From Telmatospirillum siberiense (GTDB taxonomy: Bacteria; Pseudomonadota; Alphaproteobacteria; Rhodospirillales; Magnetospirillaceae): 64,000 nucleotides of DNA. Made by a program: the position numbers and the translations under genes. The number at the start of each line of letters is the position of its first letter. Position 1 is the first letter of the stretch. The notes under the pieces are model-generated. The model made no database searches. It saw nothing but the letters and a program-made list of their open reading frames with translations, and was not told the origin of the DNA. Below, one piece after another: positions 1 through 64,000 of the stretch. The DNA is taken from NCBI RefSeq assembly GCF_002845745.1, contig NZ_PIUM01000011.1, forward strand, positions 62,001 to 126,000. Reading direction: 5' to 3'.

Positions 1-636
1 ATTGCCGAAGGGCAGCAGGCCGCGGGCCAGGAAGGGAACGCGGTCGGCCAGGATGGCCACCGCGAAGCCGGCCCCGCATCCCCACAGATAACCCCGCAGC
101 ACCGCCTTGATCACCGTCTGGAAGAAGTCGTCCTCCAGGTTGGCGGTTTGCGTCGTCAGGGCGCCCGCGATGGAACTGGGAGGGGGCAGCAGGACCGACG
201 GGACCTGGAAGCCGCGCACGCCCACTTCCCACAGATAGATCAGCATGACGCCGAACAGCGCCGGGACCAGGAGATGGCGGAAAAATCCGGAGCATTCGGT
301 CAGCCGCTCCATCACATGCCAGAGCAGGGCCAGAATGCCGGCCAGAAACATCCACAAACCCGCCGCCTGGTCGAGAGCGACGCCGCCGTCGAGCAAAACC
401 AGCGGCAGGGCGGCGCCCGCGAAAAGACCGGGCGCCAGCAGCAGCGCTTCCGTAAAGGCCGTGCGGGGCGTCCATCGCGCCAGGACCAGCGAGGCCAGAA
501 CAATGGCCAATGCCAGCAGGGCCGGTGTCGATTGCCACCAGGCGAGCGGGCTTTCCGCCAAGCCGCCCACGGGCAAGGCGAAGGCCGGCAGGGTCAACAG
601 GACCAGCGGCGTCATCGGGCTGCGTCTGGCGTGCAT
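1..636 (-). CDS. ABC transporter permease, nitrate/taurine type (partial)
   Basis: Second permease of an importer; its 3' end lies beyond the window, leaving 212 codons. The ATG at 636 begins only four bases after the stop of the preceding permease, which supports this start and translational coupling. Residues 109-160 look like the normal beginning of an SsuC/TauC-type permease, including the LPPPSSI motif shortly after the first membrane helix. The roughly 108 residues before that contain three further hydrophobic stretches (about 10-25, 39-54 and 63-82) that this family usually lacks. An alternative start is the ATG at 312 (M109). The family moves small anions or aromatic molecules across the inner membrane; the substrate cannot be told from sequence. 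Confidence 0.75.
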   Translation of the reverse strand, partial: MHARRSPMTPLVLLTLPAFALPVGGLAESPLAWWQSTPALLALAIVLASLVLARWTPRTAFTEALLLAPGLFAGAALPLVLLDGGVALDQAAGLWMFLAGILALLWHVMERLTECSGFFRHLLVPALFGVMLIYLWEVGVRGFQVPSVLLPPPSSIAGALTTQTANLEDDFFQTVIKAVLRGYLWGCGAGFAVAILADRVPFLARGLLPFGN

Positions 637-640
637 GGCC

Positions 641-1519
641 TCAGGCTCCCTTCCGTCCGCCGCGTCCGACGATCAGCCGTTCGGCCAGTCCGGCGAGGCC
701 GACCAGCGTCAGGCTGAGCAGTGCCGACATCACCAGGGCACTCCAGATCTGTACCGTCTGGCCGTAATAGGAGCCGCTGAGCAGCCGCGCGCCCAGTCCG
801 GCGGTGCCGCCGGTCGGCAGTTCGGCGACGATGGCGCCGATCAGGCTGATGGCGATCGAGACCTTGATGCTGGTGAACAGATAGGGCAGCGAGGTCGGCA
901 GGCGGAGCAGCCAGAACGTTTGCGAGACGCTGGCGCTGTAGGTGCGCATCAGGTCGAGCGCCAGGGGATCGGTCGAGCGCAGGCCCTTCACCAGGCCGAT
1001 GGTGATCGGAAAGAAGCAAAGATACATGCTGATCACCGCCTTCGGCAGCAGTCCGGTGAAGCCCAGATTGCCGAAGATCACCACCACCATCGGCGCGATG
1101 GCCAGGATCGGGATGGTCTGGGAAATGATCACCCAGGGCATCAGGCTGGAGTCCAGGGTCTTCAGGTGGACGATGCCGACGGCGAGAAGGGCGCCGAAGG
1201 CCACCCCCATCAGAAAGCCGAGCAGGGTCGCCTCCGCCGTGACGCCCGCATGGTAGAGCAGGTTGCGGATGCTGGTCGGCGGATAGTGGAACAGCGAATC
1301 GATGAGATCGGAAAGAACCTGATCCGGTGTCGGCAGCACCGGACGTTTCATGGCGAAGGTCTGGTGGACCAGATCCATGGCGCCCCAGGCGCGGCCGGCG
1401 CGCGCGAATCCTTCGATGGCCTGGGGCGCGTTCAGCCATATCGCGCCGCCGTACCACAACAGGAGGATGGAGATTCCGACTGCCAGTACCGGCATCCTGG
1501 CCTTCAGAAAGGCCGTCAT
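641..1519 (-). CDS. ABC transporter permease, nitrate/taurine type
   Basis: Inner-membrane permease of a BPD_transp_1 family importer, 292 residues from the chosen start. The start is the ATG at 1519 (MTAFLKARMP), preceded by a strong GGGAGAGGA ribosome site; a longer reading to 1540 has no such site. About six hydrophobic helices are visible. The cytoplasmic EAA-like loop that contacts the ATPase is recognisable around LDLMRTYSASVSQTFWLLRL. It is the middle gene of a minus-strand operon: ATPase, this permease, then a second permease. Two different permeases suggest a heterodimeric membrane part. No substrate-binding protein is visible, but it may lie past the left edge. Confidence 0.88.
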   Translation of the reverse strand: MTAFLKARMPVLAVGISILLLWYGGAIWLNAPQAIEGFARAGRAWGAMDLVHQTFAMKRPVLPTPDQVLSDLIDSLFHYPPTSIRNLLYHAGVTAEATLLGFLMGVAFGALLAVGIVHLKTLDSSLMPWVIISQTIPILAIAPMVVVIFGNLGFTGLLPKAVISMYLCFFPITIGLVKGLRSTDPLALDLMRTYSASVSQTFWLLRLPTSLPYLFTSIKVSIAISLIGAIVAELPTGGTAGLGARLLSGSYYGQTVQIWSALVMSALLSLTLVGLAGLAERLIVGRGGRKGA

Positions 1520-1600
1520 GAGTCCTCTCCCACAGTCCACCCGTTCCTTGAGCGGGATAAGCGTCCTGTGACTGTCATGGCCCCCTCGAACGGTTCGGGG

Positions 1601-2437
1601 TTACTCGTCATAGCTGTGGCCCTCGGCCAGGCCGTGGCGGACGCGGGCGGCGATATCCTGGAACCGCTGGCTTTCCCGCATCTCCAGGCTGCGCTCGCGC
1701 GGCAGATCGCAGTCGATGACGTCGAGGATGCGCCCCGGGCGCGGGCTCATCACCACGATGCGGGTCGACAGGAAGACCGCCTCGGAAATCGAATGGGTGA
1801 CGAAGACGCAGGTCTTGCCTGTCGTTCGCCATAAACGGGACAATTGCGAGTTCAGATGATCGCGGGTGATTTCATCGAGGGCGCCGAAAGGTTCGTCCAT
1901 CAGCAGCAGATCGGGCTCGAAGGCCAGCGCCCGGGCGATCGACACCCTTTGCTGCATGCCGCCCGACAATTGCCAGGGGAACTTCTTTTCGAAGCCGGCC
2001 AATCCGACCAGGGCAAGCTGCTGGGCACTGCGGCGCTGCCGTTCCGTCTTGTCGAGGCCGATGATTTCCAGGGGCAGGGTGACGTTGCGTTCGACGGTCC
2101 GCCACGGATAGAGGGCGGGGGCCTGGAAGACGTAGCCGTAAGCCCGCTTGAGGCGGGCCGCCTCCGGGGTCAGGCCGTTGACGGTGATGTCGCCCGACGT
2201 CGGCTGTTCCAGATCGGCGATGACGCGCAGCAAGGTGGTCTTGCCGCAGCCCGAGGGGCCGATCAGCGAGACGAAATCGCCCGAATTGATGCGAAGATCG
2301 ATGCCGTCCAGCGCGGTGACGGGTTTGTCGGCGGCTTTGAAAATCAGCGATAGAGTGCGGATGTCGACGATGGGCCGATTTTCCGCCGGCGTGGTGGCGA
2401 TGGCTTCAGCAACGGGAAGGGTGGAGGAACTGCCCAC
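1601..2437 (-). CDS. ABC transporter ATP-binding protein, nitrate/taurine type
   Basis: ATPase that powers the importer encoded by the two permease genes downstream. All motifs are present: Walker A GPSGCGKT at residues 60-67, Q-loop around 105, signature LSGGMQ at 157-162, Walker B LLLMDEP at 177-183, and the switch histidine in FVTHS at about 215. The 278-residue length and the EAVFLSTRIVVMSPRPGRI segment are typical of SsuB/TauB/ThiZ-like proteins. It is the first gene of its operon and is divergent from the TPR-glycosyltransferase gene at 2769. A second ATPase of the same subfamily lies at 58490-59431. Confidence 0.93.
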   Translation of the reverse strand: MGSSSTLPVAEAIATTPAENRPIVDIRTLSLIFKAADKPVTALDGIDLRINSGDFVSLIGPSGCGKTTLLRVIADLEQPTSGDITVNGLTPEAARLKRAYGYVFQAPALYPWRTVERNVTLPLEIIGLDKTERQRRSAQQLALVGLAGFEKKFPWQLSGGMQQRVSIARALAFEPDLLLMDEPFGALDEITRDHLNSQLSRLWRTTGKTCVFVTHSISEAVFLSTRIVVMSPRPGRILDVIDCDLPRERSLEMRESQRFQDIAARVRHGLAEGHSYDE

Positions 2438-2768
2438 GGAATATCCTCGCCAGAAGGTGGAGTCTCGGTTGCGGAGAGGAAACGCAATCCCTGTGCCAGT
2501 TGAATTTTTCGGAATGATCGATAAATAAATATTTGAAATTTAATGATAATAATTTGTCTTATCGGACAGGATTTGATCCTGTGGTCAGCATCAGGGTGGT
2601 TCGCCGCCGCAGCTATGCACACAAAATGACCACACCCCCTGCATGTGATTATTTTATGTGCATATATGGCGGCGGCGGGCCTTTGTCCCCGCTTTTGGTT
2701 TTTCCCTCTTCCAGGTTTGGGTTACTCTCCATCCGTTTGCGTGATCTCACGAATGAAGCAAGGGACGG
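2438..2768. other. Divergent intergenic region
   Basis: A 331-base gap between the ABC importer operon (minus) and the TPR-glycosyltransferase gene (plus). The part nearer the ATPase gene (about 2515-2560) is A+T-rich and is the likely promoter zone for that operon. No operator, RNA element or small gene could be supported. Confidence 0.5.
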
Positions 2769-5156
2769 ATGAACCGCAGAGAACGGCGGGCGGCTACGAA
2801 GCAGGTGGGGGGGCAGACGCAAGGAGAGAGCCTGCAAAAAACCTTTGCCGAGGCCTTGCGCTATCATCAGGCGGGATGTCTGGCCGAGGCGGAAATTCTC
2901 TACCGGCAGATTCTTGGCGTCCATCCCCGCCATGCCGACAGCCTGCATCTGCTGGGGGTGATGGCCTCTCAGGTCGGCCGCCACGATTTGGCTGTCGACC
3001 TGATTGGAAAGGCCATCGCCATCGACGCCAAGGCGGACACCTACCATTCCAACCTGGGGTTCGCGCTTCAGCAGTTGGGACGGCTGGACGGCGCCATCGA
3101 CAGCTATCGCAAGGCTCTTCAACTCAAGCCCCGCTTCCCGGAGGCCCATAACAATCTGGGCAACGCGCTGTCGCAGCGGGGGCAGGTGGACGAGGCCATC
3201 GTCTGTTATCGCGATGCCATTGCTCTCAAGGAGGACTATCCGGAAGCCCACAATAATTTGGGATTGGCGCTTCTGGAACAGGGGCGTGCGGAGGAGGCGC
3301 TCGCATGCTTCCGCAAAGCCATCGGTTTCCGCCCGGACTATCCGGAAGCGCACAACAATCTGGGGACCGCGCTGCAGGAGTTGGGGCGGCTGGACGAGGC
3401 CGCCGCCTGTTATCGGGGCGCCATCGATCTCAATCCGGAGGATCCGGAGGCTCATAACAATCTCGGCGTCACGCTCCAGAAGCTGGGACAACTGGACGAC
3501 GCTCTGGCTTGCTACCGCAGGGCCTGTGGTCTGCGCGCGGACTACCCTGAGGCCTGGTTCAACCTGGGAACGGTATATCAGCGTCGGGAACGCTTGGACG
3601 AGGCGGTCTCATGCTATCGCCAGGCCATCGCGCACCGACCGGATTATGCCGCCGCTTATAACAATCTGGGCAATACGCTGCGGAACGAGGGCCGTCCGGA
3701 GGCGGTCATTTTCTGCTATCTGAGGGCCATCGATCTCAAGCCGAACGATCTGGAGGCCTTTAACAACCTTGGCTTGGCATTGCGCAAGTGGGGCCGGTTC
3801 GACGCCTCGATCACGGTTTTTCACAATGCCCTGCAACTGCATCCGGATGACGCCGAGACGCTCAACAATCTGGGGCGCTCACTGCAGGAACTGGGGGAGG
3901 CCGGGGCGGGTGTGTGCTATCGCCGAGCCATTGAGAGCGATCCGGACGATGCGGAAGGGTATAACCATCTCGGCACGGCATTGAGCGATAGGGAGTGCTT
4001 CGACACGGCGGCGGCCGCTTTCCGCAATGCCCTCAGCCTCTGTCCGAACGGCGCGGGGATACATAACAATTTCGGCCACATGCACCAGGAATTGGGCAAT
4101 GTCGCCCAGGCGGTGACTTGTTATCGCAGGGCCGTCAAGAGCGACGCGGGTGATCCGGAAGCCCACTGGAATCTCGCTCTTGCCCTTTTGCTGACCGGAG
4201 ACTATCGCCCTGGCTGGGCGGAGTACGAGTGGCGTTGGCGGTGCCACGAGATCTGGCGCCGGGAGATGCGGACGTTTTCCCAGCCTCCGTGGTCCGGGGA
4301 AAAATCGGATGGCGGCACGCTTCTCCTGTGGGCGGAGCAGGGGGCCGGCGATTCTATACAATTCGTCCGTTATCTGCCCTTGGTGGCCCGATTGGGCTGG
4401 CGCATCGTCATACAAATACCCGGAGTCCTCTGGCGTCAGTTCCGTATGATCCCGAATGTCACCGTGATCGCGGAGGGAGAGGATCTGCCTTCCTTCGATG
4501 TCCAGTGTCCCTTGCTCAGCCTGCCGCACCTGTTGGGGACGACCGTTCAGAACATTCCCGCCACCATTCCCTACCTCCACGCCCATCCGGCGATGAGGGA
4601 GGTCTGGCGGAACCGCCTGCGGGGAACTTCGGGTTTCAAAGTCGGCGTCGTCTGGCGCGGCAATCCCTCGCATAAGCGCGATCGCAACCGATCGATGGAT
4701 CCGGCGTGGTTTTCCCGCTTTCTCGACATTCCCGGGGTGGCCGTCGTCAGCCTTCAGAAGGATGGACGGGGGGGCGAATTCTCCGCGCTCGACGTTCCCG
4801 GCGCGTTTCTGGATGCCGGGCCGCTTCTCGTCGATTATGCCGATACGGCGGCGCTGATCGCCAATCTCGATCTGGTGATTTCCGTCGATACCTCGGTCGC
4901 CCATCTGGCCGGCGCTCTGGGGGTGCCGGTCTGGACGCTGGTGGACCTGGCGTCCGATTGGCGGTGGCTTTTGGCCCGCGACGATAGTCCTTGGTATCCG
5001 ACGATGCGGCTGTTTCGGCAGTCCCGGTTGGGCGATTGGCAGCCCGTGGTCGAAAGGGTCAGGGCGGAGCTCGCTCGCCTTGTCGAGGTTTCGCCCGACG
5101 CTTGCCTGCCTTCCCACGCGTCCGGCGTCTCTGGACTGATCCCAAGCAACGTTTGA
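2769..5156 (+). CDS. TPR-repeat protein with C-terminal glycosyltransferase-like domain
   Basis: A 795-residue protein. Residues about 20-470 form around thirteen TPR units, seen as the recurrent pattern EAHNNLG...A...Y..AI at 34-residue spacing; one unit near residue 370 is shortened. The C-terminal 320 residues (from LLLWAEQGAGDSIQFVRYLP) resemble the GT9/GT41-like domain that follows TPRs in many alphaproteobacterial proteins, with VGVVWRGNP and the late ISVDTSVAHLAGALGVPVW motif characteristic of GT-B sugar-nucleotide sites. It probably glycosylates a protein or surface polymer, with the TPRs choosing the partner. There is no signal peptide, so it is cytoplasmic. It stands alone: no neighbour is co-oriented and adjacent. 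The target is unknown. Confidence 0.85.
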   Translation: MNRRERRAATKQVGGQTQGESLQKTFAEALRYHQAGCLAEAEILYRQILGVHPRHADSLHLLGVMASQVGRHDLAVDLIGKAIAIDAKADTYHSNLGFALQQLGRLDGAIDSYRKALQLKPRFPEAHNNLGNALSQRGQVDEAIVCYRDAIALKEDYPEAHNNLGLALLEQGRAEEALACFRKAIGFRPDYPEAHNNLGTALQELGRLDEAAACYRGAIDLNPEDPEAHNNLGVTLQKLGQLDDALACYRRACGLRADYPEAWFNLGTVYQRRERLDEAVSCYRQAIAHRPDYAAAYNNLGNTLRNEGRPEAVIFCYLRAIDLKPNDLEAFNNLGLALRKWGRFDASITVFHNALQLHPDDAETLNNLGRSLQELGEAGAGVCYRRAIESDPDDAEGYNHLGTALSDRECFDTAAAAFRNALSLCPNGAGIHNNFGHMHQELGNVAQAVTCYRRAVKSDAGDPEAHWNLALALLLTGDYRPGWAEYEWRWRCHEIWRREMRTFSQPPWSGEKSDGGTLLLWAEQGAGDSIQFVRYLPLVARLGWRIVIQIPGVLWRQFRMIPNVTVIAEGEDLPSFDVQCPLLSLPHLLGTTVQNIPATIPYLHAHPAMREVWRNRLRGTSGFKVGVVWRGNPSHKRDRNRSMDPAWFSRFLDIPGVAVVSLQKDGRGGEFSALDVPGAFLDAGPLLVDYADTAALIANLDLVISVDTSVAHLAGALGVPVWTLVDLASDWRWLLARDDSPWYPTMRLFRQSRLGDWQPVVERVRAELARLVEVSPDACLPSHASGVSGLIPSNV

Positions 5157-5199
5157 GTCCCGCCCCTATTTGAGTGGTCGACACAATCATAAACCGTCA

Positions 5200-5290
5200 T
5201 TGCCGGACTTGATCCGGCAATCCGTGATTGCATAGATCGGCCGACGTCATTGGGGGTGGGCACGTGGATGCCCGGCTCAAGGCCGGGCAT
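5200..5290. repeat. Pair of perfect hairpins between convergent genes
   Basis: Two stem-loops: TTGCCGGA-CTTGA-TCCGGCAA at 5200-5220 and ATGCCCGGC-TCAAG-GCCGGGCAT at 5268-5290. They sit between the convergent TPR-glycosyltransferase and semialdehyde dehydrogenase genes. The wording CGTCATTGCCGGACTTGATC resembles a palindromic intergenic repeat seen in many alphaproteobacteria (recalled, not searched). They could end transcription from both sides, but no clear T-run follows. Confidence 0.65.
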
Positions 5291-5362
5291 GACGACTTAT
5301 AATTGAACGGCAGTGTATGAATTTTCCCAGATATTGAGGCGAAATCCGTAACTGACAGGCCC

Positions 5363-6865
5363 TTAATGTTCGGCGCCGCTCTTGAAATGGAACTGGGCGC
5401 CGGAACGGATCCCCGACGGCCAGCGGGCGGTGACGGCCTTCTGCTTGGTGTAGAACTTCACGCCATCGGGACCGTAGATATGCAGGTCGCCGAACAGCGA
5501 TTGTTTCCAGCCGCCGAAGCTGTGGTAGGCGACCGGCACCGGGATCGGCACATTGACGCCGACCATGCCGGCCTGGACGCGGGCGACGAAATTGCGCGCC
5601 GCATCGCCGTCGCGGGTGAAGATGGCGGTGCCGTTGCCGTATTGATGGTCGTTGACCAGCCCGAGCGCCGTCTCGTAATCGGCGACGCGGACCACGGCCA
5701 GGACGGGGCCGAAGATCTCGTCGGTGTAGATGCTCATTTCCGGCGTTACCCGGTCGAACAGGCAGCCGCCCAGGAAAAAGCCGTTCTCGTGGCCCTGCAT
5801 GACCAGGTCCCGGCCATCGACCACCAGCTTGGCGCCGGCTTTGACGCCCGCATCGACATAGCCCTTGATCCGCTCCAGGCTTTCCTTGGTGATGACCGGC
5901 CCCATCTCCGCCTCCGCGTCGGTATAGGGGCCGACCTTCAGGTCGCGGACCCGGGGCGCCAGGCGGCGGATCACCTCGTCGGCGGTCTCCTCGCCCACCG
6001 CCACCGCCACCGAGACCGCCATGCAGCGTTCGCCGGCCGAGCCGTAGGCCGCGCCCATCAGCGCGTCGGTCACCTGATCCATGTCGGCGTCGGGCATCAC
6101 CACCAGATGGTTTTTGGCGCCGCACAGCGCCTGCACCCGTTTTCCGTGGGCGGCGCCGTTGGCGTAGATCTGGCGGCCGATGCCCGTCGAGCCGACGAAG
6201 CTCAGCGCCGGGACGCGCGGGTCGGCGATCAGGGTGTCGACCGCGTCCTTGTCGCCCATCACGACATTCAGCACGCCTTCGGGCAGCCCCGCCTCCAGCA
6301 TCAGTTCGGCCAGCCTGAGGCTGGTCGAGGGATCCTTTTCCGAAGGTTTCAGCACGAAGCTGTTGCCGCAGGCGATGGCCATGGGAAACATCCACAGGGG
6401 AACCATGGCGGGGAAATTGAAGGGCGTGATGCCGGCACAGACGCCCAGCGGCTGACGCAGCGAATAGACGTCGACGCCGGTTGCCGCCTGTTCGGTGATT
6501 TCGCCCTTCAACAGTTGCGGAATGCCGCAGGCATATTCCACCACCTCCAGGCCGCGGGCGATCGATCCCTTGGCGTCGGGGATGGTTTTGCCGTGCTCGG
6601 TCGAAACCAGCCGGGCCAGATTATCCATGTCCTTGATGATCAGATCGCGGAAATGGAACAGAACCTGGGCCCGTTTGGCCGCCGGAACGGCCGCCCAGGC
6701 GGGAAAGGCGGCATGGGCGTTGGCGATGGCCGCCTCGACTTCGGATTTCGAGGCCAGGGGGACCTTGGCGGTGATCTCGCCGGTGGCCGGGTCGGTGACG
6801 TCGCCGAAGCGTCCGCTGGTGCCGGCGACGGCGTGCCCGCCGATGAAATGGTGCAGGGTCTTCAC
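5363..6865 (-). CDS. mmsA: CoA-acylating methylmalonate/malonate-semialdehyde dehydrogenase
   Basis: Aldehyde dehydrogenase family enzyme, 500 residues, that oxidises malonate or methylmalonate semialdehyde with NAD+ and CoA to acetyl- or propionyl-CoA and CO2. The nucleophile is C281 in YGSAGERCMAVS, the N-terminal IGG and PATGE segments fit the MmsA subfamily, and the FVGSTGIG cofactor loop is at 223-230. The GTG at 6865 is preferred, with AGGA ten bases upstream; a TTG at 6874 is the alternative. It follows the aminotransferase gene by 15 bases, so the two are an operon. The pairing matches the BauA/BauC beta-alanine route described in Pseudomonas, but valine or myo-inositol breakdown would use the same enzyme. 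Confidence 0.9.
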   Translation of the reverse strand: MKTLHHFIGGHAVAGTSGRFGDVTDPATGEITAKVPLASKSEVEAAIANAHAAFPAWAAVPAAKRAQVLFHFRDLIIKDMDNLARLVSTEHGKTIPDAKGSIARGLEVVEYACGIPQLLKGEITEQAATGVDVYSLRQPLGVCAGITPFNFPAMVPLWMFPMAIACGNSFVLKPSEKDPSTSLRLAELMLEAGLPEGVLNVVMGDKDAVDTLIADPRVPALSFVGSTGIGRQIYANGAAHGKRVQALCGAKNHLVVMPDADMDQVTDALMGAAYGSAGERCMAVSVAVAVGEETADEVIRRLAPRVRDLKVGPYTDAEAEMGPVITKESLERIKGYVDAGVKAGAKLVVDGRDLVMQGHENGFFLGGCLFDRVTPEMSIYTDEIFGPVLAVVRVADYETALGLVNDHQYGNGTAIFTRDGDAARNFVARVQAGMVGVNVPIPVPVAYHSFGGWKQSLFGDLHIYGPDGVKFYTKQKAVTARWPSGIRSGAQFHFKSGAEH

Positions 6866-6880
6866 GGCTCTCAATCCTTT

Positions 6881-8200
6881 TCAGGCGACGGTTTTCAGAA
6901 TGTCGGCCAACTGGCCGACCAGGGTGTCGATGTGGTGCCGCTCGATGATCAGCGGCGGCGACAGGGCGATGATGTCGCCGGTGGTGCGGATCAGCAGGCC
7001 CGCCTCGAAGCATTTGACGAAGGCTTCATAGGCACGGGCGCCGACCGCGCCGGGCCGGGATGCCAGTTCGATGCCGGCGACCAGGCCGATGTTGCGGATG
7101 TCGATGACGTTCGGCAGTCCGGCGAGACTGTGCACCGCCGCCTCGAAATAGGGGGCGAGCTCGGCGCCGCGGGTCAGCAGGCCTTCCGCCTCATAGACGT
7201 CGAGGGTGGCGAGCGCGGCGGCGGTGGCCACCGGATGGCCGGAATAGGTATAGCCGTGCAGGAATTCGATGGCGCCTTCCGGCCCGTTCATGAAGACGTC
7301 GTGGATGGCGTCGCTGGCGAAGACGGCGCCCATGGGAATGGTGCCGTTGGTGATGCCCTTGGCCGTGGTCACCAGATCGGGCTGCACGCCGAAATAATTG
7401 ACGGCGAACGGCGTTCCCAGGCGACCGAAGCCGCAGATCACTTCGTCGAAAATCAGCAGGATGCCGTATTTGTCGCAGATCGAGCGCAGCTTCTGCAGAT
7501 AACCCTTCGGCGGGATCAGCACGCCGGTGGAGCCGGCCATCGGTTCGACGATCACCGCGGCGATGGTCGAGGCGTCGTGCAGCGTCACGATGCGTTCCAA
7601 CTCGTCGGCCAGGTGCGCGCCCCATTCCGGTTCGCCCCGGGTGAAGGCGTTGTGTTCCAGGTTATGGGTGTGCGGCAGATGGTCGACGCCCGGCAGCAAC
7701 GGGCCGAAATGCTTGCGGTTATTGGCGATTCCGCCGACCGACAAGCCGCCGAAGCCGACACCGTGATAGCCCCGTTCCCGCCCGATCAGCCGGGTCCGCG
7801 CCCCGTCACCCTTCAGGCGGTGATAGGCGAGCGCGATCTTCAGCGCCGTATCCACCGATTCCGATCCGGAATTGGTGAAAAAGACGTGATTGAGCGGTCC
7901 GGGCATCAATTTGGCGAGTCGCGAGGCCAGTTCGAAAGCCTCGGGATGTCCCATCTGGAAGGTGGGGGCGAAATCCAGCTCCGCCACCTTGGTCTGAACC
8001 GCCTTGGTGATCGCCTCGCGGCAATGCCCGGCATTGACGCACCACAGCCCGGCGGTTCCGTCCAGGACCTGATGGCCGTCGGCGGCGGTGTAATGCATGT
8101 CCTTGGCGCTGGCCAGCAGGCGCGGTTTGGCCTTGAACTGGCGGTTGGCGGTAAAAGGCATCCAGAAGGCGCCGAGATCGGACGGGTAATTGTCGAGCAT
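6881..8200 (-). CDS. Omega-amino acid:pyruvate aminotransferase (class III, PLP)
   Basis: Class III aminotransferase of 439 residues. It moves the amino group of an omega-amino acid, probably beta-alanine, to pyruvate and yields malonate semialdehyde for the downstream dehydrogenase. The PLP lysine is K281 in TTAKGITNG, the cofactor-binding aspartate is D252 in IFDEVICGFGR, and YHG (145-147) stacks on the cofactor. The N-terminus LGAFWMPFTANRQF is very typical of beta-alanine:pyruvate transaminases. The ATG at 8200 has a GAGGTG ribosome site; the reading to 8266 adds 22 atypical residues. First gene of the operon, divergent from the XRE-cupin regulator. Confidence 0.9.
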   Translation of the reverse strand: MLDNYPSDLGAFWMPFTANRQFKAKPRLLASAKDMHYTAADGHQVLDGTAGLWCVNAGHCREAITKAVQTKVAELDFAPTFQMGHPEAFELASRLAKLMPGPLNHVFFTNSGSESVDTALKIALAYHRLKGDGARTRLIGRERGYHGVGFGGLSVGGIANNRKHFGPLLPGVDHLPHTHNLEHNAFTRGEPEWGAHLADELERIVTLHDASTIAAVIVEPMAGSTGVLIPPKGYLQKLRSICDKYGILLIFDEVICGFGRLGTPFAVNYFGVQPDLVTTAKGITNGTIPMGAVFASDAIHDVFMNGPEGAIEFLHGYTYSGHPVATAAALATLDVYEAEGLLTRGAELAPYFEAAVHSLAGLPNVIDIRNIGLVAGIELASRPGAVGARAYEAFVKCFEAGLLIRTTGDIIALSPPLIIERHHIDTLVGQLADILKTVA

Positions 8201-8357
8201 TGCGGTAACACCTCGAATGGGAAGCGGAGCGGCATTCAGGGTCGGATGTTTGCCGATCTTTAACAAGACGCTTTCTTGCCTTGCCTCAATCGCTTGATTT
8301 TCCTCATTAAGAGTGAAAAATGTTAACTATCCTGAACAATGGAAACGGAAGGCCATC
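8201..8357. promoter_or_regulatory. Divergent promoter region of aminotransferase operon and regulator
   Basis: This 157-base gap must carry the promoters for both directions. An inverted repeat CAAGA-N5-TCTTG lies at 8264-8278 and an A+T-rich stretch follows at 8290-8335. The inverted repeat is a plausible operator for the adjacent XRE-cupin protein, but nothing in the sequence proves this. Confidence 0.4.
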
Positions 8358-8906
8358 ATGGATATCGATGTCGGAGCCCGGCTGAAAGCGGTTCGCCAGC
8401 GTCTGCATTTGTCCCAACGCGAACTCGCCCGGCGCGCCGGGATCACCAACGCCAGCATTTCCCTGATCGAGTCCAACCGGCTCAATCCGTCGGTGGGGGC
8501 CTTGAAGCGTGTCCTTGATGGCATCCCCATGGGGCTGGCGGAATTCTTCGCCATGGAGATGGAGACTCCGCCCCAGGTATTCTATGGATCCGCCGATTTC
8601 GTCGAGATCGTCAGTGGCGACATTTCCTATCGCCAGGTCGGGCGGGATCTGACGGGGCGCGCCCTGCAGATCATGTTGGAGCGCTATGTCGCCGGGGCGG
8701 ACACCGGACGCGTTCCGCTCAGCCATGACGGCGAGGAGGGCGGCGTGGTGATCGCCGGCCGGCTCGAGGTCACGGTCGGCGACCAGATGCGTGTCCTCGG
8801 GCCGGGCGAGGCCTACTATTTTCACAGCCGGACGCCGCATCGCTTCCGAAACGTCGGCCGCGAGGATTGCCGCGTCATCAGTGCCTGTACGCCGCCCAGC
8901 TTCTGA
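8358..8906 (+). CDS. XRE-cupin transcriptional regulator, PuuR-like
   Basis: A 182-residue regulator with an N-terminal helix-turn-helix (residues 6-60; LSQRELARRAGITNASISLI is the HTH core) and a C-terminal cupin domain (about 105-180; GPGEAYYFHSRTPHRFRN is the conserved cupin strand). PuuR-type proteins of this length repress polyamine or amino acid breakdown genes and sense a small ligand through the cupin. The ATG at 8358 has GGAAACGGAAGG just upstream; the longer reading to 8313 lacks one. Its position back to back with the aminotransferase-dehydrogenase operon makes it the likely regulator of that operon. Confidence 0.88.
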   Translation: MDIDVGARLKAVRQRLHLSQRELARRAGITNASISLIESNRLNPSVGALKRVLDGIPMGLAEFFAMEMETPPQVFYGSADFVEIVSGDISYRQVGRDLTGRALQIMLERYVAGADTGRVPLSHDGEEGGVVIAGRLEVTVGDQMRVLGPGEAYYFHSRTPHRFRNVGREDCRVISACTPPSF

Positions 8907-8944
8907 TCCCAGGGGCTGGGCGCGGTCCTGCTGTTTTTCCATCC

Positions 8945-8982
8945 GCGCGAAAGGCGGTGGCTTTTTCGCTCCTGACGCGATT
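8945..8982 (+). repeat. Upstream repeat copy 1 (in front of small exported protein gene)
   Basis: A segment of about 38 bases reading GCGCGAAAGGCGGTGGC then TTTTTCGCT and GACGCGATT. A near-identical copy lies at 10985-11022. Each copy precedes one of two paralogous small exported protein genes by about 38 bases, so the duplicated unit included upstream sequence. It may hold their common promoter or operator. Confidence 0.8.
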
Positions 8983-9021
8983 TAATTGTTAAGGTATTAA
9001 CGGAAGAACGGGATTGCGGAC

Positions 9022-9402
9022 GTGCTTGCGCGCTTGGGTTGTCGTGTGGTCGTGGCTTTGGCGGCGTTTCGGTTTTTCGCCGTCGGGGCGACCGCTCAGG
9101 CGCAGGTCAATGATCCGCTGATCTATTATCAGGTTCTTTATCTGTCGTTCCTGGAACGGACCGCCTGTGGCGACGATGTGAAGGACTGGCGGGATAATCT
9201 TCGGACCATCCGCGACATTCTCGTCGTCGATATGGGACGCCGGGACCAGGATCTGTCGGCGATCGAAGGCCGCGCCGCCGACCTGCAGCGGGAAATGCCC
9301 TGCGACAGTGATACCCGGCGGGATCTTCTGGCGGTGACCACGGGCGAGCCGAGGCGTGCCCTGGCCTGGTTCGGGACCTTGAAAACCGTTCAGACCCCTT
9401 GA
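9022..9402 (+). CDS. Small exported protein, paralogue 1
   Basis: A 126-residue protein of unrecognised family. Residues 1-27 form a signal peptide ending in the Ala-rich ATAQAQ segment, so it is probably periplasmic. The mature part begins DPLIYYQVLYLSFLER and has two cysteines (ERTACGDD, EMPCDSDT) that could form a disulfide. The rest is a charged, probably helical stretch. The start is a GTG at 9022; no earlier start keeps the signal peptide. A clear paralogue lies at 11060-11440 with the same mature length and both cysteines. A transglutaminase-like protease lipoprotein lies between them. Function unknown. Confidence 0.75.
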   Translation: MLARLGCRVVVALAAFRFFAVGATAQAQVNDPLIYYQVLYLSFLERTACGDDVKDWRDNLRTIRDILVVDMGRRDQDLSAIEGRAADLQREMPCDSDTRRDLLAVTTGEPRRALAWFGTLKTVQTP

Positions 9403-10007
9403 TCGTCGATTAAAGCGGCCGCCTGGCGGAAGAAATGCGGTAAGGCTCCCCCGTGATTTCCCCCTTGCACTTCCCAGACCTTTAGACGGACGCGTATCGG
9501 TGGCATTGAACTCCGCGTCGGTTTGGGGCTCGTGACACCCCTCTTTTGACCTTCCCGCCCCCTGACGCAAATTTTTTTTTTGAGACCTCTTTCGGTGGTC
9601 TCCGTGGCGATCCCTCGCACACCCTTCGATTCCGTTGCAATCGTCATTATTGCCACCGGCCCTCCCGGCCGTTGCGATTGCGGCTGCCTGAATCCTGAAA
9701 AATCATTTTGTCGCAATGACTTGGTGCTGCCCACCGAGAGGGGGCGGCGCAATCGGAAAGAGAAAAGCCAAGCAGAAGCTGTAACGGCATTAATAACAAA
9801 TAATATTGCATTTTATCTAAATTTGATACAAAGAGTAAATGATTGTATTTGCTCTAATTTCTCTGCATAAAATCGCTTGACGTTAATAGTCTCCGCTATA
9901 TTTTACCTACCAAGGAATGGTTCTTGGGGCGCGGCAGGCAATCTTCTCTCGGTTTAGTTGGGGTAATTGCTCTTCTCGCCGATAACTCGCAGTACGGAGA
10001 CTTTGCG
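9403..10007. other. Long intergenic region upstream of protease gene
   Basis: About 600 bases without a supported gene. There is a run of ten T at about 9570 with no clear hairpin before it. The section 9780-9900 is strongly A+T-rich compared with its surroundings and leads into a promoter-like sequence. No small gene with convincing codon use was found on either strand. Confidence 0.5.
9877..9904 (+). promoter_or_regulatory. Candidate sigma-70 promoter of protease lipoprotein gene
   Basis: TTGACG at 9877-9882 matches a -35 box. TATTTT at 9899-9904, 16 bases downstream, is an acceptable -10 box. It lies about 100 bases upstream of the chosen GTG at 10008. Call rests on consensus only. Confidence 0.4.
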
Positions 10008-10655
10008 GTGGCTAATCACTCTTCTGCTCTGACGTCTGCTTCGGTGATCGGCAAGGCTATCGTCGCCCTGGCTGGGGCGCTGTTTCTCTCGGCTTGCGCC
10101 GGTGGTCCGCTGCCGGCTTCAAGCCAAATCCCGGGTGGTGTCGTCAGCAACACGCTGCCGGCGGGTTACGCCCAGTTCTGCGGCCGTCACCAGGAGCTCT
10201 GCACGCTGCCGGCGCAAGCGACGACGGCGCAGGCCGTGGTGCCGATGACCGCCGAGACGGAAAAGCAGTTGAGCCAGGTGAATGTCAGCATCAACCGGGC
10301 GATCCGCCCGATGGCCGACGCCGGGAAGGCGGGCTACTGGGAACCGGCCAGCGCCGGCGATTGCAAGACCTACACCGTGCGCAAGATGCAGGCCCTGCTG
10401 GCCCTCGGTCTGCCGCGCGAGGCGCTGCACGTCGCCATCGTCCGGACCCCGCAGGCCGAGAGCCATGCCGTGCTGACCGTCGATACCGACCGTGGAACCT
10501 ATGTTCTGGACAACATGTCCGACGAGTTGCAGCCCTGGGAAAAACTGCCCTACACCTTCTGGTCGCGTGAAGCGGCCCCCGGCCAGCAGTGGAGCTTCCC
10601 GGCGCTGGACGGCAAGGGACGGATCGCCTCCATCGTCGATAAGTCCCAATCCTGA
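10008..10655 (+). CDS. Transglutaminase-like cysteine protease lipoprotein (BTLCP/LapG-like)
   Basis: A 215-residue protein with the bacterial transglutaminase-like cysteine protease fold. The triad is visible: C119 in AGDCKTYTVRKM, H153 in AESHAVL and D168 in YVLDN. The N-terminus is a lipoprotein signal (LSACAGG, lipid-linked C30), so it is probably membrane-anchored in the periplasm. The GTG at 10008 follows ACGGAG at good distance and gives a clean signal peptide; the longer reading to 9924 does not. LapG members of this superfamily release large adhesins under cyclic di-GMP control, but no LapA or LapD partner is in this window, so the substrate is open. Flanked by two paralogous small exported protein genes. 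Confidence 0.85.
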   Translation: MANHSSALTSASVIGKAIVALAGALFLSACAGGPLPASSQIPGGVVSNTLPAGYAQFCGRHQELCTLPAQATTAQAVVPMTAETEKQLSQVNVSINRAIRPMADAGKAGYWEPASAGDCKTYTVRKMQALLALGLPREALHVAIVRTPQAESHAVLTVDTDRGTYVLDNMSDELQPWEKLPYTFWSREAAPGQQWSFPALDGKGRIASIVDKSQS

Positions 10656-10687
10656 ACGTGACGCCGGCCGTCTGACGGCCGCGAAGG

Positions 10688-10718
10688 AAAAACCCCGGCT
10701 TTGGACCGGGGTTTTTTT
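10688..10718 (+). terminator. Rho-independent terminator after protease lipoprotein gene
   Basis: A CCCCGG stem (10693-10698) pairs with CCGGGG (10706-10711) around a seven-base loop and is followed by seven T. It lies 33 bases after the protease stop codon. The preceding A-run can extend the stem, so it may act in both directions. Confidence 0.9.
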
Positions 10719-10794
10719 GTCTGTGTCTTGTTCGGGCGTTGATATCCCGCCTTCGGTAAAACAAGGTGCACCGGCCTCTGTGCCCGTAGGCTAA

Positions 10795-10912
10795 GCCCTC
10801 TCCCACTTCGTGGGCGAGGGGACCTCCGAACCGACCGTTTTCATCCCCGCTGGCGCATCGACCGCGTCGATGCAGGGTGTCTCTCCCGCAAAGCGGGCGA
10901 GGGGAGATTAGC
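10795..10912. repeat. Palindromic intergenic repeat, CCCTCTCCC type, copy 1
   Basis: Two hairpins built on CCCTCTCCCACTTCGTGGG and CTCTCCCGCAAAGCGGGCGA, each followed by GAGGGG. A longer relative lies at 60590-60775. Short G+C-rich repeats with this wording occur between genes in many proteobacteria (general knowledge). No coding capacity. Confidence 0.6.
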
Positions 10913-10984
10913 GCCAAAACGCCCCTTTCCGCTTCGTGCCGGCATGCCGCCCAGGGGCGCCGATGCCATCGGCTTGGGCTATTG

Positions 10985-11022
10985 GCGTGAAAGGCGTTGG
11001 CTTTTTCGCTTATGACGCGATT
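10985..11022 (+). repeat. Upstream repeat copy 2 (in front of small exported protein gene)
   Basis: Second copy of the segment at 8945-8982, with changes only at a few positions. The distance to the downstream gene start is conserved to within two bases (40 against 38). This supports a shared regulatory role or a recent duplication. Confidence 0.8.
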
Positions 11023-11059
11023 AGAGTAGGGCCTTGGCGGGCGGAATGGGGACGGTGAC

Positions 11060-11440
11060 GTGGGGCGGAACCGGTTATGCTGGGTGATGGGCTGGTTGTT
11101 GGCCTGGCGTTTGGTGATCCCGGATTCTTTCGCCCAGACGCCGGTCCGTGATCCCCTGGTCTATTATCAAATCCTCTATCTGTCCTTCCTCGAACGTTCC
11201 GCCTGCGGTGACGATGTCCGGGGCTGGCTGGACGGTCTGCGCACGATCCGCGACATCCTCTCATCCGATCTCGGTCGCAGCGAACGTGACCTGGCGGCGA
11301 TCGAATCCCGGGCCGCCGACTTGCAGCGGGGGGTGCCCTGCGACAGCGATACCCGGCGCGATCTTCTGTCGGTGACCGCGGGCGAGCCCCAACGCGCCCT
11401 GACGTGGTTCCGGACTCAGAAAAGCCCCCGAATACCGTGA
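11060..11440 (+). CDS. Small exported protein, paralogue 2
   Basis: A 126-residue exported protein. The N-terminal 25 residues form a signal peptide ending at SFAQ. The mature part closely repeats paralogue 1 (9022-9402): DPLVYYQILYLSFLER, the two cysteines in RSACGDD and GVPCDSDT, and a shared DTRRDLLxVTxGEP end. It starts with GTG, like paralogue 1. DNA similarity is high in the coding part and in the upstream repeat, while the sequence between differs, which fits a duplication with selection on the mature protein. Family unrecognised; function unknown. Confidence 0.75.
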   Translation: MGRNRLCWVMGWLLAWRLVIPDSFAQTPVRDPLVYYQILYLSFLERSACGDDVRGWLDGLRTIRDILSSDLGRSERDLAAIESRAADLQRGVPCDSDTRRDLLSVTAGEPQRALTWFRTQKSPRIP

Positions 11441-11945
11441 TTTTTTTTAGGGACGATCTGCGGTTGGTCTCCGGACTGTCAAAGCCCCGGTCTTAATTTC
11501 TTTTCGCGTCGGTATTCTTTCGATCTCCCAAGGGAAATGACTGCAGTCCTAAAGCATTCATTGGCCCCATTTGCGTCATCTTCATCCATGACGACAGAAT
11601 TTAAATAAATCACCGATCATTTTTATGTCATGAAATATTTCTCAGATCGCGAGAGCGGCGAAATTGCTTTGATCACAGATCTGTCATGGTGTTGCGTCTG
11701 GAACCCGCAATGGAAGATCTAATTATGATATCCGCAACTGCATGGGTATCACCGATGGCAGGGTTGATCCTCTGTTCCGGAGGGGTAGCATGTTAAGGAA
11801 TCGTTTTCTGTTAAAATTTAATTCAATTTGCAACGACCGGTTGATCGCACCGCAGCAATCGTGTAGAGATTGATTCAGGTTTCGGGAGTATGCAACCGAA
11901 AGACCCTATTCGGTTTGGTGTGAATCTTTTGAGAAGAGGCGGGAC
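11441..11945. other. Intergenic region upstream of exopolysaccharide head
   Basis: About 500 bases before the first exported gene of the polysaccharide locus. It is A+T-rich in two blocks (11580-11650 and 11790-11830) and contains a perfect palindrome ACAGATCTGT at 11675-11684. It probably carries the promoter of the Ala-rich protein gene, whose ribosome site GAGAAGAGGCGGG is clear. No gene seen. Confidence 0.5.
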
Positions 11946-12551
11946 ATGGCACGCAATGCAATGAGCAACCTGTTGGTGGGTGCGGCATTCAGCCTGGTAC
12001 TCACCACGTCCGGTATCGTAATGGCGCAGGATGCCGCTCCGGCATTGTCTCCGGCGCTTACGGCCAGCATTCAGGCGGCCACCTCGGCAGGGACTCCGGC
12101 CGAGGTGGCCACCGCCGTGGCGGCACTGGTGGCGGAAAATCCGGGACAGGCCGCGGCTATCGCCGGCGCGGCGGCCGCTGCGGATCCTGCCGCTGCCGCC
12201 CAGATCGCCGCGGCGGTCGCCCTGGCCGTTCCTTCGTCCGCGGCCTCGATCGCGGCCGCGGTCGCCCAAGCGGTGCCGGCCCAGGCCGGTTTGATAGCGG
12301 CGGTGGTGGCGCAGGCGGTGCCCTCTTCCGCGGCGGCGGTGATCGCGGCGGTCGCTACCGCGACGAACACGTCGGTGGCCTCGGTGACGGCTGCGGCATC
12401 CGCAGCCAACGCAACGGCCTCGACCGTGGTTGCCCAGGCGGTCGCGACCTCGTCGGTTGCCCAGGTGACGACCACCCCGGTGAACGCGACGACTGTGACG
12501 CCTTTGGCGCAAGCTGTCTTGAACAACGCTCCGCCCGCCAGTCCGCACTAA
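11946..12551 (+). CDS. Exported Ala/Val-rich protein with 15-residue repeats
   Basis: A 201-residue protein with a signal peptide (residues 1-28, cleavage near MAQDA). Prolines at 51, 66, 81, 96, 111 and 126 mark exactly periodic 15-residue units such as PSSAASIAAAVAQAV and PAQAGLIAAVVAQAV, with a hydrophobic residue at position 6 or 7 of each unit. From about 141 the units degrade into a Thr/Ser/Val-rich tail ending NNAPPASPH. It has no cysteine after the signal peptide and almost no charge. It stands first in the plus-strand series that leads to the outer-membrane barrel, Wza and Wzc genes, so a role in polysaccharide secretion or the matrix is possible. No known family was recognised. Confidence 0.8.
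   Translation: MARNAMSNLLVGAAFSLVLTTSGIVMAQDAAPALSPALTASIQAATSAGTPAEVATAVAALVAENPGQAAAIAGAAAAADPAAAAQIAAAVALAVPSSAASIAAAVAQAVPAQAGLIAAVVAQAVPSSAAAVIAAVATATNTSVASVTAAASAANATASTVVAQAVATSSVAQVTTTPVNATTVTPLAQAVLNNAPPASPH
12096..12365 (+). repeat. Six 45-base repeat units encoding Pro-punctuated helices
   Basis: Six tandem units in the Ala-rich exported protein gene, each encoding 15 residues beginning (or nearly so) with Pro. Period is exact at the protein level and degenerate at the DNA level, so the array is old or kept by selection on the protein. Confidence 0.8.
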
Positions 12552-12654
12552 GGCTGCCGGCTTTTTTGTCTGTACTGAGAACACGATAAAACGCCACGCG
12601 CATTTCCGCTTGGTGTCTGGTTGAATGCCTAATTTAATTTGGGGGCGGTTGAAG

Positions 12655-13938
12655 ATGAGACTCATTGGTATTGGGGTCGCCGCGGCGATCGCGGTCGTTT
12701 TGCCTGTCGAATTTGCCAATGCTCAAGTAAAGGCCGGGCTGGAAGCCCCCGAAGCGACGACACCGGAGCGGCAAAGCGTATTGCAGCGCGCCCGTCCGGA
12801 CTACGATCCGCTGGGCGTTCGTGCGGGATCCTTCATCATCTTGCCGTCGGTGGACGTGGAGGAGGCTTATAACTCCAACGTCTATGTCACACCGAACAAT
12901 ACGAAGGAAGATTTCGAGACGGTGCTTCGTCCGGCCGTTGCGGTCAATTCGGACTGGAACAACCACGCCTTGAGCTTTTTGGCGAATGGCACCATCAAGC
13001 GCTTCGCCAAGGAAGTCAGTGAAAACAACAGCGACGCCGGCGCTTTCGTCAATGGACGTTACGATATCGAGCGTGACGTCTATTTCACCGGAGCGTTGAG
13101 CTATCAGCTATTGCACGAGGACCGGTCTTCGCCGGATGCCGTCACCACTCAGAAAAGTCCCATCGAATATCAGCAGGGAAGCGCTAAATTCGGTTTCGTC
13201 CGGGAACCCGGCCGGCTGGGCTTCCGTCTTGACGCCGGGGCGGATACCTATGCCTACGGCAATGGCGTGACCAGTACCGGCACGCGCATTATTGAGACCG
13301 ATCGCAATTACACCTCCTATACCATCACACCGCGTGTTCGTTACGAGATCACGCCCGGATATCATGCCTTCGTCAAGGCGTCGTACAACGATCGCGTCTA
13401 TGTGAACACTCCCGATACCTCGGGGTACAACCGGAATTCGACGGGTTATGCGGTTGATGCCGGTACGGCGGTGGACCTTGGTCGTGTCCTGACCGGTGAG
13501 GTCTATGTCGGCTATTTGAGCCAGGATTATGACGACAGCCGTTTGAAGTCGGCGAGCGGGGCCGACTATGGCGCCAGCCTTCTGTGGAACGTGACGCAGA
13601 TTACGTCGCTTCGTCTGTCCGCGCAGCGCACTGTCGAGGAAACGACGCTGGCTTCCACATCGGGTTATTTACAGACGACGGTGTCGCCGTCGATTGAACA
13701 TGAGTTGATGCGGAACCTGTTGCTGAACGCCGGGTTCAGTTACGTCCTCCAGGAGTTTCAGGGTTCAAGCCCGTCGCGGACAGACGATATCTACAAGACT
13801 GATGCCGGTCTGCGCTATCTGATCAACCGGAACATGTCGGTGGGGTTGACGGGATCTTATGGATGGCGGCGGTCGAACGCGCTGAACACCAATTACGACC
13901 AGGATATCGTGTTGGCGCGGTTGCGCTTGCAACTCTAG
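12655..13938 (+). CDS. Outer-membrane beta-barrel protein of polysaccharide locus
   Basis: A 427-residue exported protein. The ATG at 12655 gives a good signal peptide (MRLIGIGVAAAIAVVLPVEF, cleaved near ANAQ). The mature part is rich in alternating aromatic and polar strands and ends with LARLRLQL, fitting an outer-membrane barrel of the BBP2 type (putative beta-barrel porin 2), a family often coded with alphaproteobacterial exopolysaccharide genes. It lies 26 bases before the Wza-like gene and probably acts with it as an export or anchoring protein. An earlier ATG at 12625 would add ten residues ahead of the signal peptide. Confidence 0.82.
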   Translation: MRLIGIGVAAAIAVVLPVEFANAQVKAGLEAPEATTPERQSVLQRARPDYDPLGVRAGSFIILPSVDVEEAYNSNVYVTPNNTKEDFETVLRPAVAVNSDWNNHALSFLANGTIKRFAKEVSENNSDAGAFVNGRYDIERDVYFTGALSYQLLHEDRSSPDAVTTQKSPIEYQQGSAKFGFVREPGRLGFRLDAGADTYAYGNGVTSTGTRIIETDRNYTSYTITPRVRYEITPGYHAFVKASYNDRVYVNTPDTSGYNRNSTGYAVDAGTAVDLGRVLTGEVYVGYLSQDYDDSRLKSASGADYGASLLWNVTQITSLRLSAQRTVEETTLASTSGYLQTTVSPSIEHELMRNLLLNAGFSYVLQEFQGSSPSRTDDIYKTDAGLRYLINRNMSVGLTGSYGWRRSNALNTNYDQDIVLARLRLQL

Positions 13939-13964
13939 AATTTTGGGCGAAGCGTTGCGAGTGA

Positions 13965-14534
13965 ATGGGAATGCTATCAGGATTGTATGCGTCGGTACGT
14001 CGCTTTTCACTGTTGTTGCTTGTCGTGGTGATTGCTTCTTTGTTGTTGGGTGGGCAGTCCATGGCCGACGACAAGGTCGCCTACCGGTTGGGTACCGGTG
14101 ACAAGGTTCGGGTGACCGTTTTCAATGAGGCGGACCTATCCGGGGACTTCGACGTCAACGACCAGGGGGCTGTTGCACTGCCGTTGGTCGGTCAGGTCGA
14201 CGCGGTGGGGAAGACCGTTGCTGAATTTCAGGCGGAAATCGCACAGAAATACGGTGCAACTTATCTGGTCAATCCACGGGTCAGCGTTGCGGTGTTGAAC
14301 TATCGTCCCTTTTTCATTTTGGGCGAGGTCAAAACTCCTGCAAGCTATCCTTATGTCAACGGCATGACGGTGATCAACGCTATTGCTTTGGCAGGTGGCT
14401 ATACGCCGCGCGCCAACAAACAAAACATCGTTATCAAGCGGGCCAATGACCCATCGGCGACCGAACAAACGGTCAACGAGGATGCTCCGGTCCTGCCGGG
14501 AGACGTAATCCGCGTACCGGAACGATTTTTTTAA
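13965..14534 (+). CDS. Polysaccharide export protein, Wza-like
   Basis: A 189-residue periplasmic or outer-membrane export protein. A signal peptide covers residues 1-34. Then comes the Poly_export domain (YRLGTGDKVRVTVFNEADLS, 40-120) and a SLBB-type beta-grasp region (FFILGEVKTPASYPYVNGM, about 115-175). It is shorter than E. coli Wza (about 380 residues) and has no lipobox cysteine, as in many alphaproteobacterial versions that carry one SLBB domain. It would form the periplasmic or outer-membrane exit channel that works with the tyrosine autokinase coded next. Confidence 0.92.
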   Translation: MGMLSGLYASVRRFSLLLLVVVIASLLLGGQSMADDKVAYRLGTGDKVRVTVFNEADLSGDFDVNDQGAVALPLVGQVDAVGKTVAEFQAEIAQKYGATYLVNPRVSVAVLNYRPFFILGEVKTPASYPYVNGMTVINAIALAGGYTPRANKQNIVIKRANDPSATEQTVNEDAPVLPGDVIRVPERFF

Positions 14535-14693
14535 GCGATTTGCGATTGCCTGGATCGCCACATTTCGTCGTTGCCGGGCCATCATGCCTGGCAAGTCATC
14601 GATTCCTGGGGAAAGTCCTGGCGTTGATGAAGACGGGGGCATCCGGCTTGACCGCAAGCCGCTCTCGATTGTGAACAGGGAGTCACCAGGTCA

Positions 14694-17003
14694 ATGGATG
14701 CTTCTGATCTGCCTATGCCGTCCCCTACGGAACCGTCAGCTCCGGTCCCCGGAAGCAAGCGAGCCGTAAGCTTCACCCGGTTACTTGGGGAAGGGGCCGA
14801 TCATGGCCTTGAACTGGTCGACTTACTCCATATCCTGCGTCGGCGCAGGAAGGTCATCTTCATTTGCATGGCGGTGGTGACCGCGATCAGTGCCGCCGTG
14901 GTCTATCAGATCACTCCGCATTACACGGCCGAAGCCACTGTCATGCTGGAACCGCGTAAAACCCAGGTGGTCGATCTGCAGGCGGTCGTTTCCGGATTGC
15001 CGGCCGATTCAGCGGTTATCCGCAGCGAAGTCGAGGTGCTGAAATCTCCGACTATCGCCGAACAGGTGGTAAAGCGGCTCAATCTCACCAAAATTCCCGA
15101 ATTCAACGCCAAGCTGCGGCGTCCGTCGGCATTCGCGCCGGTGACCGACGCGATCGACAGCCTGTTCGCGACCATCAAGCCGTTGCTCGGTATCCAGCCG
15201 CCGCCTGCCGAGCCGTCCGGGGATCCGGAACAGGCCGCTGTTCTGGCCGCTGTCGGCGCGGTGCAAGCGCGCACGGATATTCTGAACGATGGGCGTTCCT
15301 ATGTCCTTAAGATCCGTTTCGAATCCGAAAGTCCAAAGCTTGCCGCCCAGGTGGCCAACGCTTTCGTCGATGCCTATCTGGAGAGCCAGCTTGAAGCGAA
15401 GTTCGAAGCGGTCAGGCGGGCCAATGTATGGCTCAATGAGCATCTGACGGAATTGCGCACCAAAGTGGAGTCGACCGACCGTGCCGTTCAGGTATTCAAG
15501 ACCCAGCACAATCTGGTCCAGACCCGCGGGGAGACTGTCAGCGTGCAGCAGCTTGGGGATCTGAATACTCAACTTATCCTTTCCGGAGCGGAGCGTGCAC
15601 AAAAGGAATCTAATCTTCGTCAGATCCAGGACCAATTGCGTTCCGGTGGTGTCTCGGCAGCGGCACAAGTGCTGGCCTCACCTCTGATACAAAGATTGCG
15701 GGAACAGGAAACCGACCTGCTTACTCAGGAAGCCTTGATGGCGTCCAAATATAAGCCGGCTCATCCTGCGATGATCAATATCAAGGCCCAGGAGAAAGAT
15801 CTCCAGCAGAAGATCGAAGATGAGATCAACAAGATCGTGAAGGGAATGTCCGGAGAGGTGGCGGCCGCGCGCGCCAAGGAGTCCTCTCTTCGCGAAAGCC
15901 TGCAAGACCTTCAGAAAACCACGGGCCTGCAAGGCGAGGCTGAAGTTCAGTTGCGGCAGCTCGAACGCGAAGCGGAATCCAACAAAACCCTTTATCAAAA
16001 CTTCCTTACTCGATTCAAGCAGACTTCGGCGCAGGAGGACATTCAGCAGGCCGACGCGCGTTTGCTGGCGAATGCCCGTGTCCCCCGAATACCTTCTTTT
16101 CCTCAGACGCGCAGGCTGATTCTGATAGCGTTCTTTGCCTCGGGGTTCCTTGGTCTTTTCGTGGCTTTTGGCGCCGAGCGCTTGGACAACGGATTTCGCA
16201 CCGGGGAGCAGCTCGAAAAGATTGCCCAGGTTCCCGCTTTGGGTCTGGTCCCCGATGAAACGAAAACGAGCATGTCGGCCGTTGATACCATTCTCAAGAG
16301 ACCGATTGCGCCTTATTCTGAAGCCATCCGCACGATAAGGACCGCGTTGCGTTATTCCAATGTGGATAGTCCTCCGCGTGTGGTACTGGTCACCTCCTCC
16401 TTGCCGGCGGAAGGAAAGTCGGTGTTTTCCCTCTCGCTTGCGCGGAGCGTCGCCTCTTCCGGCGGACGGGCGTTGATCATCGATTGCGATCTCCGGCGTC
16501 CGACGCTGGCGAGGAATCTCAATGTCGAGGCTAAGCCGGGACTGCTTAGCCTGTTCGATGACAAGGCTGATCTGGCGAGTGTCCTTCGTGTCGAAGCGAG
16601 TTCGGGCATGCACTTCATCCCGAGTTCACCGGGAACACCAAATCCCCAGGATCTTCTCGGTTCCAAACATATGCGGACGTTCATCGAATCCATGCGGGGC
16701 CAATACGATCTGATCGTTCTTGATACCCCGCCTTTGCTGGCGGTGTCCGATGCGCTGATTCTTTCTCATTTGGCCGATACCACCATATTCCTGGTCCGGT
16801 GGGGTAAAACTCCTCGACCCGTGGCGATGGGGGCTCTTAAGTCGTTCCATAACAATGGGGGCGATCTGGCGGGCGTGGTGCTCACAAGGGTGGATTTCCG
16901 TCGGCACGCTACTTACGGCTATGGGGATGCCGGCTATTACTACGGCCATTATGGGAAACATTACGCAGGGTATGGTGCCGTCGAGGCCGAACAAAAGTCA
17001 TGA
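14694..17003 (+). CDS. Polysaccharide co-polymerase and tyrosine autokinase, Wzc-like
   Basis: Inner-membrane protein of 769 residues that sets chain length and couples synthesis to export. It has a Wzz domain with helices at 53-73 and 474-494, a long periplasmic coiled coil between them (about 230-450) and a GNVR-like segment (about 420-440). The cytoplasmic BY-kinase has Walker A SSLPAEGKS at 568-576, Walker A' ALIIDCDLRRP at 593-603 and Walker B LIVLDTPP at 673-680. The C-terminal tail holds a cluster of eight tyrosines between 741 and 760, the expected autophosphorylation site. Its stop overlaps the next gene's start. Confidence 0.94.
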   Translation: MDASDLPMPSPTEPSAPVPGSKRAVSFTRLLGEGADHGLELVDLLHILRRRRKVIFICMAVVTAISAAVVYQITPHYTAEATVMLEPRKTQVVDLQAVVSGLPADSAVIRSEVEVLKSPTIAEQVVKRLNLTKIPEFNAKLRRPSAFAPVTDAIDSLFATIKPLLGIQPPPAEPSGDPEQAAVLAAVGAVQARTDILNDGRSYVLKIRFESESPKLAAQVANAFVDAYLESQLEAKFEAVRRANVWLNEHLTELRTKVESTDRAVQVFKTQHNLVQTRGETVSVQQLGDLNTQLILSGAERAQKESNLRQIQDQLRSGGVSAAAQVLASPLIQRLREQETDLLTQEALMASKYKPAHPAMINIKAQEKDLQQKIEDEINKIVKGMSGEVAAARAKESSLRESLQDLQKTTGLQGEAEVQLRQLEREAESNKTLYQNFLTRFKQTSAQEDIQQADARLLANARVPRIPSFPQTRRLILIAFFASGFLGLFVAFGAERLDNGFRTGEQLEKIAQVPALGLVPDETKTSMSAVDTILKRPIAPYSEAIRTIRTALRYSNVDSPPRVVLVTSSLPAEGKSVFSLSLARSVASSGGRALIIDCDLRRPTLARNLNVEAKPGLLSLFDDKADLASVLRVEASSGMHFIPSSPGTPNPQDLLGSKHMRTFIESMRGQYDLIVLDTPPLLAVSDALILSHLADTTIFLVRWGKTPRPVAMGALKSFHNNGGDLAGVVLTRVDFRRHATYGYGDAGYYYGHYGKHYAGYGAVEAEQKS

Positions 17004-17683
17004 AGGGACGACTGAGGATTCTGTCACCGAAGCTATTCGCTGGTGGTGCCGGGATTTTGATGGCGGGCTTGGCATTATGGCAGGGTATCGATTCTGCTCT
17101 TCGCCTTTATGGCGGGACGGACATCGATCTTTCGCGCGAGGAAGGTCCGGCCGCACGGACTGTGCTGGAGCGGGATGCTGCCTACCTTGAAATGATCGAT
17201 GACTGGCTGGGTGATCCCCAGGCGAGGATCCGCGCTGGTCTTCTTCAGTTCCGCCTCTCTCTTTCAACCGGTCCGGATATCGTGTTGGAGCGCAGGCGAG
17301 CGCTTGCCAAGGCTATCGATGATCTCCGCGATGGTTTGGCGCGCGCGCCGGCCGATGCCAGGGCTTGGACGGCTTTGGCACATGCGCTTTTGGCGACAGG
17401 TGAACTGGAAAAAGGCAAGCTTGCTTTCCGGACGGCTCTTCTGACGGCCTTTTACGAGCCCACTCTGACGCTTTGGCGATGTCAGCTTGGTCTCGGCTTA
17501 TGGCCGTTGCTCGACGATGCCGACCGCCGACTGGTGGCCAATCAAGTGCGGTGGGCATGGACGAGCCAACCTGCCGACCTCGTCGGATTGGCCAAGATCG
17601 CCAATCATGCCGTTGTTATTGCTGCCGTCCTGGATCAGGACCCGGCCGAGAAGAAGGCCTTCGAAAAAGCGCTTAGACGCTGA
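17000..17683 (+). CDS. Membrane-anchored small protein with TPR-like helices
   Basis: A 227-residue protein whose ATG overlaps the kinase stop codon (ATGA), so the two are translationally coupled. One hydrophobic segment near the N-terminus (residues 11-30) is a membrane anchor or uncleaved signal. The rest is helical and Ala/Leu-rich, with a TPR-like stretch (ARAWTALAHALLATGELEKG, about 120-140). It may be a periplasmic helper of the export machine. No family was recognised with certainty. It ends 28 bases before the stop of the convergent O-antigen ligase family gene. Confidence 0.75.
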   Translation: MKGRLRILSPKLFAGGAGILMAGLALWQGIDSALRLYGGTDIDLSREEGPAARTVLERDAAYLEMIDDWLGDPQARIRAGLLQFRLSLSTGPDIVLERRRALAKAIDDLRDGLARAPADARAWTALAHALLATGELEKGKLAFRTALLTAFYEPTLTLWRCQLGLGLWPLLDDADRRLVANQVRWAWTSQPADLVGLAKIANHAVVIAAVLDQDPAEKKAFEKALRR

Positions 17684-17711
17684 TCTCCAGGCAAGACTTC
17701 AAGAGATCATC

Positions 17712-19157
17712 TCACTCACGGGGTTTGTTTTCGGCGCCCTCCTGCGAGGAGCGCGATTGCGCCACCGCCACGCCGAGAAGAGCCATATAGGTCGTGGTAA
17801 CCGCTGGAATCTGCAGGCTGAAATCAACACTGGCATGCAGGGCAACCAGAATCGAGGCGGCGATACCGAGACAAGGGTAAACTCCGTCACGCTGGCGGGT
17901 TCGCATGCCGCGAACGCATAATCCAACCAACCAGAGAATGGCGAAGAACAGGCTGGCTGCCGCCGGAACGCCCAGTTCGAGGATATTTTGCAGGTAATCG
18001 TTGTGGGTCAGGTCGAAGAAGCTGGTGACGGCTTCGGTTCGGTAGAGAGGGAAAAAACTGGTGAAGGAGCCCAATCCGATCCCCAGAACAGGGTAGTCTT
18101 GGATCACCTGCCAGGTCAGTTGATAAACGGTCAGGCGTTCTTCATTTCCCAGCGTGGTCTCCATGAGACGACCCAGGGTCGTTCCTCCGCTGATCAGGAA
18201 AGCCAGGACCACCAGAACGACCGGTAGCGCCACCAGTCCCATATTGCGGAATCGACCAAGGCTGGGCGCTTGAGACAGCATGACGAAGAAGGTTAAGGCT
18301 GCGACCAGTGAGGAGAGAAAGCCCCCACGGGAGTGGGTGAGGACCAGGGCTGTCGCCAGCGAGAATAGAGACAATATAAGCCAGGATTGTCCGCCCAGGT
18401 ACTCAATGATGAGGTGCGCTTTGTCGCGCGAGGTCCCATAGAGACGAAGGCGGCTGAAACTCTTGACAAGATGACTAAGGGCGGCAAGAAGGCAGAGGCC
18501 GAGAAATGTGGCGAAAGAGTTCCTGTTGACGAAGGTTCCCGTCAAATCTTCCATGTAGGCCCATTTTGAAAGCCACAGGACTGTTTCATTGCCGGACCAA
18601 TAGGCGAGCAGTCCGTAGGCGGCATATGCCCCACCAGAGAATGCCACCACTTTGATGGATGTGCTGGCGCGGTCCCGATCGCGGCCGAACAGGAAGGTCA
18701 GAAAAAAAACTCCTGCATAGGTGAGAAGACGGAGTAGGCCTGACAGGGCGGCTTGCCTGTCCACGGCGATGGTGCCGGCGACATGTTTGCCCAAGGTTTC
18801 GGAGGCCTGGTCCCACAAGGGATTGTCCCAGACGGTGGGAACCATGGTGCTGATCTGGACGATGACGACGCAAATCACGAGGCCGAAGGCCAGGGCGGGC
18901 GGCGTCAGGTCCCTGCTGAAAATACCAAGCTTGCGGGGCCAGTAGCCGAGGCTTCCCATCAGCAACGTCGCGACGCAGAGGCCAAGAATATCCCAGGCCA
19001 GCGGACGGCCGGATCCCAGCGGCAAGGGCGCCAGTACGATAACGGCCGAAATGCCGATGAAGATCATCCTTTCCGCCTGGGCGGCGTTCTCCCGCCGAGG
19101 AAGCCTGAGCTGGCTCCCAAGAGGCGTCGTGTCGTTTTCGGCCGCCGTGTCTCGCAT
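17712..19157 (-). CDS. O-antigen ligase / polysaccharide polymerase family membrane protein
   Basis: A 481-residue inner-membrane protein with about 11-12 hydrophobic helices and one long periplasmic loop (about 335-385). The Wzy_C/WaaL family markers are visible: SRGG near 280 and the loop ending in THNDYLQNILELGVPAA. Such proteins either polymerise repeat units or attach finished chains to a carrier. A second polymerase-like protein lies at 33044-34615, so this one may do a different step, such as ligation. First gene of the minus-strand part of the locus; the next upstream gene (GT9, 19288-20550) reads the same way with a 130-base gap. Confidence 0.85.
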   Translation of the reverse strand: MRDTAAENDTTPLGSQLRLPRRENAAQAERMIFIGISAVIVLAPLPLGSGRPLAWDILGLCVATLLMGSLGYWPRKLGIFSRDLTPPALAFGLVICVVIVQISTMVPTVWDNPLWDQASETLGKHVAGTIAVDRQAALSGLLRLLTYAGVFFLTFLFGRDRDRASTSIKVVAFSGGAYAAYGLLAYWSGNETVLWLSKWAYMEDLTGTFVNRNSFATFLGLCLLAALSHLVKSFSRLRLYGTSRDKAHLIIEYLGGQSWLILSLFSLATALVLTHSRGGFLSSLVAALTFFVMLSQAPSLGRFRNMGLVALPVVLVVLAFLISGGTTLGRLMETTLGNEERLTVYQLTWQVIQDYPVLGIGLGSFTSFFPLYRTEAVTSFFDLTHNDYLQNILELGVPAAASLFFAILWLVGLCVRGMRTRQRDGVYPCLGIAASILVALHASVDFSLQIPAVTTTYMALLGVAVAQSRSSQEGAENKPRE

Positions 19158-19287
19158 GCAGAACCACCTGATAAGGGGAGATATTTAGATAAAAGATCGA
19201 TGTGCTTTTATACCATGGTGAGGCGTGGATAATCCCGGCGATAAACTTCTAAGGGGAATATTTCGAGGATTCTATTATCGGTGATGT

Positions 19288-20550
19288 TCATCCTTTAGCG
19301 TTTGTCATCTCACGCCTTGCTGCGAGGCTGCGGGCGGTTCGTTCCTGGCGTCGGAGCGGCGAGGGAGGGTAGCGAAGCCAAAGGGCTTCGGTCGCCGAAA
19401 TCACCTCTTCGGTGGTGATTTCGTCCATGCATTCGCGGGTTTCGCAGACAAATTTCCGGCAACCCGCGCAAGGGATTTCGTTTCGCCGAACGATGGTGCA
19501 GTCGTCGAACCCCAGCGGAAGCCATTCATAAGCCGGTTGCCAGGCCGGCGCGATGACCACTGTCGGCAATCCAGCGGCCCGCGCCAGATGCATCGGACCG
19601 GTGTCGAGACTTACCGCCATGTCGGCTCGGCAGAGGAGAGCCGCCAGGACGGAAACGGTCTTGGTGTCTCCCGCGATATTGATGCTTGCCCTGGTCATCA
19701 GGCTGCGGATGCGCTCTATCGCATCCCGTTCGCCCCGCGTCCCGCCGAAAATAATGGCCGAGTCATGCCGGGTGGCGAGGTGGTCGGCGACAATAGCAAA
19801 ACGTTCGTCGTACCAGCGACTGGGTTGGCCGCCACTGGTCTGGGTGAAAAAGACGGTGAGACCCGCCGCGTCGGTCAAGCCATGCTGGGATAAAAGGGTT
19901 TCCGCAGCCAGGGCTTCATATTGGGAAAAGAAAACCCGCGGTTCCGCCGCTTCGCTCCTCAGCCCTAACGCGGCAGGCAGGCGCAGGTTGTCCCGCATGA
20001 CACTCATCTGGGGATCCCTATGCAATGGAATATGATAAAGGCTGGGGGCTGCCGTAAAGCCAATTCGCCGGTGGGCGCCGGTGATGGCGCCCAATACGGC
20101 GAGGCGGGTTTTCGCGTTGCCGATATCGGTGATGACGCAATCCCATTTTTGAGCCAATCGGAGGCTCCTCAAAATCCACCAGGCCGTCGACATGAAGGCC
20201 GAATAGGGATTCGGCGTGTTTATGACGCGATCGGCGAAGGGATTATATTTTACGACCTCATAGGCTATTCCGCTGCTGGCGACGACAATGGTTGAACCCG
20301 GTTGGGCGGTTCTCAAACTTTCGAGAATCGGGGTGGCCGCGATGACGGACCCGAGGGCCGCGTCATATTGGAAGACCAGTATATTGAGTGGTCGGCTTCC
20401 CGCAGCCCTGTCGGCATCATCCTCGACTCGCCGCCAGGGGCCGATCATCCAACGAACGGCTTCTAGCAACCAACTCCGCAGGTGGCGATCGATGCGCCAT
20501 CTTCCTGCATCCCAAGAATGCCGTTGGTGGGTCTGGTCGGGTTTTTTCAT
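19288..20550 (-). CDS. Glycosyltransferase family 9 (heptosyltransferase-like)
   Basis: A 420-residue GT-B enzyme. The core starts at about residue 53 with NILVFQYDAALGSVIAATPI and has the late nucleotide-binding motif SLDTGPMHLARAAGLPTVVI. The Cys-containing stretch IPCAGCRKFVCETRECMDEI near 385 is common in this family. The first 50 basic residues are an extension without a clear domain. It would add a sugar, possibly a heptose, to a lipid-linked or core glycan on the cytoplasmic side. It is one of two GT9 proteins in the locus. Confidence 0.86.
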   Translation of the reverse strand: MKKPDQTHQRHSWDAGRWRIDRHLRSWLLEAVRWMIGPWRRVEDDADRAAGSRPLNILVFQYDAALGSVIAATPILESLRTAQPGSTIVVASSGIAYEVVKYNPFADRVINTPNPYSAFMSTAWWILRSLRLAQKWDCVITDIGNAKTRLAVLGAITGAHRRIGFTAAPSLYHIPLHRDPQMSVMRDNLRLPAALGLRSEAAEPRVFFSQYEALAAETLLSQHGLTDAAGLTVFFTQTSGGQPSRWYDERFAIVADHLATRHDSAIIFGGTRGERDAIERIRSLMTRASINIAGDTKTVSVLAALLCRADMAVSLDTGPMHLARAAGLPTVVIAPAWQPAYEWLPLGFDDCTIVRRNEIPCAGCRKFVCETRECMDEITTEEVISATEALWLRYPPSPLRRQERTARSLAARREMTNAKG

Positions 20551-20605
20551 GTTCGATCCAGTCCGGTCTGCCGAGGGGCTGTCGTTTCCTCCGATCGTTT
20601 CGCTT

Positions 20606-21310
20606 TCATATTTTTCTGATTACGGCCTGGATCTGCGCGACCGCCTGACCATCCGTCTGCGCTATCGGCATGCCTAGGAAGCGCTCAATTTTGTTGAAAA
20701 CTCGATCGATACCCGTCTTGCCCAATCCGAAGCGTTGGAACAAAGATCTCCGTTTATAGTGAAGCCAAAGCGTTCCTTTGCCCAAAAGGCGTAAAAATCT
20801 GCCGAATGGGCCTGGTAGGATTCGCAATAACGCGTAATCGTATTCGTTGTCCTGTATCTTGATCTCGATAATTTCAGCATTCGGCAGATTGCTCAGAAGT
20901 TCACGGAGTTCGTATGACACCGGAGACCATGAGTTTTTCTTATCGAGTCTGAAAGAGGCCTTGTGATCATTGTTGAAGATCGATGGCCAATAGCCTTGCT
21001 CGTAGAGATCCTCATCCGGAACAACGAGGACAAGATGGCCCCCCGGCTTTACGAGCGTCCACCACTGGGCCAGCGCGTTGCGGACATCTTCCATATGTTC
21101 AAGGCAATGGGAGCTGTGGACGCAATCGAAGGTCTGGGGGGGCAGATAATCCAATATGTGGTTGGCATCCCCATGCTCCCGGTCGAACGGTTGGGCCGTT
21201 GGCGTCACTAGATCCGGGCCGCAGCCGATATCGAGAACTCGCCCCGAAAAATAGGTTTGGAGGAATTTCTCGCCGCGGATGCGGTTGGTTTTTTGCGCTT
21301 CGAACCCCAT
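20606..21310 (-). CDS. SAM-dependent methyltransferase, class I
   Basis: A 234-residue enzyme. Motif I VLDIGCGPD lies at residues 25-33, followed by DCVHSSHCLEHMEDVRNAL and LVKPGGHLVLVVPDED, the Methyltransf_11-type signature. The C-terminal 70 residues are basic. In this setting it probably methylates a sugar or an aglycone of the polysaccharide. Placed between the GT9 gene and two exported phage-structure-like protein genes, all on the minus strand. The exact acceptor is unknown. Confidence 0.86.
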   Translation of the reverse strand: MGFEAQKTNRIRGEKFLQTYFSGRVLDIGCGPDLVTPTAQPFDREHGDANHILDYLPPQTFDCVHSSHCLEHMEDVRNALAQWWTLVKPGGHLVLVVPDEDLYEQGYWPSIFNNDHKASFRLDKKNSWSPVSYELRELLSNLPNAEIIEIKIQDNEYDYALLRILPGPFGRFLRLLGKGTLWLHYKRRSLFQRFGLGKTGIDRVFNKIERFLGMPIAQTDGQAVAQIQAVIRKI

Positions 21311-21433
21311 GCGAACCTCGAAATGTTGAACAATGTGGATCGGCCGGAAAACTCCAATGGCTTGGCCGCCCGGTCCGGAGTTGTTTCCGCAACGTTTGCT
21401 ACTTTTCTCTCAAGGGTCCGTACACGCGTACGA

Positions 21434-22939
21434 TCACGGACCATAGCCTTGGCATGACCAACTGAGCACGTCGGTGGCGGCAAAGGTTCCCGTCATCACC
21501 AGAGCGGTCTTCGAGGGGGTTGGCCTTAACGGCTGACTCTCGGTCTCATTCTGCACGGTGCATACGGGAGCGCCATTAGTCCAGGCGCCGGCAAAGGTGA
21601 TGGTGCAGCTCGATCCGGGAGATGTGCCGATGGTGATGCGCCCGACGCTGTCATTGACCCAGTTGCGGTTGGCATCGCCGGATTGGCCGAGCGCTGCTCC
21701 GGTGCCGCAACCTGCCCCAATCGTCACGACTTGACCATAATAGGTCGTATGAATTGGAGAACTTGAGCCGGACGAGGCAAATCTCAATATGCCCGGACCA
21801 CTATCCGCGATGCGGGTTTCCCCGTTGCCGAACATGAATTCGCCGGTTTCTCTAAAGGCATAGACATACTGGCCGGTGCCTATCAGCAAATTAAAATAAC
21901 TTTTGTTGGTGACGGCGATTTGCGGAGTGGTGCCTCCCATTACAAGATTGGATAGGCCGTTAATGGTTACATTTCCTTTTGAATCGACCACAAAATAGGA
22001 AGTTCCCGTATCGTCACTTACGGATAAATGGCCTTTGGGTTTTCCAATGAAAAAATCATGGTTCGAATAACCGTTATTGTTACTGCCTCGGTCGCGGTCC
22101 ACGCCCATCTCGTAAGTGCGCCAGGCGTAACTGTCGCCGGCAGTCAAGGTGATCGTCTCCGTGGCGGATCCCGTTACGCTTTTCGAGACTGAGACCGTAT
22201 AGACGTTGGGTGATGTCAGAAAATTGAGGTTGCCGACTTGAGTGGCGACATACGCGTTCGCGGCGGTGTCCGTGAATGCGTAGAGCTGGCCGGTGAACGT
22301 CGAGTCGGCATTGAACGCATTTACCCAGGCCGTGGCCATCTGTGTCGGTGTTTGTCCTCCGGTCGCCGTGATCGACACGGTCCGTGGCGATCCCGTAAAG
22401 GGGCCGGTAAGAGTTATGGACAGCACGTCGGTCGAGGTTCCTGTACCACCGAACGTGATCTTTTCCCGCGGCGGAGTGCGTGCGTTAAAATTGTACTCCA
22501 TGGAATGCTGTAAGGTCGTCATGTCGGTGCCAGTCTCCGTGGCGTAATCGCTCTCCAGGGAAAGCCCCCAGACCGCGCCCGTGGCCACGCAAGGAACGGA
22601 GCCTGCGCATTGATTGAAGCCGACCATCAATCCGTCATCATGGAAGGTTCCGGAATTTGTCGTAAAGTCCGTACCCGACCGCAGGGCTTCCCATACCCCG
22701 AATGCGGGAAGGGGCGTGGTCTGGCTGCCGGACATTCCTTCAAAACGGAGGCCCGGGGTCAAAACAGAGCCGTTCGTGCCAAGGACAAGGACCGGCGCGT
22801 AAGCCGGTGTTCCCGTGACGTCGTTGCCGATCGCGGGCAACGTAACGGGTGCTCCGGGGGGAGGAAAGGTCGTTCCACTGGCCAAAGCGCCGTTTGATAT
22901 TGGGAAGAGTGCGAGGACTATGAGGAACGTCTTGCGCAT
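21434..22939 (-). CDS. Exported protein with phage-structure-like segments
   Basis: A 501-residue protein with a signal peptide (MRKTFLIVLALFPISNGALA). The mature part is Gly/Thr/Ser-rich and beta-strand-like. A segment at about 160-265 (TGPFTGSPRTVSITATGGQT onwards) looks like domains found in phage tail proteins. The last 65 residues (ending DVLSWSCQGYGP) resemble a C-terminal module seen in proteobacterial tail-fibre-like proteins, with three cysteines. These resemblances come from memory of family style, not a search. It starts one base after the stop of the 156-residue exported protein, so the two form an operon. It may be a surface protein or adhesin that binds the polysaccharide. No other phage genes are near. 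Confidence 0.72.
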   Translation of the reverse strand: MRKTFLIVLALFPISNGALASGTTFPPPGAPVTLPAIGNDVTGTPAYAPVLVLGTNGSVLTPGLRFEGMSGSQTTPLPAFGVWEALRSGTDFTTNSGTFHDDGLMVGFNQCAGSVPCVATGAVWGLSLESDYATETGTDMTTLQHSMEYNFNARTPPREKITFGGTGTSTDVLSITLTGPFTGSPRTVSITATGGQTPTQMATAWVNAFNADSTFTGQLYAFTDTAANAYVATQVGNLNFLTSPNVYTVSVSKSVTGSATETITLTAGDSYAWRTYEMGVDRDRGSNNNGYSNHDFFIGKPKGHLSVSDDTGTSYFVVDSKGNVTINGLSNLVMGGTTPQIAVTNKSYFNLLIGTGQYVYAFRETGEFMFGNGETRIADSGPGILRFASSGSSSPIHTTYYGQVVTIGAGCGTGAALGQSGDANRNWVNDSVGRITIGTSPGSSCTITFAGAWTNGAPVCTVQNETESQPLRPTPSKTALVMTGTFAATDVLSWSCQGYGP

Positions 22940-22940
22940 C

Positions 22941-23411
22941 TCAATCCTCCATCACGGCGACCTGAGCCGTCGAAACCGGGGCGTAGATCTGTAGTCTTCC
23001 TTGGAAGGTTTGAGAAGACCATCCCCCACCTTGAGAGCCTGTTCCCGCCCCTCCGGCCAGAGGGAAGACCGAGGCGTTCACAGGCGCGGATCCGGTGCCT
23101 GCCGTTCCGTCGTCGCGGATGACGGCGATCTGGGAACCTGAATTATTGTCGATTTCAATATTCGTCCGCGCGGAGTTTGCCGGAACCGTCGCAATGAGGA
23201 TGTAATTGGCATAAGGGCCGGAAGAACTGAAATTTGCTCCGACATTGGGGAGTGCCGGTTGATTGGTGCTGTAGTCTGCTCCAAGTGAGTTTTGCCCCGT
23301 CTCGGCGGAGGTCGCATATTGTAATTTCGAAGATGGCGCTGCGAGAGCTATTTCTGTCGATAATACAAGTAAAATTGACGTAAATACCATAATTTTTTTT
23401 GACAAAATCAT
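22941..23411 (-). CDS. Small exported protein, partner of the 501-residue protein
   Basis: A 156-residue protein with a signal peptide (residues 1-24, cleaved near ALAAP). The mature part is polar, Ser/Gly-rich and probably all beta, with NSARTNIEIDNNSGSQIAVI followed by RDDGTAG, a style seen in phage accessory structural proteins. It has no cysteine. Its stop is one base from the ATG of the 501-residue exported protein, so they are co-translated and may act together at the cell surface. Family not identified. The A+T-rich stretch just upstream (23412-23450) probably holds the promoter. Confidence 0.72.
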   Translation of the reverse strand: MILSKKIMVFTSILLVLSTEIALAAPSSKLQYATSAETGQNSLGADYSTNQPALPNVGANFSSSGPYANYILIATVPANSARTNIEIDNNSGSQIAVIRDDGTAGTGSAPVNASVFPLAGGAGTGSQGGGWSSQTFQGRLQIYAPVSTAQVAVMED

Positions 23412-23450
23412 ACTTTATCTCCGATTAAATGAGGTTATTTGTGATTTTTA

Positions 23451-24485
23451 TTATAAATTATAATTTTTTATTATGTATTTTATCACTTTTCCTATGCGGG
23501 CATCGTTGCCGTAACCCGATTGCTCGCACCGTTTTCGTCCGGCAGTTGCGATCCGTGAACGATCCGTTTCGTCCGCCAGGTATGCCCGGAGCTTTTCAGC
23601 GCAATCGTCGACCGAATGGAAGAGGACGGCTTCTTCTCCATCAGCGAAATGGGCGCGATGTCCGGGGGTATCCTCGGCCATGAGAAAGCCGCCGCATGCG
23701 GCGATTTCGAAGCTCTTGTGCGCGACGTCGTCGCAATTCGAATGTGTTACGAAGCTGAGACACGCTCGGGAACGCCAGATCGTTTCCCGATAAAGATCGT
23801 CATAAACGCCATTTCCCATCCAAAGTGCTTTTTTTGCGTCCGGAGACAATAAGGCCGGCCAGGCCGCCCCCCAGATCTTCAGCGGGATTTCGTGTCGTTG
23901 CCATAAGTCCGTAAGAAATTGCGCCCGTTTGTCGTAGGGATGGCCGATGAATGCCACCGCATGAGGGCGATCCGTATCCGACCATCCTTCTGGTGGAGGA
24001 AAATGAAGCGTCGGTTCATAAGCCGTGCGCAACATATAGACGTCGCGGGCACCGGCGGACCGGTAATCTTCGAGATTGATATCCCTTTGGACCAGATGCA
24101 GATCGTATTCGGGCAGAGCTTCAAGAAGCAGACGCCAACCGGGATCGTTACGTGGTCCGAAGGGGTTGTCGATATTGTAGTGGACCGTGAACAGGCCGTT
24201 ATTTCGGCACCATTTGACGGTTTTCGCCCATACATAAGTGGCTTTGTCGAACCATATCAGATCGGGGTGATGGTGTTGCGCCACCGCCACCAGATCGCGA
24301 TTCAATGCATGGATTGCTCGTCCCACGAGGGTTCGCACCCGGATGGCGCTAAGAATCCGGCCACCACGTGACTGATAAGGATCTGTGTCGAAATCGATTA
24401 CCTGATGACCCAGGCGTTCGATTGCCAGCCGCCGATGCCGCGATGTCGCGCTGGGCGCCAGGGATCCCACATACATCACGCGCAT
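23451..24485 (-). CDS. CgeB-like glycosyltransferase
   Basis: A 344-residue GT-B enzyme resembling the CgeB/spore-maturation family of glycosyltransferases. The N-terminal domain has MRVMYVGSLAP and a DLIWFDK segment. The C-terminal half has SFVTHSNCDDVAHKSFEIAA followed by GGFLMAEDTPGHRAHFADGE, the typical sugar-nucleotide side of the family, then a short Gly-rich tail. It transfers an unknown sugar in exopolysaccharide assembly. It is read with the GT4 gene upstream, with a 68-base gap. GC content is visibly lower than in the flanking metabolic genes. Confidence 0.82.
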   Translation of the reverse strand: MRVMYVGSLAPSATSRHRRLAIERLGHQVIDFDTDPYQSRGGRILSAIRVRTLVGRAIHALNRDLVAVAQHHHPDLIWFDKATYVWAKTVKWCRNNGLFTVHYNIDNPFGPRNDPGWRLLLEALPEYDLHLVQRDINLEDYRSAGARDVYMLRTAYEPTLHFPPPEGWSDTDRPHAVAFIGHPYDKRAQFLTDLWQRHEIPLKIWGAAWPALLSPDAKKALWMGNGVYDDLYRETIWRSRACLSFVTHSNCDDVAHKSFEIAACGGFLMAEDTPGHRAHFADGEEAVLFHSVDDCAEKLRAYLADETDRSRIATAGRKRCEQSGYGNDARIGKVIKYIIKNYNL

Positions 24486-24553
24486 CTAACGTATCCCCAC
24501 CGGCCTGATGGGATGTCTGGACATCTGTCTCGACAAGGCTTCGGCCCCATTCC

Positions 24554-25822
24554 TTACGCCAGGGCGGCCGGCCGGCGCGTGACGCCCGCGATGGCCGACC
24601 GCAGTCCCATCAGGAATGCATCGAAACTCCATTGTTCGATCAGCGCTCGACTGGCGCGGCCCATGCCTGCCGCTCTGTCGCCATCCGCCAATACATTCTT
24701 TAGGGCTTCCGCCAAGGCATCCACATTACCGGCGGGATAAACGAAGCCGTTGATCCAATCACGCACGAGATCGGTCCCGCAGCCAACCCGATCACTGACA
24801 ATGACGGGGCGGCCCACATTCATCACTTCGTTGATGATAAGCCCCCAGGTTTCGAATTGACTGGGCAGGACGAACACATCGCACAGATCAAAAAACGCCG
24901 GCAGTTCCGACTGATTGCGGAACCCAAGAAAGCGAACGTCTTCGCCATATGGGCGGGCGCCGTTCTCCAGTTCTTCACGCATCTCGCCGTCCCCAACGAA
25001 CAGGAGGTACGGTTTCTTTCCTTTTTCCGTCTGGGAAGTGATCTTGCCAAAAGCGCTGAGCAGGTCTCCGGCACGTTTCAGCCATTGAAGTTTCGAGGCA
25101 AAGAGAATGACGGGGCGTCCCGGTTCCAGGCGCAACTCGGTACGAAATTCTTCACGTCGCGGTTTGGCGATCTCAGCTAAACGGCGAAAATAGTCGTTGT
25201 CAACGCAATATGGAGTTCGATAAATCTTGGATTCGTCGATGCCATTTTCAATATAATAATTGGCATTCATCGTTCCTGGGGCCAGAAATCCGCTGGAGAT
25301 ATTTCCTAAAGACCTGAAAAATATCTGTCGTTTTAAAAATATTTTTAATTTCGACCGAGAAATGCTGTTAGACGTCGAATCGTCTCGCACCAAGGTGGGG
25401 ATCGAGGCCGCCCGAGCCGCTGCCATTGCCACCCAATTGAACCAGCGTGCATAGCCGTGAACCCACAGGACATCGAAATTTCCACGCCATAAACGAGTAG
25501 CGATTCCGTGGCTGATCGGCCTCAGGCCGTCCACTCTGTCATGCCTGCCGATGGATGGGAGAAATTCATGGCGATAACCGTCGAGCAGAGGCACGTCCCA
25601 TTGGATCATGCGTCCGAAACCTCGGTCGTAGTATCCCTTCAACGAAAGGTCGCTCTGGAAAAAGACCGTGAGATCGATATCCGGCTGCGCGCTGATATGG
25701 CGAAGCAGCGGGGCATGATATTGGATCGGATGGCTGACCAGATGCGCGATCCGATATTTGTCCGAACGGGGTGCATTTTCAACCGATTCTGGGGAATGGA
25801 TGGTGCCTGACCGAGCAAACAA
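24554..25822 (-). CDS. Glycosyltransferase family 4
   Basis: A 422-residue GT-B enzyme. The acceptor domain begins near residue 24 with RIAHLVSHPIQYHAPLLRHI. The donor domain has ILFASKLQWLKRAGDLLSAF, a GDGEMREELE loop, and the EX7E motif in QFETWGLIINEVMNVGRPVI. It adds a hexose or deoxyhexose to the growing lipid-linked repeat unit on the cytoplasmic face. The first 20 residues may be untranslated; a later start cannot be fixed because no strong ribosome site is seen. The likely promoter lies in the 256 bases before 26079. Confidence 0.86.
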   Translation of the reverse strand: MFARSGTIHSPESVENAPRSDKYRIAHLVSHPIQYHAPLLRHISAQPDIDLTVFFQSDLSLKGYYDRGFGRMIQWDVPLLDGYRHEFLPSIGRHDRVDGLRPISHGIATRLWRGNFDVLWVHGYARWFNWVAMAAARAASIPTLVRDDSTSNSISRSKLKIFLKRQIFFRSLGNISSGFLAPGTMNANYYIENGIDESKIYRTPYCVDNDYFRRLAEIAKPRREEFRTELRLEPGRPVILFASKLQWLKRAGDLLSAFGKITSQTEKGKKPYLLFVGDGEMREELENGARPYGEDVRFLGFRNQSELPAFFDLCDVFVLPSQFETWGLIINEVMNVGRPVIVSDRVGCGTDLVRDWINGFVYPAGNVDALAEALKNVLADGDRAAGMGRASRALIEQWSFDAFLMGLRSAIAGVTRRPAALA

Positions 25823-26078
25823 CAGAACCGCTCCTATCCATTTGGGCTCAAGCCTCGCCCCCGGAACAGCCGAACGGGAAAAGCGGAGGCCGGATCTCTC
25901 TACCGTTGAAAGATCGTTGAACCTTAAGTACCATAAATAGGAAATATTTTCTCCAGGCTAAAATCCTTAAAGTGGTCTTTTATCATCTGGTTATTCTCGT
26001 CGGGATGTCGGTGGCATACCAGAGAATGACTAATGGGACCTGGCGTTTTGTCATAGATTCAAGCGGACGGTGCAGTTC

Positions 26079-27128
26079 ATGCCTCGCAGGCAGATTTCAC
26101 GTGTTCTGATATATCGGCTGGGCAGCATCGGGGATTTCGTTGTCTCTTTGCCTTGCCTTCATTTGATACGCAGACAATTTCCGACCCAACGTATCGGGTT
26201 GTTGACCATTCGGCCGGTAGTCAATAAGGCGGCGCCGGCGCGGACGGTGTTGGACGGCAGTGGCCTTGTCGACGATTATATCTCTTATCAAATGGGAACG
26301 CGCAATCTGGCAGAGCTATACCGGATCAGCCGTTTGATCCGATCGTTCAAGGCGGATTTGCTCGTCTATCTCGTATCTCGTCCGGCCTCGTCGCTGGTCG
26401 TCCGGGATTATGTGTTTTTTCGCCTTAGCGGCGTTCGGCGAATCGTGGGCCTCCCCTGGTCGTCCGGTCTGCGATCGAACCTGCCGCAGGGCGACGACCT
26501 GTGGGAGTCGGAAGCGCAGCGTTTGGCGCGTTGTCTTTCTCCGCTTGGTGATGCGGGGACTCAGCTGCCGGAAAATTGGGATTTACACTTGTCCGCAGCG
26601 GAAATCGCCGCAGCCGACGCTCTCCTTCAAGAGAGTTTTCCCGGCGCTGCGGACGGACGGCGGTGGCTTGGGGTCAGTGTTGGAACCAAGCAGGCCATCA
26701 AAGATTGGGGCGACGATAATTGGAGGGCTGTTCTCGACGGGCTCGGGGATCCTCATCTCGGGCTCGTCGTGATTGGTGCTGCCGAGGAGCGGGCGCGATC
26801 CGAAGAGGTGGTTCAAGGTTGGCCTGGTCCGGTTGTCAATGCTTGTGGCCGGTTGAGTCCTCGTCAAAGCGCCGCCCTGATCAGGCGGACGGCTCTGTTC
26901 CTCTGTCATGACAGCGGCCCCATGCATTTGGCCGCGGCTGTCGGAACTCGCTGTATTGCCATATTCAGTAAGTGGAATCGGCCTGGGGAGTGGTTTCCTT
27001 TCGGTGGTAATCATAAGATTTTCTATCCTCCTCCGGGGGCTGAATCGATACATGATATTTACCCGGATGAGGTGATTTCTGTCGCGCGAGATATTCTTGG
27101 AGAAATTAGAATTCCCTTGGAGTATTAA
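26079..27128 (+). CDS. Glycosyltransferase family 9 (heptosyltransferase-like)
   Basis: A 349-residue GT9 protein. The N-terminus VLIYRLGSIGDFVVSLPCLH is the classical heptosyltransferase start and CHDSGPMHLAAAVGTRCIAI the classical end motif. The ATG at 26079 is chosen because the homology starts soon after; a GTG at 26070 would add three residues. It is the first plus-strand gene of the central block and is followed by asparagine synthase and flippase genes in the same direction. Compared with the GT9 at 19288 it lacks the basic N-terminal extension and the Cys-rich stretch, so the two probably have different acceptors. Confidence 0.87.
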   Translation: MPRRQISRVLIYRLGSIGDFVVSLPCLHLIRRQFPTQRIGLLTIRPVVNKAAPARTVLDGSGLVDDYISYQMGTRNLAELYRISRLIRSFKADLLVYLVSRPASSLVVRDYVFFRLSGVRRIVGLPWSSGLRSNLPQGDDLWESEAQRLARCLSPLGDAGTQLPENWDLHLSAAEIAAADALLQESFPGAADGRRWLGVSVGTKQAIKDWGDDNWRAVLDGLGDPHLGLVVIGAAEERARSEEVVQGWPGPVVNACGRLSPRQSAALIRRTALFLCHDSGPMHLAAAVGTRCIAIFSKWNRPGEWFPFGGNHKIFYPPPGAESIHDIYPDEVISVARDILGEIRIPLEY

Positions 27129-27267
27129 AGTAATATAAAATTATTTACTTATAATTTTTCCTTTAAAATTTCCTATTTATCATAGTGGGGGAAGGCGATA
27201 CGGTATCGGGGGAATTCGTCACTTGGAAGTATCTGTTAATATATTGTGGGTATAGGGGCTTGCGCCA

Positions 27268-29142
27268 ATGTGCGGTATCGTTGCCATTATGGCCTACGGA
27301 CTCAATGCCAGTCCGGTCGCAGCCCAGGAGATCATCCGAATCCGTGACAGAATGCTGACGCGCGGTCCCGATGCGGGGGGGTGTTGGCTTTCCGGAGACG
27401 GCAGGGTGGGATTGGGCCATCGACGTCTGGCTATCATTGATCTTAGCCCGAGGGGGAACCAGCCGATGGTTCTGCCCGACAGTGGGACAAGCATCACCTT
27501 CAACGGAGAAATCTACAATTATCGGGAGTTGCGGCTTGAACTGGAGCAAAGGGGGCGCGTTTTTCGCTCCGAGTGCGATACCGAGGTTCTCCTCCATGCC
27601 TACGAGGAATATGGCCAGCAGATGGTGCACCGTCTGCGGGGCATGTATGCCTTTGCCATCTGGGATCCGCGTCGTCGCGGCTTATTCCTGGCCCGTGATC
27701 CATTCGGGATCAAGCCTCTGTATTATGCCGATGACGGCAAACGCGTCGTTGTCTCTTCGCAGGTGAAAGCGCTTCTGGCCGCGGACGGGATCGATCGCGA
27801 GCCTGATCCGGCCGGAAAAGTCAGTTTCCTGTTGTGGGGGTTCATCATGGAGCCCTTCACCCTTTACAAGTCCATTCATGCCCTGCCGGCGGGTTCGACC
27901 ATGTGGGTCGATACGGAGGGAGCCCATCCGTCCGTCCGCTTTTGGTCGGCGGCAGATGTATTTCGTGACGCCGAGGCCGGTCGTTCCGTCTCTGCTGTAA
28001 AATTTCAACGCCCGGAGGTCGTCAGGGACTACTTGTATGAAGTGCTGTCGGAGAGTCTTCGCTCCCATATGATCGCGGACGTGCCGGTCGGTGTGTTTCT
28101 GTCCGGAGGCCTCGATTCGGCTACGTTGGTGGGATTGGCGTCCGAGCAGGGGATCGGAGATTTACGGACCCTGACACTTGGGTTCGACGAACTTAAGGGC
28201 ACGAACGCGGATGAAGTGGGGCATGCCGAGCGAATCGCCTCGGAGTTTCATACGAGCCATCAAAGCCATTGGATCGGCATAGAGCAATTCGCCGAGGAAC
28301 GGCACGGGCTTTTGGCGGCGATGGATCAGCCGAGCGTCGATGGGGCGAATGTCTATTTCGTCAGCAAGGCGGCGGCCGGAGCGGGGTTAAAGGTGGCGCT
28401 TTCGGGACTGGGGGGCGACGAATTGTTCGGCAGCTACCCAAGCTTCCATCAGATTCCCCCAATCGTTCACTGGCTGTCACCGTTTGGCAATACACCAGAA
28501 TTGGGGAGGGTTTTCCGGCGTTTGTCCGGACCGCTGTTACGGCAATTCACCTCACCGAAATACGCCAGTCTGTTTGAATATGGGACGTCCGTGGAAGATG
28601 CCTATCTGTTGCGTCGCGGTCTTTTCCTACCCTGGGAACTTCCAGGGATTCTCGATCCGGAAGAAGTGAGAGAGGGGTGGGAAAAGCTGTCGCTCAGCGC
28701 TCGATTGCACGATTGTACCAAAGGGGTGTCGGGGCCGCGAACCAAGGTGGCCGCATTGGAAATGGCCATCTATATGCGGAACCAATTACTGCGCGACAGC
28801 GACTGGGCCGGCATGGCCCATTCCGTTGAAATTCGTGTGCCGTTTGTTGACCAGACGCTGTTGACGCAATTGGCCCCCCTGCTGATTGGTCCGTCGCCTC
28901 TCAGCAAGCGCGATATGGTGTCCATATTGCGCAATCCTTTGCCGGATAGCGTGCTGAACCGGCCGAAAACCGGGTTCAATGCGCCGATCAGGGAGTGGAT
29001 CGCGAAGGGGGAAATGATCGATTGCGGAGCTTCGGAGAGAGGCCTGCGTGGTTGGGCACGATATATCCTGCGGGAGCAGCTCGCGTCCGTTCCTTCTTAT
29101 CCCATCTCTGTTCCGGTGCCCGTGCCGGCTCACTCAGTCTAG
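27268..29142 (+). CDS. Asparagine synthase (glutamine-hydrolysing) family protein
   Basis: A 624-residue two-domain enzyme. The class II glutaminase domain has its nucleophile C2 in MCGIVAI, with RGPDAGG at 32-38 and FNGEIYNY at 78-85. The synthetase domain has the ATP loop SGGLDS at 279-284 and the late RPKTGFNAPIREW near 571-583. In polysaccharide loci such proteins are thought to form amides on uronic acids or amino acid decorations rather than free asparagine (established context, not shown here). It begins 139 bases after the GT9 gene, and its end is close to the flippase gene, so a plus-strand operon is likely. Confidence 0.9.
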   Translation: MCGIVAIMAYGLNASPVAAQEIIRIRDRMLTRGPDAGGCWLSGDGRVGLGHRRLAIIDLSPRGNQPMVLPDSGTSITFNGEIYNYRELRLELEQRGRVFRSECDTEVLLHAYEEYGQQMVHRLRGMYAFAIWDPRRRGLFLARDPFGIKPLYYADDGKRVVVSSQVKALLAADGIDREPDPAGKVSFLLWGFIMEPFTLYKSIHALPAGSTMWVDTEGAHPSVRFWSAADVFRDAEAGRSVSAVKFQRPEVVRDYLYEVLSESLRSHMIADVPVGVFLSGGLDSATLVGLASEQGIGDLRTLTLGFDELKGTNADEVGHAERIASEFHTSHQSHWIGIEQFAEERHGLLAAMDQPSVDGANVYFVSKAAAGAGLKVALSGLGGDELFGSYPSFHQIPPIVHWLSPFGNTPELGRVFRRLSGPLLRQFTSPKYASLFEYGTSVEDAYLLRRGLFLPWELPGILDPEEVREGWEKLSLSARLHDCTKGVSGPRTKVAALEMAIYMRNQLLRDSDWAGMAHSVEIRVPFVDQTLLTQLAPLLIGPSPLSKRDMVSILRNPLPDSVLNRPKTGFNAPIREWIAKGEMIDCGASERGLRGWARYILREQLASVPSYPISVPVPVPAHSV

Positions 29143-29191
29143 AATAAGCGGTGGCTATGGTCAGGGCTCATATGAACACGTACCGGGTGGT

Positions 29192-30802
29192 GTGGTGACG
29201 TCGAAACCGATTCCCGAGGATAGGGTGACCGCGGGATCACCGGCGTCCTCCGATATTCGAAGCCGCCTGTTCTCCAGTTTCGGAGTGCAAACGCTGGCCG
29301 TCGGGTTGCGTATCGTCCAGCAGATCGTGCTGGTTCCCATTCTCATTGCGGCATGGGGTACCGAGCTTTATCAGGACTGGATCATCATATTCTCCGCGTC
29401 GGCGTTGTTCGCCATGGTGGACTTCGGGACTCAGATCTACTTCGGGAATGCCTTGATGATCGCTTGGTCGCGGCGGGACATGGTCACGTTCCGGCGTTTG
29501 TTCGCGACGGCGATGGGTATCTATGCGGTGATCATCGCGGTGGTGGCGGTGCTGCTTTTCGGTGCCACCACTGTAGCATCCTGGCCGTTGCTGCTGGGAA
29601 CCCAGGGGATGAACGATCATACGGCATTGTGGACGTTCCTGCCCATGGTCGCCGCGACACTTGGTCTGGTTCCGTTGGGCATTTTCACCGGGCTTTACCG
29701 CGTCTATGGCGATTATGTCCACGGCACCGTATTGGTTGTGATCGCCGATGCCGGGCGTGGTTTCGGTGTTTGCCTGGTTGCCTTTTCCGGGGGAACCCCA
29801 ATCGTCGCCGCCTGGGCGTATCTGGTCATTGCCAGCCTGCTGTGGCTGGCCGTCGTGCGGGATCTGCGGCGGCGTTTCGGCCCCATTCCGTTTTCGCTGG
29901 GGCTTCCGACCATGAGCGAACTGCGTGATGCCGTTTCTCGTTCGGCCCTCTATTTCGTGCCGACGGTCGTCACGCCTATCGTCTTGAATCTGCCAATTAT
30001 TTTGTTGGGAAAGCTGGGGGCGGTCCCTGGAGCCGTGGTCGCTTTTTCCGTGGCGCGGACCTTTACCGGATTCGTTCGGCAGATCGTCTTGCAGATGTGC
30101 CATCCGATCGGGTGCGAGATCGCGCGCCAACAGGCGCTCGATGATACCGGCAAGCTTGGACGTCTTTTCAAGGCCGGCGGGCGGCTGACCTCCGGCATGG
30201 CGGGGTTGCTCAGCGGATTTACCCTGGTGGTGGCCGATGCGTTCATCCGTATCTGGACCCACGGCGCAGTCGTCTTCGATCCCTGGCTGGTCGGGGCTTT
30301 TCTGGTCACCATCATTTGCGCGGCGCCCGCACAGGTGGCGCTGACCATGTTTCTCTACAATAACAAACCGGGTATCCTGGTTTTCGCCCAGGGCGGCTAT
30401 GCCATCGGCACCGTCGTCTTTTGCGCGTTGCTGATCAAAGGGTTTTCCGCTGCCGGTGCCGCGGCGGGCACTGGTTTGGCGGAATGCGTGTCGATCGGTT
30501 TACTGGTTCCTTTCGCCGCAACGCGGCAGATTCGGTTGAACCTTGGTCTCTATCTCGGTCAATGCTATCTGGTTGCGGCAATGGCGTTCTCCGCCAGTTG
30601 GGGGGTGGCTTGGGCGCTGAACCAATTGATCCAGGCGCAAAGCCTGATTTTCCTCATGGTGCTGGGGGGCGCGTGGGCCATCGTGGTCGCTCTCCCATCC
30701 TATTTTCTCTTATTGTCCTCCGCTGAGCGCGATTGGCTTTATTTTCATGGGCTGGCGCGTTTCTCCCGCATCTCGACGTTTTTTCGACGTCAGGTGGGAT
30801 AG
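29192..30802 (+). CDS. Polysaccharide flippase, Wzx-like
   Basis: A 536-residue inner-membrane protein with about 12-14 hydrophobic helices, most similar in style to Wzx/MATE-type lipopolysaccharide biosynthesis transporters that move lipid-linked repeat units to the periplasm. The GTG at 29192 (VVTSKPIPED) is preferred because it avoids a 95-base overlap with the asparagine synthase gene and removes an odd Cys/Ser-rich start; a longer reading begins at 29048. The first helix follows FSSFGVQTLAVGLRIVQQIV. The gene ends 14 bases before the stop of the convergent beta-helix gene. Confidence 0.85.
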   Translation: MVTSKPIPEDRVTAGSPASSDIRSRLFSSFGVQTLAVGLRIVQQIVLVPILIAAWGTELYQDWIIIFSASALFAMVDFGTQIYFGNALMIAWSRRDMVTFRRLFATAMGIYAVIIAVVAVLLFGATTVASWPLLLGTQGMNDHTALWTFLPMVAATLGLVPLGIFTGLYRVYGDYVHGTVLVVIADAGRGFGVCLVAFSGGTPIVAAWAYLVIASLLWLAVVRDLRRRFGPIPFSLGLPTMSELRDAVSRSALYFVPTVVTPIVLNLPIILLGKLGAVPGAVVAFSVARTFTGFVRQIVLQMCHPIGCEIARQQALDDTGKLGRLFKAGGRLTSGMAGLLSGFTLVVADAFIRIWTHGAVVFDPWLVGAFLVTIICAAPAQVALTMFLYNNKPGILVFAQGGYAIGTVVFCALLIKGFSAAGAAAGTGLAECVSIGLLVPFAATRQIRLNLGLYLGQCYLVAAMAFSASWGVAWALNQLIQAQSLIFLMVLGGAWAIVVALPSYFLLLSSAERDWLYFHGLARFSRISTFFRRQVG

Positions 30803-30816
30803 CGACGGGGAAAATG

Positions 30817-32946
30817 CTATTTGTCGACAGCGACCGACCATCGGCCGACGGAAAAGGTCAGTTGCGATGATGTCGGATTCTGTAGTCGGATTTTCACTTG
30901 GTTCGGTGCGGTGATGTGGGCGGAAAGAAGCGCATCCTTTAGATCGTAGGGAGCCGCGACGCGAACGAAGTCACCGAAGCTTGCCCCGGCGACGGTAATG
31001 GCCGACGAGGTGATGCCCGTTCCCGGAGCTAGGCCGGAAGCCCCACCCGGCTGCCAGTCGATCGTCGCCCTTGCCTGTGCGACCCGGCTGATTTCGCGCC
31101 ATCCACCAAAAGTATTTTGCAAGACGATGATGGCTCCAGGGCCCGCCTGAAACGTCGTTTCACCAGCCAGATAGATGGGTTTGAAACCGGTGGGGGGGGA
31201 GGCAGCATCATGCTCGACGATAAGGCTGCCCTCGGTACAAACAATGGTAATGAGATGGGTGGAAAAGGTATCGCTGAGCCAGGTGAGTCTGGTTTTTCCC
31301 GTCACGTAGAAGGCCGTCGATTTGTCGACTTTGACGGCCGCCCGGCTATCGGAATGACTGACCAGCGCTTCAAGTTCGCCTTGGGCGCGAGGTGGGCCTT
31401 TTTCATATCCTCCCGCCCGGGACATGTATCGGTTCGATTCGGAAAGGCCGTAACTGCCGTCGCCGACAATGGGCGGGTGGAGCATCGAGGAAATATCGAT
31501 ATGGGTTAAGCGCGAGGAACCCGTTCCGTTGGTGACTTCGATGGCATATCGCGGAAAGCCGGTCAGGTCGTCCACGCGTCCGCCATTGATAATTTTAAGT
31601 TCACGGACAGGGGTTCTGATACTGCCGCTGACATGTCCGGTGATCTTGTTGCCGTTGAGATGGAGCGAGCCGATGCTTCCGCCTTCGACCCAGACCAGGG
31701 TGCCCGGGCTGGAGAAATTCACATAAGCAAGCTCCGTCGCGACGAGGCGGTGCCGTATGTCGAGAAATCGGTTGTTATCTTTGACTTCAATCGATTGCTT
31801 GTAGTTGATTTCGCATCGACACTCCCGAATCAGCAAACCATTGACCTCAACGCCCTGGTCCACGTCGCTAAAGACGGTTCCGCTCTCCATAAAAAAATAG
31901 CAATTTACGAATGAAAATTCGGCTATCCAGCCCATTTTTACCAATGTTGCTGGTTTCCCTGAATAACTTAATATATTGCATCCAAGAAAGCTTTTGCGAG
32001 TATTGCTATCTGTGCAGCTTGCTATTGTTAATCCATCAAGGTTTTTTTGGCTGTCCCAAATCACGGCGCCGTTTCCGTGATTTCGTAACGTACTATTTTG
32101 GATATTGCAGTTTTCGCAAGAAACATTGTAGTAGGACGCGTGTGTAAAGGCGCCGGAGATGTCGATGGTACCGTTGAGGGCGCCGCCGCGGTGATCCGGG
32201 GTGCGGGTTACGGCAATGCCGACGGCAGGACTGTTGGCCGTTTCGGATGTCGCCGCGCAGACGCATAGGGTCTGTGCGCCCAATTCGACACCTTCAATAT
32301 GGACTACGGCTTTCCCGCTGAAATCGGCCGACTCCAGCGCGGAAATCAGTCCACTTCCAAAAATACGGCATCCGGAGTAGTTGCGATTTTTTCCTTCGAC
32401 GACGTTCGTGAATTTTACCGTGTCGTCGACGAAATAGATCCCCGGCGGCAGCAACAGCATCCCATTCAGGGTGTTGAGAGCGGCCCATGCGGCGGACAGG
32501 GCTCGGACGTTACGGGCGGCCGCAGTGGTGTCCTCGGTGACGGCGCCGAACCATTGCGGCAGGATATAGGGAACCTTCATCGGGCCGTGTACCGCCGAGC
32601 GGTCGGCGGCCAGATCGAATATGGCGTGGGCTCCGGCATTCAAGACGCATCGGATCGTGATAATGACCCCTGCATCGGGGACAAGGGTCGCGCCGGGGAG
32701 GAAAAACAGTGAAAGTTTGGGGCCGAATGTAAGATCCGAGCCGATGCGGTAGCGGCCAGGGGGGAAAAGAAGCGGATCTCCTGTCCCTTGCGCCATTGCC
32801 GTCACGAAAGCCGGACGATCGTCCGTAAGCCCGTCCCCTTGAGCGCCATATCCTTGTACATTGACGATCGGCCCAACCAATCCTTTGCGCAACGTGTCTT
32901 TGCTGACGTCAATGTCAGGTGGGAAAAGGTCGTTGATGGTTTGCAC
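30817..32946 (-). CDS. Beta-helix (pectate lyase superfamily) protein
   Basis: A 709-residue protein. The GTG at 32946 has a GGGAGAA ribosome site; the reading to 33042 adds 32 residues with no such site. The segment VNVQGYGAQGDGLTDDRPAF at about 30-50 is the start signature of the Pectate_lyase_3 right-handed beta-helix, and short Asn- and Gly-rich turns follow to about 500. The last 170 residues look like a separate beta-rich domain. There is no signal peptide, which is unusual for a lyase and more like a phage tailspike or an intracellular or non-classically exported enzyme. It is coded 97 bases downstream of the polymerase-like gene and probably cuts or modifies this polysaccharide. Confidence 0.8.
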   Translation of the reverse strand: MQTINDLFPPDIDVSKDTLRKGLVGPIVNVQGYGAQGDGLTDDRPAFVTAMAQGTGDPLLFPPGRYRIGSDLTFGPKLSLFFLPGATLVPDAGVIITIRCVLNAGAHAIFDLAADRSAVHGPMKVPYILPQWFGAVTEDTTAAARNVRALSAAWAALNTLNGMLLLPPGIYFVDDTVKFTNVVEGKNRNYSGCRIFGSGLISALESADFSGKAVVHIEGVELGAQTLCVCAATSETANSPAVGIAVTRTPDHRGGALNGTIDISGAFTHASYYNVSCENCNIQNSTLRNHGNGAVIWDSQKNLDGLTIASCTDSNTRKSFLGCNILSYSGKPATLVKMGWIAEFSFVNCYFFMESGTVFSDVDQGVEVNGLLIRECRCEINYKQSIEVKDNNRFLDIRHRLVATELAYVNFSSPGTLVWVEGGSIGSLHLNGNKITGHVSGSIRTPVRELKIINGGRVDDLTGFPRYAIEVTNGTGSSRLTHIDISSMLHPPIVGDGSYGLSESNRYMSRAGGYEKGPPRAQGELEALVSHSDSRAAVKVDKSTAFYVTGKTRLTWLSDTFSTHLITIVCTEGSLIVEHDAASPPTGFKPIYLAGETTFQAGPGAIIVLQNTFGGWREISRVAQARATIDWQPGGASGLAPGTGITSSAITVAGASFGDFVRVAAPYDLKDALLSAHITAPNQVKIRLQNPTSSQLTFSVGRWSVAVDK

Positions 32947-33043
32947 CGCTATTCTCCCTTGCCGAAACAGCGTTGTCTGGAGGTCTAGAGGTTCAATCCT
33001 ACGCGTGTCTTGAAGGATGCATGGCGAAACCTGGTGCCACACA

Positions 33044-34615
33044 TCACGGTTTCCCCGCGTTGCCGGCCGGCAGAGTTCCTTTCTTTGCCGATAGGCGCGC
33101 GCGACGGACGGTCAGCATGTCGGCTATGTTAAAAATTGCGATGATCATCAATATCTCAAGTGGAATTTGCCGGATATTTTCGAGAATCATCGATGAAATA
33201 ACCGATCCACCTCCGCCAAAAAAGAAAAATTCTCGAAATGTAAAGTAAACAGCAAGAAAATTACCGGATAGTCTTACTCCAAATAACTGAATTTCTAAAA
33301 GAAATAGCAAGCTGCACAAAAATGGAACGAAGATGACGCCGGGCCATTCAAGTGCGGCGAAACAATCGGCGAATAGTCCGATTGTCGGAAAACCCTCCAG
33401 GCCCCAAGTCCGTAGGCCATAGTGCCAAGTGATGAGATCCGCAGAGCCGATGCGCGGTTTGTCGGGGTAGAGCGAGGTCGGCAGCAACAATGCGAAGCCG
33501 TCGGTGACCGACGTCCAGCCATAGGGGCCGAGTGTAACGACAGAATTGACGATGACATCCGTGTTGGCGATCAGCATGAAGCGGGAACTGGTTTCAGAGT
33601 AGCGTCCCAAATAGGCCAACCCTTGCGTGAACAAGGCCGTATCGAACTCGTATGTTCTTTCTTCGTCCCATTGCTTGAAGAAGTCGGCGGGATCGGAGAT
33701 TGCGCGAATCATGAATTCGCTAACCTGTCCTGCCGTCAAACCGGTCGCGCTTCCCTGGCCCCGTCCGGCTCTCATCATGTTGACTGCGGGATATACGAAC
33801 GTAATTCCGATGAAAAGTGCCGCAAACAATGAAATTATTTGAGTTCTCGTCATGCGGCGGCGATAGGCCATGGATGTGATGAAATAAACCAGGACTGGAG
33901 CGGCGACACCTTGTTTGCTGTTAGCGATGAATCCTAAAAACACCATCACCAACAAAATCAGGTTGAGGCTGTGCGACATCGATTTCTGTCCGCCCGTCGA
34001 TGTGAGCACTCGCCACGTTTCGGCGACCAAGGAAAGATAAATAATATAACTGAAATTTCTGGTAATTCCAACCAAGCCACCATATTGGACATCACCACTT
34101 TCCGATTTACTATAATATAAATTAACGGCAGTAACGGCTAGTCCAATAACGAAAGAGATATTGCGGACGGCCCCTAGAGTATCCGTCGAGGGTTCGATGC
34201 TGATAACCTTGCGACCTCGCAAGAGGAATGAAACGAAAGCCGCCGCCATGCAGACGGAGGTGATGCCTACGAACAAAACCGCGATCGTAATGTCGGGGGA
34301 AAGAAGATTGCTGTCCGCCGGCTGATCAAGTATAGCTTTTGCTATTTGTGAATAGGTGAGATAAGTGAAAACAAGAAAAGAAATAAGAATTCCAGCGACG
34401 CTGGTGAATCCGATGTATGACAGCGTTAATATTGTGACAACGAATGTCACGAATACCATAAATGCAAAATATAGAGATGTTCCGTCGAAAATCTGCACCA
34501 CGAAAAGCAGCATGGACGCGATGATGAGAGCGGCGACGATATTTCCTGATCGCACGCCGGGGCCAGAAGCGATAGGGAGGGGGCTGCCCTGAAGGCGGTT
34601 CGATGGGCTTGCCAT
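33044..34615 (-). CDS. Polysaccharide repeat-unit polymerase, Wzy-like
   Basis: A 523-residue inner-membrane protein with about 11-13 hydrophobic helices and a longer periplasmic loop (about 285-390) that contains ANTDVIVNSVVTLGPYGWTS. It is an O-antigen/oligosaccharide polymerase-type protein; members share topology more than sequence, so the call rests on topology and context. The C-terminus is Phe-rich (YFTFREFFFFGGGGSVISS). It has no WaaL-type HNDY motif, unlike the ligase-like protein at 17712. It would join flipped repeat units in the periplasm. GC content is low for the window. Confidence 0.75.
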   Translation of the reverse strand: MASPSNRLQGSPLPIASGPGVRSGNIVAALIIASMLLFVVQIFDGTSLYFAFMVFVTFVVTILTLSYIGFTSVAGILISFLVFTYLTYSQIAKAILDQPADSNLLSPDITIAVLFVGITSVCMAAAFVSFLLRGRKVISIEPSTDTLGAVRNISFVIGLAVTAVNLYYSKSESGDVQYGGLVGITRNFSYIIYLSLVAETWRVLTSTGGQKSMSHSLNLILLVMVFLGFIANSKQGVAAPVLVYFITSMAYRRRMTRTQIISLFAALFIGITFVYPAVNMMRAGRGQGSATGLTAGQVSEFMIRAISDPADFFKQWDEERTYEFDTALFTQGLAYLGRYSETSSRFMLIANTDVIVNSVVTLGPYGWTSVTDGFALLLPTSLYPDKPRIGSADLITWHYGLRTWGLEGFPTIGLFADCFAALEWPGVIFVPFLCSLLFLLEIQLFGVRLSGNFLAVYFTFREFFFFGGGGSVISSMILENIRQIPLEILMIIAIFNIADMLTVRRARLSAKKGTLPAGNAGKP

Positions 34616-34873
34616 CAGATACCGTTATGAACTGGCTGTCGGGCGATAATCATAGCGGTCCTTCATTAATAAAAGGAGAGGGTGGTGCGTGCTCAGTCGC
34701 GGAACGTTGTACTATCGGAAAAGAACAAACGTCGTTCTTTTCCCATTACATGGGGGCTGATGGTCAACAGAGGTAGGCATGACAAGAGTCCTAAAAAAAA
34801 TCGTCTCGTCATTGAGGTATTCTTTCCTCGAGTCACCTGTATTGATGCCCCTGACATGGTCCAATTTCCCTGA

Positions 34874-35671
34874 TCACGGATGGAGAGTGACGTGGCGCGC
34901 GAAAATCGCTTTGAGCGATTCCGCCGTTCTTCCGATGGCCGCTCGCAGATCCTCTCGTTCCTTCGGAAGGAACAGGAAATTGTTGATATATTGATCGGAG
35001 GTGCCTGCGGCAGGTTCTTCCAACCGCGTCAGTTCCGTTCCCAGGACGGCAAATCCGAAATATCCAGCGTCACGCAGCCATGAGAAGAGACGGGACGGCG
35101 CGCCAGGATTGTGGCGATCCTCCGTTTCGATCAAAAGGGCCGGGCGGCAACGTTTCAGGGTATTTGCGGCGCCCTTGAGAACCGCCTCCTCATGCCCTTC
35201 GACGTCTATCTTGATGAAGGAAACGGACTGGAGATCGTATGAGTCCAGTGGTTTCATGGGGACGGTTCGCGTACGGATGGATGACGAGTCCTTTACCATC
35301 CCCAGTTGATTATTGGTCTCGATCGTGGCGACGCCGGTGTTGTCCGCGACATATCGGAATTCCGCCGATCCATGGTGGTCGGACAGCGCGACGCCCTCGA
35401 TGACGGTGCTGGGTACCCTGCGGCGTATTTCCGGCCAAAGGTCGGGGTTGGGCTCGAAGGACACGACGTTCTTGGCGTAGCGTGCCATGAAAAACGAATA
35501 CTCACCCATATTCGTGCCAATATCGATTGCCCCGTGACTTTTATCGCAGAGAACCGGGATGAACCAAAATTCCGGATCAAAATATCTATCGCGGCGTGCT
35601 ATCCGCAAAGACAGCCAGAGTCTCGGAAAATTCTTGTATATGATCGACGCTACGAAGCCTTTGATGGTCAT
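34874..35671 (-). CDS. FkbM family methyltransferase
   Basis: A 265-residue SAM-dependent methyltransferase. Motif I is AIDIGTNMGEYSFFMA near 48-63 and the FkbM signature SFIKIDVEGHEEAVLKGA is near 152-169. FkbM enzymes O-methylate sugars or polyketides; here the target is probably a sugar of the repeat unit. It stands 258 bases upstream of the polymerase gene on the same strand and diverges from a second FkbM gene at 36299. The two FkbM proteins are not close copies, so they probably methylate different positions. Confidence 0.88.
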   Translation of the reverse strand: MTIKGFVASIIYKNFPRLWLSLRIARRDRYFDPEFWFIPVLCDKSHGAIDIGTNMGEYSFFMARYAKNVVSFEPNPDLWPEIRRRVPSTVIEGVALSDHHGSAEFRYVADNTGVATIETNNQLGMVKDSSSIRTRTVPMKPLDSYDLQSVSFIKIDVEGHEEAVLKGAANTLKRCRPALLIETEDRHNPGAPSRLFSWLRDAGYFGFAVLGTELTRLEEPAAGTSDQYINNFLFLPKEREDLRAAIGRTAESLKAIFARHVTLHP

Positions 35672-36298
35672 GGATAAAAGCCCGGATTGTCATTGTGAAT
35701 GGGTCGCTTCACGATAATGTGCGTATTTTATTGGAATTTTATATAAAAGATTAACGTTTCCTTATTTTTCATCGCGTCGTTTTGGTATGCGCCAAAGGTC
35801 GTTCGTCGAAATGTAGGGCTCCTACCTCGGTTATTCCCGGTGTAGAGCTTTTTCCCTGTTGGCCAAGTGGTGGAGTGGTGGCCACCTCATGGTTTGGGCG
35901 AATCATTCGGCAATGCGCGTTGAGCGCGCATCCTGGTTTTGGTATATCCGTGATGATGGTGCGGTGCAAGGTAAAACACCCGCGTGTTCGTTTGGCGTTC
36001 TTTCCTGCCTCGGGTGGCGTTGGCGCCGTGCGTAGTAATATTTCAATATAAGTTTTTTTACTGTGGCGATACGCTGAATTCCTGGATTCCGCAACGACCA
36101 TCTGCTAGGGGCGAACTGCCGATAATGGGGGCGTTTGTAAATGTGAATAATGGTGATGCCGCGGCCGGTGAAGCTTCGGCGTACGGGGGTGAATATTTTG
36201 ATATAATGCGAATGTGGGGGGAAGAACGGCTACCTTGATGGGCGTCTATCGGCTATTCTAATACGCGTATCCTCTCAATTGAATTGTCGCTTTAATAA
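35672..36298. other. Intergenic region between two divergent methyltransferase genes
   Basis: A 627-base gap, A+T-rich at 35700-35780 and at 36020-36300. It contains open frames of up to 89 codons, but none has a ribosome site or a recognisable protein, so none is annotated. It must hold the promoters for both FkbM genes. It may be the scar of a lost or decayed gene. Confidence 0.5.
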
Positions 36299-37081
36299 AT
36301 GATCATCGGGACTCGAATACGGAAATTTCTTCGCATCATACAGGTTCCGGCGTTTCGTCGTGCCTTGATGCATGGTGTGGCCGCGACTGTCGAGCATGCC
36401 GGTCCATTGCGGGGGTTGAGTGTGGCATCCGTGTTGGATATCGGTGCGAACAATGGACAATTCGCGCTGCTTGCCCGTCACTTGTGGCCGGCGGCCAGGA
36501 TTTCGAGTTTTGAGCCGCTTGCCGACGCGAGTGCACGCTTTTCCTCTGTCTTAGGGAACGATCCGTCGGTCAATCTTTTCAATGTGGCATTGGGGGTGGA
36601 GCGCGGCGAAGCGGATTTCCATGTTTCAAGGCGTGCCGATTCGTCGTCGATGCTGGCGATCACCAACCGTCAGACCGCGATGTTTCCCGGCACCGAAGAG
36701 ATCTCGATGATCAAGGTGCCCGTCGATCGGCTTGACGCTCTGTTGACGGCCAATGAATTGCGGCCTCCCGTACTGTTGAAAATTGATGTGCAGGGCTTCG
36801 AAATCCCGGTGCTGGAAGGCAGCACTGGGATAATAGACCGCGTTGATCACGTTTATTGCGAATGTTCCTTTAAAGAGTTGTATCAGGGACAAGCCTTGGC
36901 TCATCAGGTTGTCCGCTGGCTCGATGACCGGGGGTTCGCGCTACGGGGGGTCTATAACCTATCATACGATGGAGATGGCCGGGCCGTTCAGGGGGATTTC
37001 CTGTTCGAGCGGCTTATTCCTGCCTTCCAGGAGGAGCGTCCTTTCGGTCACTCCTCAAAGAGTGTCCCTGAAACGGTCTAA
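36299..37081 (+). CDS. FkbM family methyltransferase
   Basis: A 260-residue methyltransferase with motif I SVLDIGANNGQFALLA near 44-59 and the FkbM signature LLKIDVQGFEIPVLEGS near 159-175. It stands alone on the plus strand between two minus-strand blocks. Upstream of the ATG at 36299 there is no good ribosome site; the next in-frame ATG at 36371 is also weak, so the start is uncertain by 24 residues. The methylated acceptor is probably a sugar of the exopolysaccharide. Confidence 0.86.
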   Translation: MIIGTRIRKFLRIIQVPAFRRALMHGVAATVEHAGPLRGLSVASVLDIGANNGQFALLARHLWPAARISSFEPLADASARFSSVLGNDPSVNLFNVALGVERGEADFHVSRRADSSSMLAITNRQTAMFPGTEEISMIKVPVDRLDALLTANELRPPVLLKIDVQGFEIPVLEGSTGIIDRVDHVYCECSFKELYQGQALAHQVVRWLDDRGFALRGVYNLSYDGDGRAVQGDFLFERLIPAFQEERPFGHSSKSVPETV

Positions 37082-37127
37082 TAAGTGACGGGGAAAGTTC
37101 GTCATCATGACTTTTTCGCAAATCGCC

Positions 37128-38345
37128 CTAAATGCCGCGTTTCGAGGCCGGGGGCGTCGCCACCTCCGCCACGGCCCCTCGAACTCCCAAGGCCGATACG
37201 ACGGACCATAGTTTGTCCGACGTTACGTTGATGTCGAGATTGTTCTCTGCATAGGAACGAGCGGTTCGGCACATCCGGGCATAAGTCTCGTCAGGGATGG
37301 CGCGGGCACGTTCGATTGCCGCGGCGATGTTTTCTTCGGTTTTGTCGAACAGCAGTCCGAGACCGTCCGTTTCGGCGAAGTCCCAGGCCAGTCCCTTGCT
37401 TACTAGTACCGGACGTCCACTTGCCAGAGACTCCGCCACGCAGTTGCCGAAATTCTCGCGAATGTCGTTTGCTTCGATTCCAGATGGCAGGACCAGGAAA
37501 TCCGAATGCGCAAGGACAGTGGAGATTTCGTTTCGAGGGAGATAGCCGGTCAGTTCGATTGCCCCCGCGGACTGTTCGACGAGGGCTTTGAATCGGTCGC
37601 CATAGTTTCCTCGGCCTTGGACATCACCGACTACAATCACCCGCTCGCCCTGCTGGCGGTTGGCGAGCCATATTTCCAGGAACCGATTGATCCCCTTTTC
37701 ACGGGAAATGCGGCCTACATAGCAAAAGGTTAGTCTCTTTTGGCGTGCCGTTGGAGCGATGGGCCAGGACGTAAGATCCAATCCGTTCGGTACGAGCACA
37801 CTGCGAGCCTCGGGCAGAAGGTCCCGGATCCCCTGTTGTTCAAGGTCGCTGGTGATATGGATGTAGGCCGCCGCACGCATGGTGGGTAATGTCAGGCAGC
37901 GGTAGAAAAGCCATTTGTGCGGTTTGTCCGCTTTTATCGTGGCGACTGTGCTCCTCATTAATCCACCCCTTGGCGCGACGACGAACGGTCGCCTAAGACA
38001 GGTGCAGACGAGGGCTGCGAGAGTGGTCGGCCAGTTGGCGATGCCGCAGATATATACGGTGTGAGCCGCCAGGCAGCTTCTTAACACGCTGAGCAATGCT
38101 CCCGGACCAAACCCCCAACGCTTGAACAGAATAGCTCGGAAAAGATCGACGCGTACGAAATGGGGCAGGCCGATTGCGGCCGCCGTGACACGTCCTTCCG
38201 TTGAGCCATCGCTGACGCAGAGACGGAATGAGTACTGCTTTCGGGCCCACGCCGAGCATAGGTTGAAGGCGCTTTCGGCGACGCCGCCATAACCCTTGGC
38301 CGGCGTTACATGAGTAGCCACCATCGTCACGGTGGTTTTGCTCAT
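37128..38345 (-). CDS. Glycosyltransferase family 4
   Basis: A 405-residue GT-B enzyme. The N-terminal domain starts TVTMVATHVTPAKGYGGVAE. The donor domain has FCYVGRISREKGINRFLEIW and the EX7E motif in ENFGNCVAESLASGRPVLVS. Its start overlaps the stop of the family 2 gene by four bases (ATGA type), so these two glycosyltransferases are co-translated and probably add neighbouring sugars. Third in the minus-strand set GT4 (39236), GT2 (38342), GT4 (this). Confidence 0.9.
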   Translation of the reverse strand: MSKTTVTMVATHVTPAKGYGGVAESAFNLCSAWARKQYSFRLCVSDGSTEGRVTAAAIGLPHFVRVDLFRAILFKRWGFGPGALLSVLRSCLAAHTVYICGIANWPTTLAALVCTCLRRPFVVAPRGGLMRSTVATIKADKPHKWLFYRCLTLPTMRAAAYIHITSDLEQQGIRDLLPEARSVLVPNGLDLTSWPIAPTARQKRLTFCYVGRISREKGINRFLEIWLANRQQGERVIVVGDVQGRGNYGDRFKALVEQSAGAIELTGYLPRNEISTVLAHSDFLVLPSGIEANDIRENFGNCVAESLASGRPVLVSKGLAWDFAETDGLGLLFDKTEENIAAAIERARAIPDETYARMCRTARSYAENNLDINVTSDKLWSVVSALGVRGAVAEVATPPASKRGI

Positions 38346-39223
38346 TTGCCATCTTTCACGGTGCCGTTACCAAGTTTGATCAGGCCTTTGGTGAATTCGA
38401 ACCAAGTATACATCATCGCATATTCAAAACCGTACCGTCCGTCGCGAAACCCTCCACGCCAGAAGTAATGGAAGAAGAAGCGACCGGGAACGCGTACCAG
38501 GGCGCTCTGGAAGAGCAGGCTTAGTTTTGCCCGGGCGGTTGGCAGTCCATCATAACTGGATTTCAGGTTCGCTTCCTGGGCTGCCAGTTTCACATGCTTG
38601 TGCAGCCATGAAACAAGGTCGCCATCGAACCAGTCATGGAGATAGGGGATATCGATCAGCAATTCCCGGGCATCGGCATTCGCGGCCTCGCCATGATTGG
38701 TATGATTGGGAACGAAATGGGCATGACCCCGGCGGACCAATCGGGGATGATACATCGGATAGGCTGGTACATAGCGTAGTGGCTTTCCCTTGAAGTAAAG
38801 AATTGAGGCCACCTGCCCGACGTCGAAATCGTCGCGGTCTTTTATTTCAGTCTCAAACCAGTCATAAAATTTTTGTGGGAAAACTTCGTCAGCATCGATG
38901 AAAAGAACCCATTTGCTGGTGATATCGCATTGTCGCAAGGCAAAGTTGCGTTGCGCGGAAAAACCGCTCCAAGGGTTCGTCGTTACTTTGCATCCGTCGG
39001 CTTCGGCGATGCCGACTGTTCCGTCGGTGCTGCCACAATCGACCACCAGGACCGGATAGCGTTGAGGAATCGCGGCCAGACAGGTGGAAAGCCGTCGCGC
39101 TTCGTTCAGCGTCAGGATCACGACCGTCAAATTCGCGTTGTTTGACGGGCGAAAGGGCACGCGGGAGGAGGTTGAGGTGGGGCCGTCGCTTTCTAATATT
39201 TCTCTTACACGAACTTCGGCCAC
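38342..39223 (-). CDS. Glycosyltransferase family 2 (WaaE/LpcC-like)
   Basis: A 293-residue GT-A enzyme. The core from residue 32 has LTVVILTLNEARRLSTCLAA, the nucleotide-binding VDCGSTDGT, and the metal-binding DADE in WVLFIDADEVFPQ. The middle stretch with AYPMYHPRLVRRGHAHF and the C-terminal hydrophobic segment near 240-275 are typical of the beta-1,4-glucosyltransferase (WaaE/KdtX) branch. Start by ATG at 39223, 12 bases after the stop of the upstream GT4. It adds a hexose to the lipid-linked unit on the cytoplasmic face. Confidence 0.89.
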   Translation of the reverse strand: MAEVRVREILESDGPTSTSSRVPFRPSNNANLTVVILTLNEARRLSTCLAAIPQRYPVLVVDCGSTDGTVGIAEADGCKVTTNPWSGFSAQRNFALRQCDITSKWVLFIDADEVFPQKFYDWFETEIKDRDDFDVGQVASILYFKGKPLRYVPAYPMYHPRLVRRGHAHFVPNHTNHGEAANADARELLIDIPYLHDWFDGDLVSWLHKHVKLAAQEANLKSSYDGLPTARAKLSLLFQSALVRVPGRFFFHYFWRGGFRDGRYGFEYAMMYTWFEFTKGLIKLGNGTVKDGK

Positions 39224-39235
39224 CTCCGTCTCCCC

Positions 39236-40525
39236 TCAACGCCCGTTATGCATAAATGTTGGCGTGACAGAAGACAGAACCCTCTCGAACCGATCGGCGA
39301 TAACCGAGGCATCGAACATCTTCTCGGCGTAGATTCGTCCATGACGGCCCATGAATTCACGCATCGAGGCGTCGCTCAACATATCGTCGGCTGCCGCAAT
39401 CAATCCTTCGACGTCTCTTGGCGCGATAACGCGCCCCGCTTCCGCGCGTCTGACTGTTTCCGCCGCCAAATTGGACAGCGGTACCGACAGCAAGATGGCC
39501 TTGCCGGCGCTAAGATAGCTAAGCACCTTGGAGGGAACCGAGAAAATACCGGCGCTTTCCTCGAGAATGGCCAGGAGAAGATCTCCCGTCCCCAAGACTT
39601 CCGAGAGGCGGTTGTAAGGCTGGTAGGGCAGCAGGATCAAATTATCGAGTCCAAGTGCCGCCTTTCGTTCGGCCAGCCAGGCGGCGCCCATGCCTTCCGA
39701 AATCACCACGATACGGACATCGGGCTGGGATTGGAAATGGGCGGCCAGACGTTCAAAGATCGCGGGGTTGTGCTTGAACCCAAGCGTGCCGGAATAAAGG
39801 AGCACCCGCTTGTCCGTCAGGCCCTGTTCCTCCGACCAGGCGTTGCGCCGCGGCCGCGGCTGAATCTCATTCAACGGGGCCCAATTCTCGATGACGTGGC
39901 AGTCGTCCCGGGCAACACCCATCTGCGAGCAGATATCCAGGAAATGGCTGGTGATGACGACCACGGCCGCGCTTTGGCGCAACATCCTGGCTTCCTGGAA
40001 CCGATAAAATCTGGCGATCTGTTTTCCCAGGATGGGAAGTTTCTGGGGAAGGATCTTCTCCATGGCGACGCTGGCCACGTCTTGCAGCCAATGCACCATG
40101 GGAATGTGGTGGTTTCGGCATGCGGCATTGATTTCGAGTTGGGAATCGATGGGGGTGTTCGCTGAGATCACGACGTCCGGAGACGATTCGATTATGGCGC
40201 GGGCGGCCACCTTTCCATACTCCACCTCCTGAAACCGCCGGCGGATGAACGAAAATTTTTGGAAATTCCCCGGGATGGAGAGTCCTCGGCTGCGATAGCC
40301 TTCCGCCAGCCCCTTCCCCCCGGTCGCCTGAGGGGCTTGGCACTGCGTGAAGTAGAGGTGCTGGACGACATGCCCGCGACTCGCCAGTTCCTTGCACAAA
40401 TCGAATGGAAAGGCGTGACCGGCATAATCGTGCACGGCAATCCGCAGGCATGAATTTTGTCTGGCGGAAAATTGATTCAGGGATATTTTGTCTATTACGT
40501 CATTTTGTGTATTTGCTTTTGACAT
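39236..40525 (-). CDS. Glycosyltransferase family 4, WcaI-like
   Basis: A 429-residue GT-B enzyme. The start LRIAVHDYAGHAFPFDLCKE, the donor-side VLLYSGTLGFKHNPAIFERL and the late VPSKVLSYLSAGKAILLSVP are the signatures of the WcaI-like branch found in colanic-acid-type loci. The first 25 residues before the fold may be an extension; no better start could be found. It lies just downstream (23 bases) of the initiating phosphosugar transferase and is probably the second enzyme in repeat-unit assembly. Confidence 0.89.
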   Translation of the reverse strand: MSKANTQNDVIDKISLNQFSARQNSCLRIAVHDYAGHAFPFDLCKELASRGHVVQHLYFTQCQAPQATGGKGLAEGYRSRGLSIPGNFQKFSFIRRRFQEVEYGKVAARAIIESSPDVVISANTPIDSQLEINAACRNHHIPMVHWLQDVASVAMEKILPQKLPILGKQIARFYRFQEARMLRQSAAVVVITSHFLDICSQMGVARDDCHVIENWAPLNEIQPRPRRNAWSEEQGLTDKRVLLYSGTLGFKHNPAIFERLAAHFQSQPDVRIVVISEGMGAAWLAERKAALGLDNLILLPYQPYNRLSEVLGTGDLLLAILEESAGIFSVPSKVLSYLSAGKAILLSVPLSNLAAETVRRAEAGRVIAPRDVEGLIAAADDMLSDASMREFMGRHGRIYAEKMFDASVIADRFERVLSSVTPTFMHNGR

Positions 40526-40548
40526 TTTATGCGACGCTGTTTGTTGAT

Positions 40549-41967
40549 TTAGTATGCATTACTTTTTTCGAATACGACGAATATCGTCTTTATCATTATT
40601 TTTATATCAAGCCAGATCGACCAATGTTCGATGTAGTAGAGGTCGAACTCCACGCGTTTCAGAATTTTTTCTTCGTTATCCGTCTCTCCCCGCCATCCGT
40701 TGACCTGAGCCCAGCCGGTGATGCCCGGTTTGACGCGGTGACGGGCGACATAATTCTTGACGACATCCTCGTAATAGCGTTCGCCGGCCTTGGCTTTCAT
40801 GGCATGAGGGCGGGGCCCGACGATCGACATGTCGCCGTTGATGACATTGAAGATCTGCGGCAATTCGTCGAGGCTCAGCTTTCTCAGCCATCGGCCGACA
40901 CGGGTCACCCGATCGTCGTTCTTGGTCACCAGTTTGGCCGCATCGGCGTCGGTCGCGTCGATTCTGAGGGTGCGGAACTTGAAAATGGTGATGGGCAGGT
41001 TGGCATAGCCATAACGCTTCTGCCGAAAGATGGCGGGGCCGGGGCTGTCCAGCTTGATCAGGACGGCGATCAAGCCCATCACCGGAGCCAGCAAGACCAC
41101 GGAGCAAAGGGCGACGGTGAGGTCCAGAATACGCTTGTGCAGCGGTTTCCAATGCTTGAGCGGACGCTCGCTGATATGGCCCAGCAGTCCCTCGTCTCGC
41201 AATTCGAAGCGTTTGAAGTCGATGGAGCGCACCGGCAGGTCGACGGTCAGGCTGACGTCCACCGGCAGTGCCGACAGGGTCACGATGGCTTCACGCAAAC
41301 GGTGATGATCGATGCGTGGCAGCGAAAGGATCACCTCGTCGATGCCCTCCTCCTTGGCCAAGGTGGCGATATCTTCCAAATCGAAAACGCCGGCCAGGCT
41401 GAGGGTACTGTCCCGGGAGGTATGAAAACGGCGTAGCGCCTTCTCTCGCGTTTCGTCCGTCGTGACCAGGGCGACCCGGCGTTGGAACTTTCCCTGTCGC
41501 GACCAAAAGATGATCAGGCGGGCCACTCCGACGCGGCCAAGCAGCAATGTGGTCAGGGAGCCGGAGAACCACAGCAGGACCCAGCCTCTGGAAATTTCCG
41601 ATGACGATTTAGCCAGGAAAGCCAGGGCCAGTCCCGTCACCAAGACCAGAATCCAGGCGAGGGTAATGCGTGAAAACTGCCAGCGAAGGCGGATCAGATT
41701 ACGGAAATCGTAAGTCCCCGCGAGATGCAGGGCGCGGCAGGTGCCGATCGCTCCGATAAAACCATAAAGAGAATAGGTAATGATTCCGTCTCTACCATCC
41801 GAGAAGCGGCCGAGATAAACTAGATGGCTGACCAGGGCGCCGATGGCGATAACGGCTGCGTCGTACAAACGCATGCAGTCGAGAACGATTTTCTGGGTAA
41901 GAACGAAGCCGGAATGCTTTTTGGCGGCGGCGGAATAATGAAAGGAACTGGCAGTCGTTTCCAACAT
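40549..41967 (-). CDS. Undecaprenyl-phosphate glucose phosphotransferase, WcaJ-like
   Basis: A 472-residue polyprenyl-phosphate hexose-1-phosphate transferase that starts repeat-unit synthesis by moving glucose-1-phosphate or galactose-1-phosphate to the lipid carrier. Four N-terminal helices and a CoA-binding-like middle domain precede a fifth helix (VALCSVVLLAPVMGLIAVLI) and the catalytic domain with IFKFRTLR, KLSLDELPQIFNV, SIVGPRPHA and VKPGITGWAQVNGWRGETD. The ATG at 41967 follows GGGGGAAG; the reading to 42153 adds 62 residues with no family support. First gene of its minus-strand operon. A perfect palindrome lies about 90 bases upstream. Confidence 0.93.
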   Translation of the reverse strand: MLETTASSFHYSAAAKKHSGFVLTQKIVLDCMRLYDAAVIAIGALVSHLVYLGRFSDGRDGIITYSLYGFIGAIGTCRALHLAGTYDFRNLIRLRWQFSRITLAWILVLVTGLALAFLAKSSSEISRGWVLLWFSGSLTTLLLGRVGVARLIIFWSRQGKFQRRVALVTTDETREKALRRFHTSRDSTLSLAGVFDLEDIATLAKEEGIDEVILSLPRIDHHRLREAIVTLSALPVDVSLTVDLPVRSIDFKRFELRDEGLLGHISERPLKHWKPLHKRILDLTVALCSVVLLAPVMGLIAVLIKLDSPGPAIFRQKRYGYANLPITIFKFRTLRIDATDADAAKLVTKNDDRVTRVGRWLRKLSLDELPQIFNVINGDMSIVGPRPHAMKAKAGERYYEDVVKNYVARHRVKPGITGWAQVNGWRGETDNEEKILKRVEFDLYYIEHWSIWLDIKIMIKTIFVVFEKSNAY

Positions 41968-42440
41968 GGCGAGCTTCCCCCAAAAACGCAAAAAAAACCC
42001 ACGTATCCCGCAACCCAGCCAGTTCCAGGCAGATGCGGCCCTCCCTGCGATTCTTTGTATTTTAGTAAAATACTCTGGATTTCGCTGCGCTGCAACCAAA
42101 GGGAGTCTTTTCGGGATATGGATTAACGATATAGACGAGTCGGGGTTCGGCATATATCTAAATGATTGATGCTAGTAGTATGCAATAATTTTTGTACGGT
42201 TATTGTGGGCGCCTCGCGATCTCGAAGATTGTCGTGGTGAGTTTGGTGAGCATGGACTTTTCCCGGGCCTCATAAGGGGGTGGCTATCTTCGAAAAAGTT
42301 CCCGATATAGAGTGGGGAGCCTGTCAGCCGGCCAGCCAAAAGCGATGGTGGCGCCGAGAAGGGGGGCGGCAATGGGGGCTCGGGGGTGATGGGGGTTGCA
42401 TGGCCTTCGGTTGTGATGCTGCGAGATTGAACGCTTTAGT
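41968..42440. other. Divergent intergenic region upstream of initiating transferase
   Basis: A 473-base gap between the WcaJ-like gene (minus) and the phosphatase gene (plus). It contains the 17-base palindrome at 42057-42073 and A+T-rich patches at about 42050-42080 and 42145-42200. Promoters for both directions must be here. No gene is supported. Confidence 0.55.
42057..42073. promoter_or_regulatory. Perfect 17-base palindrome, candidate operator
   Basis: GTATTTTAGTAAAATAC has two eight-base arms around one central G, in a surrounding that is otherwise G+C-rich. It lies 90 bases upstream of the WcaJ-like start and 367 bases upstream of the phosphatase start. A half-site TAAAATAC recurs upstream of atoD near 45138. 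The binding protein is unknown. Confidence 0.55.
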
Positions 42441-43229
42441 ATGATTTTCTCCCCTTCGAAATTATTGTCGTTCCTGAGTGGGCTGGCCGGGCAGGGCGGG
42501 GATGTCGATCGGCCGCCGGAGGTTCCCGCCGGCCGCCGTCTTTACGTCATCGGCGATATTCACGGCCGGGCCGACCTGCTGATGACGTTGCGTCGGCAGA
42601 TCCGGGAGGATGCCGAAGGGCGTGGGGCGGCACGCAATGTCGTCATCCATATCGGCGACTACGTCGACCGCGGCGAGGAATCACATCGCGTCCTCGATAT
42701 GCTTCTCGATGACCCCCTGCCGGATTTTGAAAGCATTCATCTGCTGGGCAATCACGAGAAAAGCCTGCTTCAGTTTCTTGCCGACGCTTCAATCGGCCCG
42801 TATTGGGTGCGTTATGGGGGCGACGCGACGCTTTACAGCTTCGGCGTCCGTCCACCGGCCGCCTCCGCCTCGGCTGCCGAGTTCGAACGGGCCCGTCAGC
42901 TTTTTGCCTCAAATTTTCCGTCTCGCTACCGCAGCTTCCTGGAAACGCTGTCCTGCGCCCATGAGGAGGGGGACTATCTTTTCGTCCATGCCGGTATCCG
43001 GCCGGGAATCCCCCTGGACCGGCAATCGCCGGACGACCTGTTGTGGATCCGGGAGGATTTTCTTTTTTCCAACGCCTCGCATGGCAGGGTGGTGGTGCAC
43101 GGTCACAGCATCAGCGATCAGCCCGAGGTGCGGCACAACCGCATCGGTATCGATACCGGCGCTTTCGCCAGCGGACATCTGACTTGCCTAGTTCTCGAGG
43201 GGGCCGAACGGCGTTTTCTGCAGACCTGA
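42441..43229 (+). CDS. PPP-family metallophosphoesterase
   Basis: A 262-residue phosphatase with all PPP motifs: VIGDIHGRADLL near 35-46, IGDYVDRGEES near 71-81, LLGNHEKSLL near 103-112, FVHAGIRPG near 183-191 and VVHGHSIS near 221-228. Bacterial members remove phosphate from Ser/Thr proteins or split Ap4A. It lies between the initiating transferase and galE at the edge of the polysaccharide locus; similar genes sit at the same place in other alphaproteobacterial loci (general recollection). The Wzc-like kinase uses tyrosine, so a direct counter-role is not implied. Confidence 0.88.
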   Translation: MIFSPSKLLSFLSGLAGQGGDVDRPPEVPAGRRLYVIGDIHGRADLLMTLRRQIREDAEGRGAARNVVIHIGDYVDRGEESHRVLDMLLDDPLPDFESIHLLGNHEKSLLQFLADASIGPYWVRYGGDATLYSFGVRPPAASASAAEFERARQLFASNFPSRYRSFLETLSCAHEEGDYLFVHAGIRPGIPLDRQSPDDLLWIREDFLFSNASHGRVVVHGHSISDQPEVRHNRIGIDTGAFASGHLTCLVLEGAERRFLQT

Positions 43230-43384
43230 TGGAGCGGAAAATTCGTCAATTTCCGCTGAGTTGTCAAAGTCCTGTCAATTTCTGCTTACAATTATATGGC
43301 AATGAACGCGATTTCCTTGCGCGATCATTTTTGAAGAACCAATAATACCATTGATCTTGGTGACGGGTTGCTGAGGAGGGAGAT

Positions 43385-44371
43385 GTGAGTGACGTCGTTC
43401 TGGTGGCTGGCGGAGCTGGTTACATCGGAAGTCATGTGTGCAAGGCTCTCGCCGCCAATGGCTTTCTTCCCGTCACCTATGACAGTCTGGAGAAGGGGCA
43501 CGACTGGGCGATCAAATGGGGGCCGTTCGAACGAGGCGACATTCGTGACCGAGGCCGTTTGGATGAGGTTCTCGAGCGCTGGCGGCCGGTTGCGGTTTTG
43601 CACTTCGCCGCCTTTATCGAGGTGGGCGAATCCGTGCGGGATCCCGGCCGCTATTGGGATAATAACGTCGTCGGCAGCTTGACGCTGATCGCGGCTCTGC
43701 GTGATGCCGGAGTGCCCGCGATCGTGTTTTCATCGACGGCGGCCGTCTATGGAATGCCCGAGCGCGTTCCCGTCGATGAAAAGGCGGCTCTGGCGCCGGT
43801 CAATCCATACGGTGCCACCAAAATGACGGTGGAAACCATTCTTGATGATTTTGAGGCCGCGCATGGCCTACGGTCGGTGGCGTTGCGCTACTTCAACGCC
43901 GCCGGAGCGGATCCCGACGGGGAGATCGGTGAATGCCATTCGCCCGAGTCGCATCTGATCCCTTTGATCCTGGATGCGGCCATCGGGCGCCGATCCCACA
44001 TTTCACTCTATGGTGAGGACTATCCGACCCCGGATGGGACCTGTGTCCGCGACTACATTCATGTGACCGATCTTGCCTCGGCCCATGTCTTGGCGCTCAA
44101 GCGGCTGCTGGGGGGAGGGGCTTCGCTCCGCTGCAATTTGGGAAACGGTGCCGGCTTTTCCGTAAAGCAAGTGTTGGATGTCGCGCGCCGTGTCACCGGA
44201 AAGGCGATTCCCGCGGAAATTTGTCCGCGTCGCCCGGGAGACCCCGCCATCCTGGTCGCGGATTCGTCGCTCGCCATCCGTGAATTAGGGTGGGCGCCGC
44301 GTTTGGCCGCTTTGGAAACACAGGTGACCCATGCCTGGGCTTGGCATCAGCATCGCCCGGACCTGAAATAA
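43385..44371 (+). CDS. galE: UDP-glucose 4-epimerase
   Basis: Extended short-chain dehydrogenase of 328 residues that interconverts UDP-glucose and UDP-galactose and so supplies sugar donors for the locus. The NAD loop GGAGYIG is at 9-15, the catalytic pair Y142 and K146 in NPYGATKMTVE, and the serine triad in VFSSTAAVYG. The end RPGDPAILVADSSLAIRELG is typical of GalE. The start is GTG at 43385, after GAGGGAGAT. Last gene of the polysaccharide locus in this direction, 156 bases after the phosphatase gene. Confidence 0.94.
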   Translation: MSDVVLVAGGAGYIGSHVCKALAANGFLPVTYDSLEKGHDWAIKWGPFERGDIRDRGRLDEVLERWRPVAVLHFAAFIEVGESVRDPGRYWDNNVVGSLTLIAALRDAGVPAIVFSSTAAVYGMPERVPVDEKAALAPVNPYGATKMTVETILDDFEAAHGLRSVALRYFNAAGADPDGEIGECHSPESHLIPLILDAAIGRRSHISLYGEDYPTPDGTCVRDYIHVTDLASAHVLALKRLLGGGASLRCNLGNGAGFSVKQVLDVARRVTGKAIPAEICPRRPGDPAILVADSSLAIRELGWAPRLAALETQVTHAWAWHQHRPDLK

Positions 44372-44560
44372 CCCTGAAGACCTTTTGGCCCGCCTCGTTC
44401 GAACTGGGAACCGTACGTCTGATTCCCTTTGTCGCATCAGATATCGCCCGAGCCTTGGTATAAGGACTGTTGACATTCATGACGGCCGTTGCCCCCTTGA
44501 AGGGGGGGCGCCTTAAGGCTTCTCCCGTTGCCTCTGGTTCCCCAATGGCATGAACGGAAA

Positions 44561-44731
44561 CCCCGGATATTTTGAACCACCAAGGCACCAAGACACCAAG
44601 GCGTCTTTCGGATCAGCCGGCGGCGGTCAATCGGCGCCGCAGGCATTCGGCCGACGGCCGATGACGGGACGGGAAAATGCCGGTGACACACTCCGCCACC
44701 TTGGTGACTTGGTGCCTTGGTGGTTCATCAA
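44561..44731. repeat. Dispersed element A, copy 1, with long terminal inverted repeats
   Basis: The ends are inverted copies built on an eight-base motif repeated three times (ACCAAGGC, ACCAAGAC, ACCAAGGC) after GAACC. The left arm is 44574-44603 and the right arm 44696-44727. The inside contains CGCCGCAGGCATTC. A second copy in opposite orientation lies at 54975-55168. There is no open frame, so it would be a non-autonomous element or a structured repeat. Confidence 0.82.
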
Positions 44732-44802
44732 AAGCCGGAGCGCACCGGAACGATCAAGAGGACGAAGAGAATCTGGTCGTTTGCCGAATGTCAACAGGCC
44801 TT

Positions 44803-44914
44803 AGCCCATTGAGGGCTCTCGAGCCAATGCGAGCGAAAGCCCAAGGGTTTCGGAGAAACCCACCCGGCGCTTGAGGGCAGCGGTGATCGGTTCCGATCAC
44901 CGCAACATGGTATG
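44803..44914 (+). repeat. Dispersed palindromic element B, copy 1 (lacks first hairpin)
   Basis: Contains AGCCCATTGAGGGCTC, a middle segment ending CCCGGCGCTTGAGGGC, and the hairpin GCGGTGATCG-GT-TCCGATCACCGC variant near 44879-44903. Aligns with the full-length copy at 59465-59615 but lacks that copy's first hairpin. Confidence 0.72.
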
Positions 44915-44957
44915 AGTGGGGGCGCTCACCCGCATCCGTGATGCCCCGGAACGCCAC

Positions 44958-44992
44958 TGCGCAAAGTCTTGCGCAGAATGCAAAATATTGCG
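44958..44992. promoter_or_regulatory. Candidate upstream activator sites for the ato operon
   Basis: TGCGCAA-AGTC-TTGCGCA is a perfect 18-base palindrome at 44958-44975. A second, shorter site with the same GCAA-N4-TTGC core lies at 44980-44991, centred 19 bases further on. They are about 120 bases upstream of the sigma-54 type promoter, the usual distance for a sigma-54 activator. In E. coli AtoC binds an inverted palindrome upstream of atoDAEB; these sites could do the same here. Confidence 0.62.
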
Positions 44993-45095
44993 CGCGCCAC
45001 CTTTGATGTCCTGACGGGCGGACGATCTGGGGCTTGCGCGGAAAATCCCGGAAAACCCTCAGCGTTTCGGCCGTGCGGTCACTGATCGTAGGTGC

Positions 45096-45110
45096 TGGCA
45101 TGGATATTGC
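45096..45110 (+). promoter_or_regulatory. Sigma-54 type promoter of the atoDAEB operon
   Basis: TGGCATGGATATTGC matches the consensus TGGCACG-N4-TTGC with one change and exact spacing between GG and GC. It would start transcription near 45122, about 170 bases before atoD. The AtoC-like protein of this window carries the GAFTGA motif needed to activate sigma-54 polymerase. Confidence 0.7.
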
Positions 45111-45291
45111 GCTATCAGGAAGGCGGACGATGCTTATATAAAATACTGGAATGTTATTAATCTATAGTTATGTACATTTTTGAGTGATTATTATTTTTGT
45201 TATTATAACTATTTAATATTTGTTATTTATAATTATTTGTAATTTTTAGATTGTGTATTTTCTATATTCCTCAAGCATTCTGAGAGGGGCA

Positions 45292-45954
45292 ATGACCAAG
45301 ACCATCACACTTCAATCCGCCGTCGCCATGATCCCCGACGGGGCCGTGGTGATGATCGGCGGCTTCATGGGCTGCGGCACGCCGGACGGCCTGATCGATG
45401 AACTGGTCCGCCAGGGCAGGCGGGAGCTGACGGTGATCGCCAATGATACGGCGCGGCCCAACGTCGGAATCGGCAAACTGATTTCGGCGAAACTGGTCCG
45501 CCGGGTGATCGCCAGCCATATCGGCACCAATCCGGAAACCCAGGCCCAGATGATCGCCGGCGAGATCGAGGTCGAACTGGTGCCGCAAGGCACCCTGGCC
45601 GAACGGGTCCGCGCCGCCGGCTTCGGACTGGGCGCCGTGGTCACCCCGACCGGCGTCGGCACCGTCGTCGAGGAGGGCAAGCGGACCATCGAGATCGACG
45701 GCCGGGTCTTCCTGGTCGAGACGCCGATCAAGGCGGATTTCTCCCTGGTCAAGGCCAAGCGCGCCGATTACCGGGGCAATCTGGAATATGCCTTTACCGC
45801 CAGGAACTTCAATCCGCTGATCGCCATGGCCGCCGACACCGTGGTGGCCGAGGCCGAGGACGTCGTTCCGGTGGGCGCCATCGCCCCCGATGCCGTGGTG
45901 ACGCCTTTCGTCGTGGTCGATTACCTGGTGACCAAGGAGACCCGTCATGGATGA
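45292..45954 (+). CDS. atoD: 3-oxoacid CoA-transferase, subunit A
   Basis: Alpha subunit (220 residues) of acetate/acetoacetate-CoA transferase, which moves CoA from acetyl- or succinyl-CoA to acetoacetate or short fatty acids. The family pattern is clear: [20 protein letters not shown] near 16-35 and [13 protein letters not shown] with [16 protein letters not shown] later. The ATG at 45292 has GAGAGGGG just upstream; the reading to 45253 is not needed. The stop overlaps the start of subunit B by eight bases. First gene of an operon under a sigma-54 type promoter. Confidence 0.94.
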
Positions 45955-46603
45955 CAAGACACTGATCGCCAAGCGCGTCGCCCTCGAACTCGAGGACGGC
46001 AATCTGGTCAATCTCGGCATCGGCCTGCCGACCCTGGTCGCCCAATATCTGCCGGCCGGCATCGACGTCGCCTTCCAGTCGGAAAACGGCATCATCGGCA
46101 TGCGGGCCTTGCCCGAGGGCGCCGTGCCGTCGCCGGATCTGACCGATGCGGGCGGCGCCCCCATCGGCGCGCTTCCCGGCGCCTTCGCCTTCGATTCCGC
46201 CATGTCCTTCGGCCTGATAAGGGGCGGCCATCTGGATGTCACCGTGCTGGGCGGCCTGCAGGTCGACGAGGCCGGACTGCTGGCCAACTGGATGGTGCCG
46301 GGCAAGATGGTGCCCGGCATGGGCGGCGCCATGGATCTGGTTTCCGGGGCTAGGCGGGTCATCGTCGCCATGACCCATACCGCCAAGGGGGCGCCCAAGA
46401 TCCTCAATCGCTGCACCTTGCCGCTCACCTCGGTCCGCAGCGTCGATCTGATCGTCACCGAACTGGCCGTCATCGAGCCCACCATTGATGGTCTGCTGCT
46501 CAAGGAGACCGCCCCTGGCGTCACCGTCGAGCAGGTGGTGGCCGCCACCGAGGCGAAACTCATCATTCCGGCCGATGTTCCGGTCATGCCTCTGGCCATA
46601 TAG
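45947..46603 (+). CDS. atoA: 3-oxoacid CoA-transferase, subunit B
   Basis: Beta subunit, 218 residues, with the catalytic glutamate E46 in QSENGIIGM that forms the CoA thioester intermediate. [15 protein letters not shown] near 22-36 and [20 protein letters not shown] are conserved family segments. It overlaps subunit A by eight bases, so the two are made together as the active heteromer. The 141-base gap to the transporter gene contains a hairpin (CCCTTCTCC/GGAGAAGGG, near 46623-46650) that may reduce read-through. Confidence 0.95.
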
Positions 46604-46744
46604 GGGAAAAAGGGCGGGCAAAAGCCCTTCTCCTCTCGCGGGAGAAGGGGGGGATGAAGAGGCATCCCGCCGACAGGCTGAAGCGTCAGCCCTGAAATGA
46701 CGCGCTTGTTTCTGAATAAACGCTTTAGGGAGGTTCAACGCGCG

Positions 46745-48172
46745 ATGACAAACATGTCCAAGAACGACGGCACCGCTGCCTCGCCCCAGCTCGGCCTGAT
46801 GGCCCGCTGGGCCATCGGCTTCACCGGCTGGGCCGAACGCTGGTATCCCGATTCCTTCGTCTTCGCCGCCTTGGCGGTCATCGTCGTGGCCGTGGCCGAC
46901 CTGGCGCTCGGCGCCAAGCCGATGGAGGTCGCGGCGTCTTTCGGTGGCGGATTCTGGACGATGATTCCCTTCACCATGCAGATGACCATCGTCGTCATCT
47001 CGGGCTATGTGGTGGCCACCTCGGCGCCGGTGTCGCGCTTCGTCGACACCATCGCCGGCATTCCGAAGACGGCCCGCGGCGCCATCGCCTTCGTCGCCTT
47101 CATGAGCATGGCGGCATCGTTCCTCAATTACGCGCTCAGCCTGATCTTCGGCGGATTGCTGGTCCTGGCTTTGGCCCGGCGGACCGATCTCAAGATGGAC
47201 TACCGCGCCGCCACGGGGGCCGCCTATCTGGGACTGGGGGCCACCTGGGCATTGGGACTCAATTCGTCGGCCGCCCAGTTGCAGGCCAATGCGGCCAGCC
47301 TGCCAAAAGCCATTTCCGACATCACCGGGGTCATCCCCTTCAGCCAGACCATCGGCCTTTGGCAATCGATGCTGATGGCCCTGATCATCGTGATCGTCTC
47401 GGTGGCCATCTCCTATTTCTCCGCTCCGACGGGCGGGCAGGTGCGCACGGCGGTCGACATGGGTATCGACCTCTCCAGGCCCGTCGAAACCAGGAAGGCC
47501 GTCCTGCGGCCCGGAGAATGGCTGGAACAAAGCCCCCTGATCAGCGTGGTGATCGCCCTTCTCGGCATCGGCTTCCTGTGGAGCGAGTTCGCCACCAAGG
47601 ATCCGCTGACGGCGATTTCCAACCTCAACACCTACAATCTGCTGTTCCTGATCATCGGCCTGCTGCTGCATTGGCGGCTGAGGAATTTCCTGGCCGCCGT
47701 GGCCAAGGCGGTGCCTTCGACCGGCGGCATCCTGATCCAGTTTCCGCTCTATGGCGCCGCCGCCGCCCTGCTGACCGGCGTCAAGGGGGGCGACGGCGTC
47801 ACCATCTCGCACCATCTGGCCAATTTCTTCGTCAATATCGCCTCGGCCGACAGCTTCCCGGTGGTGATCGGCATCTATTCGGCGATCCTGGGCTTCCTGG
47901 TGCCGTCCGGCGGCGGCAAATGGATCGTCGAGGCCCCTTACGTGATGCAGGCGGCCAAGGATCTGCATACCCATCTAGGCTGGGCCGTGGAAGTCTATAA
48001 TGCGGCCGAGGCCCTGCCCAATCTGATCAATCCCTTCTGGATGCTGCCCCTTCTGGGAATCGTCGGCCTGAAGGCCCGGGACGTGGTGGGTTTCACCTTT
48101 ACCCAGTTCGTCTTCCATGTTCCCGTCGTCTTGTTCCTTCTGTGGCTGCTGGCCAAGACGCTGCCCGTTTGA
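46745..48172 (+). CDS. atoE: Short-chain fatty acid transporter, AtoE family
   Basis: A 475-residue inner-membrane transporter with about 11-12 helices. Family features are GFTGWAERWYPDSFVFAALA near 21-40, the NYALSLIFGGLLVL helix, and the late FLVPSGGGKWIVEAPYVMQA followed by NLINPFWMLPLLGI. It imports short-chain fatty acids or acetoacetate for the CoA transferase. The ATG at 46745 follows TTAGGGAGG; the longer reading from 46697 has no comparable site. It lies between the transferase and thiolase genes, the same order as atoDAEB in E. coli. Confidence 0.93.
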   Translation: MTNMSKNDGTAASPQLGLMARWAIGFTGWAERWYPDSFVFAALAVIVVAVADLALGAKPMEVAASFGGGFWTMIPFTMQMTIVVISGYVVATSAPVSRFVDTIAGIPKTARGAIAFVAFMSMAASFLNYALSLIFGGLLVLALARRTDLKMDYRAATGAAYLGLGATWALGLNSSAAQLQANAASLPKAISDITGVIPFSQTIGLWQSMLMALIIVIVSVAISYFSAPTGGQVRTAVDMGIDLSRPVETRKAVLRPGEWLEQSPLISVVIALLGIGFLWSEFATKDPLTAISNLNTYNLLFLIIGLLLHWRLRNFLAAVAKAVPSTGGILIQFPLYGAAAALLTGVKGGDGVTISHHLANFFVNIASADSFPVVIGIYSAILGFLVPSGGGKWIVEAPYVMQAAKDLHTHLGWAVEVYNAAEALPNLINPFWMLPLLGIVGLKARDVVGFTFTQFVFHVPVVLFLLWLLAKTLPV

Positions 48173-48265
48173 TCCGGGCGGAGGGAGGTGGCGGATGCCG
48201 TGGCTCGCTTCAATGACGCTTCACGGCATCCATCTGTAGGTTTTCGAGGAACGGAGAACGAGATC

Positions 48266-49438
48266 ATGTCAGCTATCGTCATTACCGAAGCCGTCCGGAC
48301 GCCCATCGGCAGTTTTAGTGGCGGACTGGGGTCGCTTTCGGCGCATGCCCTGGGGGAAATCGTCATCCGCGCGGCGCTGGCCCGGGGCAAGGTCGATCCG
48401 CAGGAGGTCAGCGAGATCATCTTCGGCCAGGTCCTCACCGCTGCCCAGGGACAAAACCCGGCGCGTCAGGCCGCCGTCAATGCGGGGATTCCGGTCGAGC
48501 GCACGGCATTCACCATCAATCAGGTCTGTGGATCGGGGTTGCGCACCGTCGCGCTCGGCTACCAGGCCATCGGAATGGGCGACGCCGAAATCGTTGTTGC
48601 CGGCGGCCAGGAAAGCATGAGCCAGTCGATGCATGCGATGCATCTGCGGGGCGGCGTCAAGATGGGGGCGTCGGAGTTCACCGACACCATGATCAAGGAT
48701 GGCCTGTGGGATGCCTTCAACGGCTACCACATGGGAGTCACGGCGGAAAATGTCGCCAAGAAATGGTCGCTCTCGCGCGAGGACCAGGACGCCTTCGCCG
48801 CCGCCTCCCAGCAGAAGGCCGAGGCGGCGATGACGGCCGGTCGTTTCGCCGAGGAAATCGTGCCGGTGACGGTCGCCGGACGCAAGGGCGACACGGTGGT
48901 TTCCGTTGACGAACATCCCAAGGCCGGGACGACGGCCGAAACCTTGAGCAAATTGCGCCCCGCCTTCGCCAAGGACGGCACGGTGACCGCCGGCAACGCC
49001 TCGGGGATCAATGACGGCGCCGCCGCCCTGGTCCTGATGTCCGCCGAAAACGCCGACCGCCGGGGTATCGAGCCCCTGGCCCGCATCGTCTCCTGGGGCA
49101 CGGCGGGTGTCGATCCATCGATCATGGGCACGGGGCCGATACCGGCCAGCCGGCTGGCCCTGAAAAAGGCCGGCTGGAGCATCGACGATCTCGACCTGAT
49201 CGAGGCCAACGAGGCCTTCGCCGCCCAGGCCCTGGCGGTCAACAGGGAGATGGGCTGGGACACCTCGAAGGTGAACGTCAACGGCGGCGCCATCGCCCTC
49301 GGCCATCCCATCGGCGCTTCCGGCGCGCGCATCCTGGTGACCCTGCTGCACCAGATGCGCCGGCAGAACGCCAGGAAGGGACTGGCCACCTTGTGCATCG
49401 GCGGCGGCATGGGCATCGCGCTCTGTGTCGAGCGCTGA
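48266..49438 (+). CDS. atoB: Acetyl-CoA acetyltransferase (thiolase)
   Basis: A 390-residue biosynthetic-type thiolase that splits acetoacetyl-CoA into two acetyl-CoA, or makes it. C88 in NQVCGSGLR is the acyl-binding cysteine; [19 protein letters not shown] gives the catalytic histidine, and CIGGGMGIA the second cysteine. The ATG at 48266 follows GAGGAACGGAG. In another setting it would be called phaA for polyhydroxybutyrate synthesis, but its place after atoDAE favours the degradative role. It is followed at 121 bases by pta. Confidence 0.94.
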
Positions 49439-49559
49439 GGGGTGAGGCATAGATCCCTGTAAGCGGGCGGGACTAAAATATGATATTTAGCATATGGCTT
49501 GTGAAATCGAAGGTCTCCATCAGCGGTTAAGGATGGAACCGGACGAAGGATAAAAAAAG

Positions 49560-51653
49560 ATGAGCAAGGGAGTGGACTCACCAAGTTTCTTCGTGGTTCC
49601 CGCCGCTCGGGATGTCGGTCCTCGATCGGTGTCCCTGGGGCTGGTCCGCGCATTGCAGCGCGAGGGAATCGACGTCGGTTTCATCAAGCCGATCTCCTCG
49701 CCCGAGGCGGCCGGCGCCAGGGTCGATCTGGCATGTCATTTCGGGCGTTCCCTCTGCCATTTGGATGTCCCCGAGCCGATCCCCTTCGCCCTGGCCGAGG
49801 AGCGGGTCCGGTCCGGTCAGCTTTCCGAGCTGATGGAGGATGTGGTCACGCTCGCCGAAGCCGCGTCGCAGGCTCATGACGTGGTGGTCATCCAGGGCAT
49901 TCCTCTGGATTTCGAGGCGCAATTGGCTTCGCAGCTCAATATCGCGATGGCCGGTTGCCTGTCCGCCCGCATGGTGGTGGTGGTCAATGCCTTGGGGCGG
50001 TCCTGCGAACAGTTGGCGGAGGATGTCGCCGCGGCGGTGCGTCTCTATGGCGACGGTGGACGCAATGGCTTCGCCGGTGTGGTGCTCAACCAGATAGCCG
50101 CGGGCGAGGACGGCCGCCGTCTGGTCGCCGGCCTGCGCGCCAAGGGGGATCTGCCCCCCCTATTGGCCTGCGTGCCTTTCGACGCGGGCCTGAGCGCCCC
50201 GCGTTTGGCAGACGTGGTGGAGGAATTGGGACTGACGGTGGAACGCGAGGGCAATCTGGCGCAATCGCGGGTCCAGGAAATCGCCGTCGCCGGCAGCGCG
50301 GTGGAAAACGCCATCTCCTGGTTGCGGCCCGGGACCCTGCTGGTCACCTCGGGCGATCGCAGCGATATCATTCTGGCCACCGCGCTGGCCTATCTGCGCG
50401 GCATCCCGTTGGCGGGGCTGTTGCTGACCTGCGGCCGGCAGCCGGCGCCGCCCATCGCGTCGCTGATTTCGGCTTCGCAGTTGAGCGGCCTGCCGATCCT
50501 GCGTTCGGAAAAGGACACCTACGGCACCAGCATCCTGCTGGCGGGCTTGAACCGGCACGTGACGCGCAACGATCCCCAGCGGATGGAACAGGCCATTCAG
50601 CAGGTCACCGAATCGACCGATATCGCGCTGTTCAAGGATATCGTCGGCAAGCCCGGCACCTTGCGCCTGACGCCGCCCGCCTTCCGTCACCGGCTGGTGC
50701 AAAGCGCTCATATCGCCAACAAGCGCATCGTGCTTCCCGAGGGCGACGAGCCGCGCACCCTGCGCGCGGCGGTGATCTGCCATGAGAAGGGGATCGCTCA
50801 CTGCGTTCTTCTGGGCGAGCCGGCCCGCATCCGGGAAATCGCCGGCAATCAGGGGCTGACCCTGCCGCCCGACATCGAGATCATCGATGCCATGGCGGTG
50901 CGCGAGAACTATGTCGCGCCGCTGGTCGAGATGCGCAAATCCAAGGGGCTGACGCCGCAGCAGGCCCGCGACCAGCTCGAGGACACCGTGGTCCTGGGTA
51001 CCGTCATGCTGGCGGTGGGCGAGGTCGACGGTCTGGTTTCGGGGGCCGTGCATACGACGGCCAGCACCGTTCGCCCGGCCCTGCAACTGATCAAGACGGC
51101 GCCGGGGCAAAGCATCGTCTCCTCGGTATTCTTCATGCTGATGCCCGATCAGGTGCTGGTCTACGGCGACTGCGCCATCAACCCCAACCCGTCGGCCGAG
51201 CAGTTGGCCGACATCGCCATCCAGTCAGCCGGTTCCGCCAGGGCCTTCGGCATCGAACCCAGGGTGGCGATGATCTCCTACTCGACCGGTACCTCGGGCG
51301 TCGGAGACGACGTCGACAAGGTGCGCGAAGCCACCCGTATCGTCCACGAGAGGTGTCCCGATCTGATGATCGACGGCCCGATCCAGTACGACGCGGCGAG
51401 CGTCGAGAGCGTCGGCCGCCAGAAGGCGCCGGAAAGTCTGGTGGCGGGCCGGGCGAACGTCTTCGTTTTTCCCGACCTCAACACCGGCAACACCACCTAC
51501 AAGGCGGTGCAGCGTTCGGCCAACGTGGTCAGCGTCGGCCCGATGCTGCAGGGCCTGCGCAAGCCGGTGAACGATCTGTCGCGCGGCGCCCTGGTCGACG
51601 ACATCGTCTACACCATCGCGCTGACGGCGATCCAGGCGAACCAGACCGGTTGA
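49560..51653 (+). CDS. pta: Phosphate acetyltransferase
   Basis: A 697-residue long-form Pta that converts acetyl-CoA and phosphate to acetyl phosphate and CoA. It has an N-terminal BioD-like domain (1-220, with DVGPRSVSLGLVRAL where dethiobiotin synthetases have a P-loop, as in E. coli Pta), a DRTGG domain (about 225-345, TSGDRSDIILATALA) and the C-terminal catalytic domain (about 370-690, with VLPEGDEPRTLRAA, SGAVHTTASTVRPALQLIKT and FPDLNTGNTTYKAVQRSANV). No ackA gene is adjacent, so acetyl phosphate may feed another enzyme or signalling. Its place between atoB and atoS is unusual. Confidence 0.94.
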   Translation: MSKGVDSPSFFVVPAARDVGPRSVSLGLVRALQREGIDVGFIKPISSPEAAGARVDLACHFGRSLCHLDVPEPIPFALAEERVRSGQLSELMEDVVTLAEAASQAHDVVVIQGIPLDFEAQLASQLNIAMAGCLSARMVVVVNALGRSCEQLAEDVAAAVRLYGDGGRNGFAGVVLNQIAAGEDGRRLVAGLRAKGDLPPLLACVPFDAGLSAPRLADVVEELGLTVEREGNLAQSRVQEIAVAGSAVENAISWLRPGTLLVTSGDRSDIILATALAYLRGIPLAGLLLTCGRQPAPPIASLISASQLSGLPILRSEKDTYGTSILLAGLNRHVTRNDPQRMEQAIQQVTESTDIALFKDIVGKPGTLRLTPPAFRHRLVQSAHIANKRIVLPEGDEPRTLRAAVICHEKGIAHCVLLGEPARIREIAGNQGLTLPPDIEIIDAMAVRENYVAPLVEMRKSKGLTPQQARDQLEDTVVLGTVMLAVGEVDGLVSGAVHTTASTVRPALQLIKTAPGQSIVSSVFFMLMPDQVLVYGDCAINPNPSAEQLADIAIQSAGSARAFGIEPRVAMISYSTGTSGVGDDVDKVREATRIVHERCPDLMIDGPIQYDAASVESVGRQKAPESLVAGRANVFVFPDLNTGNTTYKAVQRSANVVSVGPMLQGLRKPVNDLSRGALVDDIVYTIALTAIQANQTG

Positions 51654-51730
51654 TGGGACACCCTTAGCCCCTCTCACCACGATCCTCCTCCCTGACAAAG
51701 GGGCGAGGGCGAAAGTGAAAAGGCAACCGC

Positions 51731-53566
51731 ATGTTCCGCGCCTGGTTTCCTTCTACGCTGCGCGCCAAGTTGTTGTTGTTGTCCCTGGTGGTGGTGGCGG
51801 TTCCCATCATTACCGCCGGTTATGTCATCGAGATCAAAGGGCGCAATGCCCTGAACGAGGAAAAGCAGGACAAGCTGTTCGGCCTGACTCGTATTCTCGA
51901 CAGTCAATTGGCCGGCGATTTCGACGGTCTTCTGGCTGACTACCAGGGGAAACCGGACGACCGGGTGGCCAAGATCGCTTACCTTAACGGACGGCTGCGG
52001 GCGATCACCGATGCCGTCGCCGATGCCAATCCGGGTGTCGGCGTGGGCTATTATTGCAAAGCCCTGAACGCCATCGTCACCTATGGCCCAAGCCGGGATT
52101 ACGCCGACAAGGTCGGATTGCCCATTTCTCCGGATCATCCCGGACGGCGGGTCATGACCTCCGGCGAGCCGCTGGTGGAAAGCGGGTTGCTGGTTCGCGG
52201 TCATATCATGAACGCCATGTGGCCGATCAGGCGCAACGGCGAGGTGATCGGCTATATCTGGGCCAACGAACTGTCCGACGCCATCGAACGGCAGACCAGT
52301 GCGATGGACCATGCCATTTTCGTCATCATTTTTGGCGGAGTCCTTCTGGGCGGGGCCCTCGTCCATGTCATGTCGATTCGCATTTCCCGCGATGTTTCCT
52401 GCATCAAGAACGGTCTGGCCACTCTCGGTCTTGATATCCGCAAGCGCATCGCGCCCCTGCCCGGCGAGTTCGGCGAGATTGTCGCGGCCATCAATGCGAT
52501 GGCCAGGGCATTGGCCGACGCCCGGACCTTGAACGAAAATATCGTCAACAGCGTCGCCGACGGCATCATCGCCGTCGACAACGAAGGGCTGGTGACGTCG
52601 ATCAATACCGCCGCCCAGCAAATGATGAACGCGCCTTTGGAAACCTCGGTTGGGCAGCCCTATCAATCGCTGTTCCGTCCGGGGGCGAAGTTCACCAGCG
52701 TCCTGCTCGACACCCTGCAGACCGGCAAACAATACATCGGTGTCGATCTGGTCCATCCCCTGGCGACCAAGACCCTGCATGTCAGCGCCAGCAGCAGCGT
52801 TCTGCTGGACGGCAGCGGCGCGGTGATCGGCGCCGTGGTGGTCATCAAGGATTTGAGTGAAAAATTTCATCTGCAGACCCAGATCATGCGGGCCGACCGC
52901 CTGGCCGCCCTGGGTGAGTTGATGGCGGGAATCGCTCATGAAATTCGCAATCCGTTGACGTCGATCCGCGGATTCATGCAGCATCTCGAGAGCAGCGACG
53001 ACATCGCGGAATGGCAGCTTTACGCCCCCCTGGTGATCCGGCAGGTCGACAGTCTCAACCGCATCATCACCGAACTTCTGGAGTTTGGCCGCTATCGCCC
53101 GCCGCGGATCGGTTTTGTCGCCCTGAACGCCTTGATCCGGGAAGTGACCATGTTGGCCGGCAACAAATGGTCGACGGAAATCGCCATGGAGTTGTCGCCG
53201 GATGTCCCGCCGATCGAAGCCGATGGCGAAGCCTTGAAGCAGGTCGTGCTCAATCTGGTGCTGAACGCCATTCAGGCGACATCGGAAGGCGGACGGATCA
53301 TCATTCGGACCGCTTTCCTGCCCCCCGATCAGGTATCGATTTCGGTGAGTGACGATGGGGTCGGCATTGCGCCGGAAGATCTCGAAAAAGTCTTCGATCC
53401 CTTCTTCTCGACCAAACCGACCGGGACGGGACTGGGGTTGGCCATGGTCAGGCGGATCATCGACGCCCACGACGGGCATATCGGAATCAACAGCACCTTG
53501 GGGCTGGGCACCGAGATCACGCTCAGGCTTCCCCTGAGTCACAAGACATCGGGAGACGAGGCTTGA
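51731..53566 (+). CDS. atoS: Membrane sensor histidine kinase, AtoS-like
   Basis: A 611-residue sensor kinase. A membrane helix at 13-31, a periplasmic sensor (32-193), a second helix at 195-215, a HAMP segment (about 216-268), a PAS domain (about 270-380), HisKA with H403 in GIAHEIRNPLTSIRGF, and HATPase_c with N-box VVLNLVLNAIQAT and G-box DDGVGI and GTGLGLAMV. It sits just upstream of the AtoC-like regulator and overlaps it by four bases. The AtoS call rests on partner and neighbours; the sensor region itself is poorly conserved, so the signal could be acetoacetate or another short acid. Confidence 0.88.
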   Translation: MFRAWFPSTLRAKLLLLSLVVVAVPIITAGYVIEIKGRNALNEEKQDKLFGLTRILDSQLAGDFDGLLADYQGKPDDRVAKIAYLNGRLRAITDAVADANPGVGVGYYCKALNAIVTYGPSRDYADKVGLPISPDHPGRRVMTSGEPLVESGLLVRGHIMNAMWPIRRNGEVIGYIWANELSDAIERQTSAMDHAIFVIIFGGVLLGGALVHVMSIRISRDVSCIKNGLATLGLDIRKRIAPLPGEFGEIVAAINAMARALADARTLNENIVNSVADGIIAVDNEGLVTSINTAAQQMMNAPLETSVGQPYQSLFRPGAKFTSVLLDTLQTGKQYIGVDLVHPLATKTLHVSASSSVLLDGSGAVIGAVVVIKDLSEKFHLQTQIMRADRLAALGELMAGIAHEIRNPLTSIRGFMQHLESSDDIAEWQLYAPLVIRQVDSLNRIITELLEFGRYRPPRIGFVALNALIREVTMLAGNKWSTEIAMELSPDVPPIEADGEALKQVVLNLVLNAIQATSEGGRIIIRTAFLPPDQVSISVSDDGVGIAPEDLEKVFDPFFSTKPTGTGLGLAMVRRIIDAHDGHIGINSTLGLGTEITLRLPLSHKTSGDEA

Positions 53567-54945
53567 GAAAGGAAATGCCGACGATGCTGGTGGTCGACGA
53601 CGACGAGGGAATCAGGCGGTTCCTTTCGGCGATGCTGACCAAGCAGGGCTTTGGCGTGCTTACCGCCGACAACGGGTTCGATGCCGTCGAGATTTTTCGC
53701 GCCGAACGGCCGGCGGTGATCCTGATGGATATTCGCATGCCGGGGATGTCGGGTTTGAAGGCGATGTCGGCCATCCACAATCTCGACCGCTCGACGGCGG
53801 TGATCCTGATGACCGCCTATGCCGAGGTCGAAACGGCGGTGCAGGCGATCAAGGACGGCGCTTTCGATTACATCATCAAACCCTTCGACATCGCCGAGGT
53901 GCTGCTGCTGGTCAAGCGCGCCTTCGAACTGCGCCGGATGCGCGAGGATATCTCGGTCCTGCATCGCGAATTGTCGGAAAGTTTCCGTCTCGATCGCATC
54001 CTGACCAATAGCCCGAAGATGATCGAGCTTTGCCAGACCATCACCAAGGTGGCCAAGAGCACGGCCACCGTCCTCGTTTGCGGCGAAAGCGGAACCGGCA
54101 AGGAGTTGGTGGCCACGGCGATCCACTACAACAGCGCCCGCGCCGACAAGCCCTTCGTCAAGGTCAATTGCGCGGCCATCCCCGACAGCTTGCTGGAAAG
54201 CGAGTTCTTCGGCCATGAGAAGGGGGCCTTCACCGGCGCCTTGGCCCGCCGTCGCGGTCGTTTCGAACAGGCATGCGGCGGGACGCTGTTCCTGGACGAG
54301 ATCGGCGATATTTCCCCCAGCCTGCAGGTGAAGCTGCTGCGGGTCCTCCAGGAGCGCGAGTTCGAGCGCGTCGGCGGCGGCGACGTGGTGCGGGCGGACG
54401 TCCGGGTCATCGTCGCCACCAACAAGAATCTCGAGGAGCTGGTCCGCCAGGGCACCTTTCGGCAGGATCTGTATTTCCGCCTGAACGTGGTGACGATCAA
54501 GACCATCGCGCTCCGCGAACGGCCGGAGGACGTGCGTCTGCTGGCCGGCTATTTCCTCCAGAAATTCGCCGCCGAGAACTGCATCGAGATCACCGGCTTC
54601 GACGAGGCCGCGATGGACTGCCTGTTGCGTCACGACTGGCCGGGAAATATCCGGGAACTGCGCAACGCCGTCGAGCGGGCGGTGGTGATGAGCACGGGAC
54701 GCGAGATCGGGCCCGAGGACCTGCCCGAACAGATCCTGCATTCGGCCGGCGAGTTCGAAGGTCTGCCGCGTCCCCCGTTCGACGGCGCCGTGCGCTCCCT
54801 GCGCGATCTGGTGCATCGCTACGAGGCCCAGGTCATCACCGAATCCCTGGCGCGCAACGACGGCAACCGGGTGAAAACCGCCCACGATCTGCAGATCAGC
54901 CGGCGCTCGCTGCTTTACAAGATCCAGGAACATGGCATCGGGTGA
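53563..54945 (+). CDS. atoC: Sigma-54-dependent response regulator, AtoC-like
   Basis: A 460-residue NtrC-family activator. The receiver domain has D56 as phosphate acceptor in LMDIRMPG, with T84 and K106. The AAA+ domain has Walker A GESGTGKE at 174-181, GAFTGA (sigma-54 contact) at 221-226 and LFLDEIGDI at 242-250. A Fis-type helix-turn-helix is at about 423-456 (RVKTAHDLQISRRSLLYKI). It is co-translated with the kinase. Its likely target is the sigma-54 type promoter before atoD, where palindromic sites are found. The general NtrC family is large, so atoC is inferred from context. Confidence 0.91.
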   Translation: MRKEMPTMLVVDDDEGIRRFLSAMLTKQGFGVLTADNGFDAVEIFRAERPAVILMDIRMPGMSGLKAMSAIHNLDRSTAVILMTAYAEVETAVQAIKDGAFDYIIKPFDIAEVLLLVKRAFELRRMREDISVLHRELSESFRLDRILTNSPKMIELCQTITKVAKSTATVLVCGESGTGKELVATAIHYNSARADKPFVKVNCAAIPDSLLESEFFGHEKGAFTGALARRRGRFEQACGGTLFLDEIGDISPSLQVKLLRVLQEREFERVGGGDVVRADVRVIVATNKNLEELVRQGTFRQDLYFRLNVVTIKTIALRERPEDVRLLAGYFLQKFAAENCIEITGFDEAAMDCLLRHDWPGNIRELRNAVERAVVMSTGREIGPEDLPEQILHSAGEFEGLPRPPFDGAVRSLRDLVHRYEAQVITESLARNDGNRVKTAHDLQISRRSLLYKIQEHGIG

Positions 54946-54974
54946 GGGGGGGCGCTCTGCCGGGTCTGGGGTTT

Positions 54975-55168
54975 GATGAACCACCAAGGCACCAAGACAC
55001 CAAGGCGTTTCCCGATATATCCGGCCGCGTGGCGGATCCAAGAAGAATGCGCGCCGCAGGCATTCCTTTCTCATCCCACGGATGTCCATCGGGTGAACGG
55101 GTGAATGCCTGCGGCGCACTCCATCACCTTGGTGCCTTGGTGTCTTGGTGGTTCAAAATATCCCGGAT
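54975..55168. repeat. Dispersed element A, copy 2, inverted
   Basis: Second copy of the element at 44561-44731, in opposite orientation. Left arm GATGAACCACCAAGGCACC (from 54975) and right arm ending CTTGGTGGTTCAAAATATCC match the other copy's ends when inverted. An inner GCCGCAGGCATTC and its inverted partner GAATGCCTGCGGC form a second stem. It lies between the convergent atoC and Rieske oxygenase genes and ends ten bases before the latter's stop. Confidence 0.82.
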
Positions 55169-55177
55169 CGTCTGCTC

Positions 55178-56194
55178 TCATGCCGCGGTGATTTCCTCCT
55201 CGCCATGGGCGCGCAAGGTGTCGAGCAGGCGGCGGCGCATCAGGAGGCCGGGGCGGTCCGACATCATGTGGGCTTCCAGCTTGCGCCCGACGTCCAGCGT
55301 GGCGTCGGGATCGGTGGATTCCAGGATCTCCTTGTCCTCCAGGGTGATCTTGGCGTCCCAGTCGATCAGCAACTGCGCCGGGCAGTCCTCCTCCCGGTCG
55401 TTGCGATAGAGGATCTGCACCAGTTGGATGCGCTCGTCGTCGATGGGCGTGGCGCAGTTGATGATGATGTGGCGGATGCCGCTCGGATATTCCATGTCCA
55501 TGCGCCGGCAGAATGGCAGATACCAGTGGTTTTTCATGTCGCGGGTGGTGGTCGGTTCGCTGCTGCCCGTCACCCGATGGGCCTCGGGAGGGTTGAGGAT
55601 GTCGACGCAGGAAGCGGCGTAGAAGCCCTCGTCCGTTTCGACGATCTCGTATTTCTTCGGTTTCGTCTGGTCGGCGCGTCCGAAGGTGGACCGATGGACG
55701 AAGGAGAAATGGGCGTTGTCGAAGGAGTTCTCCATCATGCGCAAGGGCGCCGTCTTCCATTCCTCGTAGAACTGCATGATGCGCCGGTAGCCGGGATCGC
55801 GGTCTTCCGGGATGTCGAACAGGTCGGCGATCGGATCGTCAAGGGCCACCCAGGCATAACCATAGCGGGCCATGCAATGATAGGATCGCAGCTTGTGTTT
55901 GGGCAGGGCGGTCTCGGCATCCAGTTGCGGAATCCGCACCAGCCGGCCTTCCCCGTCATAGGTCCAGCCGTGATAGCCGCAGACGATCCGGCCTTGTTCG
56001 CACCAGCCCTTCGACAGCCGGGCCGTGCGATGGCAGCAGCGGTCCCGAAGCGCGACCGGAGAACCCTCGGCGTCCAGGAACAGGACAATGTCCTCGCCCA
56101 TCAGGCGGAACGGTTTCGGCCCGTCGGCCAGATGCTCGAGGGGCATCACCGCATACCAGTATTTGCGAAGGGTTTTCTGCCGCGCGGTCAGCAT
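55178..56194 (-). CDS. Rieske-type aromatic ring oxygenase, alpha subunit
   Basis: A 338-residue non-heme iron oxygenase. The Rieske [2Fe-2S] ligands are in DRCCHRTA (CxH, near 52-54) and IVCGYHGW (CxxH, near 71-75). The mononuclear iron site is in NSFDNAHFSFVHRSTF near 152-167. The C-terminal domain is short, as in the oxygenases that act on N-heterocycles or on amine side chains rather than on plain benzene rings. No reductase or ferredoxin is coded nearby, so it must borrow electrons. Its gene is the last of a minus-strand set with an amidohydrolase and ABC transporter genes. Confidence 0.88.
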   Translation of the reverse strand: MLTARQKTLRKYWYAVMPLEHLADGPKPFRLMGEDIVLFLDAEGSPVALRDRCCHRTARLSKGWCEQGRIVCGYHGWTYDGEGRLVRIPQLDAETALPKHKLRSYHCMARYGYAWVALDDPIADLFDIPEDRDPGYRRIMQFYEEWKTAPLRMMENSFDNAHFSFVHRSTFGRADQTKPKKYEIVETDEGFYAASCVDILNPPEAHRVTGSSEPTTTRDMKNHWYLPFCRRMDMEYPSGIRHIIINCATPIDDERIQLVQILYRNDREEDCPAQLLIDWDAKITLEDKEILESTDPDATLDVGRKLEAHMMSDRPGLLMRRRLLDTLRAHGEEEITAA

Positions 56195-56224
56195 GACGTC
56201 GGATTCCTGTTCAGTTGTTCGATT

Positions 56225-56313
56225 AATACCAACTCTCGGTGATCGAAACCGATCACCGAGCCCTCAATGGGCCAAACCAAGTTTCGATGAGTTATCCTCA
56301 TCGAAACTTGGTC
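56225..56313 (-). repeat. Dispersed palindromic element B, copy 2 (short form, inverted)
   Basis: Two hairpins: CTCGGTGATCG-AAAC-CGATCACCGAG at 56234-56259 and CCAAGTTTCGATGAG followed by its inverted CTCATCGAAACTTGG at 56277-56312, joined by CCCTCAATGGGCC. Relative to the copy at 59465 it is inverted and lacks the central 55 bases. It sits between the Rieske and amidohydrolase genes and may separate their expression. Confidence 0.8.
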
Positions 56314-56330
56314 TAAGAGTGGCACCGTCC

Positions 56331-57692
56331 TCACGCCGCCAGGCGGCGGACGATGCCGGCCGTCCGATGGGAAAGGGCCGCCAGATCCAGCCCCGGAATG
56401 GCGCCGTTCTCGACCACCGTCCGGCCGCCGACCAGCAGATGGCGCAGTTGGGCGTCGCCGCCGGCGACGATCGGCCCGATCAGGGGGTCGTGCAGGCCGG
56501 CGTAGCGCGGCCGCGACAGATCGAAGATGGCCAGATCGGCGGTTTTTCCGACTTCGATCGTGCCGATCGTCGGCATGTCGAGGACCCGGGCGCCACCGGC
56601 GGTGGCCCAATGCAGAACGTCTTCGGCGCGGACCGCCTGGGCGCCCTTGGCGGCGCGATGCACCAGCCAGGCGCAATGCATTTCGCTGATCATATCGCAG
56701 GCTTCGTTGGAGGCCGCCCCGTCGACGGCGAGCGAGACGGGGCCGCCCAACCGGGTCAGGCGGTCGGCCGCGGCGACGCCGGAACCCAGGCGGCAATTGC
56801 TTTGCGGGCAGTGGGCCATGCCGGTCCCCGTCTCGGCCAGCAGACGCAGTTCGGACTCGTCCAGATGGACCAGATGGGCGAACCAGACGTCCTTGCCCAG
56901 CCAACCGTGGTCGCCGGCCCATTGCACGGGGCGCTTGCCGTACTTTTCCATGCAGAAGTCGACATAGACATGGGTTTCCGAAAGATGGCTGTGCAGCCTG
57001 AGCTTCATCGCCCGCGCCGCTTCGGCGATGACGTCCAGTTCCTCGGGGAGCACCGACCAGGGCAGCGTCGTCGGGGCGAAGACGACCCGGCGCATGGACT
57101 CGGGCGAGGGGTCGTTGAAGCGGGCCGCCAGATCGCCGACCCGGCGGATCATGCCATCCAGATTTTCCTTCGGCATCGGCTGGGTATGGGGAATGTCGAA
57201 GTCGCGTCCCTGGGTGGCGCCGCCGCGGCAAAGAACCAGACGGATGCCCAGACGCTCGGCGACGCGAAAGATGGTGGCGGCGGGATCGAAGCCGTAGTTC
57301 TCGGTGAACAGATAATGGTGATCGGCGATGGTGGTCGTGCCGGACAGCAGAAGTTCGGCCAGGCCGACGGTGGCGGCCACCTCCAGGGCGTCCTCGTCCA
57401 GTTTGTGCCAATAGCTGAAGGGAACGGTCCGCAACCAGCCCTCCAGCGGCAGATCGATACCGGCCGGGATGCCTTTCAGCACGCTCTGGAACAGGTGATG
57501 ATGGGTGCTGACCAGGCCCGGATAGACGACCGAGCCCGAGGCGTCGATCACCTGGTCGCCGGGCTCGGGCACCACCGTGCCGACGGCTTTGATCCTGCCT
57601 TCGCCGATCCGGATATCGCCTGTCGCCCGTTCGTCGGACCCCGACAGCCCGGTCAGAATGCCGGCGGCGCCGCGGATGACCACATCATTCAT
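56331..57692 (-). CDS. 8-oxoguanine-deaminase-like amidohydrolase
   Basis: A 453-residue metal-dependent hydrolase of the guanine/8-oxoguanine/cytosine-type deaminase group. Metal ligands are in VSTHHHLFQS near 61-70 (HxH), with later HSHLSETH and GTGMAHCPQSNCRLGSG. AVDGAASNEACDMISE contains the catalytic aspartate. In Pseudomonas a close group deaminates 8-oxoguanine to uric acid. It overlaps the ABC permease by four bases, so it is co-translated with it, which suggests its substrate is imported by that transporter. Other purine-like or triazine-like compounds are possible. Confidence 0.87.
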   Translation of the reverse strand: MNDVVIRGAAGILTGLSGSDERATGDIRIGEGRIKAVGTVVPEPGDQVIDASGSVVYPGLVSTHHHLFQSVLKGIPAGIDLPLEGWLRTVPFSYWHKLDEDALEVAATVGLAELLLSGTTTIADHHYLFTENYGFDPAATIFRVAERLGIRLVLCRGGATQGRDFDIPHTQPMPKENLDGMIRRVGDLAARFNDPSPESMRRVVFAPTTLPWSVLPEELDVIAEAARAMKLRLHSHLSETHVYVDFCMEKYGKRPVQWAGDHGWLGKDVWFAHLVHLDESELRLLAETGTGMAHCPQSNCRLGSGVAAADRLTRLGGPVSLAVDGAASNEACDMISEMHCAWLVHRAAKGAQAVRAEDVLHWATAGGARVLDMPTIGTIEVGKTADLAIFDLSRPRYAGLHDPLIGPIVAGGDAQLRHLLVGGRTVVENGAIPGLDLAALSHRTAGIVRRLAA

Positions 57693-58489
57693 TTTTCATG
57701 TCCCATACTGCTTTCATGCCAATGTCCCAGCAGAAGCTGCGAGAGCCCCGCCATCGAGACGAAGAGAAGGATGCCGGTCAGCGCGATCAGCACCAGGGCG
57801 GCGAACATCCGGGGAATGTCCAGCTGCATGCCCGATTGCAGGATGTCGTAGGCCAGTCCGGCGCCCGGTCCGCCGGTGCCGGCGACGAATTCGGCCACCA
57901 CCGCGCCGATCAGCGCGAGCCCGCTCGATATGCGCAGGCCCGCCAGGAAATAGGGCAGGGCGCAGGGAATGCGCAGGCGGATCAGCGTTTGCAGACGGCT
58001 GGCCTTGTTCATCCGGAAATAGGCCAGCAAGCCCGGATCGACGGTGGACAGGCCGATGGTGGTGTTGGAAATGATCGGGAAGATGGCGATGACCGTGGCG
58101 CAGATGGTCAGCGCCACCTGGGTGTTCTTGACCAGGATGATGATCAGGGGCGCGATGGCCACGATGGGCGTCACCTGCAACAGCACGGCGAAGGGATAGA
58201 GGCTGATGGCGATGAGCCGGCTCTGGACGAACAGGAAGGCCGTCATGGTGCCCAGCACAATGGCCAGGACGAAGGCCTCGCAGGTGACGGCGAGGGTGCT
58301 CAGCAGGGCCCCGAACAGTTCCGGCCATGACCCCGCCAGCTTCAGCGCGATGTCGCTGGGGGCGGGGAACAGATAGACGGGGATTCCCCGCTGCTTGCAG
58401 AAGAGCTGCCAGGCGAGAAGGACGAAGAGGCCGAGGCCGACCGGGGCGGCGATGCGGCTGAACAGGGGATGGGTGGCAAGGGGGCGCAT
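57689..58489 (-). CDS. ABC transporter permease, nitrate/taurine type
   Basis: A 266-residue permease with about six helices and the EAA-like loop in MNKASRLQTLIRLRIPCALP. YLFPAPSDIALKL near 35-47 is the family's start motif. It begins one base after the ATPase gene (58490) and overlaps the amidohydrolase gene. It is the only permease of this set, so it probably works as a homodimer. No substrate-binding protein gene is found between 55178 and 59431. Confidence 0.91.
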   Translation of the reverse strand: MRPLATHPLFSRIAAPVGLGLFVLLAWQLFCKQRGIPVYLFPAPSDIALKLAGSWPELFGALLSTLAVTCEAFVLAIVLGTMTAFLFVQSRLIAISLYPFAVLLQVTPIVAIAPLIIILVKNTQVALTICATVIAIFPIISNTTIGLSTVDPGLLAYFRMNKASRLQTLIRLRIPCALPYFLAGLRISSGLALIGAVVAEFVAGTGGPGAGLAYDILQSGMQLDIPRMFAALVLIALTGILLFVSMAGLSQLLLGHWHESSMGHEK

Positions 58490-59431
58490 TTATCGGTCTC
58501 CCCGGCTTTCCAGCGAGGCGGCGTGCAGCATGGCCGAAAGCTCGCGGCAGAGGGCGGCGAAGCGGTCGCTGTTGCGGAAGTCGTCGCCGCGCGGCAGCGG
58601 CTCGTCGAGTTCCAACTGGCCGAAGATGCGGCCCGGGTTGGCCGCCATGACGACGATTCGGGTCGACAGGAACACCGCCTCGTAGAGCGAATGAGTGACG
58701 AAGACGGTGGTCAGCTTCTTTTCCCAGGACAGCCGGATCAGATCGTCGTCGAGCTTGTTGCGGGTGAATTCGTCGAGAGCGCCGAAGGGTTCGTCCATCA
58801 GCAGCAGATCCGGTTCGGTGACCATGGCGCGGGCGATCGAGACGCGCATCCGCATGCCGCCGGACAGTTGGCCGGGGAAATGGCGCCCCTTGCGATCGAG
58901 CCCGACCTGGACCAGGGCGGCGTCCACCCGGCGATCGGCTTCCGCCCGGTCGGTTCCCGCCAGATCGAGCGGCAGGCGGACATTGGTCCGGACGCGGGCC
59001 CAGGGCATCAGGGTGGGGTCCTGGAAGACGAAAGCGAGGCGCCGGCCGGCCTCGCCGACACGGGAAAAGTTTCCCTGCCACCAGACGATGCGTCCATCGC
59101 TGGGTTCGAAGAGATTGGCCACCAGCTTCAGAAGGGTGCTTTTGCCGCAGCCGGAGGGGCCGATCAGGCTGACGAACTCGCCCCGGCGGATCGACAGGTC
59201 GATGGGCGCCAGCCCCCGCGTGCCGTCGGGGAAAATTTTTTCCGCCGACAGGATGTCGACGACCGGCAGGTCGAGCGGAGCCCTGGGCGCGACCGGCCGG
59301 CAGGGCGAGGCGGCGGGGATCGCTTCGGCGGCGGCGCGCGGTGACGGTTGAGAGGCAGCGGTCATCATGCCCTGGCTCCATGCTTCGATGGACAGCATAT
59401 GGGATGTCGTGCTGGGTGTGAAAAGCATCAA
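58490..59431 (-). CDS. ABC transporter ATP-binding protein, nitrate/taurine type
   Basis: A 313-residue ATPase with Walker A GPSGCGKST, signature LSGGMRMRVSIARA, Walker B LLLMDEPFGALDE and the switch histidine in FVTHSLYEAVFLS. The first 50 residues are a Pro/Ala-rich extension; a later ATG (MMTAASQPSP, near 59368) may be the real start, as the region between has no clear ribosome site advantage. It is the first gene of the Rieske-amidohydrolase-permease operon and is divergent from the LysR gene. Confidence 0.92.
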   Translation of the reverse strand: MMLFTPSTTSHMLSIEAWSQGMMTAASQPSPRAAAEAIPAASPCRPVAPRAPLDLPVVDILSAEKIFPDGTRGLAPIDLSIRRGEFVSLIGPSGCGKSTLLKLVANLFEPSDGRIVWWQGNFSRVGEAGRRLAFVFQDPTLMPWARVRTNVRLPLDLAGTDRAEADRRVDAALVQVGLDRKGRHFPGQLSGGMRMRVSIARAMVTEPDLLLMDEPFGALDEFTRNKLDDDLIRLSWEKKLTTVFVTHSLYEAVFLSTRIVVMAANPGRIFGQLELDEPLPRGDDFRNSDRFAALCRELSAMLHAASLESRGDR

Positions 59432-59464
59432 AATGCGCTAATACTGATGCCTTAAAGGCAGCAT

Positions 59465-59615
59465 AATACCAAGTCTCGATGAGGATGACTCATCGAGACT
59501 TGGCTGGCCCGTTGAGGGCCCGCGCCATCGTTGGCGCGAAGCCCAGGGATACGGATGTATCCCGCCCGGCGATTGAGGGCTCGGCGATCGGTTCCGATCG
59601 CCGAGAGTTGTATAA
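59465..59615 (+). repeat. Dispersed palindromic element B, copy 3 (full length)
   Basis: From 59465: ATACCAAG, a hairpin CTCGATGA-GGATGAC-TCATCGAG, TTGAGGGCCCGCGCC with a small stem, CCCGCCCGGCGATTGAGGGC, and the end hairpin CTCGGCGATCG-GTTC-CGATCGCCGAG, finishing GTTGTATAAG. It occupies most of the gap between the ABC ATPase and LysR genes, so it overlaps their promoter area. Confidence 0.82.
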
Positions 59616-59627
59616 GGACATCCGCGC

Positions 59628-60545
59628 ATGTTGCATTCCAGCCTGCTGACCTATCTGGACGAGGTTGTCCGGTGCGGTTCCATCCGGAAAGCGGCGGCGC
59701 GGCTCAATATCGCCTCGTCATCGATCAATCGCCGCATCATCGCGCTCGAAGAGGAAATCGGCGTACCGATCTTCGAACGCCTGCCGCGTCGGCTGCGGTT
59801 GACCGGGGCGGGCGAATTGCTGCTCGCCCATGTCCGCCAGACGCTTCGCGATTACGAACTGCTGCAATCGCGTCTGGTCGATCTGCAGGGCAGGCGGCGG
59901 GGGCTGGTGCGGATCAGCACCATGGGCGGGCTTGCCAATTCGCTGCTGCCCGGTTTGGTGGGGTGGATGCGCGAACATCATCCGTTCATCAAGCTCGCCA
60001 TCAAGGCCACGTCGGTGGAAGGCGTCATGAGCGACGTCGGATCCGGCGAGGCCGATCTGGGATTCGCCTTCCAATTGCCGCCGGACGCCAAATTGCGCGT
60101 GGTGGCGCGAACCGGTTTGCGCGTCGGGGCGGTGGTCGCGGCCGGTCACCCCCTGGCCGAACGGGGCAGCGTCTATCTGGGCGACTGTCTCGGCTATCCG
60201 CTGATTCTCGCCGACCGCAGCATGACCATCGGGACGATGGTCGCCGACGCCTTCGAGCGCGCCTCGATCCGCGTCGATCTGGCGGTGGAGAGCAATTCGA
60301 TCGAGCTGATGAAACAGGCGGTGACCGACGGCCAGTCGATCACCTTTCTGAACGAGGTCGACGTCGAGGTGGAACGCCGCGCCGGCCGTCTGGTCTTTCT
60401 GCCCTTGCTCGACGAGCTGATGCCGCGCCAGGAACTGAAGCTGGTGGAGCGCGCGCGTGGCGCCCTCGATCCCTCGCAGAGCCTGGTGGTCGAGGAACTC
60501 CGCAAGATCATCCAGGCGATCGACGAGGGCGACTGGCCGCTTTGA
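59628..60545 (+). CDS. LysR-type transcriptional regulator
   Basis: A 305-residue LysR protein. The winged HTH covers residues 1-60 (VRCGSIRKAAARLNIASSSI then NRRIIALEEEIGVPIFER) and the effector domain about 90-300. The start is ATG at 59628. It is divergent from the ABC-amidohydrolase-oxygenase operon and therefore its likely regulator, sensing the imported heterocycle or a product. Dispersed element B fills the gap before it. Confidence 0.93.
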   Translation: MLHSSLLTYLDEVVRCGSIRKAAARLNIASSSINRRIIALEEEIGVPIFERLPRRLRLTGAGELLLAHVRQTLRDYELLQSRLVDLQGRRRGLVRISTMGGLANSLLPGLVGWMREHHPFIKLAIKATSVEGVMSDVGSGEADLGFAFQLPPDAKLRVVARTGLRVGAVVAAGHPLAERGSVYLGDCLGYPLILADRSMTIGTMVADAFERASIRVDLAVESNSIELMKQAVTDGQSITFLNEVDVEVERRAGRLVFLPLLDELMPRQELKLVERARGALDPSQSLVVEELRKIIQAIDEGDWPL

Positions 60546-60589
60546 GGGGCATTTTGCCGGACACCGGCGAGGCGCTCGGATAAGAAAAA

Positions 60590-60775
60590 TCTCCCCTCTC
60601 CCCTTGCGGGAGAGGGGGCGAGCGAAGCGAGTTGGGTGAGGGGACTTACGCGCGTCGAGCGCGGAGAAAGTGTGCAGAAACAAACAAGTCCTTGATGTCG
60701 CGCGGACGCGCGTACCCCTCACCCGCTCGCTCATGCTCGCCGCCCTCTCCCACAAGGGGCGAGGGCTTATCCTAA
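60590..60775. repeat. Palindromic intergenic repeat, CCCTCTCCC type, copy 2
   Basis: Starts CTCCCCTCTCCCCTTGCGGG and ends with the inverted CTCTCCCACAAGGGGCGAGG. Inside are GAGCGAAGCGAGTTGGGTGA and its inverted partner TCACCCGCTCGCTCATGCTC. The whole forms a long, nearly complete hairpin of about 185 bases between the LysR gene and the convergent GH25 gene. Shorter relative at 10795-10912. Confidence 0.72.
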
Positions 60776-60797
60776 CGCCTCCGTGCCGGTGGCTTTT

Positions 60798-61640
60798 TTA
60801 CGCCGCCGGACCGATGACGCCGTTCCAGAACTGATAAAGCGCCGTCATATTGCCCTGGAAGAGATTGCGGTCGCAGCGGTCGACGCCGACGACGGCGCGG
60901 GACATGGGGCCGAATGGGCCGCCGCCGCCGGCATAGTCGTCGCCGGCATATTGCCACAGGCGCCAGCCGCGGTTGGCCCAGGCCATGGGCATCTCGGGCT
61001 GCAGCCGGTAATCGACCAGCCACAGATCGCAACTGGCGAGGATGGAGTTCGTCGTGATCGGCCGTCCCAGGCTGATGCGGGCGCGGCCATAGACCCCGCC
61101 GTTGGCCCAGGTCGGATGGGTATAGATGAGGGGCAGGCGCCCGGTGGCCTGATAGATGGTCTGGACGAACTCCTCCGCCTGGTCGAGGGTCATCGTATTG
61201 CCGGGTTTGCGGTCGTTGGGTTCGAGATCGAGCGCCAGCAACGTCATCGGGTCGGATTGCGTCGCGGCCAGGAACGCCGCAGCCTGTTGCGCGCCCGAAT
61301 ATTGATGGGTGCCGAAATGATAGGCGCCCCACAACAGGCCCGCCGCCTGGGCCTGGACCCGGCGCTGGGCATAAAGCGGGTCATACCAGTCGCCCCCTTC
61401 GGTGGCCTTGTGCAGCACGCCCAGGATATTGCCCTGGCTGCGTATCGCGGTGAAGTCCGTCACCGTGCTGGTGTGGCTGATGTCGATCACCGCGTCGAGG
61501 CCGACGTCGGTGGGGGAGGTGATGGGCTGGGTGGTGGCGAGAAGGCGGGGGGTGGGGGTTCGCTGCTGCCCGGCGCAACCGGCCAGGCTTGGCACCGCCA
61601 TGGCGGACAGCCCGGCGATCATGGTTCTGCGAGAGATCAT
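60798..61640 (-). CDS. GH25-family lysozyme-like lipoprotein
   Basis: A 280-residue exported protein. The N-terminus has an RR pair (MISRRTMIAG) and a lipobox (SLAGC, lipid-linked C22), so it may be a Tat-exported lipoprotein. The mature part has the GH25 muramidase pattern: GLDAVIDISH (catalytic Asp of the first strand), GVLHKATEGG, GAYHFG near 104-109 and LLALDLEPND, whose acidic residues are the usual catalytic site. It would cut or remodel peptidoglycan. It stands alone downstream of the ferritin-fix group, separated by a terminator. Confidence 0.85.
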   Translation of the reverse strand: MISRRTMIAGLSAMAVPSLAGCAGQQRTPTPRLLATTQPITSPTDVGLDAVIDISHTSTVTDFTAIRSQGNILGVLHKATEGGDWYDPLYAQRRVQAQAAGLLWGAYHFGTHQYSGAQQAAAFLAATQSDPMTLLALDLEPNDRKPGNTMTLDQAEEFVQTIYQATGRLPLIYTHPTWANGGVYGRARISLGRPITTNSILASCDLWLVDYRLQPEMPMAWANRGWRLWQYAGDDYAGGGGPFGPMSRAVVGVDRCDRNLFQGNMTALYQFWNGVIGPAA

Positions 61641-61746
61641 TTGCCCGAATGTTTTATCTTGAAAGGAAGGTCATCATCTTCCTTGATCGTCCGAAGAATA
61701 GAGCGAACGGTTTATTTCGCAACAAAAGAAATATTTTTAAACGAAA

Positions 61747-61780
61747 CGAAGGCCGGGCGGGGACGCCCGTCCGGCCTTCG
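61747..61780 (-). terminator. Terminator at the end of the fix-ferritin operon
   Basis: A strong stem CGAAGGCCGG (61747-61756) pairs with CCGGCCTTCG (61771-61780), with an inner GGGCG/CGCCC stem. Read on the minus strand, it is followed by TTTCGTTTAAAAATATTTCTT. It lies 12 bases past the stop of the ferritin-like gene. Confidence 0.85.
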
Positions 61781-61791
61781 TCCTCGTCTCG

Positions 61792-62268
61792 TTACGCCTT
61801 GACGCGGGCGATCAGCTTTTTCAAGGCCTGGACATGTTCGGTCTCTTCCTTGGCGAAAGCCGCGGCGAGGACGCGAACTTCCGGATCCTCGGAAGCGGTG
61901 GCCACCTTGGCGTAGTAATCCCGGCCCCTTTCCTCGGCTTCGAGCGCCAAGGCCATGGCGTCCTTCACCGAAAGATGGGCGTCGGCCGCCCAGATCGCCG
62001 CCGCTTCCGGGCTTTCGCCGGTGGGGAAGGCGGTGACGGCGGGATCTGCGGCTTTCTCCTCCTCGACCCCATCCCAGTTTTCCCGCTTGCCGATGCGGTT
62101 TTCGGCCTGCTGGAGGTGGCGGCGTGAAAAGAGGGCCTGCTCACGGAAGAAGGCGACCACCTCGGCCTCCCCATGTCCGCTGATGGCGTCGGCCAGTTCG
62201 TCGTAACGCAGGGCCGAGTCCCGCTCAAGGCGGACCGCGGCTTCCAGGAATTGTTCGACTGCGTTCAT
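61792..62268 (-). CDS. Ferritin-like (rubrerythrin-type) protein at the end of the fix operon
   Basis: A 158-residue four-helix protein with the di-iron pattern of the ferritin-like superfamily: ERDSALRYDELAD (helix 1), FFREQALFSRRHLQQAE (helix 2, ExxH-like), EAEERGRDYYAKVA (helix 3) and EETEHVQALKKL (helix 4, ExxH). There is no rubredoxin domain. The ATG at 62268 lies five bases after the FixX stop, so they are one operon. It may protect the electron path or nitrogenase from oxygen or store iron for clusters; this role is inferred from context. The longer reading to 62379 overlaps FixX. Confidence 0.85.
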   Translation of the reverse strand: MNAVEQFLEAAVRLERDSALRYDELADAISGHGEAEVVAFFREQALFSRRHLQQAENRIGKRENWDGVEEEKAADPAVTAFPTGESPEAAAIWAADAHLSVKDAMALALEAEERGRDYYAKVATASEDPEVRVLAAAFAKEETEHVQALKKLIARVKA

Positions 62269-62272
62269 GGCA

Positions 62273-62557
62273 TCACCCGAATTTGAAGGAGATGCCGAAA
62301 CCGCCGCGCGGATAGTCCCACTCCAGATTGCCGTTGCTCTGGCAGATGAGGCGGCAGGTGCCGCACTCCAGGCAGCCATCCGTCGTCAGGTCGACCCCGC
62401 CTTCCTCGTTCTTCACATAGCAGGCGGCCGGGCAGCAGAAAGTGCAGGGCTGCGCGCAGGAAGTCTTGCAGACGGCGGGATTCTTGATGCGGATATGAGG
62501 TGAACCCTCATCAAGCAGATACCTGTTTTGGAAAAGCTTTTCTTCGACCTTGCTCAT
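62273..62557 (-). CDS. fixX: Ferredoxin-like protein FixX
   Basis: A 94-residue ferredoxin that belongs to the FixABCX electron-bifurcating complex. Cysteine-rich segments CAQPCTFCCPAACYV near 35-49 and CLECGTCRLIC near 63-73 give the [4Fe-4S] ligands. Its start overlaps the FixC stop by four bases. The complex passes electrons from NADH through the flavoproteins to ubiquinone and ferredoxin for nitrogenase. Confidence 0.94.
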   Translation of the reverse strand: MSKVEEKLFQNRYLLDEGSPHIRIKNPAVCKTSCAQPCTFCCPAACYVKNEEGGVDLTTDGCLECGTCRLICQSNGNLEWDYPRGGFGISFKFG

Positions 62558-63855
62558 CGGAAAGCCCTCGCGAATTTGATTGCGTCACCCACCAGGCCGA
62601 ACAGGCCGCGCTTTTCGCGGAAAGCTTTGGTGACCTGCTTTTCCTTGCTCTTCTTGTCCAGTCCGTCGACGCGGAGCATGGTGCTGGCGGCTTGCGACAT
62701 GAGCTCGGGGTAAAGGGTGAAGACATGCCGGTTTCCATGCAGGAAGCCCGGCATTCCCTGGTATTTCTTCATGTCCTTGATGACATAGCTGTCGTCGAGG
62801 GCCGACTTGTAACGGGCCAGGTTCTGCGTCGAGCAGGCCTTGCCTTCCTTCTTCAGCGCGATCACCGTTTCCGCCGCCAGTTGGCCGCTGGTCATCGCCA
62901 TGTTGGAGCCTTCCCGGTGGATCGAATTGACCAGGCCGGCCGAATCGCCGACCAGCATCCAGCCGTCGCCGTAAACCTTCGGGATCGCCTTGTATCCGCC
63001 TTCCGGAATGAGATGGGCCGAATATTCCTTCATCTCGGAGCCGGCGAGCAGCGGTTTGACCGACGGATGGGCCTTCAACTCGTCGAGCAGGCCGTAAGGC
63101 GTCAACCCGCCTTTCTCGAAGTCGCCGACCATGCATCCGATGCCGATCGAGATGGATTCGAGATTGGTGTAGATGAACCCCATCCCGATCTTGCCCTTGG
63201 TCAGGGTTCCGACGAGTTCGAAGGCGACGCCTTCCTTCTCGCCGATGTTGAAGCGGTTCTGGATGACCTCTGGGCGCAGGAAGTGCATTTCCTTGGCGAC
63301 CAGGGCGGTGTTGTCGCCGTCCAGTTCGGCCCGGTAACCGGCGTCGCGGGCCAGGGTCGAATTGACGCCGTCGGCGAGGATGACCACGCCGGCCAGGATG
63401 TCGCCGCCTTCGCGGTCGGTTTTGACCCCGATGACGCGACCCTGCGCGTCCTTGAGCAACGCCTTGACCACCGTGTCGCAAATGACCAGGGCGCCGGCCG
63501 CCTTGACCTTGGTGCAGAACCAGCGGTCGAACTGGGCGCGGATGATCGAATAGCGATCCGGCTTTTCCTCGTTGAACTCATCGGAACGGTAGTCGAGGCC
63601 GATGTGCGACTTGTCGGTCAGCATCCAGACCCGCTGCTCGACGATGTGACGCTCCAGCGGCGCCTCGTCGCGGAATTCGGGGATGATGCGTTCCAGCGCG
63701 TCGGAATAGAGGATGGCGCCCTGGACATTCTTGGCGCCCGGATACTCGCCGCGTTCCAGTTGCAGAACGCTCAGTCCGGCCTTGGCCATCACATAGGCAG
63801 CAGCGCTGCCCGCCGGGCCGGCCCCGACGACGATGGCGTCGAATTTCTCCGTCAT
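62554..63855 (-). CDS. fixC: FixC flavoprotein oxidoreductase
   Basis: A 433-residue FAD protein of the ETF-quinone oxidoreductase family. The N-terminal FAD motif VVGAGPAGSAAAYVM is at 9-23 and the later MLVGDSAGLVNSIHREGSNM holds the second FAD site. It is one part of the membrane-associated FixABCX complex that makes low-potential electrons for nitrogen fixation. The start is ATG at 63855 with GAGGAATT upstream. It lies 13 bases after the FixB stop. Confidence 0.95.
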   Translation of the reverse strand: MTEKFDAIVVGAGPAGSAAAYVMAKAGLSVLQLERGEYPGAKNVQGAILYSDALERIIPEFRDEAPLERHIVEQRVWMLTDKSHIGLDYRSDEFNEEKPDRYSIIRAQFDRWFCTKVKAAGALVICDTVVKALLKDAQGRVIGVKTDREGGDILAGVVILADGVNSTLARDAGYRAELDGDNTALVAKEMHFLRPEVIQNRFNIGEKEGVAFELVGTLTKGKIGMGFIYTNLESISIGIGCMVGDFEKGGLTPYGLLDELKAHPSVKPLLAGSEMKEYSAHLIPEGGYKAIPKVYGDGWMLVGDSAGLVNSIHREGSNMAMTSGQLAAETVIALKKEGKACSTQNLARYKSALDDSYVIKDMKKYQGMPGFLHGNRHVFTLYPELMSQAASTMLRVDGLDKKSKEKQVTKAFREKRGLFGLVGDAIKFARAFR

Positions 63856-63868
63856 GTTGGAATTCCTC

Positions 63869-64000
63869 TTAAATGGCGTTTCCAGTGGCCAGACGATGGC
63901 GGAACGCCTCCGTCAGTGCGGGCAGGATTTTCGTGGCGTCGCCGACCAGACCGAAATGGGCGAAGTCGAAGATCGGCGCATTGGGGTCGGAGTTGATGGC
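63869..64000 (-). CDS. fixB: FixB (ETF alpha-like), C-terminal end only
   Basis: The last 43 residues of FixB run into the right edge. The end [20 protein letters not shown] followed by [16 protein letters not shown] is the characteristic FAD-binding C-terminus of FixB/electron transfer flavoprotein alpha. The stop TAA (63869-63871) is 13 bases before FixC. The rest of fixB and fixA should lie beyond the window. Confidence 0.93.

Follow-up and report, generated by a model that had tools for sequence, protein, structure and literature searches.

An alanine-rich protein with a 15-residue repeat at the head of an export locus points to a widespread, undescribed family linked to polysaccharide-export operons

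We analysed a 64,000-nucleotide window from Telmatospirillum siberiense (contig NZ_PIUM01000011.1) and found that the protein encoded at the head of its polysaccharide-export locus very probably belongs to a widespread, unnamed and undescribed family of exported 15-residue helical-repeat proteins linked to export operons. The family, and the four-gene envelope module in which it stands together with a BBP2_2 porin, a short class-3-like OPX protein and Wzz, are both well supported by our data, and the repeat protein is probably an undescribed part of slime-polysaccharide export or of the retention of this polysaccharide at the cell surface. The literature that we searched, outside most subscription journals and preprints, held no description of the repeat, of its unit sequence or of an EPS-linked alanine-rich protein, and we provisionally regard the family as new. 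The features discussed below are collected in Table 1.

Table 1. The repeat gene, its parts and the export genes that follow it (window positions; residues are those of the repeat protein)
Position	Strand	Feature	Basis
11946..12551	+	Alanine-rich 15-residue-repeat protein of 201 aa, evidently exported; its gene opens the export module	No Pfam/NCBIfam match
11946..12029	+	Signal peptide of Sec type (residues 1-28), probably cleaved after ...VMAQ	Read from sequence
12030..12095	+	N-terminal cap, residues 29-50, ALSPALTASIQAATSAGT, also in relatives without the period	Alignments, profile comparison; modelled helix 36-46
12096..12365	+	Six exact 15-residue units, residues 51-140	Period statistics; model helices
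12366..12473	+	Degenerate continuation without proline, residues 141-176	Modelled helices 144-154 and 156-176
12474..12548	+	Low-confidence tail ending ...PPASPH	Counterpart of the relatives' Gly/Ser linker and ASPN/ASAN/TAS end
12625..13938	+	EpsL-like beta-barrel porin of the outer membrane (BBP2_2); 12655 is its probable start	PF10082 E=5e-111; TIGR03014/03016 below cut-off
13965..14534	+	Short OPX protein, 189 aa, Poly_export and SLBB only, class-3 type	PF02563, PF10531/PF22461
14694..17003	+	Wzz / BY-kinase co-polymerase (PCP-2)	PF02706, TIGR01007
17000..17683	+	Small TPR-like protein	PF14559 E=2e-4, below cut-off; phmmer match in L018, near Thalassospira locus
17712..19157	-	Wzy_C / O-antigen-ligase-like protein	PF04932 E=6e-21

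A first-pass annotation of this DNA had described six prolines spaced exactly 15 residues apart in an exported, almost uncharged protein encoded at the head of polysaccharide-export genes, and all of this was borne out, the genes for BBP2_2, OPX and Wzz following directly. Prolines stand at residues 32, 36, 51, 66, 81, 96, 111, 126, 178, 186, 196, 197 and 200, and the exact series runs from residue 36 to residue 126, which adds a seventh member to the six reported. When the 13 prolines were placed at random, none of 200,000 placements gave at least six at spacing 15, and only 5 of 50,000 did so at any spacing from 5 to 35. Residue identity at lag 15 is 0.37 versus 0.20 +/- 0.027 in shuffles (z = 6.4), a peak equalled only at lags 30 and 45. 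The clean units (PAEVATAVAALVAEN, PGQAAAIAGAAAAAD, PAAAAQIAAAVALAV, PSSAASIAAAVAQAV, PAQAGLIAAVVAQAV and PSSAAAVIAAVATAT) follow the consensus P-x-x-A-A-x-I-A-A-A-V-A-x-A-x. Their DNA copies have diverged to 55% identity, Tandem Repeats Finder detected no 45-bp array in the gene, and identical residues use the same codon across units about as often as chance would have it (47 observed versus 39 expected from codon usage), so that the period is kept at the protein level and not by recent DNA duplication. The protein is 37% alanine, contains two D, two E, one R and no K, lacks W, Y and C, and counts 37 Ser/Thr among its 201 residues. We take it to be exported because it has an evident Sec signal (...VMAQ|D). 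The antisense open reading frames that overlap the gene mirror its composition and were disregarded.

Structure prediction, which the first-pass annotation suggested as a check for a regular helical solenoid or hairpin stack, returned a series of consecutive helices. AlphaFold2 run without an alignment placed helices at residues 51-64, 66-79, 81-94, 96-109, 111-124 and 126-139, with one residue between each; given 17 family sequences it returned the same six at pLDDT 94-97 and a pTM of 0.71, values to be read with the caveat that AlphaFold2 can be over-confident on Ala-rich repeats, and added two further helices after them. A foldseek search of the model against the PDB and viral models gave no significant match; the best PDB matches, all insignificant (E>1, TM<=0.32), include TPR structures and designed helical repeats. 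We hold with moderate confidence that the predicted fold is a helical stack with one 14-residue helix per unit and turns of about one residue. Such a single-helix unit may be a natural building block for helical-repeat design.

Finding relatives called for an unusual route. The window protein matches no Pfam or NCBIfam family at E<=1 and has no PDB relative, and neither a protein search for relatives nor tblastn against plasmids gave a useful one. Low complexity explains why domain libraries miss the gene and why sequence searches fail, since low-complexity filtering hides the sequence. The single match, in G014, was rejected as a frame within a hydrogenase-maturation cluster. We therefore scanned one genome per species with a degenerate DNA pattern of three units that is blind to genomic context. 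The first pattern was too loose and also caught other Pro-Ala-rich repeats, which were filtered out by translation and served as controls. After translation, the scan retained at least about 20 exported proteins with P-x-x-A-A-x-I units. Among the matches listed, the family occurs in Thalassospira, Mariprofundus, Sulfuritalea, Gallionella, Stutzerimonas, Pseudomonas and Oceanimonas, in Methylococcaceae MAGs, in a Rhodospirillales MAG and in several Verrucomicrobiota, and thus spans Alpha-, Beta-, Gamma- and Zetaproteobacteria as well as Verrucomicrobiota. None of the eight relatives compared with Pfam/NCBIfam has a plausible family there. The window protein has every trait that defines the family (signal peptide, N-cap, 15-residue P..AA.I units, proximity to BBP2_2/OPX), and the number of units varies among relatives from about 2 to 12. 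A profile comparison joins the alphaproteobacterial and pseudomonad groups over signal, cap and units (probability 97%, E = 2e-11), a score that compositional bias may inflate.

Units of 15 residues were also seen in other forms. In another family of the host's order, the slot before BBP2_2 is occupied by an exported protein with two NP-type 15-residue units (L178, 10204-11376, - strand), after which comes a different helical repeat with Gly runs (DLVKDIVAAAVESATDSGGGG). Two Pelagibacteraceae giants of more than 2000 aa, open in their loci, carry more acidic NP/AP units of 15 residues (L082, 1795-7998; L127, 1-6624).

Among the matches listed, 11 of 19 family loci contain polysaccharide-export genes (homologues of the window BBP2_2, OPX, Wzz or Wzy-like protein), as against 1 of the 97 loci that the scan supplied as controls (Fisher P = 1e-9). 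By whole-genome positions, an OPX gene lies within 6 kb, demonstrably on the same contig, in 13 of the 19 family loci listed, and probably in 15. In 149 Pseudomonadaceae genomes the pattern gave 16 matches, 14 of them real members; in all 14 the repeat gene stands directly before the BBP2_2 gene, and every retrieved stretch that is long enough shows OPX and Wzz coming next. The order repeat protein, BBP2_2, OPX, Wzz is common to the window, a Methylococcaceae MAG (L113) and Pseudomonadaceae, and two Thalassospira loci (L163, L165) keep the first three genes and have Wzz upstream. A further locus of the Thalassospira group (L164) encodes two 15-residue-repeat proteins on either side of BBP2_2 (7643-8578 and 10032-11078), the second with a Gly-rich N-terminal part. 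In the reverse direction, from the porin, the link is weaker: we found a member or a degenerate relative at 17 of 30 pseudomonad BBP2_2 loci, and of 31 mostly Rhodospirillales-side BBP2_2 loci, three encode proteins with the 15-residue period and another four Ala-rich relatives that lack it. Absence from the other 13 pseudomonad loci and from most of the Rhodospirillales-side ones indicates that the repeat protein is not an essential core part. By eye, the Pseudomonadaceae BBP2_2 loci without it (L253-L258, L262) mostly have an RfaH/NusG-type antiterminator-like gene just upstream instead.

The exact period does not define the family. Ala-rich homologues that have lost it, the case that was to count against the original idea, do exist: family and genus mates of the host (G004, of the same genus, and G021, G029 and G440) encode, at comparable loci, exported Ala-rich proteins without a strict period. 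These nevertheless keep the N-cap (ALPPALxAAxxSGN...) and the C-terminal tail, and by profile they resemble the window group moderately (76%, E = 2e-5), while the more distant members from Thalassospira, Pseudomonadaceae and Methylococcaceae keep the period. The objection thus holds in part: the period is common in the family but not obligatory, and operon linkage and tail describe the family better. Of the 41 members collected, 31 carry an ASPN-like tail end, and relatives without the period are among them; as the regular expression was fitted after seeing the sequences, in a sample of related members, this conservation is a strong lead and not a test. Most pseudomonad and some Methylococcaceae proteins end in ASPN, those of Thalassospira in ASPT/GSPT, the window protein in ASPH, that of G004 in SSAN, and those of G021, G029 and G440 in TAS; many members also have a Gly/Ser linker before this end.

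Several known systems resemble parts of this module. In the publications on E. coli gfcABCDE-etp-etk and yjbEFGH (PMC8592465, PMC11494523, PMC8117528), GfcA/YjbE is, as in the window, a small exported low-complexity protein encoded by the first gene of an operon that also has an outer-membrane beta-barrel gene and, in gfc, OPX and Wzz-kinase. GfcA is there a Thr-rich (30%) protein of 101 aa and unknown function, with no 15-residue helical units described. Membership in GfcA/YjbE was rejected, with no Pfam/NCBIfam match at E<=1 for the window protein and no plausible one for eight relatives, and so was a GfcA-type operon, as the neighbours are BBP2_2, OPX, Wzz and a TPR-like protein, with no GfcB/GfcC family among them. 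A PEP-CTERM/exosortase substrate was likewise rejected, the tail (...NNAPPASPH) being without PEP motif, transmembrane helix or basic end.

Synthase-dependent export relies on TPR scaffolds, namely AlgK and the TPR parts of PgaA, PelB and BcsC. These pair a helical-repeat protein with an outer-membrane beta-barrel for polysaccharide export, as the window may do, but TPR is built of 34-residue hairpins and the window protein of 15-residue single-helix units; the latter is moreover Ala-rich, uncharged, without lipobox and in a Wzx/Wzy-type OPX setting. Its repeat is not the two-helix one of 34-36 residues that marks TPR/SEL1 solenoids, and no TPR profile matches it. The window also has the pair of short OPX and separate porin that is typical of class 3 OPX/beta-barrel translocons (PMC9603273, PMC9601211). 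The window OPX has neither a Wza_C nor a GfcC domain and adjoins a separate porin gene (PF10082), the two features that define class 3 OPX in PMC9603273. Our searches of both papers found no mention of a repeat protein in such systems.

What could the protein do there? Our best explanation, tentative and held at somewhat less than even odds, is that it serves the OPX/beta-barrel machine as an accessory, in the form of a helical rod or tether held by its tail. The protein would be exported by Sec and fold as a rod or solenoid built from 14-residue helices, one to each 15-residue unit and each starting with proline; the number of units would set its length. Its flexible tail, ending in the short conserved peptide (ASPN-type; ASPH in the window), may dock on a partner from the module, the best candidate being the porin encoded by the adjacent gene, which would place the protein at the porin/OPX machine. 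There the rod could act as spacer, scaffold or tether between machine and polysaccharide, as TPR solenoids do in synthase-type export. That only some loci have it speaks for an accessory rather than a core component. Counting against this explanation, the mature part has no aromatics and almost no charge, unlike known sugar-binding solenoids. Nearly as likely is a secreted matrix or surface-anchor protein, the possibility closest to the original idea, that would accompany the polysaccharide out of the cell, either by way of the porin or next to it, and stiffen the matrix or anchor it to the surface, with the tail as export or attachment signal. Unit number that varies between species, low-complexity composition, patchy presence, a Sec signal that has no lipobox, and the tail and Gly/Ser linkers that members share all fit such a protein, although it has no known matrix or adhesin domain in Pfam/NCBIfam and the strict slot directly before the porin gene exceeds what a mere matrix protein would need.

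A carrier role has been proposed for GfcA, the Thr-rich protein encoded in the group 4 capsule operon of E. coli (PMC8592465). By analogy, Ser/Thr of the units and tail could be glycosylated, possibly by the neighbouring Wzy_C/ligase-like enzyme, and the polysaccharide displayed on the protein. The Ser/Thr content, unit types such as AITTAAVTAAP elsewhere, Wzy_C genes near several members and a slot identical to that of gfcA/yjbE speak for this, but Thr/Ser positions vary among the window's own units and no Pfam match to such a family appears at E<=1, which makes it improbable. The part of the first-pass annotation's guess that stands is an exported, regular helical-repeat protein of an undescribed family tied to EPS export genes; the notions of a surfactant and of a lone matrix protein found no support. 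A free protein of the surface-active or ice-binding type with no relation to the export machine, to which Ala-rich helices and a near absence of charge would be suited, is very unlikely given the strong operon linkage, the conservation of the tail across classes and the lack of a regular Thr/Ala ice-binding face. Least credible of all is a functionless compositional accident of a GC-rich gene. GC-rich codons do favour Ala and Pro, and mirror ORFs lie on the opposite strand; yet proteins from other classes and phyla, encoded at loci of this type, retain the period, the units do not share codons, the reversed-pattern controls of two pattern searches gave few matches, and conserved synteny and tail contradict it.

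For polysaccharides of Wzx/Wzy pathways with a short OPX, passage through the outer membrane and retention on the cell are still an open question, and the proposal of a composite OPX/porin translocon reportedly dates only from 2022. The conserved extra gene of the module is a directly testable scaffold or anchor candidate. More speculatively, and with a rather low chance of being right, the ASPN-type peptide behind its Gly/Ser linker might be a dedicated address recognised by the OPX/beta-barrel translocon. A small non-repetitive exported protein at another BBP2_2 locus (L269, 9645-10001, - strand) ends GGPVASAS, like the adjoining repeat-protein member. If the idea were true, the address would mark client proteins for docking to the translocon or export through it, among them variable-length rods and one or more small proteins unrelated to these, and the tail would be a protein-targeting signal tied to polysaccharide secretion.

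Some minor observations deserve mention. One genome listed under the same genus (G003) measures 0.9 Mb at 100% completeness, versus 5.7-7.1 Mb for its mates, and is possibly a reduced symbiont or a misassignment. In the window, two paralogous 126-aa exported proteins without Pfam match (DPLIYYQVLYLSFLER... CDSDTRRDLL...; 9022-9402 and 11060-11440) flank a cysteine-proteinase gene just upstream of the repeat gene. This proteinase gene (9924-10655), a near neighbour of the EPS locus, encodes a Peptidase_C93 (BTLCP, to which LapG-type cysteine proteinases belong), and a link to surface-protein release is possible.
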